Source: Thioclava sediminum (GTDB lineage Bacteria; Pseudomonadota; Alphaproteobacteria; Rhodobacterales; Rhodobacteraceae). From it: DNA of 64,000 bases. The DNA lies in NCBI RefSeq assembly GCF_002020355.1, contig NZ_MPZV01000001.1, positions 558,001 through 622,000 of the forward strand. Direction: 5' to 3'. Within the stretch, counting starts at the first letter, position 1, and each line of letters starts with the position of its first letter. Shown piece after piece: positions 1 to 64,000 of this stretch. The notes under the pieces were generated by a model. That model made no database searches and was not told where the DNA came from. It saw only the letters and a program-made list of their open reading frames with translations. Position numbers and translations under genes: made by a program.

Positions 1-286
1 GGCTCGCCATCGCGGCACGGGCCAGCTGCGCGCGCAACGAGCGCCGCCCGGCCAGAGCCGCCTCGGCCCCGTCGGGATCGCCTGCCGCCCAGGCCGCAAT
101 CGCCGCCTGGCTATGCGCCCCGCCCGACCACGCGCCAGCGGCCAGCAAATCCCAGATTTTCCAGATAATCACCGCGAGCGAGATCACGGACAGCGCCGCG
201 ATCGCCCACATCGCCGGACCGCCCAGTACGAGCGCATCGAACATGCGCCCCGGAAGAGCTCCGGAAATCTGAGCGGCAGCTTCCAT
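1..286 (-). CDS. MotA/TolQ/ExbB proton channel family protein, N-terminal part
   Basis: The minus strand is open from an ATG at 286 to the window edge, giving about 95 residues; the stop lies outside. A GGAGGG ribosome binding site precedes the start. Residues about 23-49 form one strong membrane helix with a GGPAMWAIAALS motif, which is typical of the first helix of ExbB/TolQ-like stators that couple proton flow to periplasmic work. An Ala/Arg-rich cytoplasmic stretch follows. The TolR/ExbD partner, if present, would be beyond the left edge. The family call rests on this N-terminus only. Confidence 0.65.
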   Translation of the reverse strand, partial: MEAAAQISGALPGRMFDALVLGGPAMWAIAALSVISLAVIIWKIWDLLAAGAWSGGAHSQAAIAAWAAGDPDGAEAALAGRRSLRAQLARAAMAS

Positions 287-322
287 CGCGCCCTCCAATG
301 CACGCCCACAGGCGCGGTGAGG

Positions 323-398
323 TGGTGCCGGCGGAGGGACTCGAACCCCCGACCCCCTGATTACAAATCAGACGCTCTACCAACTGAGCTACGCCGGC
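323..398 (-). tRNA. tRNA-Thr (anticodon TGT)
   Basis: The reverse complement folds as a full tRNA. The acceptor stem GCCGGCG pairs with CGCCGGC, followed by discriminator A and an encoded CCA. A D-arm with AGCTCAGTTGG is present, and the anticodon stem TCTGA/TCAGG encloses the loop TTTGTAA (anticodon TGT, reading ACA). The T-arm contains GGTTCGAGTCC. It lies between the ExbB-like gene and the ABC permease, both on the same strand. Confidence 0.97.
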
Positions 399-446
399 GT
401 GACGGGCCCGCAATAGCGCGGCTTGGAAATTCGCGCAAGACGCCGC

Positions 447-2150
447 TCAGCGGGAACGGGCAAGATCGGCGCGGGCTTGATCTGCGCGGGCGAGGATCGC
501 GACCGCGACCAGCCCCACCGCGCAGACCAGAAGTGCGGCGGGCGAGGCATCGCCGAGGTTCTCGAGGCTCGCCTTTTCCTGCGTGCGCGTGGCCAGCGTC
601 TCGAAATTGAACGGGCGCAGCAGCAGCGTCGCGGGCAGTTCCTTCACGCAATCGACGAAGACCAGAAGCAACGCCGAGCCAACCGAGCCGCGCATCAGGG
701 GCAGGTAGAGGCTGCGCAGAACGCCGCCCGGCGTGCGCCCCAGCGAACGCGCGGCCATCGGCAGCGAGGGCGGCACGCGCCCGAAGGCGGCGTCGCTCGC
801 GCCTTGGGCGATGGCGAAGAATCGCACGACATAGGCAAGGATGATCGCGAAGGCCGAGCCCGTCAGCAGCAGCCCGGGATCGTGGCCGGTGATCGCCAGC
901 ACGGTGTCGGCCAGCATGTGATCGAGACCGGCGAGCGGGATCAGGATGCCGACCGCCAGCACCGCCCCCGGCGCGGCATAGCCCAGTGTCGTCAGCGGCA
1001 GCACCGCGCGCGGCAGGCGCTGCCCCGACAGGCGCACCCCGTAGACCATGAACAGCGCGAGCGTCACCGTGATCGCGGCCGCCGCCCCTCCGGTCAGTAT
1101 CGTGTGCCACAGCGCAAGCCCGAGGCCCCGGCCGAACCACGCCTCGGGATTGGCGAGCGCATGACCGCCCATCACCGCGACCGGCAGCACGAAGCCCAAG
1201 GCCACCGGGAGCACGCAGGCCAGCGTCGCCACCCAGCCAGCCGCGCCTTTCAGACGTTGTGGCTGCACCGGGCGGGCCTGACGCGCGCTTTGGTAATAGT
1301 GAACGCGGCGGCGCGAGAGCTTCTCGAGCATAAGAAGCGCAAGGACGATCCCGAGGATTACCAGCGCGAGCTGCGCGGCCCCGCCCGCATTGCCGCCCGA
1401 AAGCCATGTCGAGAAGATGCCTGTCGTCAGGGTCTGCACGCCGAAATGATCGACGACGCCGAAATCCGCCACCGTCTCCATCATCGCGATCGCGGCGCCT
1501 GCGGCGATGGCGGGACGCGCAAGCGGCAGGCCCACGCGCCAGACCATCCCCCACGGCCCGGTGCCGAGGGCGCGGGCGACCTCGTAGCTGGCGCCGGATT
1601 GCTCGCGCAGGGCCGCGCGGGTGATCAGGTAGATATAGGGGTAAAGCGCGGCCGAGAGCACGACCACCGCCGCCTCGCGCGAGCGGATCTCGGGGAACCA
1701 GTAGTCACGCGCCGAGGCCCAGCCGAAAGCGCCGCGCATCGCGGTCTGCACCGGGCCGGAATAGTCGAGGAAATCGGTGAGGGCGTAAGCGCCGACATAA
1801 GCCGGGATCGCGAGCGGCAGAAGCAGCAGCCATTGCAAGATGCGATGCCCCGGGAAGCGATACATCACGACAAGCCACGCAGCCCCTGCCCCGACAGCTG
1901 ACGCCAGAAGCCCCACGCCGCCCGTCAGCACCGCCGTATTGATCAGGTAACGCGGCAGCACCGTCGCGATCAGATGCGGCCAGACATTGTCGCGCGGATC
2001 GAGCGCCATCCACCCGACAGCCAGGATCGGCGCCAACACCAGCACCGCGATCACCACGGCCCCGAGCGACCACAGCCCACCCGCCGCACGCAAGCGTCCG
2101 CGCAGGGCAGGCGCAGGGGGGATAGAGAGGGATTGGATGGATTTGGGCAC
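447..2150 (-). CDS. Iron(III)-type ABC transporter permease, fused two-half form
   Basis: This 567-residue inner-membrane protein has two repeats of about six helices, each carrying the EAA-like coupling loop of binding-protein-dependent permeases (near residue 205, ARALGTGPWGMVWRVGLPLA, and near residue 470, ARSLGRTPGGVLRSLYLPLM). The duplicated layout and length match FbpB/AfuB-type ferric iron permeases, which move periplasmic Fe(III) inward. Translation appears to start at a GTG at 2150, after a GGGAAAG sequence. No ATPase or binding-protein gene is adjacent in the window, so the substrate assignment rests on family resemblance. Confidence 0.85.
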   Translation of the reverse strand: MPKSIQSLSIPPAPALRGRLRAAGGLWSLGAVVIAVLVLAPILAVGWMALDPRDNVWPHLIATVLPRYLINTAVLTGGVGLLASAVGAGAAWLVVMYRFPGHRILQWLLLLPLAIPAYVGAYALTDFLDYSGPVQTAMRGAFGWASARDYWFPEIRSREAAVVVLSAALYPYIYLITRAALREQSGASYEVARALGTGPWGMVWRVGLPLARPAIAAGAAIAMMETVADFGVVDHFGVQTLTTGIFSTWLSGGNAGGAAQLALVILGIVLALLMLEKLSRRRVHYYQSARQARPVQPQRLKGAAGWVATLACVLPVALGFVLPVAVMGGHALANPEAWFGRGLGLALWHTILTGGAAAAITVTLALFMVYGVRLSGQRLPRAVLPLTTLGYAAPGAVLAVGILIPLAGLDHMLADTVLAITGHDPGLLLTGSAFAIILAYVVRFFAIAQGASDAAFGRVPPSLPMAARSLGRTPGGVLRSLYLPLMRGSVGSALLLVFVDCVKELPATLLLRPFNFETLATRTQEKASLENLGDASPAALLVCAVGLVAVAILARADQARADLARSR

Positions 2151-2287
2151 GGGCTTTCCCGATCAGTTTTGTCGGAATTGTCTCGCCCCTCCTACCCCGA
2201 AACACATTTGCCTGTCCAGAACGGAGCGGCTAGAGTGAGCGCCAACAATAAAGGCTTGACCGGCCAGACGATATTGAGGCGCGCAGA

Positions 2288-3163
2288 ATGAAAGTCGTTT
2301 TCCATCTCGGAGCGCATTCGACCGATGAAGATCGCATCGTGGGCGCGCTTTCGAGCAATGACCGGCTCCTCGAGTCTCACCGCATCGCCGTGCCCGCCCC
2401 CCGCAGCTATCGGATGGTGCTGCGCGATGCTTTGGTCTCGCTGAAAGGCGGCCCTGCGCCGCAGGATGTGCAGGACGCAATCATCGAGGCGAGCACCGAG
2501 GCGCCGGTGCTGGATCGGCTGGTGTTCAGCCACGCGTTTTTCCTGTGCATCCCCGAGCGGGTGATCACCAAGCGCGGCTTCTACGCGATGGCGCCGGGCA
2601 AGCTCGCACCGCTCGCGAACCTCTTTCCCGATGCGGAGACCGAGTTCCATCTCGCGCTGATCAACCCCGCGAGCCTGATCCCGCAGTTGGTCGCCCGGCT
2701 GCCCAAACGCAGCTACGAGCAGATCATGGAAGGGCACGACCCGCGCGAGCTGCGCTGGGAACCGCTGATCCGTCAGATGGTGGAAGCCGCGGGCGGGCGG
2801 CGCTTCGTGATCTGGTGCAACGAGGATTTGCCGCTGATCTGGCCCGAAGTGCTGCGTTCGGTCGGCGGATTGCCCGAGGATCAGGCGCTCAAGGGCGACA
2901 TGATGGTGCTGCGTCAGATCATGCCCGAGGAGGGGATCGAACGGCTGCGCAGCTATTTCGCCGCGAACCCGCCGAAATCGGTGCTGCACCGGCGCAAGAT
3001 CGTGGCGGCCTTCCTCGACAAATACGCCCAGCCCGAGGCGCTCGAGATCGAGGCACCGCTGCCGGGCTGGACCGATGAGCTGGTCGACGAGATCACCGCA
3101 CAATACGATGCCGACGTCGCTGCGATCGCGCGGATGCCCGGTGTGGAATTCATCGCCCCCTAA
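2288..3163 (+). CDS. Conserved hypothetical protein, possibly sulfotransferase-like
   Basis: This is a 291-residue soluble protein without a signal peptide. It begins MKVVFHLGAHSTDEDRI, resembling the strand-loop start of nucleotide- or PAPS-binding sulfotransferase-like proteins common in Rhodobacteraceae, but I cannot confirm a PAPS-binding motif. Gene start: an ATG with GAGGCG upstream. It is divergent from the ABC permease and convergent with the gapR-like gene. I do not recognise a specific function. Confidence 0.7.
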   Translation: MKVVFHLGAHSTDEDRIVGALSSNDRLLESHRIAVPAPRSYRMVLRDALVSLKGGPAPQDVQDAIIEASTEAPVLDRLVFSHAFFLCIPERVITKRGFYAMAPGKLAPLANLFPDAETEFHLALINPASLIPQLVARLPKRSYEQIMEGHDPRELRWEPLIRQMVEAAGGRRFVIWCNEDLPLIWPEVLRSVGGLPEDQALKGDMMVLRQIMPEEGIERLRSYFAANPPKSVLHRRKIVAAFLDKYAQPEALEIEAPLPGWTDELVDEITAQYDADVAAIARMPGVEFIAP

Positions 3164-3211
3164 GCAAAGGGCGCGGTTCGCGCCGGATCATCGCCCGGCG
3201 CGCAATGGCGC

Positions 3212-3463
3212 TCAGCCCATCCCCAGCGCGGATTTGTAGAGGTCGAGAATCGCCTCTTCCTCGGCCACGTCATCCTTGTCGCGTTTGCGCAGGGCGACGA
3301 TCTTCTTGAGCACCTTGGTGTCATAGCCGCGGGCCTTGGCCTCGGACATGATGTCCTTCTGCTGCTCGGCGATGTCTTTCTTCTCGGCTTCGAGGCTCTC
3401 GAACTGCTCGACAAACTGACGCAGCTCATCGGCGGTGACATTGTAGGCGGCATCGTTGGGCAT
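3212..3463 (-). CDS. gapR: DUF2312 / GapR-family chromatin protein
   Basis: An 83-residue, highly charged, alpha-helical protein. It matches the UPF0335/DUF2312 family in size and sequence pattern (ADELRQFVEQFESLEAEKKD, then AKARGYDTKVLKKI). In Caulobacter the family member GapR is a nucleoid protein that binds overtwisted AT-rich DNA ahead of replication and transcription. A coiled coil spans about residues 10-45. The gene stands alone between two plus-strand genes. Confidence 0.9.
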   Translation of the reverse strand: MPNDAAYNVTADELRQFVEQFESLEAEKKDIAEQQKDIMSEAKARGYDTKVLKKIVALRKRDKDDVAEEEAILDLYKSALGMG

Positions 3464-3669
3464 GGGCCTCTCCTGCTTGCGAACGGGGGTCGGCGCTCTG
3501 ACTAGCCCGAGCGTCTGCGCGCATCAAGAGGCGGCGCGCGCGGATCGGCGGGTTATGGGAGGACGCCCGCCCCTCCCGCTTCTTCCCGCAAGATTACGGG
3601 CGCCCGCGTTTTTCTTGCCATACACCCGGCGACGGGCTAGGCAGGCGCGCGCAACTTTCGGAGGCCGCA

Positions 3670-3885
3670 ATGGAAAATCTGATCTGGGCAGGGGCCGTCG
3701 TCTCGGTGATCGGGCTGTTCGGCATCCTCTATTGCATCGTCAAAGTGGCCAGCGCCAAACGCGCCGGCCTGCCCGACGAAGAGCTGCGCGCACGGCTGCA
3801 AAAGATCATCGCGATCAATATGGGCGCGCTTTTCGTGTCGGTGATCGGGCTGATGATGGTGGTGCTGGGCATCTTCCTCGGCTGA
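3670..3885 (+). CDS. Small two-helix membrane protein, hypothetical
   Basis: A 71-residue protein with membrane helices at about residues 5-27 and 47-70, separated by a charged loop (AKRAGLPDEELRARLQK). A GGAG-type ribosome binding site lies upstream of the ATG. It is convergent with the FadJ-like gene, ending 29 bases from its stop. No function is recognised. Confidence 0.7.
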   Translation: MENLIWAGAVVSVIGLFGILYCIVKVASAKRAGLPDEELRARLQKIIAINMGALFVSVIGLMMVVLGIFLG

Positions 3886-3914
3886 GGCGGCCCTGCCCCT
3901 TCAGGCACGCCCCC

Positions 3915-5912
3915 TCACGCGTCGTCGAGATCGGCGAAGCATTTGCCGTTGCGGATCAGCACATCCCATAGCGTGACCGGCTCGGGCGCGCCCTCTTCGG
4001 CCAGCTCGCGCAGCAGCTTGCGCGTCCCAAGAAGGCCCGCGCGGTCGGCGGCGAACATCACGCCACCCATCTGCGGCGCGAAGCCCAGCACATGTCGTGC
4101 CGCGACGTCGATATCGCCCGCCCGATGCGCCTGCGCGTGCTGCAAGAGCCCCGCGCCGCAATTGGCAAGCTCGGCCAGAATCCGGGCGCGGATGCGCGCA
4201 TTGGACAGACGGCGCGGCACGATTCCGGCCTCGTCGCGCAAAGCCGTGAGCGCCTCGGCCTGATCGGGCACCGGGCGCGGCGTGCCCTCGGACCAATCGT
4301 AAAAGCCCTGTCGCCGCGCGCCGGTCGCAGCGGCATCGAGCGCGAGCAGGCTGAGAAGCGGGCCGAACGGGCGATGCAGCCGCACGAAATCCTCCAGCAC
4401 GGCGTCGACGCCCAGCCGGTCGGCCAGCTCCAGGGGCGGGCGTGTGCCGCCTGCCTCGCGGATCGCCGCATCGACCTGCGCGACCGAAGCCCCGGCCAGC
4501 ACCGCGCGCTCTGCCGCGGCGATATAGGCGACGCGCAGATGATCGGCGATGCCGCCCGCGCCGGGACCGCCGCGTAGAACCTGCGCCCCGCCCTGCCGCA
4601 GCAGCCCCGCCATCGCGTAGAGATCGGCAGGCAGCGCGCCCTCGGGCGGCACGAGCTCACACAGATCGCCGGTGCAGCGCAGCCCGAAGTCCTCCGCGCC
4701 GTCAGCCAGATCATCGGCGTTGCGCGCGCTCAGCGGCGCGGGCGGGAAATTTCCTTTGCCCGAGGCGATCAGCGCATCCGAGCCCGACAGCCCCTCGCGG
4801 GTCATCGCCGCGCCAAGCCGCGCCCAATCGGCCTCGCGAATGTCGGGTGACAGAGCGCCGGACTGCACCGCGATCTCCTGCTTGCGCGCGATATCGGCAA
4901 ATGCCGTCTCGATCGCGGCGGGGTCGCTTGCGCCGAACACGACTTCGTGCCCGGCGGCAAGCAAGCCTCCGGCCATCGCGGCGGGCTGATCCCAAAGGCC
5001 GATGCGCAGCGGCGCGGGCGCGGTAGGCGTGCCCTCGCCGGGCAGATGCGCGGCGCGGCGCGTGGCCCGTGCGGCGTGGCGCAACGCCTGTGACAGCGGC
5101 GCCTCGAGCAATTCCTGCAAGGCGACCGCCTCGACATCGAGCGCCTCGTCGAGCGGCAGCAACAGCGCGCCTTCGACCACTTCGAACAGGCGCGCGCCGA
5201 CCGGCGCAAGCGCGCCCTTTCCCAGCTGTGCCCGCAGCGGCGCGAGATCGTTGAGATAGGTTGCGGGATCGTCGAGCGCGGTATCGGTGCGCGGTACACC
5301 CTCGGCGATCAGCATATCGAGAGCGGCGGCAATCTGGCTGCGATCGGTCGCGCCCAGCACAAGATCGCATTGGCCCTGCGCCCGGGCGGGCTCGGCCTCG
5401 ACCTCCTCACCGGCGGCCACGATCGCAAGCGCCCGCGCACCGCCGATCCGCCGCGCGAGCCGCACGAGGCCGCCTGCACCGACGAAGCCGCCAAGCGCGA
5501 ATTCCGGTGCCGCAAAACAGGTATCAGGATCGGCGATGCGCAGATCGGCGGCCTGCGCCAGCGCCATCGAGCCGCCCGCGATCCGCCCGGAGAGCCGCGC
5601 AAGCACCGGCAGGTCGAGCGCCCCGAGTCGTCGGCAAAGCTCCGACAGGCTCGGCACCTCTTCGCCCTTCGCCGGGCGCGGCGTGATCGCGTCGAAATCT
5701 TCCAGCGGATCGGGTGCGCAGGGCCAGCCCGAAGCCCCGCCCTGCAGGACCAGACCGCGCAGGCTCTTGTCGCCTTCGACCCGGTCGAGCACGCCGCCGA
5801 TCGCGCGGCGCATCTGGGCCGTGATACCGGCCCGCGCGCCCTGATCGTCAAGCGCTGCGAGCGTCAGCCAAGCCAGCCCGTCCTGTGTGCGAAATTTCAC
5901 CCGGTTCGCCAT
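3915..5912 (-). CDS. Degenerate FadB/FadJ-like enoyl-CoA hydratase / 3-hydroxyacyl-CoA dehydrogenase family protein
   Basis: About 665 residues, starting at MANRVKF, where GGGGGA precedes the ATG; an ATG at 5936 is also in frame. Residues about 1-200 keep a crotonase fold outline, and the C-terminal part keeps the 3HCDH helical domain (RVAYIAAAERAVLAGASVAQ; GFYDWSEGTPRP). The catalytic features look lost: the crotonase segment reads GGFVGAGGLVRLARRIGG instead of the usual PGAGGTQRLPR type. The expected NAD-binding GxGxxG is replaced by GLWDQPAAMAG, and I see no canonical dehydrogenase His. It may be a non-catalytic or repurposed paralogue. It is monocistronic, with no thiolase next to it. Confidence 0.75.
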   Translation of the reverse strand: MANRVKFRTQDGLAWLTLAALDDQGARAGITAQMRRAIGGVLDRVEGDKSLRGLVLQGGASGWPCAPDPLEDFDAITPRPAKGEEVPSLSELCRRLGALDLPVLARLSGRIAGGSMALAQAADLRIADPDTCFAAPEFALGGFVGAGGLVRLARRIGGARALAIVAAGEEVEAEPARAQGQCDLVLGATDRSQIAAALDMLIAEGVPRTDTALDDPATYLNDLAPLRAQLGKGALAPVGARLFEVVEGALLLPLDEALDVEAVALQELLEAPLSQALRHAARATRRAAHLPGEGTPTAPAPLRIGLWDQPAAMAGGLLAAGHEVVFGASDPAAIETAFADIARKQEIAVQSGALSPDIREADWARLGAAMTREGLSGSDALIASGKGNFPPAPLSARNADDLADGAEDFGLRCTGDLCELVPPEGALPADLYAMAGLLRQGGAQVLRGGPGAGGIADHLRVAYIAAAERAVLAGASVAQVDAAIREAGGTRPPLELADRLGVDAVLEDFVRLHRPFGPLLSLLALDAAATGARRQGFYDWSEGTPRPVPDQAEALTALRDEAGIVPRRLSNARIRARILAELANCGAGLLQHAQAHRAGDIDVAARHVLGFAPQMGGVMFAADRAGLLGTRKLLRELAEEGAPEPVTLWDVLIRNGKCFADLDDA

Positions 5913-6021
5913 CGTCCCCCACTTGTGGCGGGGCATTCCGTGCGATCCACCGCCGCGCGAAGTTTAAAGCGAAGCAGGTTCAAAACAAAAGGGAAATCGC
6001 GCATCCCCGGGGGAGGCGCGC

Positions 6022-6047
6022 AGGGGCAATTGACTGCCCTTGCCCCT
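6022..6047. repeat. Inverted repeat AGGGGCAA / TTGCCCCT
   Basis: Perfect 8-base arms (6022-6029 and 6040-6047) with a 10-base loop lie downstream of the dksA-like gene and upstream of the FadJ-like gene. There is no T-run on the minus strand, so it is at best a weak terminator or an RNA-end stabilising hairpin. Confidence 0.4.
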
Positions 6048-6067
6048 TTGAAACGGTAGGCCAGAGG

Positions 6068-6406
6068 TTACTGGCGGGTCGCCTTCGCGCCCGGTGCATG
6101 CGCCCGGCAAAACGGTGTTGCGGGCAGCAGATCGAGCCGTGCCTCGTCGATGCGCTCGCCGCAGGTGACGCAATAGCCGTATTCGCCCGCCTCGATCCGG
6201 GCCAGGGCGGCGTCGATCGCGCGGATCTCGGACTGCGCCGACTGGCCGAGGTCTTCGAGAACCTCGTCGCTCTCATGCTCGATCGCGGCGTCGTCCCAAT
6301 CTTTTTCTTCGTGGCTCTCAAGCTCGGATTCGACCTGCGCCATCCGTTCCGAGAGTTGCGCCCGGCGGGTTTCGAGTTCGCTCTTGCGCGTTTCAATCGA
6401 CTTCAT
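6068..6406 (-). CDS. TraR/DksA family zinc-finger protein
   Basis: 112 residues from the ATG at 6406, which has a strong AGGAGG site 7 bases upstream; an in-frame start at 6433 is unlikely. The protein has a long N-terminal coiled coil (about residues 5-75, with the acidic EKDWDDAAIEHESDE tip region), then a zinc-finger segment with C79, C82 and C100. The fourth ligand position, usually Cys, is H103 (FCRAH). DksA-type proteins insert their coiled coil into the RNA polymerase secondary channel. It is divergent from the YeeE/YedE genes. Confidence 0.88.
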   Translation of the reverse strand: MKSIETRKSELETRRAQLSERMAQVESELESHEEKDWDDAAIEHESDEVLEDLGQSAQSEIRAIDAALARIEAGEYGYCVTCGERIDEARLDLLPATPFCRAHAPGAKATRQ

Positions 6407-6510
6407 CCTGTCCTCCTTGATCGATACAACCACCTAAACAGGCAAGCATTTATCCGCCTTGACGCAAATCAACCGGTCGCACTCACGCACATATGCAGAT
6501 ATCAAATTGC

Positions 6511-6540
6511 TTGCACCGTCACGGGCGTGAGGTCTAGCAT
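6511..6540 (+). promoter_or_regulatory. Candidate sigma70-type promoter for the YeeE/YedE pair
   Basis: TTGCAC (6511-6516) and TAGCAT (6535-6540) are separated by 18 bases, about 60 bases upstream of the first ATG. Just upstream, at 6491-6502, is ATAT-GCAG-ATAT, a repeat that could be an ArsR/BigR-like operator, since such regulators often control DUF395 transporters. No regulator gene is adjacent; this is pattern evidence only. Confidence 0.35.
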
Positions 6541-6600
6541 TACAACTCTGACGGGTCCGGGAGAGCCCGTTCGATCCGCAATTGAGCACAGGGAGAGCTC

Positions 6601-7026
6601 ATGCATCAAGATTGGATTTGGGGCCTCGTCGGAGGCCTGATGATTGGCGCGGGCGCTGGCCTGTTTCTGCTGGTCAACGGCCGGATCATGGGCGCAAGCG
6701 GCATTATCGGCGGCTTGGTCGACGGCTCGGGCCGCGAGACTGTGTCCGAGCGCGTGGCCTTCCTCGGCGGGCTGATCGCGGTGCCACCGCTTCTCGTGCC
6801 GCTTTACACAACAGTCGACACCCATATGACCAGTTCCGTCTGGGTGATCGTAGCCGCAGGCCTGATGGTGGGCCTGGGCACGCGGATCGCGAATGGCTGC
6901 ACCTCGGGCCACGGCGTCTGCGGCATCTCGCGATTTTCGCTGCGCGGGATCGTCGCCACCGCCTTCTACCTGCTCGGCGGTGCGCTGGTCCTCGTGATCT
7001 TCCGGCATTTTCTGGGAGTGATCTGA
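6601..7026 (+). CDS. YeeE/YedE family sulfur transporter, first half (PmpA-like)
   Basis: A 141-residue, four-helix membrane protein of the DUF395 (PF04143) family. It carries the signature NGCTSGHGVCG with C100 and C107. Such cysteines relay sulfur-bearing ions in the thiosulfate transporter YeeE. Its stop overlaps the next start (TGATG), so the two halves are translationally coupled and probably form one transporter. Confidence 0.9.
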   Translation: MHQDWIWGLVGGLMIGAGAGLFLLVNGRIMGASGIIGGLVDGSGRETVSERVAFLGGLIAVPPLLVPLYTTVDTHMTSSVWVIVAAGLMVGLGTRIANGCTSGHGVCGISRFSLRGIVATAFYLLGGALVLVIFRHFLGVI

Positions 7027-7526
7027 TGCGCAATTTCTTCGCATTCCTCTCGGGAGGGCTGTTCGGCGCGGGGCTTCTCGTGGCGGGCATGGTCGACACG
7101 AAAAAGGTGCAGGGCTGGCTCGACGTTTTCGGCGATTGGGACCCGACGCTGGCCTTCGTGATGGGCGGCGCGGTGAGCGTGATGTTCTTCGTCTGGATCT
7201 TCGCGAAGCGCCGCGAAACCTCGATGCTGGGCTCGCCGATGCCGGGGCCGTTTCCGCGGCTCGTGGATCGCAATCTCGTGCTCGGCTCGCTCCTGTTCGG
7301 CGCGGGTTGGGGCCTTGCGGGGCTCTGCCCCGGCCCCGCGATGGGCTCGCTGTCCTTCAATGGCTGGGAAGGCTGGCTGTTCCTGATCGCGATGGGGGTC
7401 GGGATGGCGCTCGCACCGCGGGCGAAAGCGTGGCTGAGCGTTCTGGATCGCAGCACGCTGGAAGTGCCGCCCTGCGAGAACGGGACCAAAGAGGCGTCCG
7501 CGACCTCCGCGACGCGCGGCGCGTAA
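7026..7526 (+). CDS. YeeE/YedE-type transporter, second half (DUF6691, PmpB-like)
   Basis: A 166-residue membrane protein starting at the ATG that overlaps the preceding TGA. It contains GAGWGLAGLCPGPAMG with C101, matching the second-half cysteine motif of split YeeE/YedE transporters. About four helices are seen, followed by a polar tail. Together with the upstream gene it forms the heteromeric version of the sulfur-compound transporter. It is convergent with the FliM-like gene. Confidence 0.88.
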   Translation: MRNFFAFLSGGLFGAGLLVAGMVDTKKVQGWLDVFGDWDPTLAFVMGGAVSVMFFVWIFAKRRETSMLGSPMPGPFPRLVDRNLVLGSLLFGAGWGLAGLCPGPAMGSLSFNGWEGWLFLIAMGVGMALAPRAKAWLSVLDRSTLEVPPCENGTKEASATSATRGA

Positions 7527-7568
7527 GTCGCCGCAGCCTGCATTCGCGCCCCCATCGCGGGGATGCGA

Positions 7569-8804
7569 TCACATGCCCGATTGAATCTTGAGCGGCGGCA
7601 GCGCGTCGTCGTCTTCTGTCGAGGAGAGCGCATCAAGATCGAGTGGCTCTCCAAAATCCATGTCGGGTTCAAGCCCGTCAAACCCGCGCGGCTCGGGCGC
7701 GTGGGCGGCATCGACGCCACACTCAGGGTCATATGCCGGATCGAGCGGGTCGCCGAGGCTGGACAGGCCCGGCACCTCGTCGAGCGTCGGAGCCTGCGCA
7801 TAGGGCGACGCCCCGGCATCGAACGTCTCAGCCCCCCGGCCAACGCCATTCGCCGACTCGTCTTCATCGCGCAGGCGCAGCGCACGTAGCCCGTGGCTTT
7901 GGCCGAGACGGGCGAGCGAGAGCTTGCGCCGTCCCTGCGCCTCGAGCGTGATCTTCTCCAACGCGTCCTCCGGGATCGGGATCTCTGTGCCGGGGCGCAG
8001 TGTCAGCACGGTAGACAGTGGCAGCGTGACGCGGTGCAGGACCGCTTCGAGCTGCGCGGAGGCCGCCAGAATGGAGCGTTCGAACGTGTCGGACCAGTCG
8101 CGCGCGGGATCTTCGAGCGTGAAGCTTTCCGCCTTGGGCCCCGCACCGCCCTCCGGATTTTCGCCCGCCGCCGGGGCCGCGCAGCGCATCGCCCCGCCCC
8201 GCCCTTCGCGCGGAACCGCCCAGAGGAAGCCGCCGCTGCGTTCGCCCCCGGTGCCGAAGCCAAGCTGCCCCGTCCAGACCCGGTAGCTGACATCTTCCAG
8301 CAGCAGGCCAAGCGGCCGGGGATCGTCGAGATGCGAGGCGAAGCGGAAGCCCCCAGCCCAGGAAATCGCCGGGTCGCTGATCAAGCCCTCCTCGATCTCG
8401 GCCAGCACCGCATCGACGAAATCGGCGGCGATGGCGGCATCGATCCGGGTGGGTTTGCGGGGGGCAGGCATGGTCTTGCCGAACCGTCCCATCGTCTGCA
8501 TCTCGATCAGCGTGGCCAAGGTGGCGGGCGGCAATGCGAGCACGCCAAGCGCCTCCCCCGGCCCTTCGATAACCGCGAGCAGCGACAGATCTTCGAGCAT
8601 CTCGGGCAGATCGGCGAGTGACCGCGTCGCCTCCTCGATCGAAGCGACCTGCAGCGGCAGCTCGAGCATGTCCTGCGCGACCTTGGACAGCGCGAGCGTG
8701 ATCGCGCGCGCAGGCGTGATCGGGGCCGTGCCCGCACCCGCCTTCGCCGCCTCGGTCTTGCGCCGCAGCACCGATGTCTCGCGCTCGTGAACCATGGCCT
8801 CCAT
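7569..8804 (-). CDS. FliM/FliN-like C-ring family protein (SpoA domain)
   Basis: 411 residues. The N-terminal half resembles the FliM middle domain only faintly. Residues about 245-320 form a SpoA/FliMN_C-type domain (LEAVLHRVTLPLSTVLTLRPGTEIPI; EAQGRRKLSLARLGQ). An acidic, Pro-rich tail follows. No other flagellar gene is in the window; it sits 81 bases behind the symporter-kinase gene on the same strand. The start may be M1 or M4, as neither has an ideal ribosome binding site. It is related to motor switch proteins, but its role could be motor-independent. Confidence 0.78.
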   Translation of the reverse strand: MEAMVHERETSVLRRKTEAAKAGAGTAPITPARAITLALSKVAQDMLELPLQVASIEEATRSLADLPEMLEDLSLLAVIEGPGEALGVLALPPATLATLIEMQTMGRFGKTMPAPRKPTRIDAAIAADFVDAVLAEIEEGLISDPAISWAGGFRFASHLDDPRPLGLLLEDVSYRVWTGQLGFGTGGERSGGFLWAVPREGRGGAMRCAAPAAGENPEGGAGPKAESFTLEDPARDWSDTFERSILAASAQLEAVLHRVTLPLSTVLTLRPGTEIPIPEDALEKITLEAQGRRKLSLARLGQSHGLRALRLRDEDESANGVGRGAETFDAGASPYAQAPTLDEVPGLSSLGDPLDPAYDPECGVDAAHAPEPRGFDGLEPDMDFGEPLDLDALSSTEDDDALPPLKIQSGM

Positions 8805-8885
8805 CCACCCGCCTTCGGGGTCTCATGGCTCAGCTTTGCCCGATCGAGGTTTACAAAACGTTGAAAATACCAAGAGTTTCGAGGC

Positions 8886-11612
8886 TTAGCGCGAAAGGGC
8901 TGCGCTCTCGGGCGGCTGATCGGAGGGCGCGCGCTGATCCCTGCGCCTCAGCGGCAGACTGATACGGAATGCGGCCCCGCCCTGCCCCGGCACGTAGTCG
9001 ATCGTGCCGCCCAGATTGGTCATGATCTCGCGGCAGATCGCGAGGCCGAGGCCCGCGCTGCCGGCGCGGCTTTGATCGGTCAGGCGGGCGAATTTCTCGA
9101 AGATCAGCTTCTGGCTCTTCTTCGGAATGCCCGCGCCGTTGTCGATGAAGTCGATCTGCACCCGCTTGCCCCGGCGCTTCACCTCGATCCGCAGCACCGC
9201 CTTCTCGGCATCGCAATACTTCCGCGCGTTCGAGATCAGGTTGATCATGACCTGCACCAGCCGGTCGGCATCGGTGAAGATCGGCATGTGCTCGGTCGGG
9301 AAATCGCGCTCGATGCGGAAGGCGCGCTCGGGCTGGGTCGAGGAGGCCGATTGCACCGCGCGGTTGATCAGGTCGTGCAGATTGGCGACCGAGACATTGA
9401 GCTGTGCGCGGCGGTTCTCCAGCACGGAAAGGTCGAGCAGATCGTCGAGCAGACGCGTCAGACGGCGCGCTTCCTCATGGATGATCTCGGCATATTGCGC
9501 GCGCATCGAATCCGGCAGATCGGGCTCCATCAGGATTTCCGAGAAGGCGCGGATCGAGGTCATGGGCGTGCGCAGCTCGTGGCTGATCTGGCTGAGGAAG
9601 CTGTCCTTCTGCACCGATAGATCCTGCAGCTTGTCATTGGCCTCGCGCAGCGCCCGCGCCACCCGCGCGAGCTCCTCGGATTTCGCCTCGAGCCGCGCGG
9701 TGTATTCCTTGGCCTCCGCCGTCTCGCCCGCCACGGCGATCAGGTCCTGCATCGACACCGAGGTGCCCCCGGTGAGCTGCGCGATCATCGCATGCGCCGT
9801 CGAGGCCCCGACCGAGCCCGCCAGTTTCCGCTCCAGCCGCGCGAGGAAATCGGGCGTGGTGTCGGGCAGGAACCCGGCCTTGCCCTGCCCCGCCGCCTGC
9901 GCCTGGAAGAAGTGCTGCGCAGGCTCGGCCCCGAGGATGCGCTGCGACATCGACAACAGGTCCTCGGCCTCGGCGCCGCCTTGCACCCAGGAACGCGCGG
10001 CGGGGCTTTGATCGTAGATATTGACGAAGGCCACGCCCTGCAGCCGCTCCATCGGGCCGGGGAAGGACAGCATCGAGAAGACCAGAAAGGCGAGCGTGTT
10101 GAACAGCAGCGACCAGAACAGGGCGTGCAGCAGCGGGTCGAGCCCTGCGATCCCGAACAGCGCGTGCGGGCGTAGCCATTCGAACCCGAACAGCCCGTGA
10201 TCCAGCACGATCTGCGGTATCAGCCCGGCATCGCCCACCGAGGGCAGAAAGAGCGTATAGGCCCAGAGCGCGAAGCCGATCACCAGCCCCGCCGCCGCCC
10301 CCACATGGGTCGCGCCGCGCCAGAAGATGCCGCCGATCAGCGCGGGCAGAACCTGCGCCGCGCCCACGAATGCGATCAGGCCGATCGCCGCCAGCGCCTC
10401 GGAGCCGCCAGACATCCGGTAATAGGCATAGCCCATCGCCAGTACCGCGATGATCGAGACCCGGCGCGAGGCCAGAACCAGCCCGCGCACATCGCCCTGG
10501 GCGCGCGGGCCTTCGCGGCGCAGCGCCAGCCACAGCGGCGTCACGATATGGTTCGAGACCATCGTCGCGAGCGCAATGGCAGCGACGATCACCATCGACG
10601 TCGCCGAGGAAAATCCGCCGAGGAAGGCCAGCAGCGCCAGCTTCCCCTGCCCCTCGGACAGCGGCAGCGTCAGCACGAACAGATCGGGGTTCGCGCCCTC
10701 GGGCATCCGCTCCAGCCCCATAACCGCGATCGGCACGACGAAGAGGCTCATCAGCATCAGATAGGCCGGAAAGGCCCAGCTTGCGGTCGCGAGGTGCCGC
10801 TCGTCGACATTCTCCACGACCAGCACCTGAAACATGCGCGGCAAGGTCAGGATCGCGGCCGCGGAGACAAAGGTCAGCCCCGCGAAGCGTCCCGGATTGA
10901 GATCCCATTCCGCGATCTTCGAGGCGTCGATCCGCGAGAGCATATCCATTGGCCCGCCGCCCAGCCCCCAGACGACGAAGACCCCCACCGCGACCAGCGC
11001 GACCAGTTTCACCACGGCCTCAAGCGCGATGGCGGTGACGACGCCATGGTGCCGCTCGTTCGCATCGAGGTTTCGGGTGCCGAAGAGGATGGTGAAGATC
11101 GCAAGCCCGCCCGCGATCCACAGCGCCGTCGCCCCTTGGTCGGGCAGCGCCCAGCCCTCGGGCGTGCCAGCCGCGAAGACGCCGAAGCTCAGCGTCACCG
11201 ATTGCAGTTGCAGCGCGATGTAGGGCGTGGCGGCGGCGACCGACATCAGCGTGACGATGACGCCCAGCGTGTTCGACTTGCCGTAGCGGCTGGAAATCAG
11301 GTCCGCGATCGAGGTCACGCGATGGGTGCGCCCGATCCGCACCAGCTTGCGCAGCACCCACCACCAGCCGACGAAGACCAGCGTCGGGCCAAGGTAGATC
11401 GTCAGGAATTCCAGCCCCGAGCGCGCCGCATAACCGACCGCGCCGTAGAAGGTCCAGGCGGTGCAGTAGATCGACAGCGAGAGCGTGTAGATCACCGGCG
11501 AGCGCAGGAAGCGCAGGCGGCGGCGCTGCGCCCGACGTTCGGCTACGAACGCTACCGAGAAAAGCACGATCACATAGGTCAGGCAGACCGCGACGAGATT
11601 GTTGAAGGGCAT
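8886..11612 (-). CDS. Sodium/solute symporter-like sensor histidine kinase
   Basis: 908 residues from MPFNNLV, where GGAGGG precedes the ATG; a longer in-frame start at 11738 overlaps the upstream gene. Residues about 1-480 are a 12-13-helix SLC5/PutP-type module. A linker and a coiled coil follow (about 600-665), then the DHp domain with H678 in SHELRTPMTS and an HATPase_c domain (NLISNARKY N-box, DNGAGIP, GLGLAICREI). The architecture is that of CrbS-type kinases, which respond to transported acetate-like solutes. It is the last gene of a run with a small membrane protein, a receiver protein and an ScfR regulator. Confidence 0.92.
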   Translation of the reverse strand: MPFNNLVAVCLTYVIVLFSVAFVAERRAQRRRLRFLRSPVIYTLSLSIYCTAWTFYGAVGYAARSGLEFLTIYLGPTLVFVGWWWVLRKLVRIGRTHRVTSIADLISSRYGKSNTLGVIVTLMSVAAATPYIALQLQSVTLSFGVFAAGTPEGWALPDQGATALWIAGGLAIFTILFGTRNLDANERHHGVVTAIALEAVVKLVALVAVGVFVVWGLGGGPMDMLSRIDASKIAEWDLNPGRFAGLTFVSAAAILTLPRMFQVLVVENVDERHLATASWAFPAYLMLMSLFVVPIAVMGLERMPEGANPDLFVLTLPLSEGQGKLALLAFLGGFSSATSMVIVAAIALATMVSNHIVTPLWLALRREGPRAQGDVRGLVLASRRVSIIAVLAMGYAYYRMSGGSEALAAIGLIAFVGAAQVLPALIGGIFWRGATHVGAAAGLVIGFALWAYTLFLPSVGDAGLIPQIVLDHGLFGFEWLRPHALFGIAGLDPLLHALFWSLLFNTLAFLVFSMLSFPGPMERLQGVAFVNIYDQSPAARSWVQGGAEAEDLLSMSQRILGAEPAQHFFQAQAAGQGKAGFLPDTTPDFLARLERKLAGSVGASTAHAMIAQLTGGTSVSMQDLIAVAGETAEAKEYTARLEAKSEELARVARALREANDKLQDLSVQKDSFLSQISHELRTPMTSIRAFSEILMEPDLPDSMRAQYAEIIHEEARRLTRLLDDLLDLSVLENRRAQLNVSVANLHDLINRAVQSASSTQPERAFRIERDFPTEHMPIFTDADRLVQVMINLISNARKYCDAEKAVLRIEVKRRGKRVQIDFIDNGAGIPKKSQKLIFEKFARLTDQSRAGSAGLGLAICREIMTNLGGTIDYVPGQGGAAFRISLPLRRRDQRAPSDQPPESAALSR

Positions 11613-11613
11613 C

Positions 11614-11952
11614 TCAGCCCTCCGGCGGCGGCGCGTCCGACGCGCGGTCAGTGGGTGCGACGTCGGTCGGGGCCTCGCCCTCGCCATTGCCTTCGGGCAC
11701 GTCCTCTGCGTTGAGCACCGGACCAAGCCCGCGGGCAATTGCGAAAGCCGCTACGATCAGCACGATCCAGACCGCGAAAAGGTAGAGCCCGCCGCGCCCG
11801 GTGTCGGGCACAGGGGTCTGCGCCGGGTGCCACAGACCCGGCATCATGATCAGCACCAGCCCGACAATCGGCAAAAGCCGCGCCGCATCCATCAGGCGGC
11901 GGCGGCGATAGGAACGGCGGGCAAGAAAGAGCGGCTGGCCCGTCTGCGGCAT
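11614..11952 (-). CDS. Small two-helix membrane protein in the sensor-kinase operon
   Basis: 112 residues with an Arg-rich start (RRSYRRRRLMD), membrane helices at about 22-42 and 55-76, and an acidic Pro-rich tail. Its ATG overlaps the response-regulator stop (TGATG), and its stop is 2 bases from the kinase start. It is therefore co-translated with the signalling proteins and may be an accessory subunit of the symporter module. No named family is recognised. Confidence 0.75.
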   Translation of the reverse strand: MPQTGQPLFLARRSYRRRRLMDAARLLPIVGLVLIMMPGLWHPAQTPVPDTGRGGLYLFAVWIVLIVAAFAIARGLGPVLNAEDVPEGNGEGEAPTDVAPTDRASDAPPPEG

Positions 11953-12347
11953 CAGGCGGGCTCCCGGCGCGCTGCGCCCCCGCCAGTGATCGCTTCGAGC
12001 TGGTCGAGCACATCGCCATTGGCAAATGGCTTGGCGAGGAAGGCCGTCGCACCGGCGCGGGTCGCCGCATCGCGGTCGCGCCCCTGCCCCCGTGCGCTGA
12101 GCATCAGAACGGGCAAATCACGCAGCGCGGCATCCGCGCGCATATCGGCAAGGATTTCGAGACCGGAGCGCCCCGGCAGCATCAGATCTAGGATGATTGC
12201 ATCGGGCGGATCGCCGATGATGCGCGCCATTGCCCGCGCGCCGTCTTCGAGCACCGACACCGTCCAGCCCGCACGCGTCAGGATGAACCGGATCGCTTCC
12301 GCGATATGCGGCTCGTCCTCGATCAACAGCACCTGTCTTTGCGCCAT
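11952..12347 (-). CDS. Single-domain response regulator
   Basis: A 131-residue receiver domain only. It has the acidic pair E10/D11, phospho-acceptor D54 (AIILDLMLPG), the S/T switch in LMLSARG and K104 (FLAKPF). The ATG at 12347 has GAGGGG at good spacing; GTG 12362 and ATG 12353 are upstream alternatives. With no output domain it likely relays a phosphate from the adjacent kinase, or acts by protein contact. Confidence 0.92.
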   Translation of the reverse strand: MAQRQVLLIEDEPHIAEAIRFILTRAGWTVSVLEDGARAMARIIGDPPDAIILDLMLPGRSGLEILADMRADAALRDLPVLMLSARGQGRDRDAATRAGATAFLAKPFANGDVLDQLEAITGGGAARREPA

Positions 12348-12398
12348 AGCCATCCCCCTCACCCGACTATCGCCACCGTGTCGCGCCCTGTCAAACCC

Positions 12399-13757
12399 TC
12401 ACGCCCTCCCCGCCGACGCATCCGCGACGATCGAGGGCTCGCGCCGCCCCGGACACTCGCCACGCGGGCAGATCCGGCACGACGCGCCGATCGGACGCGC
12501 CGGTGCATCAGCGCTCTGTGCGGGGGCTGGCAGGATCAGCATGGTGGCGCGCATCAGCACGGGACCGTCGAACCCCGTCGGGCGCGGCTCGGAGACGGCA
12601 TAGGTCAGGAAGCGTTGCGGCAAGCGCCCCGCCATATCGACCAGCGCCCGGATCGGCTGCATCGGCCGTGCAAGCGCCTCATAAAGCGGCCAGAGCGGAC
12701 AGGCCGCGGCGAAGCGCGGCAGCAGGAAACCGGGGGCTGCGCGGCGGAAGGTCAGGGTGCCCGAGCCGTCGCAGACCACCAACCCCGGTTGGCCAAGCCC
12801 CGGCGCGCCCTCTGGCAACGCCGCGAGCCGCCGCAAGACCTGCGCGAGCGGCACGGCAAAGCGCACCGCCAGCGCACCCGGATCGGGGCCGAGCTCGGCC
12901 AGCGCCGCCAGCACCGGGTCCAGCGGCAAGGCCCGCGCATCCTCCGCCTGCCGCTGCAAATGGCCGCGCGCGAGTTCCCGGGCCGCCGAGGACGCCAATT
13001 CCGGCGCACCCGCGATCAGCTCGGCCGGCTCGGTCCCGCCTCCCTCCAGTTCCGGGAAATGCCAGCCGCGCGCCTCGAGCCACGCCTCCAACTGCTCCTG
13101 CGGCGAGGACAGGCCGGTCTCCGCAGTTTCCATCTCGTCGAGATAGCCGACCAGCGCCTCGGCCGTTCCCGACAGGCGCAGGCTTTCCTCCTGGATCGTG
13201 TTAAGAAACCGCGCGCGCCATTCCGGCTCGATATCCTCGGTCTCGACAAGGATCGCGGCGGTGGAGCGCAGCGAGGTCACGGCAGAGAGCACCTCATGCA
13301 GCGAAGTCAGCAGGAACGGGTCCTGCGCCATCCGCTCGGCATAGGTTTCGACCACGCGCTCCAACTCGGCCAGCCGCGCCTGACGGTTCACCAGAAGCGC
13401 GGCCCATGCGGGAAAGCGACCGACGAATTCCTCGATCCGGTCGAGATCGGGCGCGGCTTGGCTGGTACCACCTGCGCCATTGCCGCCGCCTGTCTCGGCC
13501 AGTTCCAGCGACGCGACCGCTTCGCGCAGCCCTGCGAACAGCGCGCCCTCTGCCCCCTCGCCCAGCGTGACCGGATCGACGCCCATCGCGCCCGCGATCC
13601 GCTCGATCAGCGCATCGCTGACCCGGCGGCGGTTGTGTTCGATCAGGTTGAGATAGGCTGCCGAAATCCCGGAGGCCCGCGCCAGTTCAGCCTGCTTCAA
13701 GCCAAGCGCATTGCGCCGCTCGCGGATGCGGGTGCCGGTCAGCGGGGAACGGGCCAT
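12399..13757 (-). CDS. Short-chain fatty acyl-CoA regulator (ScfR/RamB/PccR type)
   Basis: 452 residues from the ATG at 13757, behind AGGAGGAG. Residues about 8-65 are an XRE helix-turn-helix (LKQAELARASGISAAYLNLIEHNRR), followed by the long acyl-CoA-sensing region of this family. It ends with a Cys-rich C-terminal segment (SCRICPRGECPGR). Relatives RamB, PccR and MccR switch acetate, propionate or related CoA pathways by binding short-chain acyl-CoA. Its position ahead of the symporter-kinase set suggests joint control of short-chain acid use. Confidence 0.88.
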   Translation of the reverse strand: MARSPLTGTRIRERRNALGLKQAELARASGISAAYLNLIEHNRRRVSDALIERIAGAMGVDPVTLGEGAEGALFAGLREAVASLELAETGGGNGAGGTSQAAPDLDRIEEFVGRFPAWAALLVNRQARLAELERVVETYAERMAQDPFLLTSLHEVLSAVTSLRSTAAILVETEDIEPEWRARFLNTIQEESLRLSGTAEALVGYLDEMETAETGLSSPQEQLEAWLEARGWHFPELEGGGTEPAELIAGAPELASSAARELARGHLQRQAEDARALPLDPVLAALAELGPDPGALAVRFAVPLAQVLRRLAALPEGAPGLGQPGLVVCDGSGTLTFRRAAPGFLLPRFAAACPLWPLYEALARPMQPIRALVDMAGRLPQRFLTYAVSEPRPTGFDGPVLMRATMLILPAPAQSADAPARPIGASCRICPRGECPGRREPSIVADASAGRA

Positions 13758-13777
13758 GTAAACTCCTCCTGCACCCG

Positions 13778-13830
13778 TTTTTACAAACAAGTGCAGAAGA
13801 AGAAAATAGTTTTACAGCGGTTTACAGGAC
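13778..13830. promoter_or_regulatory. Repeated TTTACA sites upstream of the ScfR gene
   Basis: TTTACA occurs at 13780, 13811 and 13821. The first is part of TTTACAAA, close to the TTTGCAAA-type element reported for this regulator family. The last two are a direct repeat with a 10-base period. They lie immediately upstream of the regulator's ribosome binding site, which suggests autoregulation. Confidence 0.45.
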
Positions 13831-13831
13831 C

Positions 13832-13999
13832 TCAGCAGGATCCCGTACCTGAGGGCGCGACCGTGGCCATGCCCGATATGCCCCCGACACCCGGCTCGCA
13901 TTCCCCGATATCGCGTTCAAGCTGCGTACAGCTTGCAAACGCGACCAGCGCGAATAGCACGCCAAGCTGCGCGACGGCTGACAAAAAGCGGTTTCTCAT
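13832..13999 (-). CDS. Small lipoprotein candidate
   Basis: 55 residues. The ATG at 13999 follows GGAGGGAGCC. The N-terminus is a signal sequence ending ...LVAFASC, a loose lipobox with Phe at -3, so lipidation of C24 is plausible. The mature part is Cys/Gly-rich (IGECEPGVGGISGMATV) and ends in Cys. The conserved-looking tail suggests a real gene rather than noise; function unknown. Confidence 0.6.
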   Translation of the reverse strand: MRNRFLSAVAQLGVLFALVAFASCTQLERDIGECEPGVGGISGMATVAPSGTGSC

Positions 14000-14170
14000 G
14001 GCTCCCTCCAGTTTCGGGCATGGGACAATTTTCCCATATGTCATTCTACATTCCCGACCTGCGCGCTCCATGATCGACGTCAATTCCCGGACCGATTTGA
14101 CAGCTCCGCCCAATGCGCCATCATCAATGCGGCAGCGCAGCATAGCACGCAGAAATTCGCGGAGACCCGG

Positions 14171-15319
14171 ATGGAGCCCCAGACGATCGAGACCGAACTG
14201 GCAAGTGCCATCGATAAGGCGCAGAAATTCCTGCCGGACTGGGCGGTGGCGCTGATCGCCTATGTGATCGCGGCGTTGATCGCGCTGCTGCTGTTTAGGT
14301 TGTTGTTCACGGCGCTCAACCGCGCGGTGGCCGATCGCGATCTGTTCTGGCGGTCGCTGGTCGCCCGCGGGGCGCAACCGATGCGGTTGATCCTTCTGAT
14401 CGCCGCACTCGGCTTTGCGAACGGGCTCGCCCCGACAAGCCCGGCTGCGACCACAGCAATCACCCACATTCTGCTCGTCGCGCTGATCCTCTGCCTCGCC
14501 TGGATCGCCTATACCGCGCTTTACATCTGGACGACGATCCACCTGCGGCGCTTCAAGCTCGACGCGGAAGACAACCTGCTGGCGCGCAAACACGTCACCC
14601 AGACCCGCATCCTGATGCGTGTGGCCAAAGTGATGATCGTGATCATCGCGGTCGCAGCCGCCCTTATGACATTTCCCGCGGTGCGCCAATATGGCGTGTC
14701 GCTTCTGGCGGCGGGCGGGGCCGCCGGCATCGTCGTGGGCCTCGCCCTGCAGCCGGTGCTCAAGAACCTCTTCGCGGGCATCCAGCTTGCCCTGACCCAA
14801 CCGATCCGCATCGACGACGCACTGATCGTCGAGGGCGAATGGGGCAATGTCGAGGAGATTACATCCACTTATGTAGTGATCCGCATCTGGGACTGGCGGC
14901 GGCTGGTTGTGCCCTTGAGCTATTTCATCGAGCAGCCTTTCCAGAACTGGACCCGCGAAAGCGCCGATCTGATCGGCACCGTCATGATCTATCTCGACCA
15001 CACGGCCGACGTCGCCGCGATCCGCGCGAAGGCCGAAGAGATCACCCGCGCCGATCCGCTCTGGGACGGTAAGGTCTTCGCGTTGCAGGTGACCGATTTT
15101 CGCGAGCGGGTGATGGAGGTGCGTATCCTCGCCTCCGCGCGCAACGGTCCGCGCACCTACGATCTGCGCTGCCATATTCGCGAGGAGCTGGTGGCGTGGA
15201 TTCAGGCCGAAATGCCCCACGCATTGCCCCGCACGCGGGCCGATCTGTCGCCAGCGGAGTCTGCATTCCTCGGCACACCCTCTGGCGAAGCTTCGTCAAC
15301 TGACGCGCCCTCCCGCTAA
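14171..15319 (+). CDS. Mechanosensitive ion channel, MscS family
   Basis: A 382-residue inner-membrane protein. Four or five helices precede the pore helix (GVSLLAAGGAAGIVVGLALQ, with the Gly/Ala packing of TM3), then the MscS beta domain (IRIDDALIVEGEWGNVEEI). It opens under membrane tension to release solutes. The extra N-terminal helices make it slightly longer than E. coli MscS. It is monocistronic and the start has a weak ribosome binding site. Confidence 0.93.
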   Translation: MEPQTIETELASAIDKAQKFLPDWAVALIAYVIAALIALLLFRLLFTALNRAVADRDLFWRSLVARGAQPMRLILLIAALGFANGLAPTSPAATTAITHILLVALILCLAWIAYTALYIWTTIHLRRFKLDAEDNLLARKHVTQTRILMRVAKVMIVIIAVAAALMTFPAVRQYGVSLLAAGGAAGIVVGLALQPVLKNLFAGIQLALTQPIRIDDALIVEGEWGNVEEITSTYVVIRIWDWRRLVVPLSYFIEQPFQNWTRESADLIGTVMIYLDHTADVAAIRAKAEEITRADPLWDGKVFALQVTDFRERVMEVRILASARNGPRTYDLRCHIREELVAWIQAEMPHALPRTRADLSPAESAFLGTPSGEASSTDAPSR

Positions 15320-15363
15320 GGGCTCGTTGCAGGCACACTCCAACAGGCCGCCGCGGTTCGCCG

Positions 15364-15828
15364 CTAATCGAAGGCCCCGAAATGCGCCCCGTAATTCACC
15401 GCGCGGTTGGAGCACTTATCCATCGCATCCACGAGCCATTGGCGATCGGGCACAGGTCTGCCGATCAGATGGTGCCCGAGCGCATCTTCGCCCTTCGCGA
15501 TATTGCCCGCAACATCGCCGCTGAATGTCAGCAGGCGCTTCAGCCAGAAATCCTGCGCCTGCCCGATATATCCCCCGCTTCCGCCGCCCGAGAGCACGCG
15601 CACGACCGCGAGACAATAGGCCGCCTCGATCGGTTGGGTGGGCGTGTCGAAGAGATAGCTCGGCGGAGCCGCGAACTGGCTTTTCCATGCGAGGTAGAAC
15701 AGCCCGCCCGCGACGCTGATCACGACGACCGCGTAGAACGCGGTCAGGGCCGGGTGCGTGCGCTGCTGACGCCTGCGAGCCCGTGCGCGGGCGCGCGCAC
15801 GCTGCGCGGTCATTGATCGATCGGCCAT
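15364..15828 (-). CDS. Hypothetical single-span membrane protein
   Basis: 154 residues: an Arg-rich N-terminus (about 1-24), one helix (about 27-48), then a periplasmic domain with two cysteines (AAYCLAVVRV; MDKCSNRAV). AGGAGG lies upstream of the ATG. The positive-inside rule puts the C-terminal domain in the periplasm. No family is recognised. Confidence 0.7.
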   Translation of the reverse strand: MADRSMTAQRARARARARRRQQRTHPALTAFYAVVVISVAGGLFYLAWKSQFAAPPSYLFDTPTQPIEAAYCLAVVRVLSGGGSGGYIGQAQDFWLKRLLTFSGDVAGNIAKGEDALGHHLIGRPVPDRQWLVDAMDKCSNRAVNYGAHFGAFD

Positions 15829-15884
15829 GCGAGTGCCTCCTGCCGCTCAGCAAAGCCGATTCCCCTTAAGAAACCCCGAATATG

Positions 15885-15916
15885 AAAAAGCCCCCCGGCG
15901 CACCGGAGGGCTTCGT
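15885..15916 (-). terminator. Rho-independent terminator of the pyrimidine uptake operon
   Basis: On the minus strand a GC-rich hairpin (AAGCCCTCCGG / CCGGGGGGCTT) is followed by TTTTT. It lies 20 bases past the stop of the ABC binding-protein gene and closes the seven-gene operon. Confidence 0.85.
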
Positions 15917-15936
15917 GTTTCGCGAGAGCGTCTCTC

Positions 15937-16923
15937 TTATTCGAGGCCAGCCTTGTCGGTCACATCATGGGTCCAGGCGCCTTCCGGCTTCTTGGTGATG
16001 ACCGGGTCCGAACCGCCCGACATCAGAACGTCGACCGTGCGCTCGTAATCGGCGGGGTCGAGCGTGCCGTTCGAGCCAGCGGTCAGCTTGGAGACTTCTT
16101 TCATCATGCCGACTTGGTGCTCCATCGTCTGCGCACCGGTCTCGTCATTGTCGAGAATGATCTGTGCGGCCTCGTCGGGATGCTCCTCGGCGTATTTCCA
16201 GCCTTCCATCGAGGCTTTCACGAACTTCGCCATCTTGTCGACGAAGGCCGGGTCCTTGAGGTTCTCTTCGAGCACGTAAAGACCGTCTTCGAGCGTCGCG
16301 ACGCCTTCGTCTTCATACTTGAAGGTCACCAGCTGGTCGGGCTGAATGCCCGCTTCGAGCACCTGCAGATACTCGTTATAGGTCATGGTCGAGATACAGG
16401 CCGCCTGCTTTTGCAGCAGCGGATCGACGTTGAAGCCCTGCTTGAGCACGGTCACGCCATCGTCGCCGCCTTCGGTCGAGATGCCGAGATGGTTCATCCA
16501 GCTCAGGAACGGGTATTCATTGCCGAAGAACCACACGCCCAACGTATGGCCGGGGAAGTCCTCGGGGGTCTTGATGCCGCTTTCCTTGAGGCAGGTCAGC
16601 ATCATGCCCGACTTCTTGAAGGGCTGGGCGATGTTCACGAGCGGCAGCCCTTTCTCGCGGGCCGCCAGCGCCGCCGGCATCCAGTCGACGATGACATCGG
16701 CGCCACCGCCTGCGATCACCTGTTCGGGCCCGATATCGGGGCCGCCCGGCTTGATGGTCACGTCGAGGCCCGCATCCTCGTAGAAGCCTTTGTCGAGCGC
16801 GACATAATAGCCCGCGAACTGGGCCTGCGTGACCCATTTCAGCTGCAGCGTCACGTCCTCGTTGGCCCAAGCGGCCCCCGCCATGGTGAGGCTTGCGGCC
16901 ACCCCTGCGATCAGTTTCTTCAT
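15937..16923 (-). CDS. ABC transporter substrate-binding protein, NMT1/ThiY type
   Basis: A 328-residue periplasmic protein with a signal peptide (cleavage near AWA-NED, residues 20/21). It then has the NMT1/THI5-like pattern LKWVTQAQFAGYYVALDKGF. Related proteins bind pyrimidine-like or aromatic ligands. It is the last gene of the operon with dihydropyrimidinase, so a pyrimidine or hydantoin-like ligand is the best inference. The start has GGAGTGAAAG. Confidence 0.9.
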   Translation of the reverse strand: MKKLIAGVAASLTMAGAAWANEDVTLQLKWVTQAQFAGYYVALDKGFYEDAGLDVTIKPGGPDIGPEQVIAGGGADVIVDWMPAALAAREKGLPLVNIAQPFKKSGMMLTCLKESGIKTPEDFPGHTLGVWFFGNEYPFLSWMNHLGISTEGGDDGVTVLKQGFNVDPLLQKQAACISTMTYNEYLQVLEAGIQPDQLVTFKYEDEGVATLEDGLYVLEENLKDPAFVDKMAKFVKASMEGWKYAEEHPDEAAQIILDNDETGAQTMEHQVGMMKEVSKLTAGSNGTLDPADYERTVDVLMSGGSDPVITKKPEGAWTHDVTDKAGLE

Positions 16924-16994
16924 CTTTCACTCCACTGTTGGCCCCGGATCTTTACGCCCGGGATTTTAGGTTTTTCTCAGGCTCTTCCTTGCCC

Positions 16995-17843
16995 TTACGT
17001 CCGGGCCCGTTGCGACGGGTGCCAGAAAGTCACCAGCTTCTCGATCAGGGCGACAAGCCCATAGAAGCCCGAGCCCGCGAGGGCCGCAACGGTAATTTCC
17101 GACCACACGAGCGGCAGATCAAGCTGCCCCACCGCGGTCGAGATGCGAAAGCCCATTCCTTTCGTCGGGCTGCCGAAAAATTCGGCAACGATCGCACCGA
17201 TCAAAGCCAGTGTCGTCGCGATCTTCAACCCATTGAAGAGAAACGGCATCGCCGCTGGCAGGCGCATCTTGAAAAGCCCCTGCCAATAGCTTGCGGAATA
17301 GGTCGCCATCAGGTCGCGCTGAAGCGCATTCGTGGCCGCCAGACCCGCCACCATGTTCACGAGAACGGGGAAGAAGACCATGACCACGACGACCGCCGCT
17401 TTCGACTGCCAGTCGAAGCCGAACCACATCACGAGGATCGGCGCGATCCCGACGATCGGCAGGGCCGCGACGAAGTTCCCGATCGGCAGCAGTCCGCGTT
17501 GCAGGAAGGGCGAGCGGTCGATCAGGATCGCCACCACCACCGCCGCGCCGCAACCGATGATATAGCCCGAAAGCGCGCCTTTCAGGATCGTCTGCACGAA
17601 ATCCTCGCGCAGCACATCGGTCGAGGCCATCAGGCTCGCCGCGATCTGGCTCGGCGCGGGCAGGATCACCGGGCTGATATTCAGCCCGCGCACCAGACCT
17701 TCCCACAGAAGCAGGAGGGTGATGCCGAACAAGGCCGGGATCAGGAAACGCGCCCAACGCTCCGAGCCGTGATGCCGCGCAAGCCAGGTATTGAGGGCCC
17801 AGGCCGCCAGCCAGAAGACGATTGCGAAAATAAGCCAGCTCAT
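16995..17843 (-). CDS. ABC transporter permease (NitT/TauT/SsuC type)
   Basis: A 282-residue, six-helix inner-membrane protein with the coupling loop LMATYSASYWQGLFKMRLPA. It overlaps the upstream permease gene by 4 bases (ATGA), so the two probably form a heterodimeric channel for the NMT1-type binding protein. Inferred substrate: pyrimidine or a degradation intermediate. Confidence 0.9.
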   Translation of the reverse strand: MSWLIFAIVFWLAAWALNTWLARHHGSERWARFLIPALFGITLLLLWEGLVRGLNISPVILPAPSQIAASLMASTDVLREDFVQTILKGALSGYIIGCGAAVVVAILIDRSPFLQRGLLPIGNFVAALPIVGIAPILVMWFGFDWQSKAAVVVVMVFFPVLVNMVAGLAATNALQRDLMATYSASYWQGLFKMRLPAAMPFLFNGLKIATTLALIGAIVAEFFGSPTKGMGFRISTAVGQLDLPLVWSEITVAALAGSGFYGLVALIEKLVTFWHPSQRART

Positions 17844-18703
17844 TGCACCATCCCCATCCGCTTGAGCGTGATTTGTTCGATGATGCCGACCACCACCACG
17901 AGGATCGCCGCGAGCGCCGCCGCTGCGAACAGAGCGGACCAGATCTGCACCGTCTGCCCGTAATAGCTGCCCGACAGAAGCCGCGCGCCAAGCCCGCGGG
18001 TCGCGCCCGCCGGCAGTTCGGCCACAATGGTACCGACGAGGCTAGCCGCCACCCCCACTTTCAGCGAGGCGAAGAGATACGGCATCGACGACGGCAGCCG
18101 CAGCTTCCAGAAGGTCGCGCCCTGGCTCGCATTATAGGTCTTCAGCAGATCGAGCTGCATGTGATCGGGCGCGCGCAGCCCCTTCACCATCCCGACGAGC
18201 ACGGGGAAGAAGCTCAGGTATGCCGCGATGATCGCCTTGGGCAGCAGCCCGGTGATCCCGAGGCTCGCCAGCACCACGATCACCATCGGTGCGATGGCGA
18301 GGATCGGGATCGTCTGGCTCGCGATCGCCCAGGGCATCACGCTCAGGTCCATCGCCCGGCTATGGGTGATCCCCACCGCCAGCAGAATGCCCAGACCGGT
18401 GCCCAGCGCGAAGCCCGCAAGCGTCGCAGACAGCGTGATCCAGCCGTGGAAGACAAGGCTGCGCTTGGAGGTGACCTTCTGCCCGGCCACACCTTCCCAA
18501 AGCCCGACAGCCACCTGATGCGGCGCGGGCAGGACTGGGCGTTTCTGGGTCAGCGTGTCGGTGACAAGCTCGGAGAACGTGACCTCTTCACCGGCGCGTG
18601 CGGCCTGATCGTAGGTCCATTGCGAGTTCATCCAGACGGTGGCTGCGTACCAAAGCAGCAGGATCGCGGCCAGAACCGTCAGAACGGGAGCGATCATTTT
18701 CAT
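17840..18703 (-). CDS. ABC transporter permease (NitT/TauT/SsuC type)
   Basis: 287 residues. An N-terminal helix and a short periplasmic stretch lead into the permease core with coupling loop LKTYNASQGATFWKLRLPSS. The start ATG follows GGGGAGGG. It pairs with the overlapping downstream permease gene; both lie between the ATPase and binding-protein genes. Confidence 0.9.
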   Translation of the reverse strand: MKMIAPVLTVLAAILLLWYAATVWMNSQWTYDQAARAGEEVTFSELVTDTLTQKRPVLPAPHQVAVGLWEGVAGQKVTSKRSLVFHGWITLSATLAGFALGTGLGILLAVGITHSRAMDLSVMPWAIASQTIPILAIAPMVIVVLASLGITGLLPKAIIAAYLSFFPVLVGMVKGLRAPDHMQLDLLKTYNASQGATFWKLRLPSSMPYLFASLKVGVAASLVGTIVAELPAGATRGLGARLLSGSYYGQTVQIWSALFAAAALAAILVVVVGIIEQITLKRMGMVQ

Positions 18704-18796
18704 CAGACCGCCCTCCCCTTCGGCTTGGCCGAACGCGCTTTTGGCGAGGCCCAGAGCGGCGCGCAGGCCCGCCCGGTCCGGGTTTCGGTCATGCGG

Positions 18797-19585
18797 TCAT
18801 TCATCATAGGCATGCCCCGCCCGAAGCCCCTCGCGCACCCGATGCGCGATCTGCAGGAATTCCTCGCTGTCGCGGATGTCGAGCGGGCGCGGCCCTTTCG
18901 GCAACGTGCTCTCGATAACCTCGTGGATGCGACCCGGCCGGGGCGACATCACCACGATCTTGGTCGACAGATAGACCGCTTCCGGGATCGAGTGGGTCAC
19001 GAAGCCGATCGTCTTGTTGGTGGCCGACCAGAGCTTGAGAAGCTCTTCGTTGAGCTTGTCGCGCACGATCTCGTCGAGCGCGCCGAAGGGCTCGTCCATC
19101 AGCAGGATCTCGGCGTCGAAAGCCAGCGCCCGCGCGATCGAGGCGCGCTGCTGCATGCCGCCTGAAAGCTGCCACGGAAACTTCTTCCCGAAGCCTTCGA
19201 GGTCGACCAGCGAGAGCACTTTTTCAACACGCTCTTCCTGCTGCGCCTTGGAATAGCCCATGATTTCCAGCGGAAGTTTCACATTTCCCGCAATCGTGCG
19301 CCAAGGGTAAAGACCAGCCGCCTGAAACACATAGCCGTAGCTGCGCGCCTTGCGGGCTTCTTCCGGCGAGATGCCGTTCACGGTCAGCGAGCCGCCCGTG
19401 GGCGTCTCCAGTGCCGCGATGCAGCGCAGGAAGGTCGTCTTGCCGCAGCCCGACGGGCCGATGAAGCTCACGAATTCGCCCTTCTCGATATCGAGATCGA
19501 TATCTTTCAGCGCGTGAACCGAACCGTCCCCCGTCTGGAAAGTCAGATTGAGCCCGCGGGCCTGAATTACCGGTGCTGCCGTCAT
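18797..19585 (-). CDS. ABC transporter ATP-binding protein (NitT/TauT type)
   Basis: 262 residues from the ATG at 19585, behind GTGGAGG. It has Walker A GPSGCGKT, signature LSGGMQQRASIARAL, Walker B ILLMDEPFGALDE and the switch His (FVTHSI). It energises the two downstream permeases. Its start overlaps the VOC gene's stop by 4 bases, placing it within the dihydropyrimidinase operon. Confidence 0.95.
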   Translation of the reverse strand: MTAAPVIQARGLNLTFQTGDGSVHALKDIDLDIEKGEFVSFIGPSGCGKTTFLRCIAALETPTGGSLTVNGISPEEARKARSYGYVFQAAGLYPWRTIAGNVKLPLEIMGYSKAQQEERVEKVLSLVDLEGFGKKFPWQLSGGMQQRASIARALAFDAEILLMDEPFGALDEIVRDKLNEELLKLWSATNKTIGFVTHSIPEAVYLSTKIVVMSPRPGRIHEVIESTLPKGPRPLDIRDSEEFLQIAHRVREGLRAGHAYDE

Positions 19586-20004
19586 CCGCGCCTCCACAGG
19601 GTTTTATCCGCAATCTCGACGCTGTTGCCCGCCGGGTCGCGCAGGTAGATCGACCGCGCCCCGTTCGGCCAATAGAAGTCGGCCTCAATCTCCACGTTGT
19701 TGTCCCTCAAATGTCGTTCCCATTCGTTGAGTTGTTCCGCGTCCGCCGCGAGGCATACATGCCCCGGTCCGACCGCGCCATGCGGTGGAACCGGCAGCGC
19801 CGCCTCCGGATCGGGTGGCTGCTGCGTGGCCTGAGCGATGAAGGTCAGGATCACGCTGTCGCCACAGCGGAAAAAGACATGCCGCCCGTCGCGACGGGTT
19901 AGCCGCTCGAGCCCCAGCAGCCCGCCGTAGAAGGCTTCGGTCGCGTCGAGATCCTCGACATAGACCGCAGCCTCCAAAACGCCGGAACTGACCGGGGCCG
20001 CCAT
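19582..20004 (-). CDS. VOC-family protein in the pyrimidine operon
   Basis: A 140-residue glyoxalase/dioxygenase-fold protein (AAVYVEDLDATEAFYGGLLGL; GPGHVCLAA; YLRDPAGNSVEIAD). His and Glu in these motifs could bind a divalent metal. It is sandwiched between dihydropyrimidinase (7 bases away) and the ABC ATPase (4-base overlap). No VOC enzyme is a standard step of reductive pyrimidine breakdown, so its substrate is unknown; detoxification of an aldehyde or an isomerase role is possible. Confidence 0.85.
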   Translation of the reverse strand: MAAPVSSGVLEAAVYVEDLDATEAFYGGLLGLERLTRRDGRHVFFRCGDSVILTFIAQATQQPPDPEAALPVPPHGAVGPGHVCLAADAEQLNEWERHLRDNNVEIEADFYWPNGARSIYLRDPAGNSVEIADKTLWRRG

Positions 20005-20010
20005 TGCGCT

Positions 20011-21462
20011 TTATACCCCGGTCGCCGGGATACCGCTGCGTTCGACCGGACGCGGCGCGGTGAGCTCTTTCCAGGTGGACAGAGCCTTGGTCACCGGCAT
20101 GCCCGGATCGCGGGCGACGAATTCGCCGTGGCCCTCGGGCGTCTGGATCTTGCCATCGGCCCAGGCAACGACACCGCGGCTGAGAGTGTAGCGCGGCAGG
20201 CCCTTGACCTCTTTGCCCTCGAACACGTTGTAATCGATGGCAGATTGCTGGGTCTTGGCCGAGATCGTCTTGGTCGCTTCCGGGTCCCAGACCACGAGAT
20301 CGGCATCCGCACCGACCAGAACCGCGCCCTTCTTCGGATAGACGTTGAGGATCTTCGCGATGTTGGTCGAGGTCACCGCCACAAATTCGTTCATCGTGAT
20401 CCGGCCGGTCTCGACCCCATAGGTCCAGAGCATCGGCATCCGGTCTTCCAGACCGCCGGTGCCGTTCGGGATCTTGGTGAAATCGCCCACGCCATAGCGC
20501 TTCTGTTCGGTCGAGAAGGCGCAGTGATCGGTCGCGACGACCGAGAGAGAGCCCGAGGCGAGACCGGCCCAGAGGCTGTCCTGATGCTGCTTGTTGCGGA
20601 AGGGCGGCGACATCACGCGACGTGCGGCGTGGTCCCAATCCTTGTCGAAATACTCGGACTCATCGAGCGTGAGGTGCTGGATCAGCGGCTCGCCCCAGAC
20701 GCGCTTGCCCTGCATCTTGGCGCGGCGGATCGCTTCGTGGCTTTCCTCGCAGGAGGTGTGCACGACATAAAGCGGCACGCCCGCCATATCGGCGATCATG
20801 ATCGCGCGGTTGGTAGCCTCGCCCTCGACCTGCGGCGGGCGCGAATAAGCGTGTCCCTCGGGGCCATTATTGCCATCGGCCAGCAGCTTCGCCGACAGCT
20901 CCGCGACGACATCGCCATTCTCGGCATGGACCAGCGGGATCGCGCCCAGCTCGGCGCAGCGCTTGAAGCTCGAATAGAGCTCGTCATCGTTCACCATCAG
21001 CGCGCCCTTATAGGCCATGAAGTGCTTAAAGGTGTTGATGCCTCGCTCGGTCACTTGCTTCATCTCGTTGAAGACCTGCTCGCTCCACCAGGTGATCGCC
21101 ATGTGGAAAGAATAGTCGCAATGCGCGCGGGTCGATTTGTTGTCCCAGCGCTTGAGCGCTTCCAGCAGGCCCTCGCCCGGCGCAGGCAGCGCGAAATCGA
21201 CGACCATCGTGGTGCCGCCGGCCAGCGCGGCACGGGTGCCGGATTCGAAATCGTCGCTGGAATAGGTGCCCATGAAGGGCATCTCCAGGTGGGTATGCGG
21301 ATCGATCCCGCCCGGCATCACGTAGCAGCCGGTCGCGTCGATCTCTTCATCGCCTTTCAGGTTCGGGCCGATCTCGATGATCTTCCCGCTGTCGATCAGC
21401 ACATCCGCCTTGTAGGTCAGATCCGCGGTGACGATGGTTCCGTTCTTGATGACTTTGGTCAT
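20011..21462 (-). CDS. hydA: Dihydropyrimidinase
   Basis: A 483-residue cyclic amidohydrolase. It has the metal ligands H56/H58 in DPHTHLE, the carboxylated Lys candidate K152 in FMAYKG, and downstream VVHTSCEES and ATDHCAF motifs supplying His and Asp ligands. It opens the ring of dihydrouracil or dihydrothymine to the N-carbamoyl beta-amino acid. The start follows GGGAGG. It lies directly behind the N-carbamoyl amidohydrolase gene; the next genes are VOC and ABC transport. Confidence 0.95.
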   Translation of the reverse strand: MTKVIKNGTIVTADLTYKADVLIDSGKIIEIGPNLKGDEEIDATGCYVMPGGIDPHTHLEMPFMGTYSSDDFESGTRAALAGGTTMVVDFALPAPGEGLLEALKRWDNKSTRAHCDYSFHMAITWWSEQVFNEMKQVTERGINTFKHFMAYKGALMVNDDELYSSFKRCAELGAIPLVHAENGDVVAELSAKLLADGNNGPEGHAYSRPPQVEGEATNRAIMIADMAGVPLYVVHTSCEESHEAIRRAKMQGKRVWGEPLIQHLTLDESEYFDKDWDHAARRVMSPPFRNKQHQDSLWAGLASGSLSVVATDHCAFSTEQKRYGVGDFTKIPNGTGGLEDRMPMLWTYGVETGRITMNEFVAVTSTNIAKILNVYPKKGAVLVGADADLVVWDPEATKTISAKTQQSAIDYNVFEGKEVKGLPRYTLSRGVVAWADGKIQTPEGHGEFVARDPGMPVTKALSTWKELTAPRPVERSGIPATGV

Positions 21463-21520
21463 TGTTTACCTCCCACGAAGGTCTTCCGCCTTCGATTTGG
21501 TTCAAATATCCCGGGGGTGA

Positions 21521-21552
21521 GGCGCTTAGCGCCGAGGGGGCAGCGCCCCCTC
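21521..21552. repeat. Tandem hairpins between the amidohydrolase and dihydropyrimidinase genes
   Basis: Two adjacent perfect inverted repeats occur: GGCGC-TTA-GCGCC (21521-21533) and GAGGGGGC-AGC-GCCCCCTC (21534-21552). There is no T-run on either strand. In the middle of an operon, such hairpins may stabilise the upstream mRNA end or be a dispersed intergenic repeat of this lineage. Confidence 0.6.
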
Positions 21553-21563
21553 CTCCGCCCGTA

Positions 21564-22814
21564 TCAGCTTACGATTTCCGCGGTTTCCAGCACGGCGTGG
21601 AACAGCACATCGGCGCCCGCGCCTGCCCAGTCCTTGGAAATATCCTCGGCCTCGTTATGGCTCAGCCCGTCGACGCAGGGGCACATCACCATCGCCGTCG
21701 GCGCAACCGCGTTGATCCAGCAGGCATCGTGGCCCGCGCCCGAGATGATGTCGCGATGCGAATAGCCCAGACGCTCGGCGGCGCTGCGCACGGCGCTCAC
21801 GCAGGTCGGATCGAAGGTGACCGGGTCGAAGCCGCCAGTCTTCTCGAACTCCACCTCAAGGCCCATCTCGTCGCAGATCTTCTTCGCTCCCTCGCGCAGT
21901 CGTTTTTCCATATCCTCGATCACGCTCAGATCGGGCGAGCGGAAATCGACGGTGAACACGGCTTTGCCGGGGATCACGTTACGCGAATTCGGGTAGATGT
22001 CGATATGGCCAGCCGCGCCCACCGCATGGGGCTTGTGCGACCAGGCGATCTCGTCGACCAGTTCCAGCACGCGCGCCATGCCGAGACCCGCATTCTTGCG
22101 CATCGGCATCGGGGTGGAGCCGGTATGCGCATCCTTGCCGGTGATCGTCACCTGGGTCCAGCTGAGGCCCTGCCCGTGGGTGACGACGCCGATATCCTTG
22201 CCTTCGGCTTCGAGGATCGGGCCCTGCTCGATATGCAACTCGAACATCGCATGCATCTTGCGCGCACCGACCTCTTCGTCGCCGACCCAGCCGACACGCT
22301 TCAGCTCGTCGCCGAACTTCTTGCCTTCCGCATCTTCGCGATCGTAGGCCCAGTCCTGCGTGTGGATACCCGCGAACACACCCGAGGCCAGCATCGCCGG
22401 GGCGAAGCGCGTGCCCTCTTCGTTGGTCCAATTGGTCACGACGATCGGGTGCTTGGTCTTGATGCCGAGATCGTTCATCGAGCGCACCGCCTCCAGCGCG
22501 CCGAGCACACCGAGGACACCGTCGTATTTGCCGCCCGTGGGCTGCGTGTCGAGGTGGCTGCCCATATAGACCGGCAGCGCATCGGGGTCTTCGCCCGCGC
22601 GGGTCGCGAACATGTTGCCCATCGTGTCGACGCCCATCGTCATGCCGGCGTCTTCGCACCATTTCTGGAACAGCGCGCGGCCTTCGGCATCCGCATCGGT
22701 GAGGGTCTGGCGATTATTGCCCCCGGCGACGCCGGGACCGATCTTGGCCATCTCCATGAGACTGTCCCAAAGGCGATCGGGATTGATGCGGAGGTTTTCT
22801 CCGGGTGCTGACAT
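21564..22814 (-). CDS. Zn-dependent N-carbamoyl-amino-acid amidohydrolase (beta-ureidopropionase type)
   Basis: 416 residues from MSAPGENL, where GGGAG precedes the ATG; upstream in-frame codons run into the operator. It is an M20-family amidohydrolase with the metal motifs GSHLDTQPTGGKYDG, TNEEGTRF, FELHIEQGP and GAGHDA. It hydrolyses N-carbamoyl-beta-alanine or its methyl form to beta-amino acid, CO2 and ammonia. Allantoate amidohydrolases are close relatives, but the neighbouring dihydropyrimidinase favours the pyrimidine role. It is the first gene of the operon. Confidence 0.9.
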   Translation of the reverse strand: MSAPGENLRINPDRLWDSLMEMAKIGPGVAGGNNRQTLTDADAEGRALFQKWCEDAGMTMGVDTMGNMFATRAGEDPDALPVYMGSHLDTQPTGGKYDGVLGVLGALEAVRSMNDLGIKTKHPIVVTNWTNEEGTRFAPAMLASGVFAGIHTQDWAYDREDAEGKKFGDELKRVGWVGDEEVGARKMHAMFELHIEQGPILEAEGKDIGVVTHGQGLSWTQVTITGKDAHTGSTPMPMRKNAGLGMARVLELVDEIAWSHKPHAVGAAGHIDIYPNSRNVIPGKAVFTVDFRSPDLSVIEDMEKRLREGAKKICDEMGLEVEFEKTGGFDPVTFDPTCVSAVRSAAERLGYSHRDIISGAGHDACWINAVAPTAMVMCPCVDGLSHNEAEDISKDWAGAGADVLFHAVLETAEIVS

Positions 22815-22871
22815 TTCATAACTCCCTGTCGGCTGCGTGGGGGTTATCCCCTCTTGCGACGAATCTTTTTC

Positions 22872-22885
22872 TGACCGTATGGTCA
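22872..22885. promoter_or_regulatory. TetR-type operator TGACC-N4-GGTCA (site 1)
   Basis: TGACCGTATGGTCA is a palindrome with 5-base arms, 57 bases upstream of the amidohydrolase start in the divergent region shared with a tetR gene. It resembles the RutR operator (TTGACCA-N2-TGGTCAA). Confidence 0.75.
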
Positions 22886-22904
22886 GGTTGAGTGGGCCAC
22901 GGTC

Positions 22905-22918
22905 TGACCATTCGGTCA
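22905..22918. promoter_or_regulatory. TetR-type operator TGACC-N4-GGTCA (site 2)
   Basis: TGACCATTCGGTCA has the same arms as site 1, 33 bases away centre to centre (about three helical turns), and lies 23 bases upstream of the tetR start. It likely gives both repression of the pyd operon and autoregulation. Confidence 0.75.
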
Positions 22919-22941
22919 ACAAAAATCAGGACGTATTTTGA

Positions 22942-23604
22942 ATGAAAGATAATGAGAGCGGCAAGCGCACAAAAAATGGGCAAGCCAGCCGGGGAAGCCG
23001 TGCCGAGGCGCGGCGCGCCACCGAGGAATCGATCCTGAAAGCCGCCGAGAGGGTCTTCGCGGAGGCCGGATTCGGCGGTGCCACGATGCAGCTGATCGCG
23101 GATGTGGCCGGGCTCCCGAAAGCCAATCTCCATTACTATTTCGAGACGAAAGAGTCGCTCTATCGCCGGGTCGTGGAGCGTATCTTCAACATCTGGCTGG
23201 AAGCGGCGGATGTGTTCGACGAGGCCAGCGGACCGGCCGAGGGCATAGGTGCCTATATCGACGCCAAAATGGAGATTTCGCGCAATCACCCGAACGGCTC
23301 GAAGGTCTGGGCGTCAGAGGTGATGCATGGCGCGCCGGTGATTCAGGATTATCTGGAGACGACGCTGCGCGACTGGACCGAGGGCCGCGCGGTGATCATC
23401 AGGCGCTGGATCGCGGAAGGCAAAATGGCCGAGGTCGACCCGCATCACCTGCTCTACATGCTCTGGGCCACCACCCAGCACTACGCCGATTTCTCGCATC
23501 AGATCGAGACGCTGAACGGCGGCGCGCCGCTGAGCGACGCTCAGTGGGAAGAGGCGAAGACCTGCGTGAAAAGCATCGTGCTGCGCGGCATCGGCGTGAG
23601 CTGA
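22942..23604 (+). CDS. TetR/RutR-family regulator, first copy
   Basis: 220 residues. The helix-turn-helix lies at about residues 28-75 (GGATMQLIADVAGLPKANLHYYF). The C-terminal domain has the RutR-like ANEV/ASEVMHGAP and HYADFSHQIE motifs that line the pyrimidine-binding pocket in RutR relatives. It is divergent from the amidohydrolase-dihydropyrimidinase operon across two palindromes. It probably senses uracil/thymine or a breakdown product. Confidence 0.9.
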   Translation: MKDNESGKRTKNGQASRGSRAEARRATEESILKAAERVFAEAGFGGATMQLIADVAGLPKANLHYYFETKESLYRRVVERIFNIWLEAADVFDEASGPAEGIGAYIDAKMEISRNHPNGSKVWASEVMHGAPVIQDYLETTLRDWTEGRAVIIRRWIAEGKMAEVDPHHLLYMLWATTQHYADFSHQIETLNGGAPLSDAQWEEAKTCVKSIVLRGIGVS

Positions 23605-23608
23605 TTGC

Positions 23609-24460
23609 TCAATTCGCCGCTGGGTCGGCGGTGATATTCGGCGCGCCGACGGGGGCGACATCCGATTTTGCATCCGCCGCCGGGGCTTGCGAAGCCGCCT
23701 CCGATGCCTCCGACTCTTCCGGCAGCGTCTCGGTCTCGACCGGGCGCATCGGTGCCCCGGCCACGCCCGCGGGCAGATGCGTGTCGGGCAGTTTCGCGCC
23801 CAGAAGCTCCTTTCCGTCCGAGATCGGCTCGACCGGATCGGCCTCCAGGCCCACCGCCTCCGCGCCGGTATCCGAACACACGTAAATCGCACCGCCCACG
23901 ACCACCGCCGTGGCCGCGAGCGCAGGGGTCGAGGCCCCCGCCAGCACGCCAAGCCCGGCATCGCGCAGCTTCTTTTGCAGGTTTCCGGCCTGATCGGAGA
24001 CGATCATGCCGCCGATTTTCTTGCCCAGAACCTTGCTCGCCGCATCGCCCACGGCGCTTTCGGCCTCATCGCGCAGATCGCCAGCGGCCTTCGCGGTGCC
24101 CTTGATGCGCTCGCAGATGCTCTTCGACGGTTTGCGGCAGAGCCCGTAGGCGTCGCGCTCGCCCCGGTCGTAGCCCAGATAGGTCTTGGCCTCCTTGTCC
24201 CATTGCAGACAGAACGGGGCGCGGCTTTCGTCATCCATCTCGGGTGTCAGGGCGCGCAGAGTGACCAGCGCCGGGCAGGTCACCTCCCCTTTCTCGCCAA
24301 ACAGCTTCTCGCGCAGCGACCGGCTTTCCTTCAGCGCCGCGTTCTCCGCGTCATAGACGTAGGAATAGGTCTTGCCGCGAATGGAGGTCTCGCAGGGCAC
24401 CAGTTCTGCCATGGCGGGCAGCGGGCAGATCAGGGCAAGGACAAAGGTCAGGCGCAGCAT
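23609..24460 (-). CDS. Secreted or membrane-linked hypothetical protein
   Basis: 279 residues from the ATG at 24460 (GGAGACC upstream). It has a signal peptide (cleavage near AMA-ELV) and a Cys-containing periplasmic domain (residues about 20-115, with at least five Cys). A hydrophobic segment follows (about 180-195, GASTPALAATAVVVGGAIYV), then an acidic, Ala/Pro/Glu-rich tail. It is convergent with the tetR gene by 5 bases. No family is recognised. Confidence 0.7.
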   Translation of the reverse strand: MLRLTFVLALICPLPAMAELVPCETSIRGKTYSYVYDAENAALKESRSLREKLFGEKGEVTCPALVTLRALTPEMDDESRAPFCLQWDKEAKTYLGYDRGERDAYGLCRKPSKSICERIKGTAKAAGDLRDEAESAVGDAASKVLGKKIGGMIVSDQAGNLQKKLRDAGLGVLAGASTPALAATAVVVGGAIYVCSDTGAEAVGLEADPVEPISDGKELLGAKLPDTHLPAGVAGAPMRPVETETLPEESEASEAASQAPAADAKSDVAPVGAPNITADPAAN

Positions 24461-24633
24461 CGCGGGTCTCCAAGCATCATTGTGCAACATAGTCCCCGCC
24501 CCCGCCGCCACAAGGTCGCACAATTTGGCGAAACGGTGCTCGGCGGGGTTTCGCGCGGCACTGCACAGATCCTGTTTCTAGACCTGCGCACAGCATGAGT
24601 TAACTTGGTCGCAAGAGAGATAGGGAGAAAGAC

Positions 24634-25215
24634 ATGCGCAAGATGCAGGTGCAGGGCGTCCATCACATCACGCTGACCGGGGCGGACCGGCAGAGCTCGA
24701 TCGATTTCTGGGAAGGGCTGCTCGGGATGCCGTTCATCTTCGACCAACCCAATCTGGACAATGCCGATGAGGGGCATCTCTATTTCGACCCGGGCGACGG
24801 GCGGCTGATCACCGTTTTCACCAATGAGAGCCGCAAGCCCGTCCATGACCGCACGCCCACCGATCCGGGCTGCGTGCACCACCTCGCCTTCAATGTCTCG
24901 ATGGCGACGCATCGGCAGGTCGTGGCGCGGCTCGATGCACGTGGGATCGCGCATTCCGGCGTGAAGGATCGCGGCTTCATGGATTCGATCTATTTCAAGG
25001 ATCCGCTGGGGCTGCTGATCGAACTGGCGACCTACAAGTTCGAGCCGCCGCGCGGATCGTCCCATGCCGAGGTGATGATCGAGGCGCATCGCATCCGGGT
25101 CGCGCGCGGCGACAAGGCGATCGGTGAGGAGCATCTGGCCGATGCGATCGAGATGATCGTGGAGCGCTCGCAGCAATCGCTGTCCGAGGATCGCGGGGCG
25201 AAGAACCCGTATTGA
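24634..25215 (+). CDS. VOC-family protein (glyoxalase/ring-cleavage dioxygenase fold)
   Basis: 193 residues with two beta-alpha-beta-beta-beta modules: VHHITLTGADRQSSIDFWEG and CVHHLAFNVS, with LLIELATYKFEPP ending the second. The His/His/Glu set could bind Fe or another divalent metal. A GGGAGAAAGAC ribosome binding site is present. The long C-terminal extension (about 145-193) is unusual for a simple lyase. It lies between pyrimidine genes but on its own transcript; substrate unknown. Confidence 0.85.
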   Translation: MRKMQVQGVHHITLTGADRQSSIDFWEGLLGMPFIFDQPNLDNADEGHLYFDPGDGRLITVFTNESRKPVHDRTPTDPGCVHHLAFNVSMATHRQVVARLDARGIAHSGVKDRGFMDSIYFKDPLGLLIELATYKFEPPRGSSHAEVMIEAHRIRVARGDKAIGEEHLADAIEMIVERSQQSLSEDRGAKNPY

Positions 25216-25350
25216 GGAGGAGCGGCAAGTGCGGCGCCCGACCTCGGGTGGGCGCGTCGCGTCACCTGTGGCCAGGCACTTAATCTCGCAAGCCCGCAAG
25301 ACAGATATGCCCGCGACGACATCGCCAATTCGCCCTCCCGGGGGGAGGTC

Positions 25351-25382
25351 GGGCGCGGCCCGGGGCTGGTCGCCCCGCGCCC
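25351..25382. repeat. GC-rich nested hairpin in the 240-base gap after the VOC gene
   Basis: GGGCGCGG (25351-25358) pairs with CCGCGCCC (25375-25382), with CGGGGC/GCCCCG nested inside. No T-run is present. The rest of the 25216-25399 interval shows no coding pattern. Confidence 0.45.
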
Positions 25383-25399
25383 TCAAGCACCACTCAGCA

Positions 25400-25432
25400 A
25401 AAAACGGCCGCGCAATCCCTGCGCGACCGTCT
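25400..25432 (-). terminator. Rho-independent terminator of the omega-aminotransferase gene
   Basis: The minus strand reads ACGGTCGCGCA, a short loop, TGCGCGGCCGT, then TTTTTT. The stem has 11 pairs with one mismatch and lies 24 bases beyond the stop. Confidence 0.88.
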
Positions 25433-25455
25433 TGTCATCTCAGCCCGAGGCCCGT

Positions 25456-26781
25456 TCACTCGACCTCTTCGAGCACCTCTTTGAGCGTACCGACCAGCTC
25501 GTCGATCTGCTCTTTCGAGATGATCAGCGGCGGGCTCATCGCGATGATGTCGCCGGTGGTCCGGATCAGGATGCCTTTGTCGTAGGCCTTCAGGAAGGCC
25601 GAGAAGGCCCGCTTCGTGGGTTCGCCCGCGATCGGCTCCAGCTCGACCGCACCGATCAGACCCTCGTTGCGGATGTCGATCACGTTGCGCACGCCCTTGA
25701 GCGAATGCAGTGCCTCTTCCCAATAGGGGGCAAGCTCGGCGGCCCGCTCGAACAGGCCCTCTTCGCGATAGGTCTCGATCGTCGCGATCCCGGCGGCGGC
25801 GGCGATCGGGTTGCCCGAATAGGTGTAGCCGTGGAACAGCTCGATCATGTGCTCGGGGCCGTTCATGAAGGCGTCGTGAACCTCAGCCGTCGCCAGCACT
25901 GCGCCCATCGGGATCACCCCGTTGGTGAGGCCCTTCGCGGTGGTCATCATATCCGGCACGACACCGTATTTCTCGGCGGCGAAGGCCGCGCCCGTGCGCC
26001 CGAAACCGGTGATCACCTCGTCGAAGATCAGCAGGATGCCGTGCTTCTTGGTGATGTCGCGCAGCTTCTGCAGGTAGCCTTTCGGCGGCAACAGCACGCC
26101 GGTCGACCCCGCGACCGGCTCCACGATGACGGCGGCGATGGTCTCGGCGCCATGCAGCGCGATGATGCGCTCGAGGTCGTCGGCCAGATGCGCGCCATGC
26201 TCGGGGCAGCCTTTCGACCAGCGGTTCTCCTCGGGCAGATGGGTGTGCGGCAGGTGATCGACGCCCGGCACGAGCGGACCGAAGGTCTTGCGGTTGGTGA
26301 CGATACCGCCCACCGAAATACCGCCGAAGTTCACGCCATGATAGCCGCGCTCGCGACCGATCAAACGGGTGCGAGCGCCGTCGCCGCGCGCACGGTGATA
26401 GCCGATGGCGAGCTTCAGCGCGGTCTCGACCGATTCCGAGCCGGAATTGGTGTAGAAGACATGTGCCATCTCGTCGGGCGCGATGTCGAGGATACGGTTG
26501 GCCAGCTCGAACGCGATCGGGTGGCCCATCTGGAAGGCGGGCGCGTAATCAAGCTCGGCGGCCTGTTTCTGGATCGCCTCGGTGATCTTCGGGCGGCAAT
26601 GGCCCGCGTTGCAGCACCACAGACCGGCCGTGCCGTCGAGCACCTGACGCCCATCCGAGGTGGTGTAATGCATATCCTTCGCGCCCACGAACATGCGCGG
26701 GTTCTTCTTGAACTGGCGGTTCGCCGTGAAAGGCATCCAGAAAGCGTTGAGATCGTTGGGGGACTTGCGGTCGAGCGCCAT
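25456..26781 (-). CDS. Omega-amino acid:pyruvate aminotransferase (beta-alanine type)
   Basis: A 441-residue class III PLP enzyme. Catalytic K283 is in TTAKGLTNGVIPMGA, the PLP-phosphate motif is SGSESVETALK, and the Asp is in IFDEVITGFGR. Sequence and length match beta-alanine:pyruvate transaminases (BauA/OAPT group). Here it would convert beta-alanine or 3-aminoisobutyrate, the end products of pyrimidine breakdown, to semialdehydes. It is divergent from a tetR gene across a TGACC-N4-GGTCA palindrome and has its own terminator. Confidence 0.92.
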   Translation of the reverse strand: MALDRKSPNDLNAFWMPFTANRQFKKNPRMFVGAKDMHYTTSDGRQVLDGTAGLWCCNAGHCRPKITEAIQKQAAELDYAPAFQMGHPIAFELANRILDIAPDEMAHVFYTNSGSESVETALKLAIGYHRARGDGARTRLIGRERGYHGVNFGGISVGGIVTNRKTFGPLVPGVDHLPHTHLPEENRWSKGCPEHGAHLADDLERIIALHGAETIAAVIVEPVAGSTGVLLPPKGYLQKLRDITKKHGILLIFDEVITGFGRTGAAFAAEKYGVVPDMMTTAKGLTNGVIPMGAVLATAEVHDAFMNGPEHMIELFHGYTYSGNPIAAAAGIATIETYREEGLFERAAELAPYWEEALHSLKGVRNVIDIRNEGLIGAVELEPIAGEPTKRAFSAFLKAYDKGILIRTTGDIIAMSPPLIISKEQIDELVGTLKEVLEEVE

Positions 26782-26833
26782 GGAAAAACTCCGGTCGGGC
26801 GGCCGGGTCGAGACGCGGCCGGATTGTCTAGTT

Positions 26834-26847
26834 TGACCGAACGGTCA
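26834..26847. promoter_or_regulatory. TetR-type operator TGACC-N4-GGTCA (site 3)
   Basis: TGACCGAACGGTCA lies 52 bases upstream of the aminotransferase start, between it and the second tetR gene. Its arms are identical to sites 1 and 2 upstream of the dihydropyrimidinase operon, tying both transcripts to one type of regulator. Confidence 0.75.
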
Positions 26848-26982
26848 GACTCACGCTAGCACAGCTTAGGAACCAGTCAAGCGGCCTTCAATGCGCTCTA
26901 AAAGCGCACTCTGCTGCCCCGTAGCGATTGATCCCGCAGCAACGCTTCGGTTAACATAAAACACGAACTGGGAGACGAATAT

Positions 26983-27633
26983 TTGGCAGACGACCTCGAC
27001 CCGCGCGACTTCACCAGCGACGACGACGGCAAGCGCCCGCTGACCCGGATACAAAAGGTCAATCGCGGCAAGATTCTCGAGGCGGCGCTGGACGTGTTCT
27101 CCGCGCATGGGTTCCGCGGCGCGACGCTCGACCAGATCGCGGCGGAAGCTGGGTTGAGCAAGCCGAACGTTCTCTATTACTTCCCCTCGAAAGAGGCGAT
27201 CCACGCGGCGCTGCTGGAAGGCCTTCTCGATATCTGGCTCGCGCCGCTGCGCGCGATTGACCCTGCGGGCGAGCCGCGCGAGGAAATCATGCGCTACATG
27301 CGCCGCAAGCTCGAGATGAGCCGCGAGATGCCGCGCGAAAGCCGCCTGTTTGCCAACGAGGTCTTGCAGGGCGCGCCCCGGATGGGCGCGGGATTGTCCA
27401 CTGATCTCAAGACCTTGGTGGACGAGAAGGCCAAGGTGATCGAGGGCTGGATCGCCGAGGGGCGTCTTGCGCCGGTCGATCCGCATCATCTGATCTTCTC
27501 GATCTGGGCGCTCACGCAGCATTACGCCGATTTCGATACGCAGGTGCGTGCGGTGCTCGGCCCGGGCAAGGACCCGATCGAAGGGGCCGCGCCGTTCCTC
27601 GATATGCTATTCGCGCGGCTGCTCGCGCCGTGA
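26983..27633 (+). CDS. TetR/RutR-family regulator, second copy
   Basis: 216 residues from a TTG at 26983, behind GGGAGA. The helix-turn-helix lies at about residues 30-75 (GATLDQIAAEAGLSKPNVLYYF). The C-terminal domain shares FANEVLQGAPRM and HHLIFSIWALTQHYADF with the first copy, so the two are paralogues with the same ligand-pocket pattern. It is divergent from the omega-aminotransferase gene. It may answer the same ligand, or beta-alanine-level signals. Confidence 0.9.
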   Translation: MADDLDPRDFTSDDDGKRPLTRIQKVNRGKILEAALDVFSAHGFRGATLDQIAAEAGLSKPNVLYYFPSKEAIHAALLEGLLDIWLAPLRAIDPAGEPREEIMRYMRRKLEMSREMPRESRLFANEVLQGAPRMGAGLSTDLKTLVDEKAKVIEGWIAEGRLAPVDPHHLIFSIWALTQHYADFDTQVRAVLGPGKDPIEGAAPFLDMLFARLLAP

Positions 27634-27745
27634 GCGGTTAAGCCTTCCGTAACTATCCCCGAAGTTTCTGCCTGATCTTAACGGTCCGGTAACGCCCCCG
27701 GCGCAGTCTGAGGATGCGTGGGGGCGCAGGAATATGGAGCTCGGG

Positions 27746-28387
27746 ATGGACCGGATTTCGGGGTTGATGCCTCAGGTCGGGTGGTCGCCTCTGTTGACGG
27801 TGGCGGCCCCGAAGACAGCGCCTGCCAGCACGGTGGAGGCGGCGGCGAATGCGGCCAATACCAATGGCGGCCTCGGCGCGAATGTAGACACCCAAACGTC
27901 GCAGGATCGCGCGCAGCAGGTGCGCGCCCTGGAAGCGCGCGCGGCACGCGGCGCCAGCGCGTTGAAGGAGGAAGGGCAGGATCGGGGCACGAAGGATGCA
28001 AGCCAACCGTCCCGTACACTTGGCAGACGCGATGGGGACGCACGTCCCGATCCCGATGCCTTGACCGGCCCGATCCCGACATTCGAGGTCACCCCGCTCG
28101 AGGCACAGGCCGCCGCGCTCTGGGCTGCGCCGGACCTCGTGCACACCTCGGACACCCCGGCCCCGGAGCCCGTGCAGCCCACCGACACAATCCAAACTGC
28201 CGACACATTGACGAAGGAGCGTTCGGAGGCCAAAGCGCCCGACACCGCCAAGGAGGCGCGCGCCGAGCATGCGCCGCAGGCGGAAGATAAAAACGACGCG
28301 CCCTCCGATCATCGGAGCGGCGCGTCGCAGGAGGGATGGTCTCAGGTGGCCCCGCAGATCGCGCCGAACCTCGACGTGACCCGCTAG
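27746..28387 (+). CDS. Low-complexity hypothetical protein
   Basis: About 213 residues. The ATG at 27746 has GGAG upstream; an in-frame ATG at 27734 is also possible. The N-terminus (MDRISGLMPQVGWSP) is ordered-looking. The rest is Ala/Asp/Thr/Glu/Pro-rich and likely disordered. It has no signal peptide or membrane segment and ends 11 bases before the convergent preA stop. No function is recognised. Confidence 0.5.
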   Translation: MDRISGLMPQVGWSPLLTVAAPKTAPASTVEAAANAANTNGGLGANVDTQTSQDRAQQVRALEARAARGASALKEEGQDRGTKDASQPSRTLGRRDGDARPDPDALTGPIPTFEVTPLEAQAAALWAAPDLVHTSDTPAPEPVQPTDTIQTADTLTKERSEAKAPDTAKEARAEHAPQAEDKNDAPSDHRSGASQEGWSQVAPQIAPNLDVTR

Positions 28388-28397
28388 ACCCCTGCCC

Positions 28398-29699
28398 TTA
28401 CTCGGCTGCCGTCGCAGCCGAGGGGTTGTTGGGATGACTCGTCCAGTTGGCGTAGTCGCCGACCGTCTCGCCGGTGCGCGGATCCACCTCGCCCTTGTCC
28501 ATCTTGCGCATCGTGATGCACTCGACCGGGCAGACTTCAACGCAGAGGTTACACGCCACGCATTCCTCGTCCTTGACCGAGTAGACTCGATCTTCGGTCA
28601 CCGCGATCGCCTGGTGCGAGGTGTCCTCGCAGGCGGCATAGCAGCGACCGCATTTGATGCAATCGTCCTGATTGATCTCGGCCTTGGTGACGTAGTTGAG
28701 GTTCAGATACTGCCAATCGGTCACGTTCGGCACCGCGCGACCCACCAGTTCGGAGGTCGAGGTGAAGCCCTTGCGATCCATGTAATCGCTCAGGCCCGAG
28801 ATCATTTCCTGCACGACCTTGAAGCCATAGGTCATCGCCGCGGTGCAGACCTGCACATTGCCAGCCCCGAGCGCCATGAACTCTGCCGCATCGCGCCAGG
28901 TCGTCACACCGCCGATACCCGAGATCGGCAGACCGGCCGTTTCGGGATCGCGGGCGATCTCGGCCACCATGTTCAGCGCGATCGGCTTCACCGCCGGACC
29001 GCAATAGCCGCCATGGGTGCCCTTGCCGTCGATCGTCGGCTCCGGCGCGAAATCGTCCAGATCGACCGAGGTGATCGAGTTGATCGTGTTGATCAGCGAA
29101 ACCGCATCCGCACCGCCGCGCTTGGCGGCCTCCGCCGGGCGGCGGATATCGGTGATGTTGGGCGTGAGTTTCACGATCACCGGCAGGCTGCAATATTGCT
29201 TACACCAGCGGGTGACCATCTCGATATATTCAGGCACCTGCCCCACCGCAGAGCCCATGCCGCGCTCGGCCATGCCATGCGGGCAGCCGAAGTTCAGCTC
29301 GATCCCGTCGGCACCGGTTTCCTCGACCAGCGGCAGGATCGCCTTCCAGCTCTCCTCGTCACAAGGCACCATCAGCGAGACGATGATCGCGCGGTCCGGG
29401 TAGTCCTGCTTGACCGCCTTGATCTCGCGCAGGTTGGTCTGCAGCGGACGGTCGGTGATCAGCTCGATATTGTTGAGGCCGAGCAGACGGCGATCCGCGC
29501 CATAGATCGCGCCATACCGCGGGCCATTGACGTTGACGACGGGCGGGCCTTCCGAGCCCAGCGTCTTCCACACGACCCCACCCCAACCGGCTTCAAAAGC
29601 GCGGCGGACATTGTATTCCTTGTCCGTCGGCGGCGCGGAGGCGAGCCAGAACGGGTTGGGGGATTTGATACCGATGAATTCAGAAGTCAGATCGGCCAT
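28398..29699 (-). CDS. preA: NAD-dependent dihydropyrimidine dehydrogenase subunit PreA
   Basis: 433 residues. An FMN-binding dihydroorotate-dehydrogenase-like barrel (LNFGCPHGMAERGMGSAVGQ, with the catalytic Cys region; SGIGGV) is followed by a two-cluster ferredoxin tail (CIKCGRCYAACEDTS; CVACNLCVEVCPVEC). It reduces uracil or thymine to the 5,6-dihydro form. It lies 3 bases downstream of preT, its electron-transfer partner. Confidence 0.95.
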   Translation of the reverse strand: MADLTSEFIGIKSPNPFWLASAPPTDKEYNVRRAFEAGWGGVVWKTLGSEGPPVVNVNGPRYGAIYGADRRLLGLNNIELITDRPLQTNLREIKAVKQDYPDRAIIVSLMVPCDEESWKAILPLVEETGADGIELNFGCPHGMAERGMGSAVGQVPEYIEMVTRWCKQYCSLPVIVKLTPNITDIRRPAEAAKRGGADAVSLINTINSITSVDLDDFAPEPTIDGKGTHGGYCGPAVKPIALNMVAEIARDPETAGLPISGIGGVTTWRDAAEFMALGAGNVQVCTAAMTYGFKVVQEMISGLSDYMDRKGFTSTSELVGRAVPNVTDWQYLNLNYVTKAEINQDDCIKCGRCYAACEDTSHQAIAVTEDRVYSVKDEECVACNLCVEVCPVECITMRKMDKGEVDPRTGETVGDYANWTSHPNNPSAATAAE

Positions 29700-29702
29700 C
29701 TC

Positions 29703-31046
29703 TTAGCCCTCCATCAGGAATTGGTGGATTTCTTCAGCCGCATCGCGCCCCTGCGCGACCGCGGTCACGGTCAGGTCTTCGCCGGCATGGGTGCAATCGC
29801 CCCCCGCCCAGACCCGTTCGACCGAGGTGCGGCCAGCGCCGTCGACCTTGATCTTGCCGCCCGCGACTTCGACCTTCGGAGGCATGTCGCCCAGCGTCTG
29901 ACCGATCGCCTTGAAGACCTGATCGGCGGACAGCTTGAAGGTCGCCTCGGTCATCTCCAGACCGCCCTCGCCTTTCTTCGTGTAGGCGAATTCGACCTGA
30001 CGCACCGCGCCGTTGCCATGGATGGCGATGGGGGCGGCGTTCTCGATGATGTTCACGCCATGGGTGAGCGCGTGCTCCTGCTCGACCGTGCTGGCGGGCA
30101 TCTCGGCGCGCGAACGACGGTAGACGAGGGTCACGTTGAGCGCGCCCAGCAGCTTCGACTGCACGGCCGCGTCGACCGCCGTCATACCGCCGCCGATCAC
30201 GACCACGTCGCGCCCGATCGGCAGCTCGGCCAGATCGGAGGCCTGACGCAGCTCCGCGATGAACTCGGTCGCGGGGCGGATGCCGTCCTTGTCCTCACCC
30301 TCGAGGCGCAGTGCGTTCACGCCCGACAGCCCCATCCCGAGGAAGACCGCATCGTAATCGCCCAGCAGCTCGGCCAGATCGCCATCCCCGACGCGGCCCA
30401 GCTGCCAGTTCTCGACGATGGTGATGCCGCCGATCTGCATCAGCCAGTCGACTTCCGCCTGCGCGAATCCGCCCGGCGTTTTGTAGCTGGCGATGCCGTA
30501 TTCGTTGAGCCCGCCCGGCTTCGAGCGCGCATCGTAAACGGTGACCTCGTGGCCCTTCATCGCGAGACGGTGCGCACAGGCGAGACCCGCAGGCCCGGCG
30601 CCCACGACCGCCACCGATTTTCCGGTGCGCTCGGCGCGGGTGTAGGGGTGGCTTTGCTTGGCCATCAACGTATCGGTCGCGAAACGCTGCAGCGCGCCAA
30701 TCTCGACCGGCTCGCCTTCCGAATCCATGCGGACACAGGAGCCTTCACAGAGGTTCTCGGTCGGACAGACGCGGGCGCACATGCCGCCCATGATGTTCTG
30801 ATCGAAGATCGTCTTCGCCGCGGCTTCCGGCGTTCCGGTCGAGATTTGCCGGATGAAAAGCGGAATGTCGATCGCGGTCGGACATGCCTCCATGCATGGC
30901 GCATCATAGCAGAAATAGCAGCGATCGGCCGCGATACGGGCTTCTTGCGTCCCCAGCGGCGGCGCGTGATCGGCGAAATTGGTGCAGTAGCTTTCCGGGT
31001 CGAGCCGTGCTGGCGCGATCCCTTCGGTGAGCTGGCTATTGGACAC
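29703..31046 (-). CDS. preT: Dihydropyrimidine dehydrogenase subunit PreT (NAD(P)H/FAD)
   Basis: A 447-residue GltD-like protein. The N-terminal Cys-rich helical domain (CYFCYDAPCMEACP; CARVCPTENLCEGSC) binds Fe-S clusters. FAD-binding VVGAGPAGLACAHRLA and NAD(P)H-binding VVIGGGMTAVDAA follow. It passes electrons to PreA; together they equal the N- and C-terminal parts of eukaryotic dihydropyrimidine dehydrogenase. It is the first gene of the preTA operon. Confidence 0.95.
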   Translation of the reverse strand: MSNSQLTEGIAPARLDPESYCTNFADHAPPLGTQEARIAADRCYFCYDAPCMEACPTAIDIPLFIRQISTGTPEAAAKTIFDQNIMGGMCARVCPTENLCEGSCVRMDSEGEPVEIGALQRFATDTLMAKQSHPYTRAERTGKSVAVVGAGPAGLACAHRLAMKGHEVTVYDARSKPGGLNEYGIASYKTPGGFAQAEVDWLMQIGGITIVENWQLGRVGDGDLAELLGDYDAVFLGMGLSGVNALRLEGEDKDGIRPATEFIAELRQASDLAELPIGRDVVVIGGGMTAVDAAVQSKLLGALNVTLVYRRSRAEMPASTVEQEHALTHGVNIIENAAPIAIHGNGAVRQVEFAYTKKGEGGLEMTEATFKLSADQVFKAIGQTLGDMPPKVEVAGGKIKVDGAGRTSVERVWAGGDCTHAGEDLTVTAVAQGRDAAEEIHQFLMEG

Positions 31047-31097
31047 TTGCGGGCTCCCTGTCAGTTTTTCTTGTTCCCTACGCTCGCACAGGATTGA

Positions 31098-31117
31098 ATT
31101 TTATCAAGTGGTAAAAT
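31098..31117. promoter_or_regulatory. Palindrome ATTTTATCA-N2-TGGTAAAAT upstream of preTA
   Basis: Nine-base arms with one mismatch lie 52 bases upstream of the preT start. It is AT-rich against its surroundings and resembles GntR-family operators. It differs from the TGACC-N4-GGTCA sites of the other pyrimidine operons. No gntR gene is in the window. The remaining 31118-31340 interval shows no gene I can support. Confidence 0.5.
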
Positions 31118-31340
31118 ATGCCGCAGCGCGGCGGGTCGCCAATTCCCGCCCGATTGCCCGGTAGTTCAGCGCCCTCTACCCCACCCGTGCTCAATTATCG
31201 GGCAATCACGAGATCGCGAAACCCTGACACGAGGACGGCCGATGCGGCTTTTCACCGCGCGTTACCTCGCGTATAACCGCCTCCAGCACCAAAGAGCCCC
31301 GCAGAATGGGCTCCATTTCAAAGCACCCTTCGAGGACCGC

Positions 31341-31841
31341 ATGACCAAAAATACCCGTGACAACGACGTGGCCTTCATTCAGGCCCTTGCCGAACTGCTC
31401 AATTCGAACGAGCTGACGGAAATCGCCGTGACGCGCGATTACGCGCAAGATGACAGCCTGAAAGTGCGGGTGTCGAAACAGACCAACATCGTACAGGCTG
31501 CAGCGCCTGCGCCCGCAGCGGCCCCTGCTCCGGCGCCCGCAGCGGCCCCGGCGGCACAATCCGCAGCCTCCGAGCAAGCTGCACCCGTCGAAGACCCCGC
31601 CGATCATCCCGGCGCCGTGGCCTCGCCCATGGTGGGCACCGCCTATCTCTCGCCCGAGCCGGGCGCATCGGCCTTCGTGAAGGTCGGCGATCAGGTCAAG
31701 GAAGGCCAGACGCTGATGATCGTCGAAGCGATGAAAACCATGAACCACATCCCCGCCCCGAAATCGGGCACCGTGAAGCGCATCCTCGTCGATGACGGTC
31801 AGCCGGTCGAATACGGTTCGACCCTGATGATCGTCGAATAA
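31341..31841 (+). CDS. accB: Acetyl-CoA carboxylase biotin carboxyl carrier protein
   Basis: 166 residues from MTKNTRDND (GAGGACC upstream). A helical N-terminus is followed by an Ala/Pro-rich linker (about 55-80) and a biotinyl domain with K132 in [10 protein letters not shown]. The usual EAMKMMN has Thr in place of the second Met. It carries CO2 from biotin carboxylase to carboxyltransferase in the first step of fatty acid synthesis. It is followed by accC after 10 bases. Confidence 0.96.
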
Positions 31842-31851
31842 GGGGGCCGGT

Positions 31852-33195
31852 ATGTTCGACAAGATCCTGATCGCCAACCGGGGCGAGATCGCGCTGCGCG
31901 TGATCCGTGCCTGCCGCGAGATGGGGATCGCCTCGGTCGCGGTCCATTCGACGGCGGATTCGGACGCGATGCATGTGCGCATGGCTGATGAATCGGTCTG
32001 CATCGGCCCGAATTCCTCGACGCAATCCTATCTCTCGGTGCCCGCCATCGTCGCGGCCTGCGAGATCACGGGCGCGCAGGCGATTCACCCGGGCTACGGG
32101 TTCCTGTCCGAGAATGCCGCCTTCGTGCAGGTGCTCGAGGATCACGGCATCACCTTCATCGGCCCGTCGGCCGCCCATATCCGCATCATGGGCGACAAGA
32201 TCACCGCGAAGGAAACCGCGAAGAACCTCGGCATTCCGGTCGTTCCGGGCTCTGCGGGTGGCGTGCCCGATACCGAGGCCGCGAAGCAGATCGCCGGTGA
32301 CATGGGCTACCCCGTCATCATCAAGGCCACCGCCGGCGGCGGCGGCCGCGGGATGAAGGTCGCGAAATCCGAAGAAGAGCTCGAGGTCGCGTTCCGCACC
32401 GCGCGCTCCGAGGCAAAAGCCGCCTTCGGCAATGACGAAGTCTATATCGAGAAATACCTGCAGAAGCCGCGCCATATCGAGGTGCAGGTCTTCGGCGACG
32501 GCAAGGGCCGCGGCGTCCATTTGGGCGAGCGCGACTGCTCGCTCCAGCGCCGCCACCAGAAGGTGCTCGAAGAGGCCCCCGGCCCCTCGATCACGCCCGA
32601 AGAGCGCGCGCGCATCGGCGGCATCTGCGCCGACGCGATCGGTGAGATGGGCTATTCCGGTGCGGGCACGATCGAGTTCCTCTACGAGGATGGCGAGTTC
32701 TATTTCATCGAGATGAACACCCGTCTTCAGGTCGAACATCCGGTGACCGAAGCGATCTTCGGCGTCGATCTTGTGCGTCAGCAGATCAAGGTCGCCGCCG
32801 GCGAGCCGATGGAATTCGAGCAGGACAAGCTCTCGATCCGCGGCCACGCGATCGAGGTGCGGATCAATGCCGAGAAACTGCCGAACTTCGCGCCCTGCCC
32901 CGGTCGGATCACCCATTACCACGCACCCGGCGGGCTTGGCGTGCGGATGGATAGCGCGCTCTATGACGGCTATTCGATCCCGCCCTATTACGACAGCCTG
33001 ATCGGCAAGCTGATCGTGCATGGTCGCGACCGCCACGAGGCGTTGCAGCGTCTGCATCGCGCGCTTGGCGAGCTGATCGTGGACGGGGTGGACACCACCG
33101 TGCCGCTGTTCAACGCGCTCCTGCAAGAGCCCGACATCCAGAGCGGCAACTACTCGATCCACTGGCTCGAACGGTGGCTCGAAAAGAACCTCTGA
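31852..33195 (+). CDS. accC: Acetyl-CoA carboxylase biotin carboxylase subunit
   Basis: A 447-residue ATP-grasp enzyme: N-terminal MFDKILIANRGEIALRVIRA, glycine-rich loop KATAGGGGRGMK, and active-site EMNTRLQVEHPVTE. Full length and close to family standard. It carboxylates biotin on AccB using ATP and bicarbonate. It is cotranscribed with accB and ends in a bidirectional terminator. Confidence 0.98.
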   Translation: MFDKILIANRGEIALRVIRACREMGIASVAVHSTADSDAMHVRMADESVCIGPNSSTQSYLSVPAIVAACEITGAQAIHPGYGFLSENAAFVQVLEDHGITFIGPSAAHIRIMGDKITAKETAKNLGIPVVPGSAGGVPDTEAAKQIAGDMGYPVIIKATAGGGGRGMKVAKSEEELEVAFRTARSEAKAAFGNDEVYIEKYLQKPRHIEVQVFGDGKGRGVHLGERDCSLQRRHQKVLEEAPGPSITPEERARIGGICADAIGEMGYSGAGTIEFLYEDGEFYFIEMNTRLQVEHPVTEAIFGVDLVRQQIKVAAGEPMEFEQDKLSIRGHAIEVRINAEKLPNFAPCPGRITHYHAPGGLGVRMDSALYDGYSIPPYYDSLIGKLIVHGRDRHEALQRLHRALGELIVDGVDTTVPLFNALLQEPDIQSGNYSIHWLERWLEKNL

Positions 33196-33211
33196 TCGGT
33201 TCGAGATCTAC

Positions 33212-33242
33212 GAAAACGCCCCCGGTTTCGGGGGCGTTTTTC
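33212..33242. terminator. Bidirectional terminator between accC and the methyltransferase gene
   Basis: AAAACGCCCCC-GGTTT-CGGGGGCGTTTTT is a perfect stem with A-tract and T-tract on both sides. It ends accBC on plus and the convergent methyltransferase gene on minus, whose stop it touches. Confidence 0.93.
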
Positions 33243-33951
33243 ATTTCGGGGTCAGCAGGCAGGTGCCGCGCTTTTTCTCTTTGTCTTTAGGGCGATAGTA
33301 GTCGCCAATATGGCTGCGTTGCCCCTGCCCGATCTGGTCCCAGTCCAGCCAGTGGCAGTCGTAATCGAGCACGTCGGCCATCGCACTCATCGCCGGGAAA
33401 GACGGGATTCCGATCAACGCCTTTTCCTGGCCCTCGATCTGCGGAATCGAGTTCAGTTCGTTGTCGGTGCGCTCGCGCATCAACAGGATCACCGGGCCGG
33501 GGCGCTGCGCGAATTCGCTGTCCACGATCACCAGTTCCGGCCCGAGCTGGCGCACCAGCTGGAACAGCCGGAAATGGTCCATGACGTGGTAGAGAATACC
33601 GAGGACGCCCACGACGTCGAAACGCTCGCCCGCGTCGATCAGTTTCTGCATCCCGTCGAAGATGTCGTCGCAGATCAGCTTCACCTTCTCGCGCAGATGC
33701 GCGCGGGGAAATTGGTCGAAGCGGTCGATCAGCTCCTGCCGCCCTTCGATTCCCACCACTTCCGAGGCGCCTGCCGCCGCGAAAGCATAGGCCCAGCGGC
33801 CATCATGCGCCGCCAGATCGAGCACGCGCTTGCCCGCGATCTCCTGTTCCAGCGGCTTGATGATCATCTTGTGGCGCAGGTTCATCCGCTCCACCGTGCC
33901 GGGATCTTCGGCGTATCGGTCGATCTCGGGGAGGAAATCGTAGAAACCCAT
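33241..33951 (-). CDS. Class I SAM-dependent methyltransferase (CmoB/DUF1698-like)
   Basis: 236 residues. SAM-binding motif I is VLDLAAHDGRWAYAFA (about residues 43-58), followed by acidic VVGIEG and a downstream GVLGILYHV segment as in CmoB-like enzymes. The C-terminus is basic (PKDKEKKRG). The substrate cannot be told from sequence. It is divergent from aat, with 71 bases between starts. Confidence 0.85.
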   Translation of the reverse strand: MGFYDFLPEIDRYAEDPGTVERMNLRHKMIIKPLEQEIAGKRVLDLAAHDGRWAYAFAAAGASEVVGIEGRQELIDRFDQFPRAHLREKVKLICDDIFDGMQKLIDAGERFDVVGVLGILYHVMDHFRLFQLVRQLGPELVIVDSEFAQRPGPVILLMRERTDNELNSIPQIEGQEKALIGIPSFPAMSAMADVLDYDCHWLDWDQIGQGQRSHIGDYYRPKDKEKKRGTCLLTPK

Positions 33952-34022
33952 ATTTGCGCTCGGCCCCGCTCTGGTTCATCTTGTTGGCGAGCCTAGGCGT
34001 AACGGGAAAACCGGGCAAGATA

Positions 34023-34661
34023 ATGACGGACAGGTTGAGCGCGGAACTACTTTTGGCGGGCTATGCGCAGGGCATCTTTCCGATGGCCGAAAGCCGCGAC
34101 AATCCGCAATTGCATTGGTTCGACCCGGCTCTGCGCGGGATCGTGCCCTTGGACAAATTCCACATTTCGCGCTCTCTGGCGAAGGTGATCCGACGCGGGG
34201 ATTACAGCATTTCAACAAATGCCGCATTTCGGGGCGTGGTCGAAGGCTGCGCGGATCGGGACGAGACATGGATCAACGGCCCGCTGTTTACGCTCTACGA
34301 TCAGCTCCATGCGGCGGGCTTCGCGCATAGTCTGGAGGTCTGGCAAGATGGCGAGCTCGCGGGCGGCATTTTCGGGATCACATTGGGCGGCGCGTTCTTC
34401 GGCGAGAGCATGTTCTCGCGGCGGCCCAATGCCTCGAAAGTGGCGCTGACCTATCTGGTGGACCGGCTGCGCCAGACGGGGTTCACCTTGCTCGACACGC
34501 AATACATCACGCCGCATCTGGCCTCGATGGGCGCGATCGAAGTGACCCGGATCGAATATCGCGCGCGTCTGGCTCAGGCGCTGACGCGGGAATGCGATTT
34601 CACGAAAGGCGCGATCCCCGCGCCTCAGTCGCTTTTACAGCGGATGACCCAGACGTCGTAA
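34023..34661 (+). CDS. aat: Leucyl/phenylalanyl-tRNA-protein transferase
   Basis: 212 residues starting at MTDRLSAELL. It carries the family hallmarks YAQGIFPMAESRD, LHWFDPALRGIVPLD, ETWINGPLFTLYDQLHAAGFAHSLEVW and GGAFFGESMF. It adds Leu or Phe to proteins with N-terminal Lys/Arg, marking them for ClpAP through the N-degron route. The 3' end overlaps the convergent DUF2155 gene by 37 bases. Confidence 0.96.
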   Translation: MTDRLSAELLLAGYAQGIFPMAESRDNPQLHWFDPALRGIVPLDKFHISRSLAKVIRRGDYSISTNAAFRGVVEGCADRDETWINGPLFTLYDQLHAAGFAHSLEVWQDGELAGGIFGITLGGAFFGESMFSRRPNASKVALTYLVDRLRQTGFTLLDTQYITPHLASMGAIEVTRIEYRARLAQALTRECDFTKGAIPAPQSLLQRMTQTS

Positions 34662-35035
34662 CGCGGGTGATCGAGCGCCGAGAGCGCGGGGCTGGACGCG
34701 ATCATCCAACCTGAGAAATCAGGCTGCGGCTTGTCCTCTTCGGTCACCGTCACATAGGCATAGGCATCCGAGGACGGATCGTCGGCCGGGTAACGGCATT
34801 CGCGCAGCGTCACCTTGATGAACCCGTATTTCACGCTCTGACCGACATTCAGATTGATGTCCGAGGCGATGCCCGACACCTTGTCGAGCCCGCGGAGCAT
34901 CGCGCCCGTACCGTCGGCCAGCCCTTTCGCAGGCTCGTCCTGCGGGATCTGGTCATCCGGCGTCGTTTGCGTGAAGTCCTGCGCCGCAGCGAGCCCGGGA
35001 ACGAGCGCCGCGATCAAAACCAAAGCGCGGATCAT
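34625..35035 (-). CDS. DUF2155 domain-containing periplasmic protein
   Basis: 136 residues with a signal peptide (cleavage after LAAAQ region, about residue 18-19). The DUF2155 core follows: GLDKVSGIASDINLNVGQSVKYG, LRECRYP and a C-terminal WMIASSPALSALDHPRYDVWVIRC. Two Cys could form a disulfide. It overlaps mlaD by 4 bases. The family is conserved in Rhodobacterales next to mlaD and aat; the function is not established. Confidence 0.9.
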   Translation of the reverse strand: MIRALVLIAALVPGLAAAQDFTQTTPDDQIPQDEPAKGLADGTGAMLRGLDKVSGIASDINLNVGQSVKYGFIKVTLRECRYPADDPSSDAYAYVTVTEEDKPQPDFSGWMIASSPALSALDHPRYDVWVIRCKSD

Positions 35036-35502
35036 TGCGCCCCCTCCCCTGCGCCGTCGCCACTGCCGCCACCTGCGAATTTCAGCATCAGGTTCAGCAT
35101 CGAGACCGCGCTTTGCGTGTCGAGAATTTCATCGCCGGGCTTGAGGTCGTCGATCGCCCCGCCCGGGATCAAGTCGATATAATTCGAGCCCAGGAGCCCG
35201 TCTTGCGTCACCGCGATAACCGTATCCTCGGGCAGCGCGACGCCGTTTTTCACCGAAATCGTGGTATCGGCGAAGAAAGTCTTCGGGTTGAGCGCGACGT
35301 TCGTCACCGTCCCGACCTTCACGCCCGCAAGCCGCACGTCCGTGCCGGGCACGACGCCCCCGATCGACCGGAACGACGCGTGCAGCGGGTAAGAGCCGCC
35401 ATCGGCGCCAATGCCCATGCCGCGCCCTGCCCAGACCAGAAAGCCCAGGGCCACGACCAGCACGATCGCGCCGGTGATGATCTCGGTGCGGTTTTCGCTC
35501 AT
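35032..35502 (-). CDS. mlaD: Outer-membrane lipid asymmetry protein MlaD
   Basis: A 156-residue MCE-domain protein. One N-terminal anchor helix (about 8-28) is followed by the MCE core (GGVVPGTDVRLAGVKVGTVTNV; LLGSNYIDLIPG) and a Gly-rich tail. MlaD forms a hexameric ring in the inner membrane for phospholipid transport between membranes. The mlaE/mlaF partners are not in this window. Confidence 0.94.
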   Translation of the reverse strand: MSENRTEIITGAIVLVVALGFLVWAGRGMGIGADGGSYPLHASFRSIGGVVPGTDVRLAGVKVGTVTNVALNPKTFFADTTISVKNGVALPEDTVIAVTQDGLLGSNYIDLIPGGAIDDLKPGDEILDTQSAVSMLNLMLKFAGGGSGDGAGEGAQ

Positions 35503-35514
35503 AGCGGGGTGGCC

Positions 35515-35889
35515 TTACTCGGGCTGCCAAGCCTCGTAATCGCGGCGCTCGATCGGATGCGCGAGGCGAATCGACCCCGGCGGCACATAGGCCGCTTCGG
35601 TGCCGGTGTGGTTTGCCTCATGCGGCTTTTCCCAAGGCTTATGGGCCAGCGGCTTGTCGGTCGGCGGCTCGTCATAGGTGAAGTGCATCCAGCCATGCCA
35701 GTCCGGCGGGATGCGGCTCGCTTCGCTTTCACCGTTATAGATCACCCAGCGGCGCTTGGCGTCCTTGGTGCGGTAATAGATGTTGCCTTGCTCGTCCTCG
35801 CCAACTTTCACGCCCTTGCGCGCGGTGAAAAGTTGCGTGCCGACGGTCGAGCCGTTCCACCAGGTGAGAATTCGAAGCAGAAACTTCAT
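35515..35889 (-). CDS. NADH:ubiquinone oxidoreductase subunit NDUFA12 (B17.2-like)
   Basis: 124 residues from [11 protein letters not shown] (GGAGGTTGCCCC upstream). NDUFA12 pattern: [24 protein letters not shown] and [20 protein letters not shown]. It is an accessory subunit of complex I, found in alphaproteobacteria and mitochondria. It is the first gene ahead of mlaD and DUF2155 on the same strand. The upstream 35890-36130 stretch shows no supported gene. Confidence 0.95.
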
Positions 35890-36132
35890 GGGGCAACCTC
35901 CGCAATGCGTCTCGCCTGTTATATCCGTTGGGGCGTCGAGGTCCAGTGCCCGTGCGGGGATCAGGGCGCCTACGAGGCGGAATTTGGTACCTCCAGCACA
36001 GCACGGTGCAGAAATCGTATCGTCGAGCGGCCGTCCGCAACGAGCCATTCGCCCCCCGCACGCCTGTCTAGGGGAGGTTTAGCGAAGTCTCTTCGCAGCA
36101 ACACGGCCTACGTGAGGCACATGACAAAAACA

Positions 36133-36158
36133 AAAGGGCGAGCCGAAGCTCGCCCCTT
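36133..36158 (-). terminator. Rho-independent terminator of clpX
   Basis: The minus strand has the stem GGGCGAGC-TTCG-GCTCGCCC, followed by TTTTG and further Ts. The UUCG tetraloop makes it very stable. It lies 25 bases beyond the clpX stop. Confidence 0.9.
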
Positions 36159-36182
36159 GTCTAATCCTTGGCAGCACCGCGA

Positions 36183-37448
<1,266 letters not shown>

Positions 37449-37566
37449 CTCTTACCTCTGCTGCCCGGGCTGCCCCCGGGCTTCGTGAATTGGCCTGTCC
37501 CATCAAGACTAGGACAGGCCAACCGTCACCTCAATGTCAAAATCGCCCCGAAGTTAAGCGGGAGGA

Positions 37567-38196
37567 TCACTTTTCTCCGTCGTCGCTGACGCGGCTCTCG
37601 AGGATCTCGTCGATCAGACCCCAGGACTTCGCTTCTTCAGCGGACATGAAGTTGTCGCGCTCGAGACCGGCCTCGATCGTGTCGTAGTCGTTGCCGGTGT
37701 GCTTGACGTAGATTTCGTTCAAGCGACGCTTGAGTTTCTCGGTCTCGCGGGCGTGGATCATGATATCGGTCGCCTGCCCCTGATAACCGCCCGAGGGCTG
37801 GTGCACCATGACGCGGGAGTTCGGCAGCGAGAAGCGCATTCCCTTTTCGCCCGCGGTCAGCAGCAGCGAGCCCATCGACGCCGCCTGCCCAATCACCAGG
37901 GTCGAGACCTTCGGCTTGATGTATTGCATCGTGTCGTAGATCGAGAGACCGCTCGTCACCACGCCGCCCGGCGAGTTGATATACATCGCGATCTCTTTCT
38001 TCGGGTTCTCGGCCTCGAGGAAGAGAAGCTGCGCGCAGATCAGGGTCGACATGCCGTCATGGACTGGCCCCGACAGGAAGATGATGCGCTCTTTCAGCAG
38101 GCGCGAGTAGATGTCGTAGGCACGCTCGCCGCGCGAGGTCTGCTCGACCACCATCGGCACCAGCGTGTTCATGTAAAACTCGTGGGGATCTTTCAT
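37567..38196 (-). CDS. clpP: ATP-dependent Clp protease proteolytic subunit ClpP
   Basis: 209 residues from MKDPHEFY, where GGAAGGG precedes the ATG; an upstream in-frame ATG at 38229 is less likely. The catalytic triad is S107 (GQAASMGS), H132 (MVHQP) and D181 (LERDNFMS). It forms the tetradecameric peptidase for ClpX/ClpA. A heat-shock-type promoter lies upstream. Confidence 0.98.
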
Positions 38197-38250
38197 CTCG
38201 GCCCTTCCTGGTCGTTCGACGCTGTTCATAGCGTGTGATCTTTACAGAAG

Positions 38251-38279
38251 TCTTAGTGACCGCATCGGGGACCTTCAAG
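38251..38279 (-). promoter_or_regulatory. Candidate RpoH (sigma32) promoter of clpP
   Basis: On the minus strand, CCCTTGAA (the -35 core CTTGAA at 38274-38279) and CTAAGA (38251-38256) are 17 bases apart. This matches the alphaproteobacterial RpoH pattern CTTGAA-N17-CTATAT at 4 of 6 in the -10. It places the transcript start about 45 bases before the clpP ATG. Confidence 0.55.
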
Positions 38280-38418
38280 GGCGCTGACCCTGCGCGAAGT
38301 GCTGCCGCGGCGCAAATATTGGCCCTCGGCGGGTGCGTGTTAATCGCACGGAAAGGGTCTGGACGTAGCGTGTCGGCGATTTTGCGGGAATGCGCCCGTG
38401 TGGAAAAATGAGGCGGAC

Positions 38419-41025
38419 ATGTCCAAATCCGAGGCTGGTGCAAGCGCCTGGCACACCGTGATGCTCAAATTGCTGATCCTGATCGCAATCGCGGGGTTCG
38501 TGTTCGCGACGCTGATGACGCTGCTCACGATCAATTCGAACCATCGTCGCGCCAATGAGGCGGCGCGGGCACATCTCGACCAGATCCTGCCGATGCTCGG
38601 CGATTCGGTGACGGATGCGCTGATCACGGGGCGGATCGCGGATGCGACGCATGAGTTAGAAAACGTGCTCGCGGGCTCGGACGGTGCAGGCCAATCCGCA
38701 ATCGCGCTCAACAGACGCGGCACCGTTATGACCGAGGCGGGCGCGCCCGATCCCGCGCTTATCACTCTGGCGCAAAGCGCGCTTGAGGCCAACGACAGGG
38801 CGATCTCGGCAGATGGGCTGAGCGAGGCAATTCCACTGCGCATCTCTCCGGAGGATCCGCCGATCGCCGCGATCGCCCTGCGCTGGAGTCCGGCCCCCGC
38901 CATCGCTCGAGCGGCCAAAGACATGGTCCGCAACCTCGCTTTCACCGCTTTGATTTTCGCGGGCATTCTCGGCGGTGTGATGCTGGGCGCGCGCTGGCTG
39001 ATCACCCGCCCCCTCACCCGCGTGACGCAGGCGATGCGCTCCGTGGCCCGGGGGCAACTCGATACGGACATCCCGGCTATCGGTCGCCGCGACGAAATCG
39101 GTGCGATCGCCCGCACTCTGGGGACCTTCCAGTCCGAACTCGCGACCGCCGAATCGCATAACCGTGCCGCACGGATGCATAGCGCCGCGCTCGAAAGCGC
39201 CACGGTCGCGATCATTCTTACCAACAACGACCACGTCATCACCTTCGCCAATGAGGCGGCCGCGGAATTGCTGCGCCCCTTCGCCGCGGAAATCCGCTCC
39301 CACAACCCGGATTTCGATCCCGACAAGCTCTTGGGGACGCGCGCGGATCGCATCTTGCCGGCCGGCACGACGACCGCCGCCGCCCTCGACGATGGCGCGC
39401 GCGACACACTCACGCTCGAAGGACGGATGCGTACCGGGGCGATTCTCGCCCTCGTCAGCCCCGTCATCGACGAGGCGGGGGAGAAGATCGGCCATGTCTC
39501 GCAATGGCGCAATATCACCGAAGAACAGCGAAACGCCTCTCTGATTTCCGCGATCGGCGCCAACCTGCTGCGGGTCGACCTGCGCCCTGACGTGACGATC
39601 GACACGGTCAACGACGCATTTGCCGAGGTCTTTGGCGCGCCCCGCGCAAAGATGGAGGGAATGTCCGTCGCCGGTCAGATCACCTTCGAAGGGCAGCCAG
39701 TCTGCGAAATCCTCCAGCGCGACCCCCAGCCCTTTGCGGGCATGCTCGTGCTGCGCTGCGCCGATGGCCGTCAGGCCTGGCTCGAAGGCTCGGTCAATCC
39801 GATCCTCGACACGGACGGCAAGATGGTCATGTTCAGCGTTCTTGCGAGCGACCGAACGCAACAACATCTGGAAGCCGAAGCCCGGCGGGCCGAGCGCAGC
39901 GCGATGATGGCCGCCCAACAGAACATCGTGGAGACGCTTAAATCGGCCTTGGCCGGGCTCTCTGCCGGGGATCTCATGGCCGAGATCACCACCGAATTCG
40001 AAGGCGATTACAAGACATTGCGTAGCGATTTCAACAGCGCGATCGGTGATTTGCGGGGCGCGATGCGCAAAGTGCTCGACAATGCAGGATCGATCCGCAC
40101 CGAGGCGCGGCAGATCTCGTCGAGCTCCGACGATATGGCGCGACGCACCGAACGGCAGGCCGCCACGCTGGAAGAGACAGCTGCTGCGCTCAACGAGATC
40201 ACCGCCTCGGTGGAGGCCGCCGCCCACGCCGCCGGTCGCGCCAACGACCTCGTCGAGACCGCCCGGCGCAGCGCCGAACAAAGCGGCCATGTCGTGTCAG
40301 AGGCCGTGCAAGCCATGTCGGAAATCGAGCAAAGCTCGGAGCAGATCAGCCGGATCACCAGCGTCATCGACGAGATCGCCTTCCAGACGAACCTGCTCGC
40401 CCTGAATGCCGGGGTGGAAGCCGCTCGCGCTGGCGAGGCCGGGCGCGGCTTCGCCGTCGTCGCCTCGGAAGTGCGCGCACTCGCGCAACGCTCCTCGGAT
40501 GCCGCACGCGAAATCGCCGAACTGATCGCGAACTCCTCGGCGCAGGTGAAGCGCGGCGTCGGCCTCGTCGGACAAGCGGGAGATGCACTTGGTGGCATCC
40601 AGTCCTCCGTCTCCGATCTGCTCGCCTATGTCGCGGACAGTGCAAATGCGACGCAGGAGCAAAGCGCGGGCCTGACCGAAATCAACTCCGCCGTGACCCA
40701 GCTCGATCAGGTCACCCAGCACAACGCCGCCATGTTCGAAGAAGCGCTCGCCGCGAGCCAGGTTCTCGAACGCGAAGCGATGGAACTCGGCGCGGCAATG
40801 GGGCAATTCAAACTTGGCGAGGCCGCTCCGGATGAGGGGGCCGATAGCACGTCGCCAGCAGAAAAAGTGGCTGCGGCAGAAACCTCCCCCGAAACATCCG
40901 GGCCCACAGCATCCGCGCCGCAGCAATCAGCCCGACCCAAATCGCCTCAGCAGGTCAGCGTGTCGGGCAACACCGCGTTGGCGGTGCCACCTCCGCCCAC
41001 AGATGACGATTGGGAGGATTTTTAA
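38419..41025 (+). CDS. Methyl-accepting chemotaxis protein with PAS-like regions
   Basis: 868 residues from [10 protein letters not shown] (GAGGCG upstream). TM1 is at about 13-38, a periplasmic sensor at about 40-165, TM2 at about 169-192 and HAMP at about 193-245. Two PAS-like regions follow (about 260-500), then a second HAMP-like element and the kinase-control hairpin with tip [20 protein letters not shown] (about 650). A Pro/Ala linker leads to the C-terminal WEDF, resembling the NWETF tether for CheR/CheB. No che genes are adjacent, so it is an orphan receptor here. Confidence 0.93.
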
Positions 41026-41067
41026 CCGACGAAGGAACTTGCAGAACGCATTGACGCGGGACGCCAA

Positions 41068-42366
41068 TCAGGACGCGTTGGGATGGGGCACCGCAATCGC
41101 GGCCTCCGCCCGATCCGTCTCGCTTGCTCCTTGCGTCCCGGCCTCGCCCGCACGGAACCAAGCCCGGATGGCGGCGCGCTCCTGCGGCTCCATGTAGCTC
41201 AAATTCGCGGGGGGCATCGCATCGGTCAGCCCGGCTTGCACATAGATCTGCCGTGCGGCGGCGGCGATTTCGCGCGGCGTCTCCAGCTTGATGCCCTTCG
41301 GCGCGTGACCGATCCCTTCATAGCCGGGCTCATTCGCATGGCACATCGAACAGCGCCCCATGACGATCCCGCTCACCTCGTCGAAGCCAGGCGCCGCAGC
41401 GAAGCGTTGTTCGAAGGGAGTAAGCATCGCGCTGTCCTCCATATCCTCGCCGGCATCCGCTTTCGGAATCGAGGATAGCCAAACGATCGCGACGAACAGC
41501 GCCGCGGTCGCGCCCCAGGTCCACCACGGCTTGCCCTTATGGGCGTGATGGGTGTTGAAGAAATGCCGGATCGTCACGCCCATCAGGAACACCAGAGAGG
41601 CGATCAGCCAGTTATACGCGCTGGCAAAGGCCAGCGGATAATGGTTCGACAGCATCAGGAAGATGACCGGCAGCGTCAGGTAGTTGTTATGCGTCGAGCG
41701 CTGCTTGGCGATCTTGCCGTATTTCGGATCGGGCGTGCGCCCCGCCATGAGATCGGCGACCACGATCTTCTGGTTCGGAATAATGATCAGGAACACATTC
41801 GCGGTCATGATCGTTGCGGTGAAGGCGCCCAGATGCAGCAGCGCCGCGCGGCCCGAGAAGACCTGTGTGTAGCCCCAGGCCATCGCGACGAGAATGACGT
41901 AGAGCCCGAGCATCAGCCGCGTGTTGTTCTCGCCAAAGCTCGATTTGCAGATCAAATCGTAGAGGAGCCAACCCAGCGCAAGCGAGCCGATCGAGATCAG
42001 GATCGCCCCCCAGACCGGCAGCTCCATCACTCGCGGATCGATCAGGTAGAACTGCGCCTGTGTCCAATACAGAACCACCATCATCGCAAAGCCCGAAAGC
42101 CACGTCATGTAGCTTTCCCATTTGAACCATGTCAGCCGGTCGGGCATCTGCGCGGGTGCGACGAGGTATTTCTGAATATGGTAAAAGCCGCCGCCATGGA
42201 CCTGCCACGCCGCGCCATGCACCCCCTTGGGGGAACCGGGCTCGGGCACCAGCCCCAGATCAAGCGCGATGAAATAGAAGGACGACCCGATCCACGCGAT
42301 CGCGGTGATCACATGCAGCCAGCGCACCGCGAACTGCACCCATTCCAGAAAAAACGTGTAATCCAT
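41068..42366 (-). CDS. puuD: Urate hydroxylase PuuD (membrane protein with cytochrome c domain)
   Basis: 432 residues. About eight membrane helices (conserved His in WLHVITAIAWIGSSFYF and KQRSTHNNYLTLPVIFLMLSNHYP) lead into a C-terminal c-type heme domain with C339-S-M-C342-H343. It oxidises urate to 5-hydroxyisourate, passing electrons to the respiratory chain. It lies directly downstream of uraH, whose enzyme takes the product. Confidence 0.93.
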   Translation of the reverse strand: MDYTFFLEWVQFAVRWLHVITAIAWIGSSFYFIALDLGLVPEPGSPKGVHGAAWQVHGGGFYHIQKYLVAPAQMPDRLTWFKWESYMTWLSGFAMMVVLYWTQAQFYLIDPRVMELPVWGAILISIGSLALGWLLYDLICKSSFGENNTRLMLGLYVILVAMAWGYTQVFSGRAALLHLGAFTATIMTANVFLIIIPNQKIVVADLMAGRTPDPKYGKIAKQRSTHNNYLTLPVIFLMLSNHYPLAFASAYNWLIASLVFLMGVTIRHFFNTHHAHKGKPWWTWGATAALFVAIVWLSSIPKADAGEDMEDSAMLTPFEQRFAAAPGFDEVSGIVMGRCSMCHANEPGYEGIGHAPKGIKLETPREIAAAARQIYVQAGLTDAMPPANLSYMEPQERAAIRAWFRAGEAGTQGASETDRAEAAIAVPHPNAS

Positions 42367-42488
42367 CCGTCATCCCTCGTTTTGCGCTCAGAGTTTCCCA
42401 AGCCACGCCCGAGCGCAAGCGATGGCGCGGCGGAACCGCCCGATTTTTGTCCGGATGCTCAAATCGCAAGCAGATGGAGGGCCTGCGG

Positions 42489-42845
42489 TCAGCTGCCGCG
42501 ATAGGTCGAATAACCGTAAGGCGAGAGCAGAAGCGGCACGTGGTAATGCGCCCCGGCGTCATTCATGCCGAAGCGGATCGGGATATCATCGAGGAACAGC
42601 GGCTCTGGCGCCCCCTGCCCGCTCGCCCGCAGATAGTCGCCTGCGGAGAAGACCAGCTCGAACTGGCCGGTGCGAAACCGCTCCACCGGCAGGATCGGCG
42701 AGTCGGTGCGCCCATCGGCATTCGTCACCATTTCGGCCAGCACCTCACGGTCGCCCCCGTTGAGCGCGAAGAGCGTGATCTTGAGCCCTTCCGCCGGGCA
42801 TCCCCGTGCCGTGTCGAGCACATGGGTGGTCAGATATCCTGCCAT
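42489..42845 (-). CDS. uraH: 5-Hydroxyisourate hydrolase
   Basis: 118 residues from MAGYLTTHVLD (AAGGAG upstream). This is the transthyretin-like fold with the N-terminal TTHVLDTARGCPA motif, HYHVPLLLSPYGYSTY and the diagnostic C-terminal YRGS. It converts 5-hydroxyisourate to OHCU. It is co-oriented with puuD across 122 bases. The OHCU decarboxylase and allantoinase are not in the window. Confidence 0.96.
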   Translation of the reverse strand: MAGYLTTHVLDTARGCPAEGLKITLFALNGGDREVLAEMVTNADGRTDSPILPVERFRTGQFELVFSAGDYLRASGQGAPEPLFLDDIPIRFGMNDAGAHYHVPLLLSPYGYSTYRGS

Positions 42846-42993
42846 CGCGTTCTCCTTCGCCAATCGTCGAGACCGCGATCACTATGCTTTCGGGTGAAAC
42901 AAACCGCAAGATATCGTGCGCTCACCGGAAGTTGCTTAGCATTTCACATGCTTATGGTTGATCACCGCACAGCTGCCTCTAGGTGACATTACA

Positions 42994-43022
42994 GGTTCAC
43001 GTAGCCGTCACATCCATGTCAC
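42994..43022 (+). promoter_or_regulatory. Pho-box-like element, three half-sites at 11-base period
   Basis: GGTTCAC, CCGTCAC and ATGTCAC end at 43000, 43011 and 43022, an exact 11-base period. The last two are 7-mers with a 4-base spacer, the standard PhoB layout (CTGTCAT-N4-CTGTCAT type). An inverted ATGTCAC (GTGACAT) is also present at 42983-42989. It lies 150 bases upstream of the metallophosphoesterase gene and would put that operon under phosphate control. Confidence 0.62.
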
Positions 43023-43065
43023 GTCGAAAGGCGATGGGCAGCGCAGCAACGAGCGGAAGGACCCT

Positions 43066-43170
43066 ATGGGCAACAACATACAGCCTGTGATTTTCCCGAC
43101 TGTTTCCGCTCCGCTTCTCCGCGCAGGCGCCGGGTGCCTGCCCCTCCCTGCAGATCCACCGGAGATGTGA
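43066..43170 (+). CDS. Possible 34-residue leader peptide
   Basis: ATG 43066 follows GGAAGGACCCT. The frame stops with TGA 2 bases before the next ATG. It encodes MGNNIQPVIFPTVSAPLLRA and a Cys/Pro-rich tail. The tight junction suggests translational coupling to the metallophosphoesterase gene. Codon pattern over so short a stretch cannot prove it. The 42846-43065 interval otherwise holds only the Pho-box-like element. Confidence 0.35.
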   Translation: MGNNIQPVIFPTVSAPLLRAGAGCLPLPADPPEM

Positions 43171-43171
43171 C

Positions 43172-43975
43172 ATGAGCCGATCGCGCCATCACAACAAACA
43201 ACGCTACCGCAGCCTTTTCTTGTCGGATTTCCACCTCGGATCGCGGGGGTGCAGCCCCGGCCCGATCCTCGACTTCCTGCAAAGCGTGCAGGCCGACGCG
43301 ATCTACCTCGTCGGCGACATACTCGATCTCTGGCATGGCGGGCCCGTGCAATGGGGCGACATCCATGCCGAGATCATCGAGACCCTCGAAGCCCATGCCG
43401 AGGCCGGGACGCGCATCGTCTATCTGCCCGGCAACCATGACGCGGCTTTGCGCTCGCCGGGGATGAATTTCCTGAGCTTCGAGCTTACCGAGACCGCGCT
43501 GCATGTCGGCGCGGACGGGCAACGCTACCTCATCGTGCATGGCGATCAATGCGATGCGCGCATCCTGCGCTGGCACGCGATGACCCGTTTCGGAAGCCGG
43601 ATGGACGCGCTGTTTCGCGGCATCGATGCCTGGCTGCGCCGCCGCCGCGACGTCTCCGAGACCGAGCGCACCTTGATCCAGCTCGCGATCGAAGGGATCA
43701 ATCACCTGATCGCGCGCGGCTCGGGGTACGAGCATCGTCTGATAGCGATGGCCTCCGAGGCCGGGGTTGACGGGATCATCTGCGGCCACTCGCACAAGCC
43801 CGCGTTGCGCGATGTCGACGGGATGACCTACGCCAATTGCGGCGACTGGGTGGACAGCCTGACCGCCTTGGCCGAGGATAGTTCCGGCGCATTGCAACTT
43901 CTTCAATGGGGCGCGGAGCCCGCAGCGGTCCCGGAGACCGGCACCCGCCCCGCCGTCGCAAAGGTTCGCGCATGA
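43172..43975 (+). CDS. Metallophosphoesterase, PlcP-like phospholipase C (LpxH-related)
   Basis: A 267-residue calcineurin-like phosphoesterase: D19-x-H21 (LSDFHLGSRG), GD49-I-L-D, GNHD, VHGDQCD and CGHSH motifs. Such proteins are often named UDP-2,3-diacylglucosamine diphosphatase. But a Pho-box-like promoter and a GT21 partner with a 4-base overlap match PlcP, which strips head groups from phospholipids under phosphate starvation in rhizobia and roseobacters. An LpxH role is the alternative. Confidence 0.82.
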   Translation: MSRSRHHNKQRYRSLFLSDFHLGSRGCSPGPILDFLQSVQADAIYLVGDILDLWHGGPVQWGDIHAEIIETLEAHAEAGTRIVYLPGNHDAALRSPGMNFLSFELTETALHVGADGQRYLIVHGDQCDARILRWHAMTRFGSRMDALFRGIDAWLRRRRDVSETERTLIQLAIEGINHLIARGSGYEHRLIAMASEAGVDGIICGHSHKPALRDVDGMTYANCGDWVDSLTALAEDSSGALQLLQWGAEPAAVPETGTRPAVAKVRA

Positions 43976-45111
43976 CGATCGTTCTGCTGTCCCTTGCCGC
44001 CCTTCTGGGCCTCACCCTCACGGCGCATCTTCTCAGCGCTGCGATGACCGCGTGGCGCGAATCCCGCCCGCCGAAGCCGGTGCCCGACGAGTTGCCCTTC
44101 ATCGCGCTGATGCGCCCGGTCTGCGGGGTCGATCCGTTCGACGCGGAGACGCTGGGCTCCTCCTTCAACCTCGACTATCCGAATTACGAGGTGATCTTCT
44201 GCGCACCCTCCGAGCGCGATCCGGCCTGCGCGCTGGTGCGTCGCCTGATCGAAGAGAACCCGCAGGTGCGCGCCCGGCTTCTGACCGGGCTCGACGCAGT
44301 GTCGGGCAATCCGAAGCTGAACAATCTGCACAAGGGTCTATCCGCGACCGAGGCGGAGTGGTTCGCGATGGCCGACAGCAATCTGCTCTTGCCGCGCGAC
44401 TACCTGCAACGGCTGGTGGCGGAATGGCGGCCCGGCACCGGGCTCGTCTCCGCCCCGCCGGTGGCCGAGCGCCCGGGCAATCTCTGGGGCGCGGTGGAGG
44501 CCGCTTTCCTCAACACCAATCAGGCGCGCTGGCAGGTGGCGGCCGACATGATCGGGATGGGGTTCGCGCAGGGCAAATCGCTGTTCTGGCGGCGCGACAT
44601 CCTGATGGCGGGCGGCGGTTTCGCAGCCCTTGGGCGCAACATGGCCGAGGACGTGGCCTCGACCAAATTGGTGCGCCGTCAGGGCCTGAAGGTGCGGCTG
44701 ACGCGGCACCTTTTCGCGCAACCGATCGGGACGCGCGCGGCCCGGGAGGTCTGGGACCGCCAGCTGCGCTGGTCCAAGGTACGCCGCGACGGGTTCGTGA
44801 TGATTTTCGCCGCCGAAATCGCGCAGGGCCCGTTCCTGCCCTTCCTCGCAGCGCTTGCCCTAGCCGCGTTGGGCGCGATGCCTTGGATCGCCCTGCCGCT
44901 TCTGGTGGCGCTGTGGTACGGTGCCGAGGTGCTGCTCGCCCGGATCGCGGGCTGGCCCGCCTCGGCGCGCGACATTGCGGGTTTTGCGATCCGCGACGCG
45001 ATGCTGCCCGCGCTGTGGCTGATGACATGGTTCGGGCGCGATTTCACCTGGCGCGGCAATGACATGACCCACCGGGACGTCGCCCGCAGCGATGCCCCCG
45101 TCACGGAGTAA
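43972..45111 (+). CDS. GT21-type membrane glycosyltransferase (Agt/ceramide glucosyltransferase-like)
   Basis: 379 residues from MTIVLLSL. One N-terminal helix precedes a GT-A domain with a DSN motif (FAMADSNLL), an acidic EDVAST and R-QLRWSKVRR (the (Q/R)xxRW motif of GT21), then two or three C-terminal helices. Related rhizobial enzymes glycosylate diacylglycerol to replace phospholipids. It overlaps the phosphoesterase gene (ATGA), so the diacylglycerol released by PlcP would be its acceptor. Confidence 0.85.
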   Translation: MTIVLLSLAALLGLTLTAHLLSAAMTAWRESRPPKPVPDELPFIALMRPVCGVDPFDAETLGSSFNLDYPNYEVIFCAPSERDPACALVRRLIEENPQVRARLLTGLDAVSGNPKLNNLHKGLSATEAEWFAMADSNLLLPRDYLQRLVAEWRPGTGLVSAPPVAERPGNLWGAVEAAFLNTNQARWQVAADMIGMGFAQGKSLFWRRDILMAGGGFAALGRNMAEDVASTKLVRRQGLKVRLTRHLFAQPIGTRAAREVWDRQLRWSKVRRDGFVMIFAAEIAQGPFLPFLAALALAALGAMPWIALPLLVALWYGAEVLLARIAGWPASARDIAGFAIRDAMLPALWLMTWFGRDFTWRGNDMTHRDVARSDAPVTE

Positions 45112-45115
45112 CCTG

Positions 45116-45691
45116 ATGATCGGCCTTGAGACGATCTCCGTATTGATGGCGAAACACGGCCTCGCCGTGCTGGCGCCGATTGCGGTGCTCGAAGGTCCGA
45201 TCGTGACGGTGATCGCGGCGTGGCTCGCTAGCCAGAACATGTTCTCGGTCTGGTCGGTGGCGATCATCGTGATCCTTGCCGATCTCGTCGGCGATCTGGG
45301 GCTCTATGCGCTCGGTCGCTGGGGGCTGAACCGGATGCCCAAGAAGTGGCGCGACAAGCTGGGCCTCAGCCGCGCGCGGCTCGTGAGTGCGGCGCGGCAC
45401 TTCCAGAACAAGGGGATCAAGACGCTGGTCTTCGGCAAGCTGACCCATTCGGCAGGCGCGCCGGTGCTGGTCGCAGCCGGGGTCGCGCGGATGAATGTCT
45501 GGGTCTTCCTGCTCACGAACCTGATCGCCACGATCCCGAAATCGCTGGCCTTCGTGGCGCTCGGCTATTGGCTCGGTTCGCATATCGGGAAGATCGACAG
45601 CTGGCTGTCGAAAGGCTCGCTGATCCTGCTGGTCGTGATCATTCTTGGTGGCACGATCTGGTTCTTTCGCCGCAAGAGGTCGCACACATGA
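45116..45691 (+). CDS. DedA-family membrane protein
   Basis: A 191-residue polytopic protein starting at MIGLETIS (GGAG upstream). DedA/VTT hallmarks: VLEGPIVTVIAAWLAS, ADLVGDLGLYALGRWG, then FGKLTHSAGAPVLVAAGVARM, where the usual family R in F-x-R is K. DedA proteins include lipid-carrier flippases. Its place after the lipid glycosyltransferase supports a role in lipid movement or remodelling. Confidence 0.88.
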   Translation: MIGLETISVLMAKHGLAVLAPIAVLEGPIVTVIAAWLASQNMFSVWSVAIIVILADLVGDLGLYALGRWGLNRMPKKWRDKLGLSRARLVSAARHFQNKGIKTLVFGKLTHSAGAPVLVAAGVARMNVWVFLLTNLIATIPKSLAFVALGYWLGSHIGKIDSWLSKGSLILLVVIILGGTIWFFRRKRSHT

Positions 45692-46431
45692 CGACGATCA
45701 CCTGCATTCTGCCCGCCTATAACGAGGCCCCGCGGATCGGCGCGGTGCTGGAGCGTGTGCTGGACCATCGCCAGATCGCCGAGGTGATCGTGATCGACGA
45801 TGGCTCGAGCGATGGCACCGCCGAGATCGCCGAAGGCTATCGCGACGCCCATCCGCATCTGCGCGTGCTGCGCCAGACGCAGAACGGCGGCAAGACGGCC
45901 GCCGTGGCTGCCGGGATCGCGGAGGCCGCAGGCAGCCACCTGCTGCTGCTCGACAGCGATCTGCTGGGGCTGACCCATGCCGATCTGGGCGCGCTGATCG
46001 CGCCGGTGGCGAGCGGGGAGGCCGATGTCACGATCAGCCTGCGCCGCAATGCGCCGCGCATCTGGCGGGTGATCGGGCTCGATTACATCTCGGGCGAGCG
46101 GGTGATCCCGCGCGAGATGCTGGGCGAACGGCTGGACGCGCTCAACGCCCTGCCCCGCTTCGGGCTGGAAGTCTTCATGAACCGGCTGTGGATCGCAGAG
46201 CGCGCCCGGATCGCCGTCGTCTCCTGGCCCGGCGTCGACAGTCCGATGAAATCCGCGAAGCTCGGCAACTGGCGCGCGGGCGTCGCCGCCGACGCACGCA
46301 TGATCCGCGATATCTTCCGCACCATCGCGCCGCATCGCGCGCTCGGCCAGATTGTGGCGATGCGCAGCCTGCGGGTTCGCGGCGAGGCGCAGGCTTTACC
46401 GCGCAAGTGGTTGGAACGTATACCTCGCTGA
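45688..46431 (+). CDS. Family 2 glycosyltransferase
   Basis: A 247-residue GT-A enzyme: ILPAYNEAPRIGAVL, VIDDGSSDGT, and the metal-binding D-S-D in LLLDSDLLGL. It has no membrane helices, unlike the upstream GT. It overlaps the DedA gene by 4 bases (ATGA). It may add a second sugar or act on another lipid acceptor. The operon of four overlapping genes ends here or at the following flavoprotein. Confidence 0.88.
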   Translation: MTTITCILPAYNEAPRIGAVLERVLDHRQIAEVIVIDDGSSDGTAEIAEGYRDAHPHLRVLRQTQNGGKTAAVAAGIAEAAGSHLLLLDSDLLGLTHADLGALIAPVASGEADVTISLRRNAPRIWRVIGLDYISGERVIPREMLGERLDALNALPRFGLEVFMNRLWIAERARIAVVSWPGVDSPMKSAKLGNWRAGVAADARMIRDIFRTIAPHRALGQIVAMRSLRVRGEAQALPRKWLERIPR

Positions 46432-46465
46432 ACGGTTCGGTTCACGACAGATCAGCGGAGGTTTC

Positions 46466-47890
46466 ATGTCACAACACGCGCGCGTCGTTATCATCGGCTC
46501 TGGCTCGGCCGGACTGTCTGCCCTGCGCGAAGTGCGCCATGCGACCGATGACTTCCTGATCGTCAATGACGGCCATTGGGGCACGACCTGTGCCGAAAGC
46601 GGCTGCATGCCCTCCAAGGCGCTGATCGAAGCCGCCAACGCCTTCCACCGCCGCCACGACTTCGAGGCCTTCGGGATTTCCGGTACCGAGGCGCTGCGCA
46701 TCGATGTGCCCGCGGTGATGGCGCGGATGAAACGGATGCGCGACGGGTTCACGAAATCCCCGCGCAAGGTTCCCAAAGCCCTTGGCGACAAAGCGATTTC
46801 GGGCCGTGCGACGCTCCTCGGCCCGAACCGGATCGAGATCGAGGGCCATGGCGAAGTGACCGCCGATGCGATTATCCTCGCGACGGGTTCGTCGCCGGTG
46901 CTGCCGGGGCCTTGGAAGACCTTCGGCGAGCGTATCCTGACCACCGACACGCTGTTCACCCTCGACGATCTGCCGAAGCGGATCGCGGTGATCGGCATGG
47001 GCGCGATCGGCGTGGAGCTGGCACAGGCGATGGCCCGGATGGGGATCGAGGTCGCGGGTTTCGACGCGCTGGAAAGCGTTGCCGGCATGACCGACCCGGA
47101 GGTCGCAGCGGTCTTGCGCGACGCCATCGCGGCGGAGCTGCCGCTGCATCTGGGCGCCCCAGCGGAGATTTCCGAAGGCAATGCGGGCAGCCTGATCGTG
47201 AAAGGCGCAGGCGGCGCGGAATTCGAGGCCGACGCCGTGCTCGCCGCGATGGGCCGCCGCCCCAATATCGCGGGGCTCGGGCTGGAGACGCTGGGCGTGC
47301 CGCTCGACGATCACGGGATGCCGGAGGTCGACGCCACCACGACCCGGATCGGCGGTCTGTCGGTCTTTCTGACAGGCGACGCGAATGCCATTCGTCCGAT
47401 TTTGCACGAGGCCTCGGACGAGGGGCATATCGCGGGGCGCAACGCCGTAGCCGATGCCCCGCGCTGCTATAGCCGCCGGACGTCGATGGCCATCGCCTTC
47501 AGCGCGCCCAATGCGGTGCGCGTGGGGCAAAGCTTCAAGGACCTCGAGGGGCAGAACATCCTGATCGGCAGCGCGGATTTCGCGACGCAATCGCGTGCCC
47601 GGCTGGCCGAAGAGGCGTATGGCATGCTCCGCGTCTATGCCGAGCCCGAGAGCGGCAAGCTGCTGGGCTGCGAGATGGCGCTGCCCGAGGGCGAGCATTT
47701 CGCGCATCTCTTCGGCCTCGCGATCCAGTCGGGCATGAGCGTTTTCGACATGCTGGCGATGCCCTTCTATCACCCGGTGATGGAGGAAGGCCTGCGGAGC
47801 GCGCTGCGCGAAATTTCCAAGCAGCTTCCCGAGGAAGACCGGTCGGACCTCTCCGATTGCCCCGAGAAAGGGCATCCGGCACTCGACTAA
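46466..47890 (+). CDS. Dihydrolipoyl dehydrogenase-like flavoprotein
   Basis: 474 residues from MSQHARVV (GCGGAGG upstream). FAD site IIGSGSAGLSAL, redox pair TTCAESGCMPSK (a CX4C), NAD site VIGMGAIGVELAQ, and a C-terminal FYHPVMEEGLR with the active His-Pro...Glu. No E2 or lipoyl protein gene is nearby, so it may be an Lpd paralogue with another disulfide substrate. It is 34 bases behind the GT2 gene and convergent with the BKACE gene. Confidence 0.88.
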   Translation: MSQHARVVIIGSGSAGLSALREVRHATDDFLIVNDGHWGTTCAESGCMPSKALIEAANAFHRRHDFEAFGISGTEALRIDVPAVMARMKRMRDGFTKSPRKVPKALGDKAISGRATLLGPNRIEIEGHGEVTADAIILATGSSPVLPGPWKTFGERILTTDTLFTLDDLPKRIAVIGMGAIGVELAQAMARMGIEVAGFDALESVAGMTDPEVAAVLRDAIAAELPLHLGAPAEISEGNAGSLIVKGAGGAEFEADAVLAAMGRRPNIAGLGLETLGVPLDDHGMPEVDATTTRIGGLSVFLTGDANAIRPILHEASDEGHIAGRNAVADAPRCYSRRTSMAIAFSAPNAVRVGQSFKDLEGQNILIGSADFATQSRARLAEEAYGMLRVYAEPESGKLLGCEMALPEGEHFAHLFGLAIQSGMSVFDMLAMPFYHPVMEEGLRSALREISKQLPEEDRSDLSDCPEKGHPALD

Positions 47891-48639
47891 AGGGCTGCGA
47901 TCTCGGCCACGCGCGCGGCGTTGTCGTGCGCGGTGGTGCCGTCCGCCATCACCAGCGAGTTCTCGAACCCGACCCGCGCCTTGCCGCCCTTGGCGAGCGC
48001 ATTGCGCAGGCAGTCGGTCTCGCCCGAGCCGAAGGCGCAGATCGCCCAGTCAGGGGTGATCGCCTCGGCCTGCATCCAGTCGAGGAACGGATCGAGCATC
48101 GCGGGCGTCGAGACCTGCCCCGCAACATAGCGACCCATCACGAAGATCAGTTGCAGCCCGGGATCGCGCAGCAGGCGATCCGGCAGTACATGCACCAGCG
48201 CCTCGGCATCCTCGCGGGAATAGAGGATATGTTGGATCGCGATCCCACGTTCCGCTGCCTCTTCGTAAAACCGTATTGCCTGCAATTCGTGGTCGCGCAG
48301 CATCTCGCGCGCCGAGACCGAGACCATCTGCGCGCCCGAGTTCAACGCGACATAGCGCTGATGCCCCGGTTCGTAGCGCCCTGCGGCCTCGGTGGTGATC
48401 TGGATCGCCATCTGGCCCAGAAGCGGGCGCAGATGAGCCAGCGCCTCGGCATAGGCGCCACTATCGAGCAGATGCCCGCCCGCGTCGTCGCGCAGATGCA
48501 GATGCAGCGCCCCTGCCCCGGCGTCGCGGCAGGCCAGCGCGGTCTGCGCAATCTCGTCCAAGGTGATCGGCAGCGCCGGGTGATCGGTCTTCGTCTTGGT
48601 CGCCCCGTTCGGCGCGACCATGATATGCGGCAGGCTCAC
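47887..48639 (-). CDS. BKACE family protein (DUF849, beta-keto acid cleavage enzyme)
   Basis: 250 residues from a GTG at 48639 that overlaps the aminotransferase stop (GTGA). TIM-barrel family with Zn ligands in ALHLHLRDDAGGH and a C-terminal FENSLVMADG. BKACE enzymes condense a beta-keto acid with acetyl-CoA to give acetoacetate and a new CoA ester. Coupled to an aminotransferase, it would cleave the keto acid made from a beta-amino acid. Confidence 0.88.
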   Translation of the reverse strand: MSLPHIMVAPNGATKTKTDHPALPITLDEIAQTALACRDAGAGALHLHLRDDAGGHLLDSGAYAEALAHLRPLLGQMAIQITTEAAGRYEPGHQRYVALNSGAQMVSVSAREMLRDHELQAIRFYEEAAERGIAIQHILYSREDAEALVHVLPDRLLRDPGLQLIFVMGRYVAGQVSTPAMLDPFLDWMQAEAITPDWAICAFGSGETDCLRNALAKGGKARVGFENSLVMADGTTAHDNAARVAEIAAL

Positions 48640-49958
48640 CCGAGAACCTCGCGGATCGCGGTGCCGAGCTTGTCCACCAATTCCCCGATCTGGTCGTCGG
48701 TGATGATGAAGGGCGGCGCGAGCAGGATGTGATCGCCGCGCTGGCCGTCGATCGTGCCCCCCATCGGATAGCAGACGAGCCCGGCCTCGAAAGCCGCCGC
48801 CTTGAGCTTCTTGTTGATTGCCTTGGCCGGGTCCATCGGCTCTTTCGTGGCACGGTCGGCCACGATTTCCAGCCCGCGGAACATGCCGCGCCCGCGAATA
48901 TCGCCGATATGCGGATGCTGGCCGAAGGCCTCGCGCAGCGCCGCGTCGAGCACTTCGCCCTGCTGCGCCGCCCGCGCGACCAGTCCGCCCTCGGTCAGCT
49001 TCTTGACCACCGCATCGCCCGCAGCGGTCGCGGTCGGGTGGCCGATATAGGTGTGGCCGTGCTGGAAGAAGCCCGAGCCGTTGACGAAGGCGTCGTAAAT
49101 CTCGGAGGTGCAGAGCGCCGCCCCGATGGGCTGGTAGCCCGCACCGAGCCCCTTCGCGATGGTGACGATATCGGGCGCGATCCCGTCCTGCTCGCAGGCG
49201 AAAAGCGTGCCGGTCCGGCCCATCCCGCACATCACCTCGTCGAGGATCAGCAGGATGCCGTATTGGTCGCAGATCTCGCGGATGCGCTTGAAATAGCCCT
49301 TCACCGGCGGCACCGCGCCCATCGTGGCGCCGACGACCGGCTCGGCGATGAAGCCGATCACGTTCTCTGCCCCGAGGCGCTGAATCTCGGCCTCCAGCTC
49401 GTTTGCGACGCGCAGACCGTATTCCTCGGCGGTCTCGCCTTCCTCGCGCCAGCGGTATTCATGCACGGGTGCGATGTGGCTCACATCGATCAGCAGCGGG
49501 TTGAACTTCTCCCGGCGCCACGCATTGCCACCAGCCGCCAGCGCGCCCAGCGTGTTGCCGTGATAGGACTGGCGGCGCGCGATGAAATGCGACCGGCTCG
49601 GCTCGCCCTTCTCGACGAAATACTGCCGTGCCATCTTCAGCGCGCTCTCCACCGCCTCCGATCCCCCGGACGTGAAATAGACGCGATCCAAGCTCCCCGG
49701 CGCGTGAGCGATGAGACGATCGGCCAGCCGTTCGGCGGGTTCGGAGGTGAAGAAACTCGTGTGCGCGAAGGCGATATTGTCGATCTGAGCCTTGATCGCG
49801 GCAGTCACGTCTGCGTCAGAGTGACCGAGGCAGGACACCGCCGCGCCCCCGGACCCATCGAGATATCGCTTCCCGTTGGCATCGAGGATGTAGATACCGT
49901 CGCCCTTTACCGCCAAGGGCGGATTGGACTTCGTGTGGCGGGGGAATACGTGACTCAT
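48636..49958 (-). CDS. Class III aminotransferase, probably acting on a beta- or omega-amino acid
   Basis: A 440-residue PLP enzyme: YFTSGGSEAVESALK, SYHGNTLG, ILDEVMCGMGRTG, and the PLP Lys in TIAKGLGAGYQPIGA. The start follows GGAGGGACCGAT. It is translationally coupled to BKACE and divergent from rpiR-TRAP, so the imported solute is probably its amino donor. The substrate is not identifiable from sequence; it is distinct from the beta-alanine enzyme at 25.5-26.8 kb. Confidence 0.9.
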   Translation of the reverse strand: MSHVFPRHTKSNPPLAVKGDGIYILDANGKRYLDGSGGAAVSCLGHSDADVTAAIKAQIDNIAFAHTSFFTSEPAERLADRLIAHAPGSLDRVYFTSGGSEAVESALKMARQYFVEKGEPSRSHFIARRQSYHGNTLGALAAGGNAWRREKFNPLLIDVSHIAPVHEYRWREEGETAEEYGLRVANELEAEIQRLGAENVIGFIAEPVVGATMGAVPPVKGYFKRIREICDQYGILLILDEVMCGMGRTGTLFACEQDGIAPDIVTIAKGLGAGYQPIGAALCTSEIYDAFVNGSGFFQHGHTYIGHPTATAAGDAVVKKLTEGGLVARAAQQGEVLDAALREAFGQHPHIGDIRGRGMFRGLEIVADRATKEPMDPAKAINKKLKAAAFEAGLVCYPMGGTIDGQRGDHILLAPPFIITDDQIGELVDKLGTAIREVLG

Positions 49959-50008
49959 ATCGGTCCCTCCTTCGGGACAAGAATGCGTGAGGATCGCTGA
50001 TTACCCCA

Positions 50009-50054
50009 TGAAACATATGTTTTACGCATTGACAATATATGAAACAATTGAAAC
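50009..50054. promoter_or_regulatory. Candidate RpiR operator region with TGAAAC half-sites
   Basis: The perfect palindrome AAACATATGTTT (50011-50022) lies within TGAAACATATGTTTTA. Two further TGAAAC half-sites start at 50040 and 50049. TTGACA at 50029-50034 could be a -35. The region sits between the divergent aminotransferase and rpiR genes, fitting control of both directions by the adjacent regulator. Confidence 0.55.
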
Positions 50055-50099
50055 GGTCACCTCAACGCGATAACTGGTGATGGAACCTGGGGAGGAGCA

Positions 50100-50963
50100 T
50101 TGTCCGGCAGTTTCGAACAGCGATTGGCTGCGCAATATGGCAACCTTTCCACGCGCTTGCGTGAGGCGGGAGACTATATCGCAGACAACCCGGTGAGCAT
50201 CGCCACCCGTTCGCTGCGCACGCTGGCGAGCGAATCGAACCTTGCGCCCGCGACCTTCACCCGCCTCGCCCATGCGCTCGAATACGAGAATTTCGAAGAG
50301 CTGCGCGAGACCATGCGCGACCAGATCGGTCGCCGTGTGTCCCCCTTCGCGGACCGCGCCGATCGGCTGCAGAAAGATGCCGCCGATCCGCAGGACAGCT
50401 TCCTCAACCGTTATGCTGCGGCCACGCAGGACAATATCGCAGCCCTGACCGCCGCGATCGAGCCGGGACGGCTCGAAGCCGTGGCCGACAAGCTCGCCGC
50501 TGCACGCCGGGTGGTGCTGCTTGGCGCGCTCGGTTCGACGGGGATCGCGGAATACACCGCCTATATCGCCAATTTCCTCGGCGATAACTGGGAGCTGGGT
50601 GCACGGGCGGGCTCGTCGCTGGGCGCCACGCTCGCGGGGCTCGATGAGCGCGACGCGGTTCTGGTGATCACCAAGCCGCCCTTCGCCCGCTCCACCATCC
50701 GCAGTGCGATCCATGCCCATGAACAGGGCGCCTATGTCGCGCTGATTACCGACAGCCGCAGCTGTCCGGCGCTGCACGCGGCCGATGAGACCTTCATCGT
50801 GCCCACCGACAGCCCGCATTTCTACACGAGTTACGTTGCCACGCTGTTCTTGCTCGAAGCAATTCTGGCGCTGGTGGCGAAGCGCGCGGGACCCCGCGCA
50901 ACCGAACGGATCGCCGAGGTCGAACGGCGCAACAGGCTTCTCGACGAAGTCTATGCGCGCTGA
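50100..50963 (+). CDS. MurR/RpiR-family transcriptional regulator
   Basis: 287 residues, TTG start behind GGGGAGGAG. The N-terminal HTH_6 domain (RTLASESNLAPATFTRLAHALEY) is followed by a SIS domain (about 120-250, LLGALGSTGIAEYTAYIANFLG) that usually binds phosphosugars or other small acids. It is divergent from aminotransferase-BKACE and 57 bases ahead of the TAXI gene, so it likely regulates both. Confidence 0.92.
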   Translation: MSGSFEQRLAAQYGNLSTRLREAGDYIADNPVSIATRSLRTLASESNLAPATFTRLAHALEYENFEELRETMRDQIGRRVSPFADRADRLQKDAADPQDSFLNRYAAATQDNIAALTAAIEPGRLEAVADKLAAARRVVLLGALGSTGIAEYTAYIANFLGDNWELGARAGSSLGATLAGLDERDAVLVITKPPFARSTIRSAIHAHEQGAYVALITDSRSCPALHAADETFIVPTDSPHFYTSYVATLFLLEAILALVAKRAGPRATERIAEVERRNRLLDEVYAR

Positions 50964-51020
50964 CCGACGCGGACCGTATCTTTGAACCGAGACCCAAAAA
51001 CGACCAACGGGAGTTACTCA

Positions 51021-51995
51021 ATGAAAAAGTTCTTCAAACTCGGGGCCATCGCGGCCGTCGCCGGTGCGCTGTTCGCGCCCGCGGCGAACGCAGCCGACGA
51101 GACCTTCATCACGATCGGGACCGGCGGTGTGACCGGCGTTTACTACCCGACCGGTGGCGCAATCTGCCGCCTGATGAACAAGAGCCACAAGGAAACCGGC
51201 GTGCGTTGCTCGGTCGAATCCACCGGCGGTTCGGTCTACAACATCAACACGATCCGTTCGGGCGAGCTGGACTTCGGCATCGCCCAGTCGGACTGGCAGT
51301 ACCACGCCTACAAGGGCGACTCGAAGTTCTCCGATCAGGGTCCGTTCGAGAAGCTGCGCGCCGTGTTCTCGATCCACCCCGAGCCCTTCACCGTCGTTGC
51401 GCGTGCCGATAGCGGCATCAAGAACTTCGCCGACCTCAAGGGCAAGCGCGTGAACATCGGCAACCCCGGTTCGGGTCAGCGCGGCACGATGGAAGTGCTG
51501 ATGGACGCGATGGGCTGGAAAACCTCGGACTTCGCGCTCGCCACCGAGCTGAAGGCCGCCGAGCAGTCGAAAGCGCTCTGCGACAACCAGATCGACGCGA
51601 TGGTCTACACCGTGGGTCACCCCTCGGGTTCGATCCAGGAAGCCACCACCTCGTGCGACGCGACCCTCGTGAACGTCACGGGTGACGCGGTCGACAAGCT
51701 GGTCGCCGACAACCCCTACTACGCGAAAGCCACCATTCCGGGCGGCATGTATCGCGGCAACCCCGACGACACCCAGACCTTCGGTGTGCGCGCGACCCTC
51801 GTGACCTCGGCCGATGAGCCCGATGATGTCGTCTACGCTCTGGTGAAGTCGGTCTTCGACAACTTCGACGAGTTCAAGAAGCTGCACCCCGCTTTCGCGC
51901 ATCTGACGCCGGAAGAAATGGTCACCAAGGGCATCTCGGCTCCGATCCATCCGGGCGCTCTGAAGTACTATAAGGAGCAGGGCTGGATTAAATAA
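51021..51995 (+). CDS. TAXI-family TRAP transporter solute-binding protein
   Basis: 324 residues. Signal peptide (cleavage after ANA, residue 24), then TAXI signature [32 protein letters not shown] and [16 protein letters not shown]. It captures solute in the periplasm for the fused TRAP permease downstream. GGGAG precedes the ATG at 51021. The terminator after it suggests higher dosage than the permease. Confidence 0.95.
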
Positions 51996-52011
51996 GCCCT
52001 GCGTATAACTG

Positions 52012-52041
52012 GGCGGGCGCGCTTGCGTGCCCGCCTTTTTT
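52012..52041 (+). terminator. Terminator/attenuator between TAXI and TRAP permease genes
   Basis: GGCGGGCGCG-CTTG-CGTGCCCGCC followed by TTTTTT, 17 bases after the stop. Inside an operon it would allow partial readthrough, giving excess binding protein over permease. Confidence 0.85.
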
Positions 52042-52103
52042 AGTTTCAGCTTTAAGATCATGCCGGAACAGGCGGACGGCCCTGTGGGCCGCTAGGGGGA
52101 ACG

Positions 52104-54719
52104 ATGGCGGAAAATCGCGCCTTGAACGAACAGGAATTACAGGAGCTCGTCCAGGCTTCTGACAGCGGGGCGCGCAGCCCCAAGGGTTGGGTCGGGCTCA
52201 TGGTCGCCGTGGTGGCGCTGAGCTGGTCGATCTTTCAGGTGCTTCTGGCCTCGCCCATCGGGCCGTATGTGCTGCCGGGCGACCTGATCAACAACGCCCG
52301 CCAGATCCATCTGGCCTATGCCATCTTCCTCTCGGCGATGGCGTATCCGCTGTTCAAATCCTCACCCAAGGACCATGTGCCGTGGTATGACTGGATCCTC
52401 GCGGTCGGCGGTGCGCTGCTCTCGATGTACGGCTATTTCTTCTACCAGAAGATCGTCGACAATGGCGGGCTCGCCGATATGCAGGACGCCTATATCTCCG
52501 TCCTCGGCATCATCTTCCTCTTCATCGCAGCCTATCGCACGCTCGGGCCGATCATGGTCCTGCTGGCGATCGTGTTCCTGTGCTACGTCTTCTTCGGCTC
52601 GTCGGAGTTCTTCCCCGAACAGATCCGCTGGGCCGGCGCGAGCCTGCGCAAGGCCATGTCGCATATGTGGATCACCTCCGAGGGGGTGTTCGGCATCGCG
52701 CTTGGCGTCTCGACCAAGTTCGTCTTCCTCTTCGTGCTGTTCGGCGCGCTTCTCGAGAAAGCCGGCGCGGGCAACTACTTCATCCAGATGGCCTTCGGCG
52801 CGCTCGGCCACCTGCGCGGTGGCCCGGCAAAAGCCGCCGTCGTGGGCTCTGCCGCGACCGGCCTGATCTCGGGCTCGTCGATCGCGAACGTGGTCACCAC
52901 CGGCACCTTCACCATTCCGCTGATGAAGCGCGTGGGCTTCTCGGCTGAGAAGGCGGGTTCGGTCGAGGTGGCCTCTTCGGTCAACGGCCAGATCATGCCC
53001 CCGGTGATGGGCGCTGCCGCCTTCCTGATGGTGGAATATGTCGGCATCTCCTATCTGGAGGTCATCAAACACGCCTTCATCCCGGCGATCATCTCCTACA
53101 TCGCACTGTTCTACATCGTGCATCTGGAGGCGGTGAAAAACCGGATGCCGACGATCGGCGACCGCGTGGTCTCGGTCTGGCGTACGGCCTTTGGCATGTT
53201 CGCCTTCTTCGCGGGCTTCGCGGCCCTGTGCTACGCAACGCAATTCCCGGTACGCCTCATCACCTCGATGGTGCCCGAAGGCGCGGCCTGGGTTCTCGCT
53301 CTGCTCGTCGTCGTGGTCTATCTCGGCCTCGTCTGGGTCGCCGCGAAAGCCCCCGATCTGGAGCCGGACGACCCGAATTCGGAGATCGTGAAGCTTCCCG
53401 AGATCAAGGACATCTACAAGGCGGGTCTCTACTACCTGCTGCCGATCGTCGTGCTGGTCTACTTCCTGATGATCGAGCGCAAATCGCCCGGCCTGTCGGC
53501 CTTCTGGGCCTCGTTCCTGCTGTTCTTCATCCTGCTCACGCAGAAACCGCTCAAGGCGATGTTCCGCGGCGAGAATGCGCCCATGAGCCGCTTCCGGGAA
53601 GGCGTTCTCGACCTGATCGGCGGCATGATCGACGGCGCGCGCAACATGATCGGGATCGGTCTGGCCACGGCCACTGCCGGGATCATCGTGGGCACCGTCT
53701 CGCTGACCGGGATCGGTCAGGTGATGGCCGATTTCGTCGAGTTCCTCTCGGGCGGCAACCTGATCCTGATGCTGATCTTCGTGGCGATCCTGTCGCTGAT
53801 CCTCGGGATGGGCCTGCCGACCACGGCGAACTACATCGTCGTCAGCTCGCTGATGGTGGGCGTGGTCGTCCATCTGGGCGCGCAGTCGGGCCTCGTGGTG
53901 CCGCTGATCGCGGTGCACCTGTTCGTGTTCTACTTCGGGATCATGGCAGATGTGACACCACCGGTGGGGCTAGCGAGTTTCGCGGCGGCGGCGGTCTCTG
54001 GCGGCGATGCGATCAAGACGGGCTTCACCGCCTTCTTCTATTCGCTGCGCACAGTCGCCCTGCCCTTCGTGTTCATCTTCAACACGGACCTGCTGCTGAT
54101 CGACGTGACCTGGTATCAGGCGATCTTCGTCTTCATCGTGGCGACGATCGGTATCCTCGTCTTCACCGCAGGCACGATGGGCTGGTTCATCACCCGTTCG
54201 AAGATCTGGGAGACGGTGGCGCTGCTTCTGATCGCGTTCACCCTGTTCCGTCCCGGCTATTTCATGAACATGATCGAGCCGCCCTATAACGAGGTGCCGC
54301 CTGCCAATATCACGCAGCGTCTCGACAAGGCGCCGGTCGGTCGCGAATTGCGGCTGGTCTTCTCGGGGCCCGATTACACAACGGGCGATCCGAAGGATAT
54401 GACCGTGCTGGTCAAGGTGCCCGAGGGCGCGACGGGTCAGGACCGGCTCGACAAGCTCGGCCTGAGCTTCACCGAGACGGACGGCAAGATGGTCGCGGAC
54501 GAGCCGATGTTCGGCACGGAGCTGCAGACCAAACTGCAGGGCTTCGACTTCTACGGCGACAATCCCGTCACCCTGTCCAACGTGAAGGTGCCGAACGATC
54601 AGCTTCCCAAAGAGCTGATGTTCATCCCCGCCTTCGCCCTTCTCGCGCTCATCGCTTTCCTGCAAAATCGGCGCAAGGAAGACGATGACGCGGCCTTTGC
54701 TGAAGGAGAACCGGCATGA
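52104..54719 (+). CDS. Fused TRAP transporter permease (small plus large subunits, DUF3394 tail)
   Basis: 871 residues with about 17 membrane helices. An N-terminal DctQ-like part is followed by the DctM-like domain with GSAATGLISGSSIANVVTTG and LGMGLPTTANYIVVSSLMV, then a C-terminal soluble extension (about 725-850, DUF3394-like) and a last helix. It is driven by ion gradients and pairs with TAXI proteins. Its stop overlaps the universal stress protein start (ATGA). Confidence 0.95.
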   Translation: MAENRALNEQELQELVQASDSGARSPKGWVGLMVAVVALSWSIFQVLLASPIGPYVLPGDLINNARQIHLAYAIFLSAMAYPLFKSSPKDHVPWYDWILAVGGALLSMYGYFFYQKIVDNGGLADMQDAYISVLGIIFLFIAAYRTLGPIMVLLAIVFLCYVFFGSSEFFPEQIRWAGASLRKAMSHMWITSEGVFGIALGVSTKFVFLFVLFGALLEKAGAGNYFIQMAFGALGHLRGGPAKAAVVGSAATGLISGSSIANVVTTGTFTIPLMKRVGFSAEKAGSVEVASSVNGQIMPPVMGAAAFLMVEYVGISYLEVIKHAFIPAIISYIALFYIVHLEAVKNRMPTIGDRVVSVWRTAFGMFAFFAGFAALCYATQFPVRLITSMVPEGAAWVLALLVVVVYLGLVWVAAKAPDLEPDDPNSEIVKLPEIKDIYKAGLYYLLPIVVLVYFLMIERKSPGLSAFWASFLLFFILLTQKPLKAMFRGENAPMSRFREGVLDLIGGMIDGARNMIGIGLATATAGIIVGTVSLTGIGQVMADFVEFLSGGNLILMLIFVAILSLILGMGLPTTANYIVVSSLMVGVVVHLGAQSGLVVPLIAVHLFVFYFGIMADVTPPVGLASFAAAAVSGGDAIKTGFTAFFYSLRTVALPFVFIFNTDLLLIDVTWYQAIFVFIVATIGILVFTAGTMGWFITRSKIWETVALLLIAFTLFRPGYFMNMIEPPYNEVPPANITQRLDKAPVGRELRLVFSGPDYTTGDPKDMTVLVKVPEGATGQDRLDKLGLSFTETDGKMVADEPMFGTELQTKLQGFDFYGDNPVTLSNVKVPNDQLPKELMFIPAFALLALIAFLQNRRKEDDDAAFAEGEPA

Positions 54720-55147
54720 CCAATACCATTCTCTGCGCGATCGACATGAACCGCCCCAAGACCGAGCGCAAAGTGCTCGAATGGGCGGCGCGGCTGGCCA
54801 AGATGGAAGACGCCCAGCTCGACGTGATCACGGTGGTGCCCGATTACGGCTCGGCGGTGGTCGGGGCCTTCTTCTCGGACGATCACACCGCGAAGGCGAA
54901 GGAGCATGCGCGCGAGCTGCTGCATGACTTCGTCGCCGAGGTGGTCGGCCCGGAGGTAAACGCGAAGGTGCGCCACATCGTGGGCGTCGGCACCGCCTAT
55001 CACGAGATCCTGTCGCTGGCCGAAAAGGACGGCGCGGACATGATCGTGCTCGGGGCGCACCGCCCCGATCTCAGCGATTACCTGCTCGGGCCGAACGCCG
55101 CGCGGGTCGTGCGACACTCGAATTGCTGCGTCTTTGTCGTGCGCTGA
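54716..55147 (+). CDS. Universal stress protein (UspA family, TeaD-like)
   Basis: 143 residues: ILCAIDMNRPKTERKVLEWA at the N-terminus and a C-terminal nucleotide-binding stretch GAHRPDLSDYLLGPNAARV that departs from the usual GxxGxxxxxxxxxG(S/T). Coupled to a TRAP permease, it parallels TeaD, which modulates TeaABC activity by binding ATP. Last gene of the operon. Confidence 0.9.
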   Translation: MTNTILCAIDMNRPKTERKVLEWAARLAKMEDAQLDVITVVPDYGSAVVGAFFSDDHTAKAKEHARELLHDFVAEVVGPEVNAKVRHIVGVGTAYHEILSLAEKDGADMIVLGAHRPDLSDYLLGPNAARVVRHSNCCVFVVR

Positions 55148-55171
55148 GCGCGCGACCGACGCCGAAAGCTA

Positions 55172-55205
55172 AGGGCGCGCCCGGACGATGGGCGCGCCCT
55201 TTTTC
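55172..55205 (+). terminator. Rho-independent terminator of the rpiR-TRAP-usp operon
   Basis: AGGGCGCGCC-loop-GGGCGCGCCCT followed by TTTTT: a 9-10-pair stem 25 bases after the stop. Confidence 0.9.
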
Positions 55206-55249
55206 TATCGGAGCCCGGATCAGGCGGCCCCGGAACAGGCTGCCCTAGA

Positions 55250-55915
55250 TCAGGCGGCGGTGTGCAACTGGCGCGGGGCCGACTGAGCTGCGATCACACA
55301 GGCTTCGGCCATTTCACGACGCCGCTGCGTGGAGTATTCCGCAGGCATCCGCAGCGCCGCGTATTGGCGCCCATCCTCGTCGTTGCGATAGGTCGGGCCC
55401 ATCCGGCTCACATCGTAGCCAAGCTGGCGCAGCGCGCGCATCAGGGCGAGCGAGGAGAGGCAGATCAACTCGTCCGCACCGCGTTCCCTGGCGCGCTCCA
55501 CCAGCCCGTCGACGATGAGCCGCAGACAGGTCGAGCGTTCCGCCTGCGTGGTGAGCGCGTCGGAAATCACCAGCCGCGTGCATTCCCAGACCCTCTCGCT
55601 CGCGATTTCGGTCGGCAGGATTTCCGGCGGGATATGGGGCAGCTTCCCCAGATGCGCGTCGCGCAGCATGTAGGTGTTGCCGCCCCAGATCGCCACGGTC
55701 GACATGACCCTTGCCCCGCCCACCACCTGCCCGTCCTTCAGCACGAGCGAGTAATGCGCCAAGGGCGTATCGTATTGATCCATTTCTACTTCGTCATTAT
55801 GCGGCACGTCCCAACCGAGCGTGTCGACGAAGACCTCCTTGCGCAGGCGCAGGAAGTCGTAAAAAGCGGTGCCGAAGCGGTGAAGTTGCGAGAATTCGAA
55901 AGTGCAGTTTTGCAT
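55250..55915 (-). CDS. luxI: Acyl-homoserine-lactone synthase (LuxI family)
   Basis: 221 residues from MQNCTFEF (AGGAGG upstream). The invariant LuxI residues are all present: R25, F29, W35, D46, D49 and R69 (canonical R70). E is retained in RVWECTRLVI. It makes an AHL signal from S-adenosylmethionine and acyl-ACP. It lies 73 bases downstream of luxR on the same strand, with two inverted repeats between. Confidence 0.95.
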   Translation of the reverse strand: MQNCTFEFSQLHRFGTAFYDFLRLRKEVFVDTLGWDVPHNDEVEMDQYDTPLAHYSLVLKDGQVVGGARVMSTVAIWGGNTYMLRDAHLGKLPHIPPEILPTEIASERVWECTRLVISDALTTQAERSTCLRLIVDGLVERARERGADELICLSSLALMRALRQLGYDVSRMGPTYRNDEDGRQYAALRMPAEYSTQRRREMAEACVIAAQSAPRQLHTAA

Positions 55916-55950
55916 TGGAGCCTCCTTCTGGATAGCTCCATCGAAACCAC

Positions 55951-55967
55951 GAATTTGTGAAAAATTC
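55951..55967. promoter_or_regulatory. 17-bp inverted repeat upstream of luxI (IR1)
   Basis: GAATTT-GTGAA-AAATTC: 6-base arms and a 5-base spacer, centred 44 bases upstream of the luxI ATG. Same geometry and TTGT-NN-AAA core as the repeats at 55975 and 57151. Candidate LuxR-family site. Confidence 0.5.
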
Positions 55968-55974
55968 ACTCTTT

Positions 55975-55991
55975 TAGGTTGTATAAACCTA
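55975..55991. promoter_or_regulatory. 17-bp inverted repeat overlapping the luxR stop (IR2)
   Basis: TAGGTT-GTATA-AACCTA: perfect 6-base arms, centred 68 bases upstream of the luxI ATG and 24 bases from IR1. The luxR TAG stop lies inside it. The ACCTA/TAGGT arms recall the ACCTG/CAGGT arms of lux boxes. Confidence 0.55.
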
Positions 55992-56591
55992 GATCAGTCG
56001 CCTTGAAGTCGCGATTGCGAGCATTTCAATCGCATTTCGCGCCCCCAGTTTTCGGCTCGCAGAAGACAGCCGCGCTTTAACGCCGCTTTCGGAAATTGCG
56101 AGTTCCGCGGCGATCTGTTTGATCAAGAGCCCGTCGGCGCGGAAGCGGATCGCCTCGAGTTCGGCATCCGTGAGCGAGCGTTGCGAGGCGTCGACATGCA
56201 AGGCCTTGAGCATATCGAAAGCTTCATGAAGCTCGGCATCGGTGAAATCGCGATCCGACCGGAACAGGACCGCGTGGCTGCGGCGCCCGGCATCGCTTGG
56301 CGTGTTGTAAGAGATCGTGGCGGCGTAGGTCAGCCCCATCCGGCGGGCCATGCCGACGACGTCTCGGGGATCGTCCTTCAGGTCGACCCAGCGCACGTAA
56401 CCGACATTGTGATAGACCCAGTGCATCGAAGGGTCCTGCACGACCAGTCCATGCTGGGTGTACATGTCGACCCAGTCGCTGTTCAGACGGTTGAGTTCGG
56501 CTTCGGGAAATGCATATCCAACCCTGAGCGCGAGGTAAAACCCGGCCGGGGCGATTTCATTCAATCGCGTTTCGCAATCCCTCAGTTCCAT
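55989..56591 (-). CDS. luxR: LuxR-family quorum-sensing regulator
   Basis: 200 residues, somewhat short for the family. The autoinducer-binding domain (about 1-130) has DWVDMYTQHGLVVQDPS and W in YVRWVDL. A GerE-type HTH (about 138-198, LTDAELEAIRFRADGLLIKQIA; ISESGVKARLSSASRKL) follows. It is upstream of luxI on the same strand. No clear Shine-Dalgarno lies before the ATG. It is the probable AHL receptor for the luxI product. Confidence 0.93.
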   Translation of the reverse strand: MELRDCETRLNEIAPAGFYLALRVGYAFPEAELNRLNSDWVDMYTQHGLVVQDPSMHWVYHNVGYVRWVDLKDDPRDVVGMARRMGLTYAATISYNTPSDAGRRSHAVLFRSDRDFTDAELHEAFDMLKALHVDASQRSLTDAELEAIRFRADGLLIKQIAAELAISESGVKARLSSASRKLGARNAIEMLAIATSRRLI

Positions 56592-56690
56592 ATTCTGATG
56601 GTCAATTCACTTGCACTCACTGCGGTCGCAGCCTACCGTCGCCCGCGACGCTGCAGCCTTGTACCAACAACCTAAAGACGAATTCCCGTG

Positions 56691-57122
56691 ATGGAAACAG
56701 CAAACCGCAAGGAAATCGCCAGCCTGCTCGAGCAACTCGGTCAAACCTGCGACACAGGTTTCGCGTTTGCCCTGCATATCCGCTTCACCCGTCCGAACAT
56801 CCTTTATCGCACATATCCCGAGCCGTGGATCGATGAATATAGCGAAAAGGGCATGATGATGGATGACCCGGTCGTCCTTTGGGGCATGCAGCATGAGGGT
56901 ATCGTCCGCTGGGAAGATCTCGACGACCCCAAGGGCGTCCTGAAAGGCGCGAAATCCCATGGACTTTACAATGGCCTGACCTGCGCAGTGCTGGAGAATG
57001 GCTCTCGCTCGATTTCGGGATTCACCCGGTCCAGTGCCCCCTTCTCCGAGGCCGAAGCGCAGGACCTACTCGAGAAGACCCGGCGCCTGCACACCCTGAC
57101 GGCGGGTCTTTCCGACCTCTGA
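56691..57122 (+). CDS. HTH-less LuxR-like autoinducer-binding protein
   Basis: 143 residues from the ATG at 56691 (a GTG lies one codon earlier). It aligns only to the AHL-binding domain of LuxR: Y42, W46 and Y50 in YPEPWIDEY, D59-P60 and W74. It stops where a GerE DNA-binding domain would begin, with no frameshifted HTH downstream. Divergent from luxR. It may bind AHL or heterodimerise with LuxR as an antagonist, as TrlR does for TraR. Confidence 0.85.
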   Translation: METANRKEIASLLEQLGQTCDTGFAFALHIRFTRPNILYRTYPEPWIDEYSEKGMMMDDPVVLWGMQHEGIVRWEDLDDPKGVLKGAKSHGLYNGLTCAVLENGSRSISGFTRSSAPFSEAEAQDLLEKTRRLHTLTAGLSDL

Positions 57123-57437
57123 GAAAAGGCGCTTTTGTGCCTTTCCCGGCTCGATTGTCTAAATCGAATCAACGGATAGCCGCGAAAACGAAAAGTCGAA
57201 CCGGCAGCGCCACACTCAACCCTAACGTGCAAAGTTCATCTAACCGGAGGTTGGATTTTTTCGACCTTCCGAATTTCGCTCGAAAAGCTTTGCTTTCGCT
57301 TGATCGGCCCGAAATTCGCCCCCTACGCTTTTGAAATATCTGTAATCGGGATCGACGGGCCTGGTCCGGCCCAGAGCGATTAAGTCGACCTCAAACCGGA
57401 CTGGGCAGTCGTTGCCGTTCTTCTGTGGGGGGAGAAC
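57123..57437. other. 315-base non-coding region ahead of the polysaccharide operon
   Basis: AT-richer than its neighbours. It holds an AAAGGC/GCCTTT hairpin at 57125-57144 just after the HTH-less luxR gene, a 17-bp inverted repeat at 57151-57167, and GAATTTCG (57271-57278) facing CGAAATTC (57310-57317). No reading frame here looks coding. Presumed promoter/regulatory region of the UDP-xylose synthase-like gene. Confidence 0.6.
57151..57167. promoter_or_regulatory. 17-bp inverted repeat upstream of the polysaccharide operon (IR3)
   Basis: TCGATT-GTCTA-AATCGA: perfect 6-base arms, 5-base spacer, 271 bases before the epimerase ATG. Shares the TTGT-NN-AAA core with IR1 and IR2 at luxI. Confidence 0.5.
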
Positions 57438-58490
57438 ATGACGCATCTGCCACGTTTCGAGACGCAAGATATCTCTTGGGCGCCGCCGCGCCGGCATAGG
57501 GGGCAGTTACGTTGCCTGGTTGCCGGAGGGGCCGGGTTTCTGGGATCGCATCTGTGCGACCGGCTGATCGAAGCCGGTCACGCCGTGATCTGCATCGACA
57601 ACCTGCAGACCGGGCGGACACGAAACATCGCCCATCTGCTGGACCATCCCGATTTCACCTTCCTCAGGCATGACGTCATCGCCCCGCTGCAGATGCATGG
57701 CGAGATCGATCGGATCTTCAATCTCGCCTGCGCGGCCTCGCCGCCGAAATATCAGCTCGATCCGCTGCACACGTTCCAGACCTGCATCGCCGGGTCGCTG
57801 AACCTTCTCAGCCTGGCCGAGCGGACCGGCGCGCGCATCCTGCAGGCCTCGACCTCCGAGGTCTACGGCGACCCGGACATCTCGCCTCAGCACGAAGACT
57901 ATCGCGGCCGGGTGAACACCACCGGGCCCCGCGCCTGCTACGACGAAGGCAAACGCGCGGCAGAGACGCTGTTCCATGATCTTCAGGCCTGTCGCGGCAT
58001 CGACACCCGCATCGCGCGGATTTTCAACACCTACGGGCCGCGGATGGACCCCGAGGATGGGCGCGTGATCTCGAATTTCGTGACGCGGGCGATCCGCGGC
58101 ACGCCGCTTGAACTCTATGGCGGCGGCACGCAGACGCGCTCGCTGTGCTATGTCGACGATCTGATCAGCGGACTGGTCGCGCTGATGGAAAGCGAGACGG
58201 TCGGCCACGATCCGGTCAATCTGGGCAATCCGGGCGAATATACCGTCGCCGAGCTGGCCCATATCGTGCGCGACATGTGCGAGAGCCGGGCGCCGCTCGT
58301 CGTCTCGGATCTGCCGCTCGACGATCCGATGCAACGCTGCCCCGACATCACCCGCGCCGAGACCCGGCTGGGCTGGCGTCCGGAGATCGCGCTGCGCAGC
58401 GGCCTCGTGCCGACCATCGCCTATTTCCGGGCGGAGATAGCGGGCGTTGAAACCGCAACCGCCCCGATAACCGCAACGGCCGCCGAATGA
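57438..58490 (+). CDS. UDP-glucuronate decarboxylase (UDP-xylose synthase)-like epimerase
   Basis: A 350-residue SDR protein. NAD-binding GGAGFLGSHLCDRL (about 30-43), NLACAASPPKYQLDP, S-T-SEVYGDP and the decarboxylase-type GPRACYDEGKRAAE containing the Y-x3-K. These match UXS enzymes, which make UDP-xylose from UDP-glucuronate. GGGGGGAG precedes the ATG; a 4-base overlap joins it to the glycosyltransferase gene. Supplies a sugar donor for a polysaccharide. Confidence 0.9.
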   Translation: MTHLPRFETQDISWAPPRRHRGQLRCLVAGGAGFLGSHLCDRLIEAGHAVICIDNLQTGRTRNIAHLLDHPDFTFLRHDVIAPLQMHGEIDRIFNLACAASPPKYQLDPLHTFQTCIAGSLNLLSLAERTGARILQASTSEVYGDPDISPQHEDYRGRVNTTGPRACYDEGKRAAETLFHDLQACRGIDTRIARIFNTYGPRMDPEDGRVISNFVTRAIRGTPLELYGGGTQTRSLCYVDDLISGLVALMESETVGHDPVNLGNPGEYTVAELAHIVRDMCESRAPLVVSDLPLDDPMQRCPDITRAETRLGWRPEIALRSGLVPTIAYFRAEIAGVETATAPITATAAE

Positions 58491-60301
58491 TCCAGCGCCC
58501 CGACATACGCGCTGCGATCGAGGCCGGACACCTCGCGCCCATCCTCACACCGAGGCAGGCACTGCGCTATCGGGTGCTGTTTGCGCTGTGGATGCTCGCG
58601 ACGGTCTATTTCTGGAGCTGGTGGCTGACACCGTCGCATGTCCTTTCGACGGTTCCCTATTTGATACTCACGGGCGTGCTGATCTGGCTTCTGGCAATGC
58701 AGATCTACTTCTTCGTGATCTTCCTGCAGGCGGTCCGCCCCTCCTCGCCCCTTCCGGAGCCGGGTCGGTGGCGCGTCGCGATGATCACGACGAAAACTCC
58801 ATCCGAACCCTTTTCGGTCGTTCGTCGGACATTGGAGGCGATGCTCGCGCAGGACTATCCGCATGACACGTGGCTCGCCGACGAAGCGCCCTCGCCCGAG
58901 ACGCGCGCATGGTGCAAGATCCACGGGGTGAAGATCTCCAGCCGCCACGGCATCGCGGACTACCACCGGCAGGAATGGCCGCGGCGGACCCGCTGCAAGG
59001 AAGGCAACCTCGCCTATTTCTACGACCACTGGGGCTATCGCGATTATGACATCGTAAGCCAGCTGGACGCCGATCACGTCCCGCAACCGGGATACCTGCG
59101 CGAAATGTTGCGCCCCTTCGCCGATGATGCGGTGGGCTATGTCAGTGCGCCGTCGATCTGTGCGTCCAATGCCAAGGAAAGCTGGGCCGCGCGCACGCGG
59201 CTTTATTTCGAAGCGGCCTTCCACGGAGTTTTTCAAGCGGGCTACACTGCAGTATTCGCGCCGATGTGCATCGGCTCTCATTACGCTGTGCGCACCTCCG
59301 CGCTGAAGGAAGCTGGCGGTCTAGGTCCCGAACTCGCGGAAGATCACTCGACCACGCTCCTGATGAACGCGGCGGGCTGGCGCGGCGTTCACGCGATCGA
59401 CGCGATTGCGATCGGCGATGGCCCGGCGACTGTGACCGACCTGATCACGCAGGAGTTCCAGTGGTCGCGCTCGCTGCTGAGCCTCCTTCTGCGCTACATG
59501 CCGGACTATGTCGGCAAGATGCCGTGGCGGCTGAAGTTCCTCTTCGTGCTCTGCCAAAGCTGGTATGTCTTCTTCGCGCTCTCGATGTCGATGATGTATG
59601 TCGCCCCGATCATCGCCATCAGCTTCGACATGCGCTTTGCCGACGTGACCTATCCCGCCTTTATCGGACATGTGCTGCCCGCAGGCACGGTGACGCTGAT
59701 ATTCGCCTTCATGCTGCGGCGCGATCAGTTCTTCCGTCCGCACGACGCCAAGATCATCGCGTGGGAGAAAGCACTCTTCGTGATGATGCAATGGCCTTGG
59801 GTGCTCTGGGGATGCGTGATGGCCGTCTATGACCGGCTGTCGGGCAAGTTCGTCGATTTCCGGATCACGCCGAAAGGCGAAGCGGCCTCGACGATGCTGC
59901 CGGAGCGGATCATCGCCGTTTACGGTGGACTGGCCCTGGGGGCCTTGCTGCCGGTTCTTCTGGTGGACAACGTCATCGAGGCGCGCGGGTTTTACCTCCT
60001 CTCCATGTTCAACGCCGCGTTCTATTTCGTCTTGCTGAGTGTGATCTTCGGCGCGCGCGCGCGCCGCGTTCAGATCGATTGGCGCGGTTGGCCGCGCGAC
60101 ATGGCGGTTCAGATGGGCACGCTGAGCGTCATCGTCTCGCTCAGTTTCGGAGCCCTTTGGCTCCGCGGCGGCGAAAGCGTCTACGCGCTCATGATCGGGC
60201 TGAAATCGGTTCAGCTCGCAAAGGTCGAATACATCGTCTCGGGGGCCGGCATGGGCGCTCCGGGACAAGCGAAGTTCCACGTCAAACCAAGCTGGAAGTG
60301 A
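58487..60301 (+). CDS. Cellulose-synthase-like family 2 glycosyltransferase
   Basis: 604 residues: two or three N-terminal helices (about 28-85), a cytoplasmic GT-A domain with D194-x-D196-H (QLDADHV), the catalytic-base acidic motif E285-D286-H, and QEFQWSRS at 322-329 (Q-x-x-Q-W rather than the usual QxxRW). About six C-terminal helices follow. It resembles BcsA-type processive synthases but lacks a PilZ domain. Overlaps the epimerase gene by 4 bases; likely polymerises and exports a glycan. Confidence 0.9.
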   Translation: MIQRPDIRAAIEAGHLAPILTPRQALRYRVLFALWMLATVYFWSWWLTPSHVLSTVPYLILTGVLIWLLAMQIYFFVIFLQAVRPSSPLPEPGRWRVAMITTKTPSEPFSVVRRTLEAMLAQDYPHDTWLADEAPSPETRAWCKIHGVKISSRHGIADYHRQEWPRRTRCKEGNLAYFYDHWGYRDYDIVSQLDADHVPQPGYLREMLRPFADDAVGYVSAPSICASNAKESWAARTRLYFEAAFHGVFQAGYTAVFAPMCIGSHYAVRTSALKEAGGLGPELAEDHSTTLLMNAAGWRGVHAIDAIAIGDGPATVTDLITQEFQWSRSLLSLLLRYMPDYVGKMPWRLKFLFVLCQSWYVFFALSMSMMYVAPIIAISFDMRFADVTYPAFIGHVLPAGTVTLIFAFMLRRDQFFRPHDAKIIAWEKALFVMMQWPWVLWGCVMAVYDRLSGKFVDFRITPKGEAASTMLPERIIAVYGGLALGALLPVLLVDNVIEARGFYLLSMFNAAFYFVLLSVIFGARARRVQIDWRGWPRDMAVQMGTLSVIVSLSFGALWLRGGESVYALMIGLKSVQLAKVEYIVSGAGMGAPGQAKFHVKPSWK

Positions 60302-60333
60302 CGGGGCTTCGCACTGAAAAGGAGGAGACTGAC

Positions 60334-61245
60334 ATGGCTAATTATTTGATGACCCGTCGCGAGATGATGGCCGGTGCCGCGGCGTTGGGACTGACAGTAT
60401 CGGCGCGGCCGGCGTTCGCTGCGGATGTCAGCGTGCCGCCCGGCTCCTTGCCGTTCGGGGTCTATGATCCCGATGGTGACTTTGCGGATCTTTCGGGCGT
60501 GGTGATCGAGCACCTGTTCCTGCCCTGGGAGGACGTTTTCCTTCCCTCGCTGAACGACGCCGACAGCTACGCGCTCGAACGAAACCGCGCGCTTCTGGTG
60601 ACACTGGAGCCCTGGACATGGTCGCGCTCGGAGCGCAACACGGCGCAATATCTGCGCCGCGGCATCGAGCGAGGCGAATACGACGCCAACATGATCGCGG
60701 TGGCCGATGTGCTGGCGACGCTGCAAAGCCCGGTCACGCTACGCTTTGCCCATGAGATGGACGACAAATCCGGCCAGTTCATCTGGTCGGACTGGAACCC
60801 CGACGACTACATCGCGGCCTATCGCCGGATGACCGACGTCGCCCGCGACCGGGCGCCGAAGATCAATCTGATGTGGTCCCCGCTGGGCGACGAGAACATG
60901 GGCGACTATTACCCGGGTGACGATTACGCCGACATCGTGGGCCTCACCGTCTTCGGGCTGCAGGCTTGGGACCAGGCCAAGTTCGGGCGCGATCAGACCT
61001 TCGACGACATCTTCGCGCCCCGCTACGCGCGGGCTGCAACCTATGGCAAACCGGTTGCGGTGGCCGAGCTCGGCTATGTCGGAAACCAGTCCTATGTCTC
61101 GATGTGGCGCGACCGGGTGCGTCAGGAATTGCCGGACTATCCGAGCCTCGTCGGTGTAAGTTACTTCAACCAGCGCGAGGTTTACCCGTGGCCCGAAGGC
61201 TTCGGCGCGCCGGATTGGCGAATCAAGAACCAAGTTCTGACCTGA
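60334..61245 (+). CDS. Exported GH26-like glycoside hydrolase
   Basis: 303 residues. N-terminal twin-arginine-like signal MTRREMMAGAAALGL with cleavage near AFA-ADV. TIM-barrel with the clan A pair: acid/base E141 in RFAHEMDDK and nucleophile E245 in VAELGYVG, about 104 residues apart as in GH26 mannanases and glucanases. GGAGGAG precedes the ATG. Third gene of the polysaccharide operon, 32 bases behind the synthase; it may trim or release the polymer. Confidence 0.85.
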   Translation: MANYLMTRREMMAGAAALGLTVSARPAFAADVSVPPGSLPFGVYDPDGDFADLSGVVIEHLFLPWEDVFLPSLNDADSYALERNRALLVTLEPWTWSRSERNTAQYLRRGIERGEYDANMIAVADVLATLQSPVTLRFAHEMDDKSGQFIWSDWNPDDYIAAYRRMTDVARDRAPKINLMWSPLGDENMGDYYPGDDYADIVGLTVFGLQAWDQAKFGRDQTFDDIFAPRYARAATYGKPVAVAELGYVGNQSYVSMWRDRVRQELPDYPSLVGVSYFNQREVYPWPEGFGAPDWRIKNQVLT

Positions 61246-61304
61246 GCCACCATAGGTAGTGGCGATTTTTCGCCTACAACACCACTGCTAGACAAGACAT
61301 TGAA

Positions 61305-61336
61305 GCTGCGCGGGAATTTCTCTCGCGCAGCCTCTT
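61305..61336 (+). terminator. Possible terminator of the polysaccharide operon
   Basis: GCTGCGCG pairs with CGCGCAGC around an AT-rich loop, followed by CTCTTT, 60 bases after the hydrolase stop. The T-tract is short, so confidence is moderate. The rest of the 61246-61498 gap shows no further element I can support. Confidence 0.55.
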
Positions 61337-61498
61337 TGCATTTCGCCACAAATCCGCCCGCTTCCCGCCACGTCACCTACCAACTTGACCCGTAGGCTGA
61401 GATCGACCAATCCTGCTGGCACGAGGACGCAATCGGCCCTCTTCCGCGCAGACGGGAGGGGTCAGACCGCAACGTGAGCAGACAGGATTACAGTTCCG

Positions 61499-61789
61499 AT
61501 GACGTTTTTATCCGTGAAAGCGGCCCGCCTTGTCGTGGCCGGCCTGATCTTTGCAGCCCCGCTGAGCAGCGCCCATGCGCAACAAGCTGGCATGCTGGAC
61601 CTCAAACCGATCCGTGTTTCCGCCAAAAGCACCGCCGGTCAGGGCGGCGCAAAATTTGACTGGCTCGCCGGTCGCACCAGCAAAGCGCAAGCCACGCCGC
61701 GCGTCGTGCAGACCCGGTTCATCGGCAAGGGCAAATGGATTTGCTCGCCCGCCGGTTTCGGCAAGAAAGCAAGCTGCTTCCAGCGCTGA
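61499..61789 (+). CDS. Small exported basic protein, hypothetical
   Basis: 96 residues: signal peptide (cleavage near AHA-QQA, residue 27), then a basic Gly/Lys-rich mature part with two Cys near the end (KGKWICSPAGFGKKASCFQR) that could form a disulfide. The start codon has only a distant AGGA. No family is recognised. It may be an independent transcript after the polysaccharide operon. Confidence 0.65.
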   Translation: MTFLSVKAARLVVAGLIFAAPLSSAHAQQAGMLDLKPIRVSAKSTAGQGGAKFDWLAGRTSKAQATPRVVQTRFIGKGKWICSPAGFGKKASCFQR

Positions 61790-61843
61790 ACGCAGCCCCT
61801 GCGCTTTAAGTGATGGCCCTGCCACGACAGGGCCACGTCACGC

Positions 61844-62650
61844 TCATTCGGCGGGGAAGCCCACGGTGCAGTCGATCCCGGCGGGCAGCTTGCCCTCGGG
61901 ATTGGGCAGCGCGAGGCGCACCCCGAACGTGTCCGACGCCGCATCGAAAACCTTGTCGACGACGCTCACCGTTGCGTCATACTCGCCGCCCACGGGCGCT
62001 GCGGGATAGACCTTCAACACCTGATCCTTCTTGACGCGGTCATACATCGACGTCGGCAGGAAGACCTCGACATGCAGCGGATCGATCTGCGCGAGCTGCG
62101 CGATCGGCGCTTGCGAATAGACATATTCGCCCGGCCCCATCATCCGCGTGATCACCAGCCCGTCGATCGGCGAGCGGATCTCACGCCGCGCCAGCTGCGC
62201 CTCCACCCTCTGCAGATCGAGTTTCGCCAAATGTTGGTCCATTTGGGCCGAGCGCAGCTCCAACTGGGCCACTTCGGCATTGGTCTGGGCCTCCTGCACC
62301 TGCGCATCGGCCATCACGTTGCGCTTGCCCATCTCGGTCGCGCGGTCGGCGGCCTTTTGCAGCAGCGCCACCTTAGAGCGCGCGATGTCGATCGGCCCCT
62401 CATCCTGCGCACGCTCCTTGGCATAGGTCAGCTGCGCCTCTTCGGCCTTGGATTCCAGCTTCGCGATCGGGTCGCCCTTCTTCACGGTATCCCCGCGCGA
62501 GACGAAGACCTGATCGATCACCCCGTCCACCGCCGAGCCGATCTCGAGCACCTGCCCCGGATCGATCAGGCAATCGAAGCGCTCCTGATCCTGCGCGAGC
62601 GCCGCGCCGGGACCGAGGGCGAGAAGGAGGGTGATGGAAGTAAGCCGCAT
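61844..62650 (-). CDS. HlyD/RND-type periplasmic adaptor protein
   Basis: 268 residues: signal peptide (cleavage after ALA, residue 19), lipoyl-like halves (VDGVIDQVFVSRGDTVKKGDPIAKLE and REIRSPIDGLVITRMMGPGEYV), a coiled-coil hairpin between them (about 70-150) and a short beta domain. A minimal adaptor, shorter than AcrA. AAGGGACC precedes the ATG. It follows the SecA-like gene by 12 bases on the same strand; no pump gene is in the window. Confidence 0.88.
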   Translation of the reverse strand: MRLTSITLLLALGPGAALAQDQERFDCLIDPGQVLEIGSAVDGVIDQVFVSRGDTVKKGDPIAKLESKAEEAQLTYAKERAQDEGPIDIARSKVALLQKAADRATEMGKRNVMADAQVQEAQTNAEVAQLELRSAQMDQHLAKLDLQRVEAQLARREIRSPIDGLVITRMMGPGEYVYSQAPIAQLAQIDPLHVEVFLPTSMYDRVKKDQVLKVYPAAPVGGEYDATVSVVDKVFDAASDTFGVRLALPNPEGKLPAGIDCTVGFPAE

Positions 62651-62662
62651 GGGTGGTCCCTT

Positions 62663-64000
62663 TCAGTTGCCCCTGCCGCTGAAGGCGAGCAGGTCTTCGA
62701 GATTGTCGTCGGCGCGCAGAAGCGCCTTTCGCACACCGGAATGGCGCGCTTCGGTCGCGCGTTGCGCAAGCCGGGTCACGGGCGCGCCGATCAACCACGG
62801 CACGCGCCCCTTCCCGCTTGAAAACATGCGGGTCAGACCGGAAAGCCGCGTGCCGTAGAAGACCCGCAGCAGATCGTCGTCGAGCGAGACGAAGGTGACG
62901 AAACTCCCCGGATCGCCCTGCCGTCCGCAGCGCCCAAAAAGCTGGCGGTCGATGCGGCGCGCGTCGTGGCGACCGGTCGCGATGACATGCAGCCCGCCGA
63001 GGTCGCGCATCTGTTGGTCGATGCGAATGTCGGTGCCACGCCCGGCCATGTTGGTCGCGACCGTGATCCGCCCATGCCCGCCCGCTTCGGCGATGATATG
63101 GGCCTCGTGCTCGGTCTCGCGGGCGTTGAGCACGCGATGCGTCAGACCTTCTTCGGTCAGGAGCGCGCTGATCTCTTCCGAGGCGGCGATGGATTGCGTG
63201 CCGATCAGGATCGGGCGGCCCGTCATATGGACGCGCTTGGCCTCGGCCAGCACGGCGCGCCATTTCTGATCGGCGGTCGCGTAGTGCCGCTCACCAAGGT
63301 TCTTGCGGCGCGAGCGGCGGTTGGTCGGGATGCGCTTCGTGCGCAGCCGGTAGACCGCGCGCAGCTCGCCGGAGACTTCGGCCGCGGTGCCCGTCATGCC
63401 TGCCAGCGTCAGATAGCGGCGGAAGAAGCGTTGGTAAGAAATCCGGATCAGCGTCTCTTGCCGCCCCGTGATCTCGCAGCCTTCCTTCACCTCGATCATC
63501 TGATGCAGCCCGCGCTCCCACGAGCGGTCGGACATCACGCGGCCGGTATATTCATCGACGATCTGCACGCCCGCCTCATCGACGATGTAATGCTTGTCGC
63601 GGTGATAGAGATGCAGCGCCGAGAGCGCCTGCCGCGCCAGTTCCTCGCGGTGAATCTCGGTGGCCCAGACGCCGCCGAAATGCGCGCTGAGCTGGCGCAG
63701 CCGCGCCTTGCCCAGATCGGTCAGTTCGACCTTCCATTCCTTCTCGCGCACGGTGAAATCGCGCGGGCGCGTCAACTTGCGCCCGATCTCGACGGCGCGC
63801 TGATAGGTCTGCTCCAGCCCCGAATGATCGCCGGCCCGGGTGATAATCAGCGGCGTGCGCGCCTCGTCGACCAGCACGGAATCCGCCTCGTCCACGATCG
63901 CGTAGCACAGCCCGCGCATCAGCAGCCTCTGCCGTTTCGGATCGGTCTTCGATAGCCCCTCCAGCGCCATATGCAGCGCGCGGGTCTCGCCCTCCAGCAC
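62663..64000 (-). CDS. Accessory SecA-like ATPase, C-terminal part
   Basis: 445 residues are visible; the 5' end lies beyond the right edge. SecA motor motifs: IVDEADSVLVDEARTPLIIT, FFRRYLTLAGMTGTA, VATNMAGRGTDIRI and LFGRCGRQGDPGS. The protein stops only about 60 residues after the LDDDLLRVFYGTRL segment, so the long helical scaffold, wing and zinc-binding tail of housekeeping SecA are missing. This marks a divergent, shortened SecA paralogue, co-oriented with an HlyD adaptor gene. Confidence 0.85.
   Translation of the reverse strand: MLEGETRALHMALEGLSKTDPKRQRLLMRGLCYAIVDEADSVLVDEARTPLIITRAGDHSGLEQTYQRAVEIGRKLTRPRDFTVREKEWKVELTDLGKARLRQLSAHFGGVWATEIHREELARQALSALHLYHRDKHYIVDEAGVQIVDEYTGRVMSDRSWERGLHQMIEVKEGCEITGRQETLIRISYQRFFRRYLTLAGMTGTAAEVSGELRAVYRLRTKRIPTNRRSRRKNLGERHYATADQKWRAVLAEAKRVHMTGRPILIGTQSIAASEEISALLTEEGLTHRVLNARETEHEAHIIAEAGGHGRITVATNMAGRGTDIRIDQQMRDLGGLHVIATGRHDARRIDRQLFGRCGRQGDPGSFVTFVSLDDDLLRVFYGTRLSGLTRMFSSGKGRVPWLIGAPVTRLAQRATEARHSGVRKALLRADDNLEDLLAFSGRGN

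Follow-up and report, generated by a model that had tools for sequence, protein, structure and literature searches.

In Vibrio, LuxR binds near luxI to a dyad, the lux box, with the consensus ACCTGT-N8-ACAGGT. Among the Rhodobacteraceae, the LuxRI pair GtaR/GtaI of Rhodobacter capsulatus likewise has a dyad operator, the GtaR box RACMTGTCYWWWWRGACAKGTY, according to PMC11655674. In Agrobacterium, the functional TraR is accompanied by TrlR, a LuxR-type protein without the HTH domain (PMC13043044) that is 88% identical to TraR (PMC11655674). The nearest known system to the locus described here is CerM/CerN with CerI of Cereibacter sphaeroides. CerN has no HTH and, when AHL is present, binds CerM and weakens its hold on DNA; a putative polysaccharide operon of seven genes is upregulated when cerM is supplied in a background lacking cerN; and a de novo search of the CerM regulon yielded no reliable motif (PMC11655674). 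Among the papers listed by literature searches on HTH-less LuxR proteins, TrlR-like proteins, Roseobacter lux boxes, quorum sensing and exopolysaccharide in Rhodobacterales (12 of 70 listed), and CerN, which covered titles and the beginnings of abstracts, with subscription journals largely outside, no other one reports a family-wide HTH-less receptor accompanying luxRI.

The window, that is, the whole 64,000-nucleotide stretch of Thioclava sediminum DNA analyzed here, contains a related but distinct arrangement. The acyl-homoserine-lactone synthase gene luxI (55250..55915, minus strand; Pfam Autoind_synth, 4.4e-15) starts with an ATG at 55915 preceded by a GGAGG site, both read directly from the sequence. 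Next to it, luxR (55989..56591, minus strand) encodes a full-length, CerM-like LuxR-type regulator with an autoinducer-binding domain (Autoind_bind, 7.3e-07) and a GerE HTH domain (7.2e-08). Divergent from luxR, and located between luxR and a polysaccharide operon, is a gene (56691..57122, plus strand) for a CerN-like, HTH-less LuxR-type AHL receptor of 143 aa whose sole Pfam match at 0.01 is Autoind_bind (5.6e-14). The original prediction for this locus did not mention the HTH-less gene. The operon, all on the plus strand, comprises a UDP-glucuronate decarboxylase (UDP-xylose synthase, UXS)-like SDR (57438..58490; 8e-106 to human UXS1, 2b69), a GT2 glycosyltransferase (GT) related to the bacterial cellulose synthase BcsA (58487..60301; 8e-14 to 5ej1), which also matches the CelA model far under that model's cut-off, and a GH26-like protein (60331..61245; Pfam Glyco_hydro_26, 3.4e-08). 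Two further full-length LuxR-type proteins were matched in the genome of the window, and we take its second LuxRI pair, at a separate locus, for GtaRI.

The locus resembles CerM/CerN. An autoinducer-binding receptor without HTH that retains the residues of the AHL pocket stands beside a full-length LuxR at the synthase locus, the two being ~30% identical (28.8 and 30.1% measured in the near-identical L033), and a polysaccharide operon is involved, as in C. sphaeroides, where such an operon is affected by CerM/CerN. Unlike in the CerM/CerN system, the pair here abuts luxI without an intervening cerR; the polysaccharide operon borders the quorum-sensing genes; and the CerM site is absent, another dyad being conserved. 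The LuxR here retains a tryptophan that aligns to the RhlR position we take to be W57 of TraR, whereas CerM is described as carrying W57F, a one-species trait that we do not regard as defining. As with TrlR/TraR, an HTH-less LuxR-type protein lies next to a functional one; unlike TrlR, with its 88% identity to TraR, the HTH-less proteins here form a separate lineage.

The three-gene module consisting of the HTH-less AHL receptor, LuxR and LuxI is found across Rhodobacteraceae. Among the best 80 of 233 LuxI relatives, a selection that favours one LuxI clade and for which the count is accordingly valid, the HTH-less receptor gene is divergent from luxR-luxI in all 75 testable loci; two of these (L176 and L191) look shortened, and L193 runs off its contig. 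The other five (L156, L168, L169, L175 and L201) are truncated by a contig end that falls within the genes or immediately ahead of them. The gap between the receptor gene and luxR is an estimated 95-165 bp. Autoind_bind is the sole Pfam match at 0.01 in 76/76 aligned receptors, three of which are short or cut. The pocket residues W46, Y50, D59 and P60 are invariant in all 76, W74 is present in 75/76 and G95 in 74/76, the remainder being gaps; their correspondence to TraR numbering, mapped by eye via RhlR, is presumed. In a tree of 79 rows, composed of a sample of the loci and three rows from the genome of the window, all 39 HTH-less proteins fall on one side of a branch present in 98% of bootstrap trees, so that the HTH-less receptors group as one lineage. 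The genome's own GtaR-like LuxR is placed beside the HTH-less group rather than with the partner LuxRs, on a long branch that makes its placement unsure. At 1e-15, the receptor profile has matches in 112 of 248 family genomes, a figure that is not a count of HTH-less genes, as many matches lie in frames >200 aa and may represent full LuxR proteins. Should the receptor prove a constant third component of the module, inverted logic may operate in many luxRI pairs of Rhodobacteraceae.

The canonical lux box, the GtaR box and the CerM site were all rejected as candidates at this locus by mismatch scans. At up to 3 mismatches, the canonical lux box has no match within 55900-57440, and 14 matches in the whole window compared to 8.0 expected. 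With up to 3 mismatches allowed, the window has 0 matches to the GtaR box RACMTGTCYWWWWRGACAKGTY, a difference from GtaR/GtaI, with which the pair here shares the family, the LuxRI make-up and a dyad as its putative operator. For the CerM site TNT(N5)AAGACA(N2)T, the sole match of the window, carrying 1 mismatch, lies at 26448, and the locus has none.

A different dyad emerges from the family at large, resembling the Vibrio lux box in lying near luxI, where LuxR is predicted to bind it. The search employed 63 non-redundant luxI upstream regions outside Thioclava (records neither titled nor classed as that genus), drawn from the same best 80 of 233 LuxI relatives, with the 25 bases nearest the ATG trimmed off, as EM otherwise finds the ribosome-binding site. 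The EM motif of width 18 is the dyad ACAACYT-N-ARGNTGT; widths 10 and 14 give the same core. Its log-likelihood is 219.5 versus 57.8-60.4 for three sets shuffled with only base content preserved (30 starts for shuffled runs versus 100 for the real set). The dyad symmetry correlation is 0.66 at one centre, a value matched in 1/2000 column permutations (P 0.0005). A score of at least 10 is reached in 39/63 luxI upstreams, and in 35 of those the site sits between -71 and -45 relative to the luxI ATG. The gaps before receptor genes outside Thioclava carry the motif patchily: 14 of 61 score at least 10 (1.1 expected), four at least 12 (0.4 expected) and one at least 14 (0.1 expected), with expectations derived from shuffles that again preserve base content only. 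A comparative operator of this kind would allow target prediction in this family.

The element is tied to the luxI of this module across genera, which argues against the notion that it is the site of some other regulator (a GtaR-like protein, a second LuxR or a global factor) and that LuxR is a mere neighbour. The two other full-length LuxR-type genes matched in the genome could supply such a binder. However, the GtaR consensus finds no match in the window, as noted above, and the element is absent from the gap of the genome's second luxRI pair, where a scan of the whole gap gives a best score of 3.6 to 4.8 depending on the background. We consider this alternative unlikely.

At the locus itself, the family motif points to three promoters. 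Upstream of luxI, 50-67 bp before its ATG, is the lux-box-like element ACAACCTAAAAGAGTGAA (55965..55982, minus strand), which ranks 2, 2 and 20 at widths 18, 14 and 10 in the window together with a 280-kb sample of its genome. The lux-box-like element before the receptor gene, ACAACCTAAAGACGAATT (56667..56684, plus strand), ends 6 bp before the receptor ATG and ranks 1, 13 and 2 at the respective widths. The third element, TCAACCCTAACGTGCAAAGTTCAT (57216..57239, plus strand), lies upstream of the polysaccharide operon and was delineated by PWM tests, alignment and the family-motif scan; it has the form CAACC-N5-GTG...TTCAT (57217-57239), similar to the luxI element, and ranks 28, 60 and 321. 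The Thioclava sites match the right half of the dyad poorly. A genus scan and a reciprocal PWM test delimit the Thioclava form of the luxI element as the bipartite CAACCT-N6-GTGAATTTTTCAC (55957..55981, minus strand). CAACCT-N6-GTGNANNNTTCAY or a close variant is found upstream of luxI, in the sense direction, in 11/14 rows, in which the GTG core starts 56 or 57 bases ahead of the last letter of the ATG; L043, L046 and L047 are unmatched.

These comparisons derive from a LuxR search of 61 genomes, after which the stretches around 15 of the best relatives were compared. Seven further species share the order luxI-luxR-receptor-UXS-GT-GH26 and, with the window, make up the 8 linked species; four near relatives have luxI-luxR-receptor only. 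In 8/8 linked species, the operon site is the top match in the 320 bp before the operon, at the same aligned position (-220 to -230) and on the plus strand, with scores of 10.0-19.0 and shuffle P values of 0.00-0.10 per species; among random 320-bp genome pieces (n=300), 95% score <8.8 and 99% <11.4. The receptor-gene site is also the top match in 8/8 linked species, at the same position and on the same strand. The luxI site is the top match on the sense strand in 7/8, the best match in L037 overlapping the site on the opposite strand. The 8 linked species are related, and their agreement does not amount to 8 independent events.

Reciprocal prediction connects the luxI and operon sites. A two-block PWM trained on luxI promoters only returns the operon site as its top non-training match in the window plus 280 kb (344 kb), and one trained on the operon only returns the luxI site in the same 344 kb. 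Without the CAACC block, the 13-base core gives rank 16 after training on luxI and rank 11 after training on the operon, among 687,640 places. These core-only ranks and the width dependence of the site ranks render the explanation that we favour below less secure. Of the 25 matches to the pattern CAACN{4,9}GTGNNNNNTTCAY across the 8 linked genomes, 14 fall at luxI or the operon, and in G003 and G012 the only matches are at these genes. The other 8 genus genomes contain 39 matches, 0 at luxI or the operon, although four of them (G004, G007, G010 and G011) are without a close relative of this luxR and test little; the reversed control has 19 matches over all 16 genomes. The bipartite pattern was written after the sites were seen, so the held-out tests weigh more. 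In the genome of the window, the loose core GTGNANNNTTCAY has 9 matches at 8 places (reversed control, 11), six of the places being outside the locus and one of them (L116) inside a gene; the strict family pattern ACAACYTNARGNNG has 4 matches, one before the receptor gene, versus 7 for its control.

Could the luxI and receptor-gene sites be real and the operon copy a product of chance, or a remnant of rearrangement without a role in regulation? Such a reading is compatible with either mechanism at the other two sites and fits the modest standing of the window copy, with a rank of 28 at best and P 0.08 versus shuffles, as well as the absence of the bipartite form from 16/16 unlinked operons. 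It is harder to reconcile with the constancy of position and strand in 8/8 linked species despite much divergence of the gap, and with the top non-training rank of the site in 344 kb under the two-block PWM. We deem it improbable.

The original prediction had placed LuxR sites at three inverted repeats with 6-base arms and a 5-base spacer that precede luxI and the operon. These 6+5+6 dyads (55951..55967, 55975..55991 and 57151..57167) are present exactly as written. Their common core TTGT-NN-AAA (TTGTNNAAA) occurs in 3/40 perfect dyads of the window, namely these three, and in 0/151 perfect dyads of the 280-kb genome sample. The core is rare among dyads; on its own it occurs 140 times in the genome versus 118 for a reversed control. 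The intergenic regions concerned contain 3 such dyads compared to a dinucleotide-shuffle mean of 0.15, with a P of 0.0004 for a geometry and core that were picked post hoc.

The dyads are not conserved in relatives, an outcome that the original prediction had named as refuting it. Dyad 1 is intact in 4/12 aligned rows and dyad 2 in 3/12 (window included in both), the rows left out of these counts being L044 and L045, without a luxI match, and L046 and L047, from other genera with unalignable gaps; dyad 3 is retained by the window alone, 1 of the 8 species that share the luxRI-operon order. Pairs preserved through changes on both sides are seen only in L041 (one, in dyad 2) and L043 (one in dyad 1 and three in dyad 2), and there 2 to 4 further pairs of these dyads no longer match. 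The conserved element is overlapped by dyads 1 and 2: dyad 1 covers a conserved GTGAA-AAA-TTCAC without conservation of its own arms, and dyad 2 covers the AGGTTGT half, its right arm being the end of luxR, including the stop codon (55989-55991). Dyad 3 ends ~50 bp upstream of the operon's copy. As conserved sites, the three dyads were rejected because their arms vary among relatives. For all the rarity of their core, we find it very hard to believe that they are themselves the LuxR sites, unless such sites are specific to the species of the window.

What survives in part of the original prediction is its broader proposition that an AHL regulator controls both luxI and the glycan cluster, which is backed by the shared conserved element and not by the named dyads. 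The sequence comparisons partly support the idea that the LuxR-type regulator acts on luxI and the operon together, through this predicted shared element. Whereas the genes, their conservation and the shared element come directly from computation, we infer binding of LuxR to the element, its AHL-dependent release and the direction of control.

The explanation that we favour, at roughly even odds of being correct, is that LuxR acting on the shared dyad, and freed from it by the receptor with AHL, couples luxI, the receptor gene and the operon. A LuxR dimer most likely recognises ACAACYT-N-ARGNTGT, which precedes luxI and the receptor gene and has a weaker counterpart ahead of the operon. As AHL accumulates, the AHL-bound receptor would probably pair with LuxR and strip it from these sites, as in CerN/CerM, and luxI, the receptor gene and the operon would then shift together with cell density. 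Our guess is that LuxR alone represses the receptor gene, given that the site ends so near the ATG, and, again as a guess, that it activates the polysaccharide operon at low density. Among the observations against this explanation, 24/63 luxI upstreams score <10, and the operon element lies ~113 bp upstream of the guessed start site. The latter follows from a possible promoter picked by eye, TTGATC (57300) and TACGCT (57324), which is conserved in part.

Canonical activation, in which LuxR needs AHL to bind and then, at high density, switches on luxI and the operon, with the receptor as a TrlR-like brake, would agree with the tryptophan of this LuxR, where CerM has F, and with the distance between the element and the luxI ATG in the window. 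Yet CerM of the closest characterised pair binds DNA without AHL (PMC11655674), and the site 6 bp from the receptor ATG fits repression better. Moreover, a brake modelled on TrlR sits poorly with the ~30% identity of the pair here, set against 88% for TrlR and TraR. This scenario strikes us as rather unlikely; the confidences attached to these readings overlap and need not sum to one.

The conserved element ahead of luxI, the receptor gene and the operon suggests that cell-density sensing controls polymer production at this locus, and the polysaccharide link offers a directly testable density-controlled trait. The operon of UDP-xylose synthase, BcsA-like synthase and GH26 adjoins the quorum-sensing module in one Thioclava lineage. 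At 1e-150 the GT is found in 34 of 394 family genomes; within the genus, 11 of 16 genomes have it at 1e-40, and in 8 of these 11 it is linked to quorum-sensing genes. A wider generalization, which we put forward tentatively, is that Rhodobacteraceae possess an ancient three-gene unit with its own operator, ACAACYT-N-ARGNTGT, in which LuxR would work without AHL and the HTH-less receptor would remove it when AHL is present, and that the UDP-xylose/BcsA-like operon is an old target in several genera that was captured beside the unit in Thioclava.

Unlinked operons were scored with such ancestral control in view. Of 35 taken, L270 was dropped for its weak UXS match and 34 were scored on the sense strand, with thresholds looked at post hoc: 5/34 score at least 15 (0.65 expected from shuffles), 5/34 at least 14 (1.15 expected), 6/34 at least 12 (3.45 expected) and 10/34 at least 10 (7.2 expected). 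The unlinked operons of Thioclava itself (L250-L252) score 6.7, 0.6 and 2.7. The 16 unlinked operons first examined, from which the bipartite pattern is absent, also have no quorum-sensing gene match in the stretch, and in all 16 an additional SDR match lies between UXS and GT.

Upstream of the UDP-glucuronate decarboxylase (UDP-xylose synthase)-like gene (UXS) that comes first in the polysaccharide operon, the family element, that is, the dyad ACAACYT-N-ARGNTGT learned from luxI upstreams outside Thioclava, was matched strongly on the plus strand, at positions -177 to -262, in L239, L240, L244, L261 and L273, all of which are operons from genera other than Thioclava without quorum-sensing genes alongside. 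In two such unlinked operons from Thioclava (L250 and L251), two similar AGACCAAGCGGTCAGAATTTGATC-like stretches, recognized by eye, are arranged in tandem upstream of UXS and may serve as a binding site for a different regulator. Immediately ahead of the start of the gene for the HTH-less LuxR-type AHL receptor, distant genera (L190, L202 and L209 among them) carry GCAACCTNAAAGCGAGTA or near variants of it, which may be partly an operator and partly a ribosome-binding site.

The genome to which the window belongs (G000) encodes another full LuxR and HTH-less receptor pair in divergent orientation (G000:C1:1050940-1052121; L048:3998-5149). No luxI was detected by tblastn in the 11.6 kb stretch around this pair, and a scan of the gap between the two genes yielded no family element. 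The second LuxRI pair of the same genome (G000:C1:1353161-1354358, L050) is taken for GtaRI. An additional LuxR-type autoinducer-binding match (G000:C1:1137656-1138117, L049) corresponds to a frame of 248 aa; a search of the L049 stretch for luxI gave no match.

At the end of the window, an open frame on the minus strand (62663-64000), which by sight only looks like a SecA paralogue, adjoins an HlyD-type adaptor gene (61844-62650).
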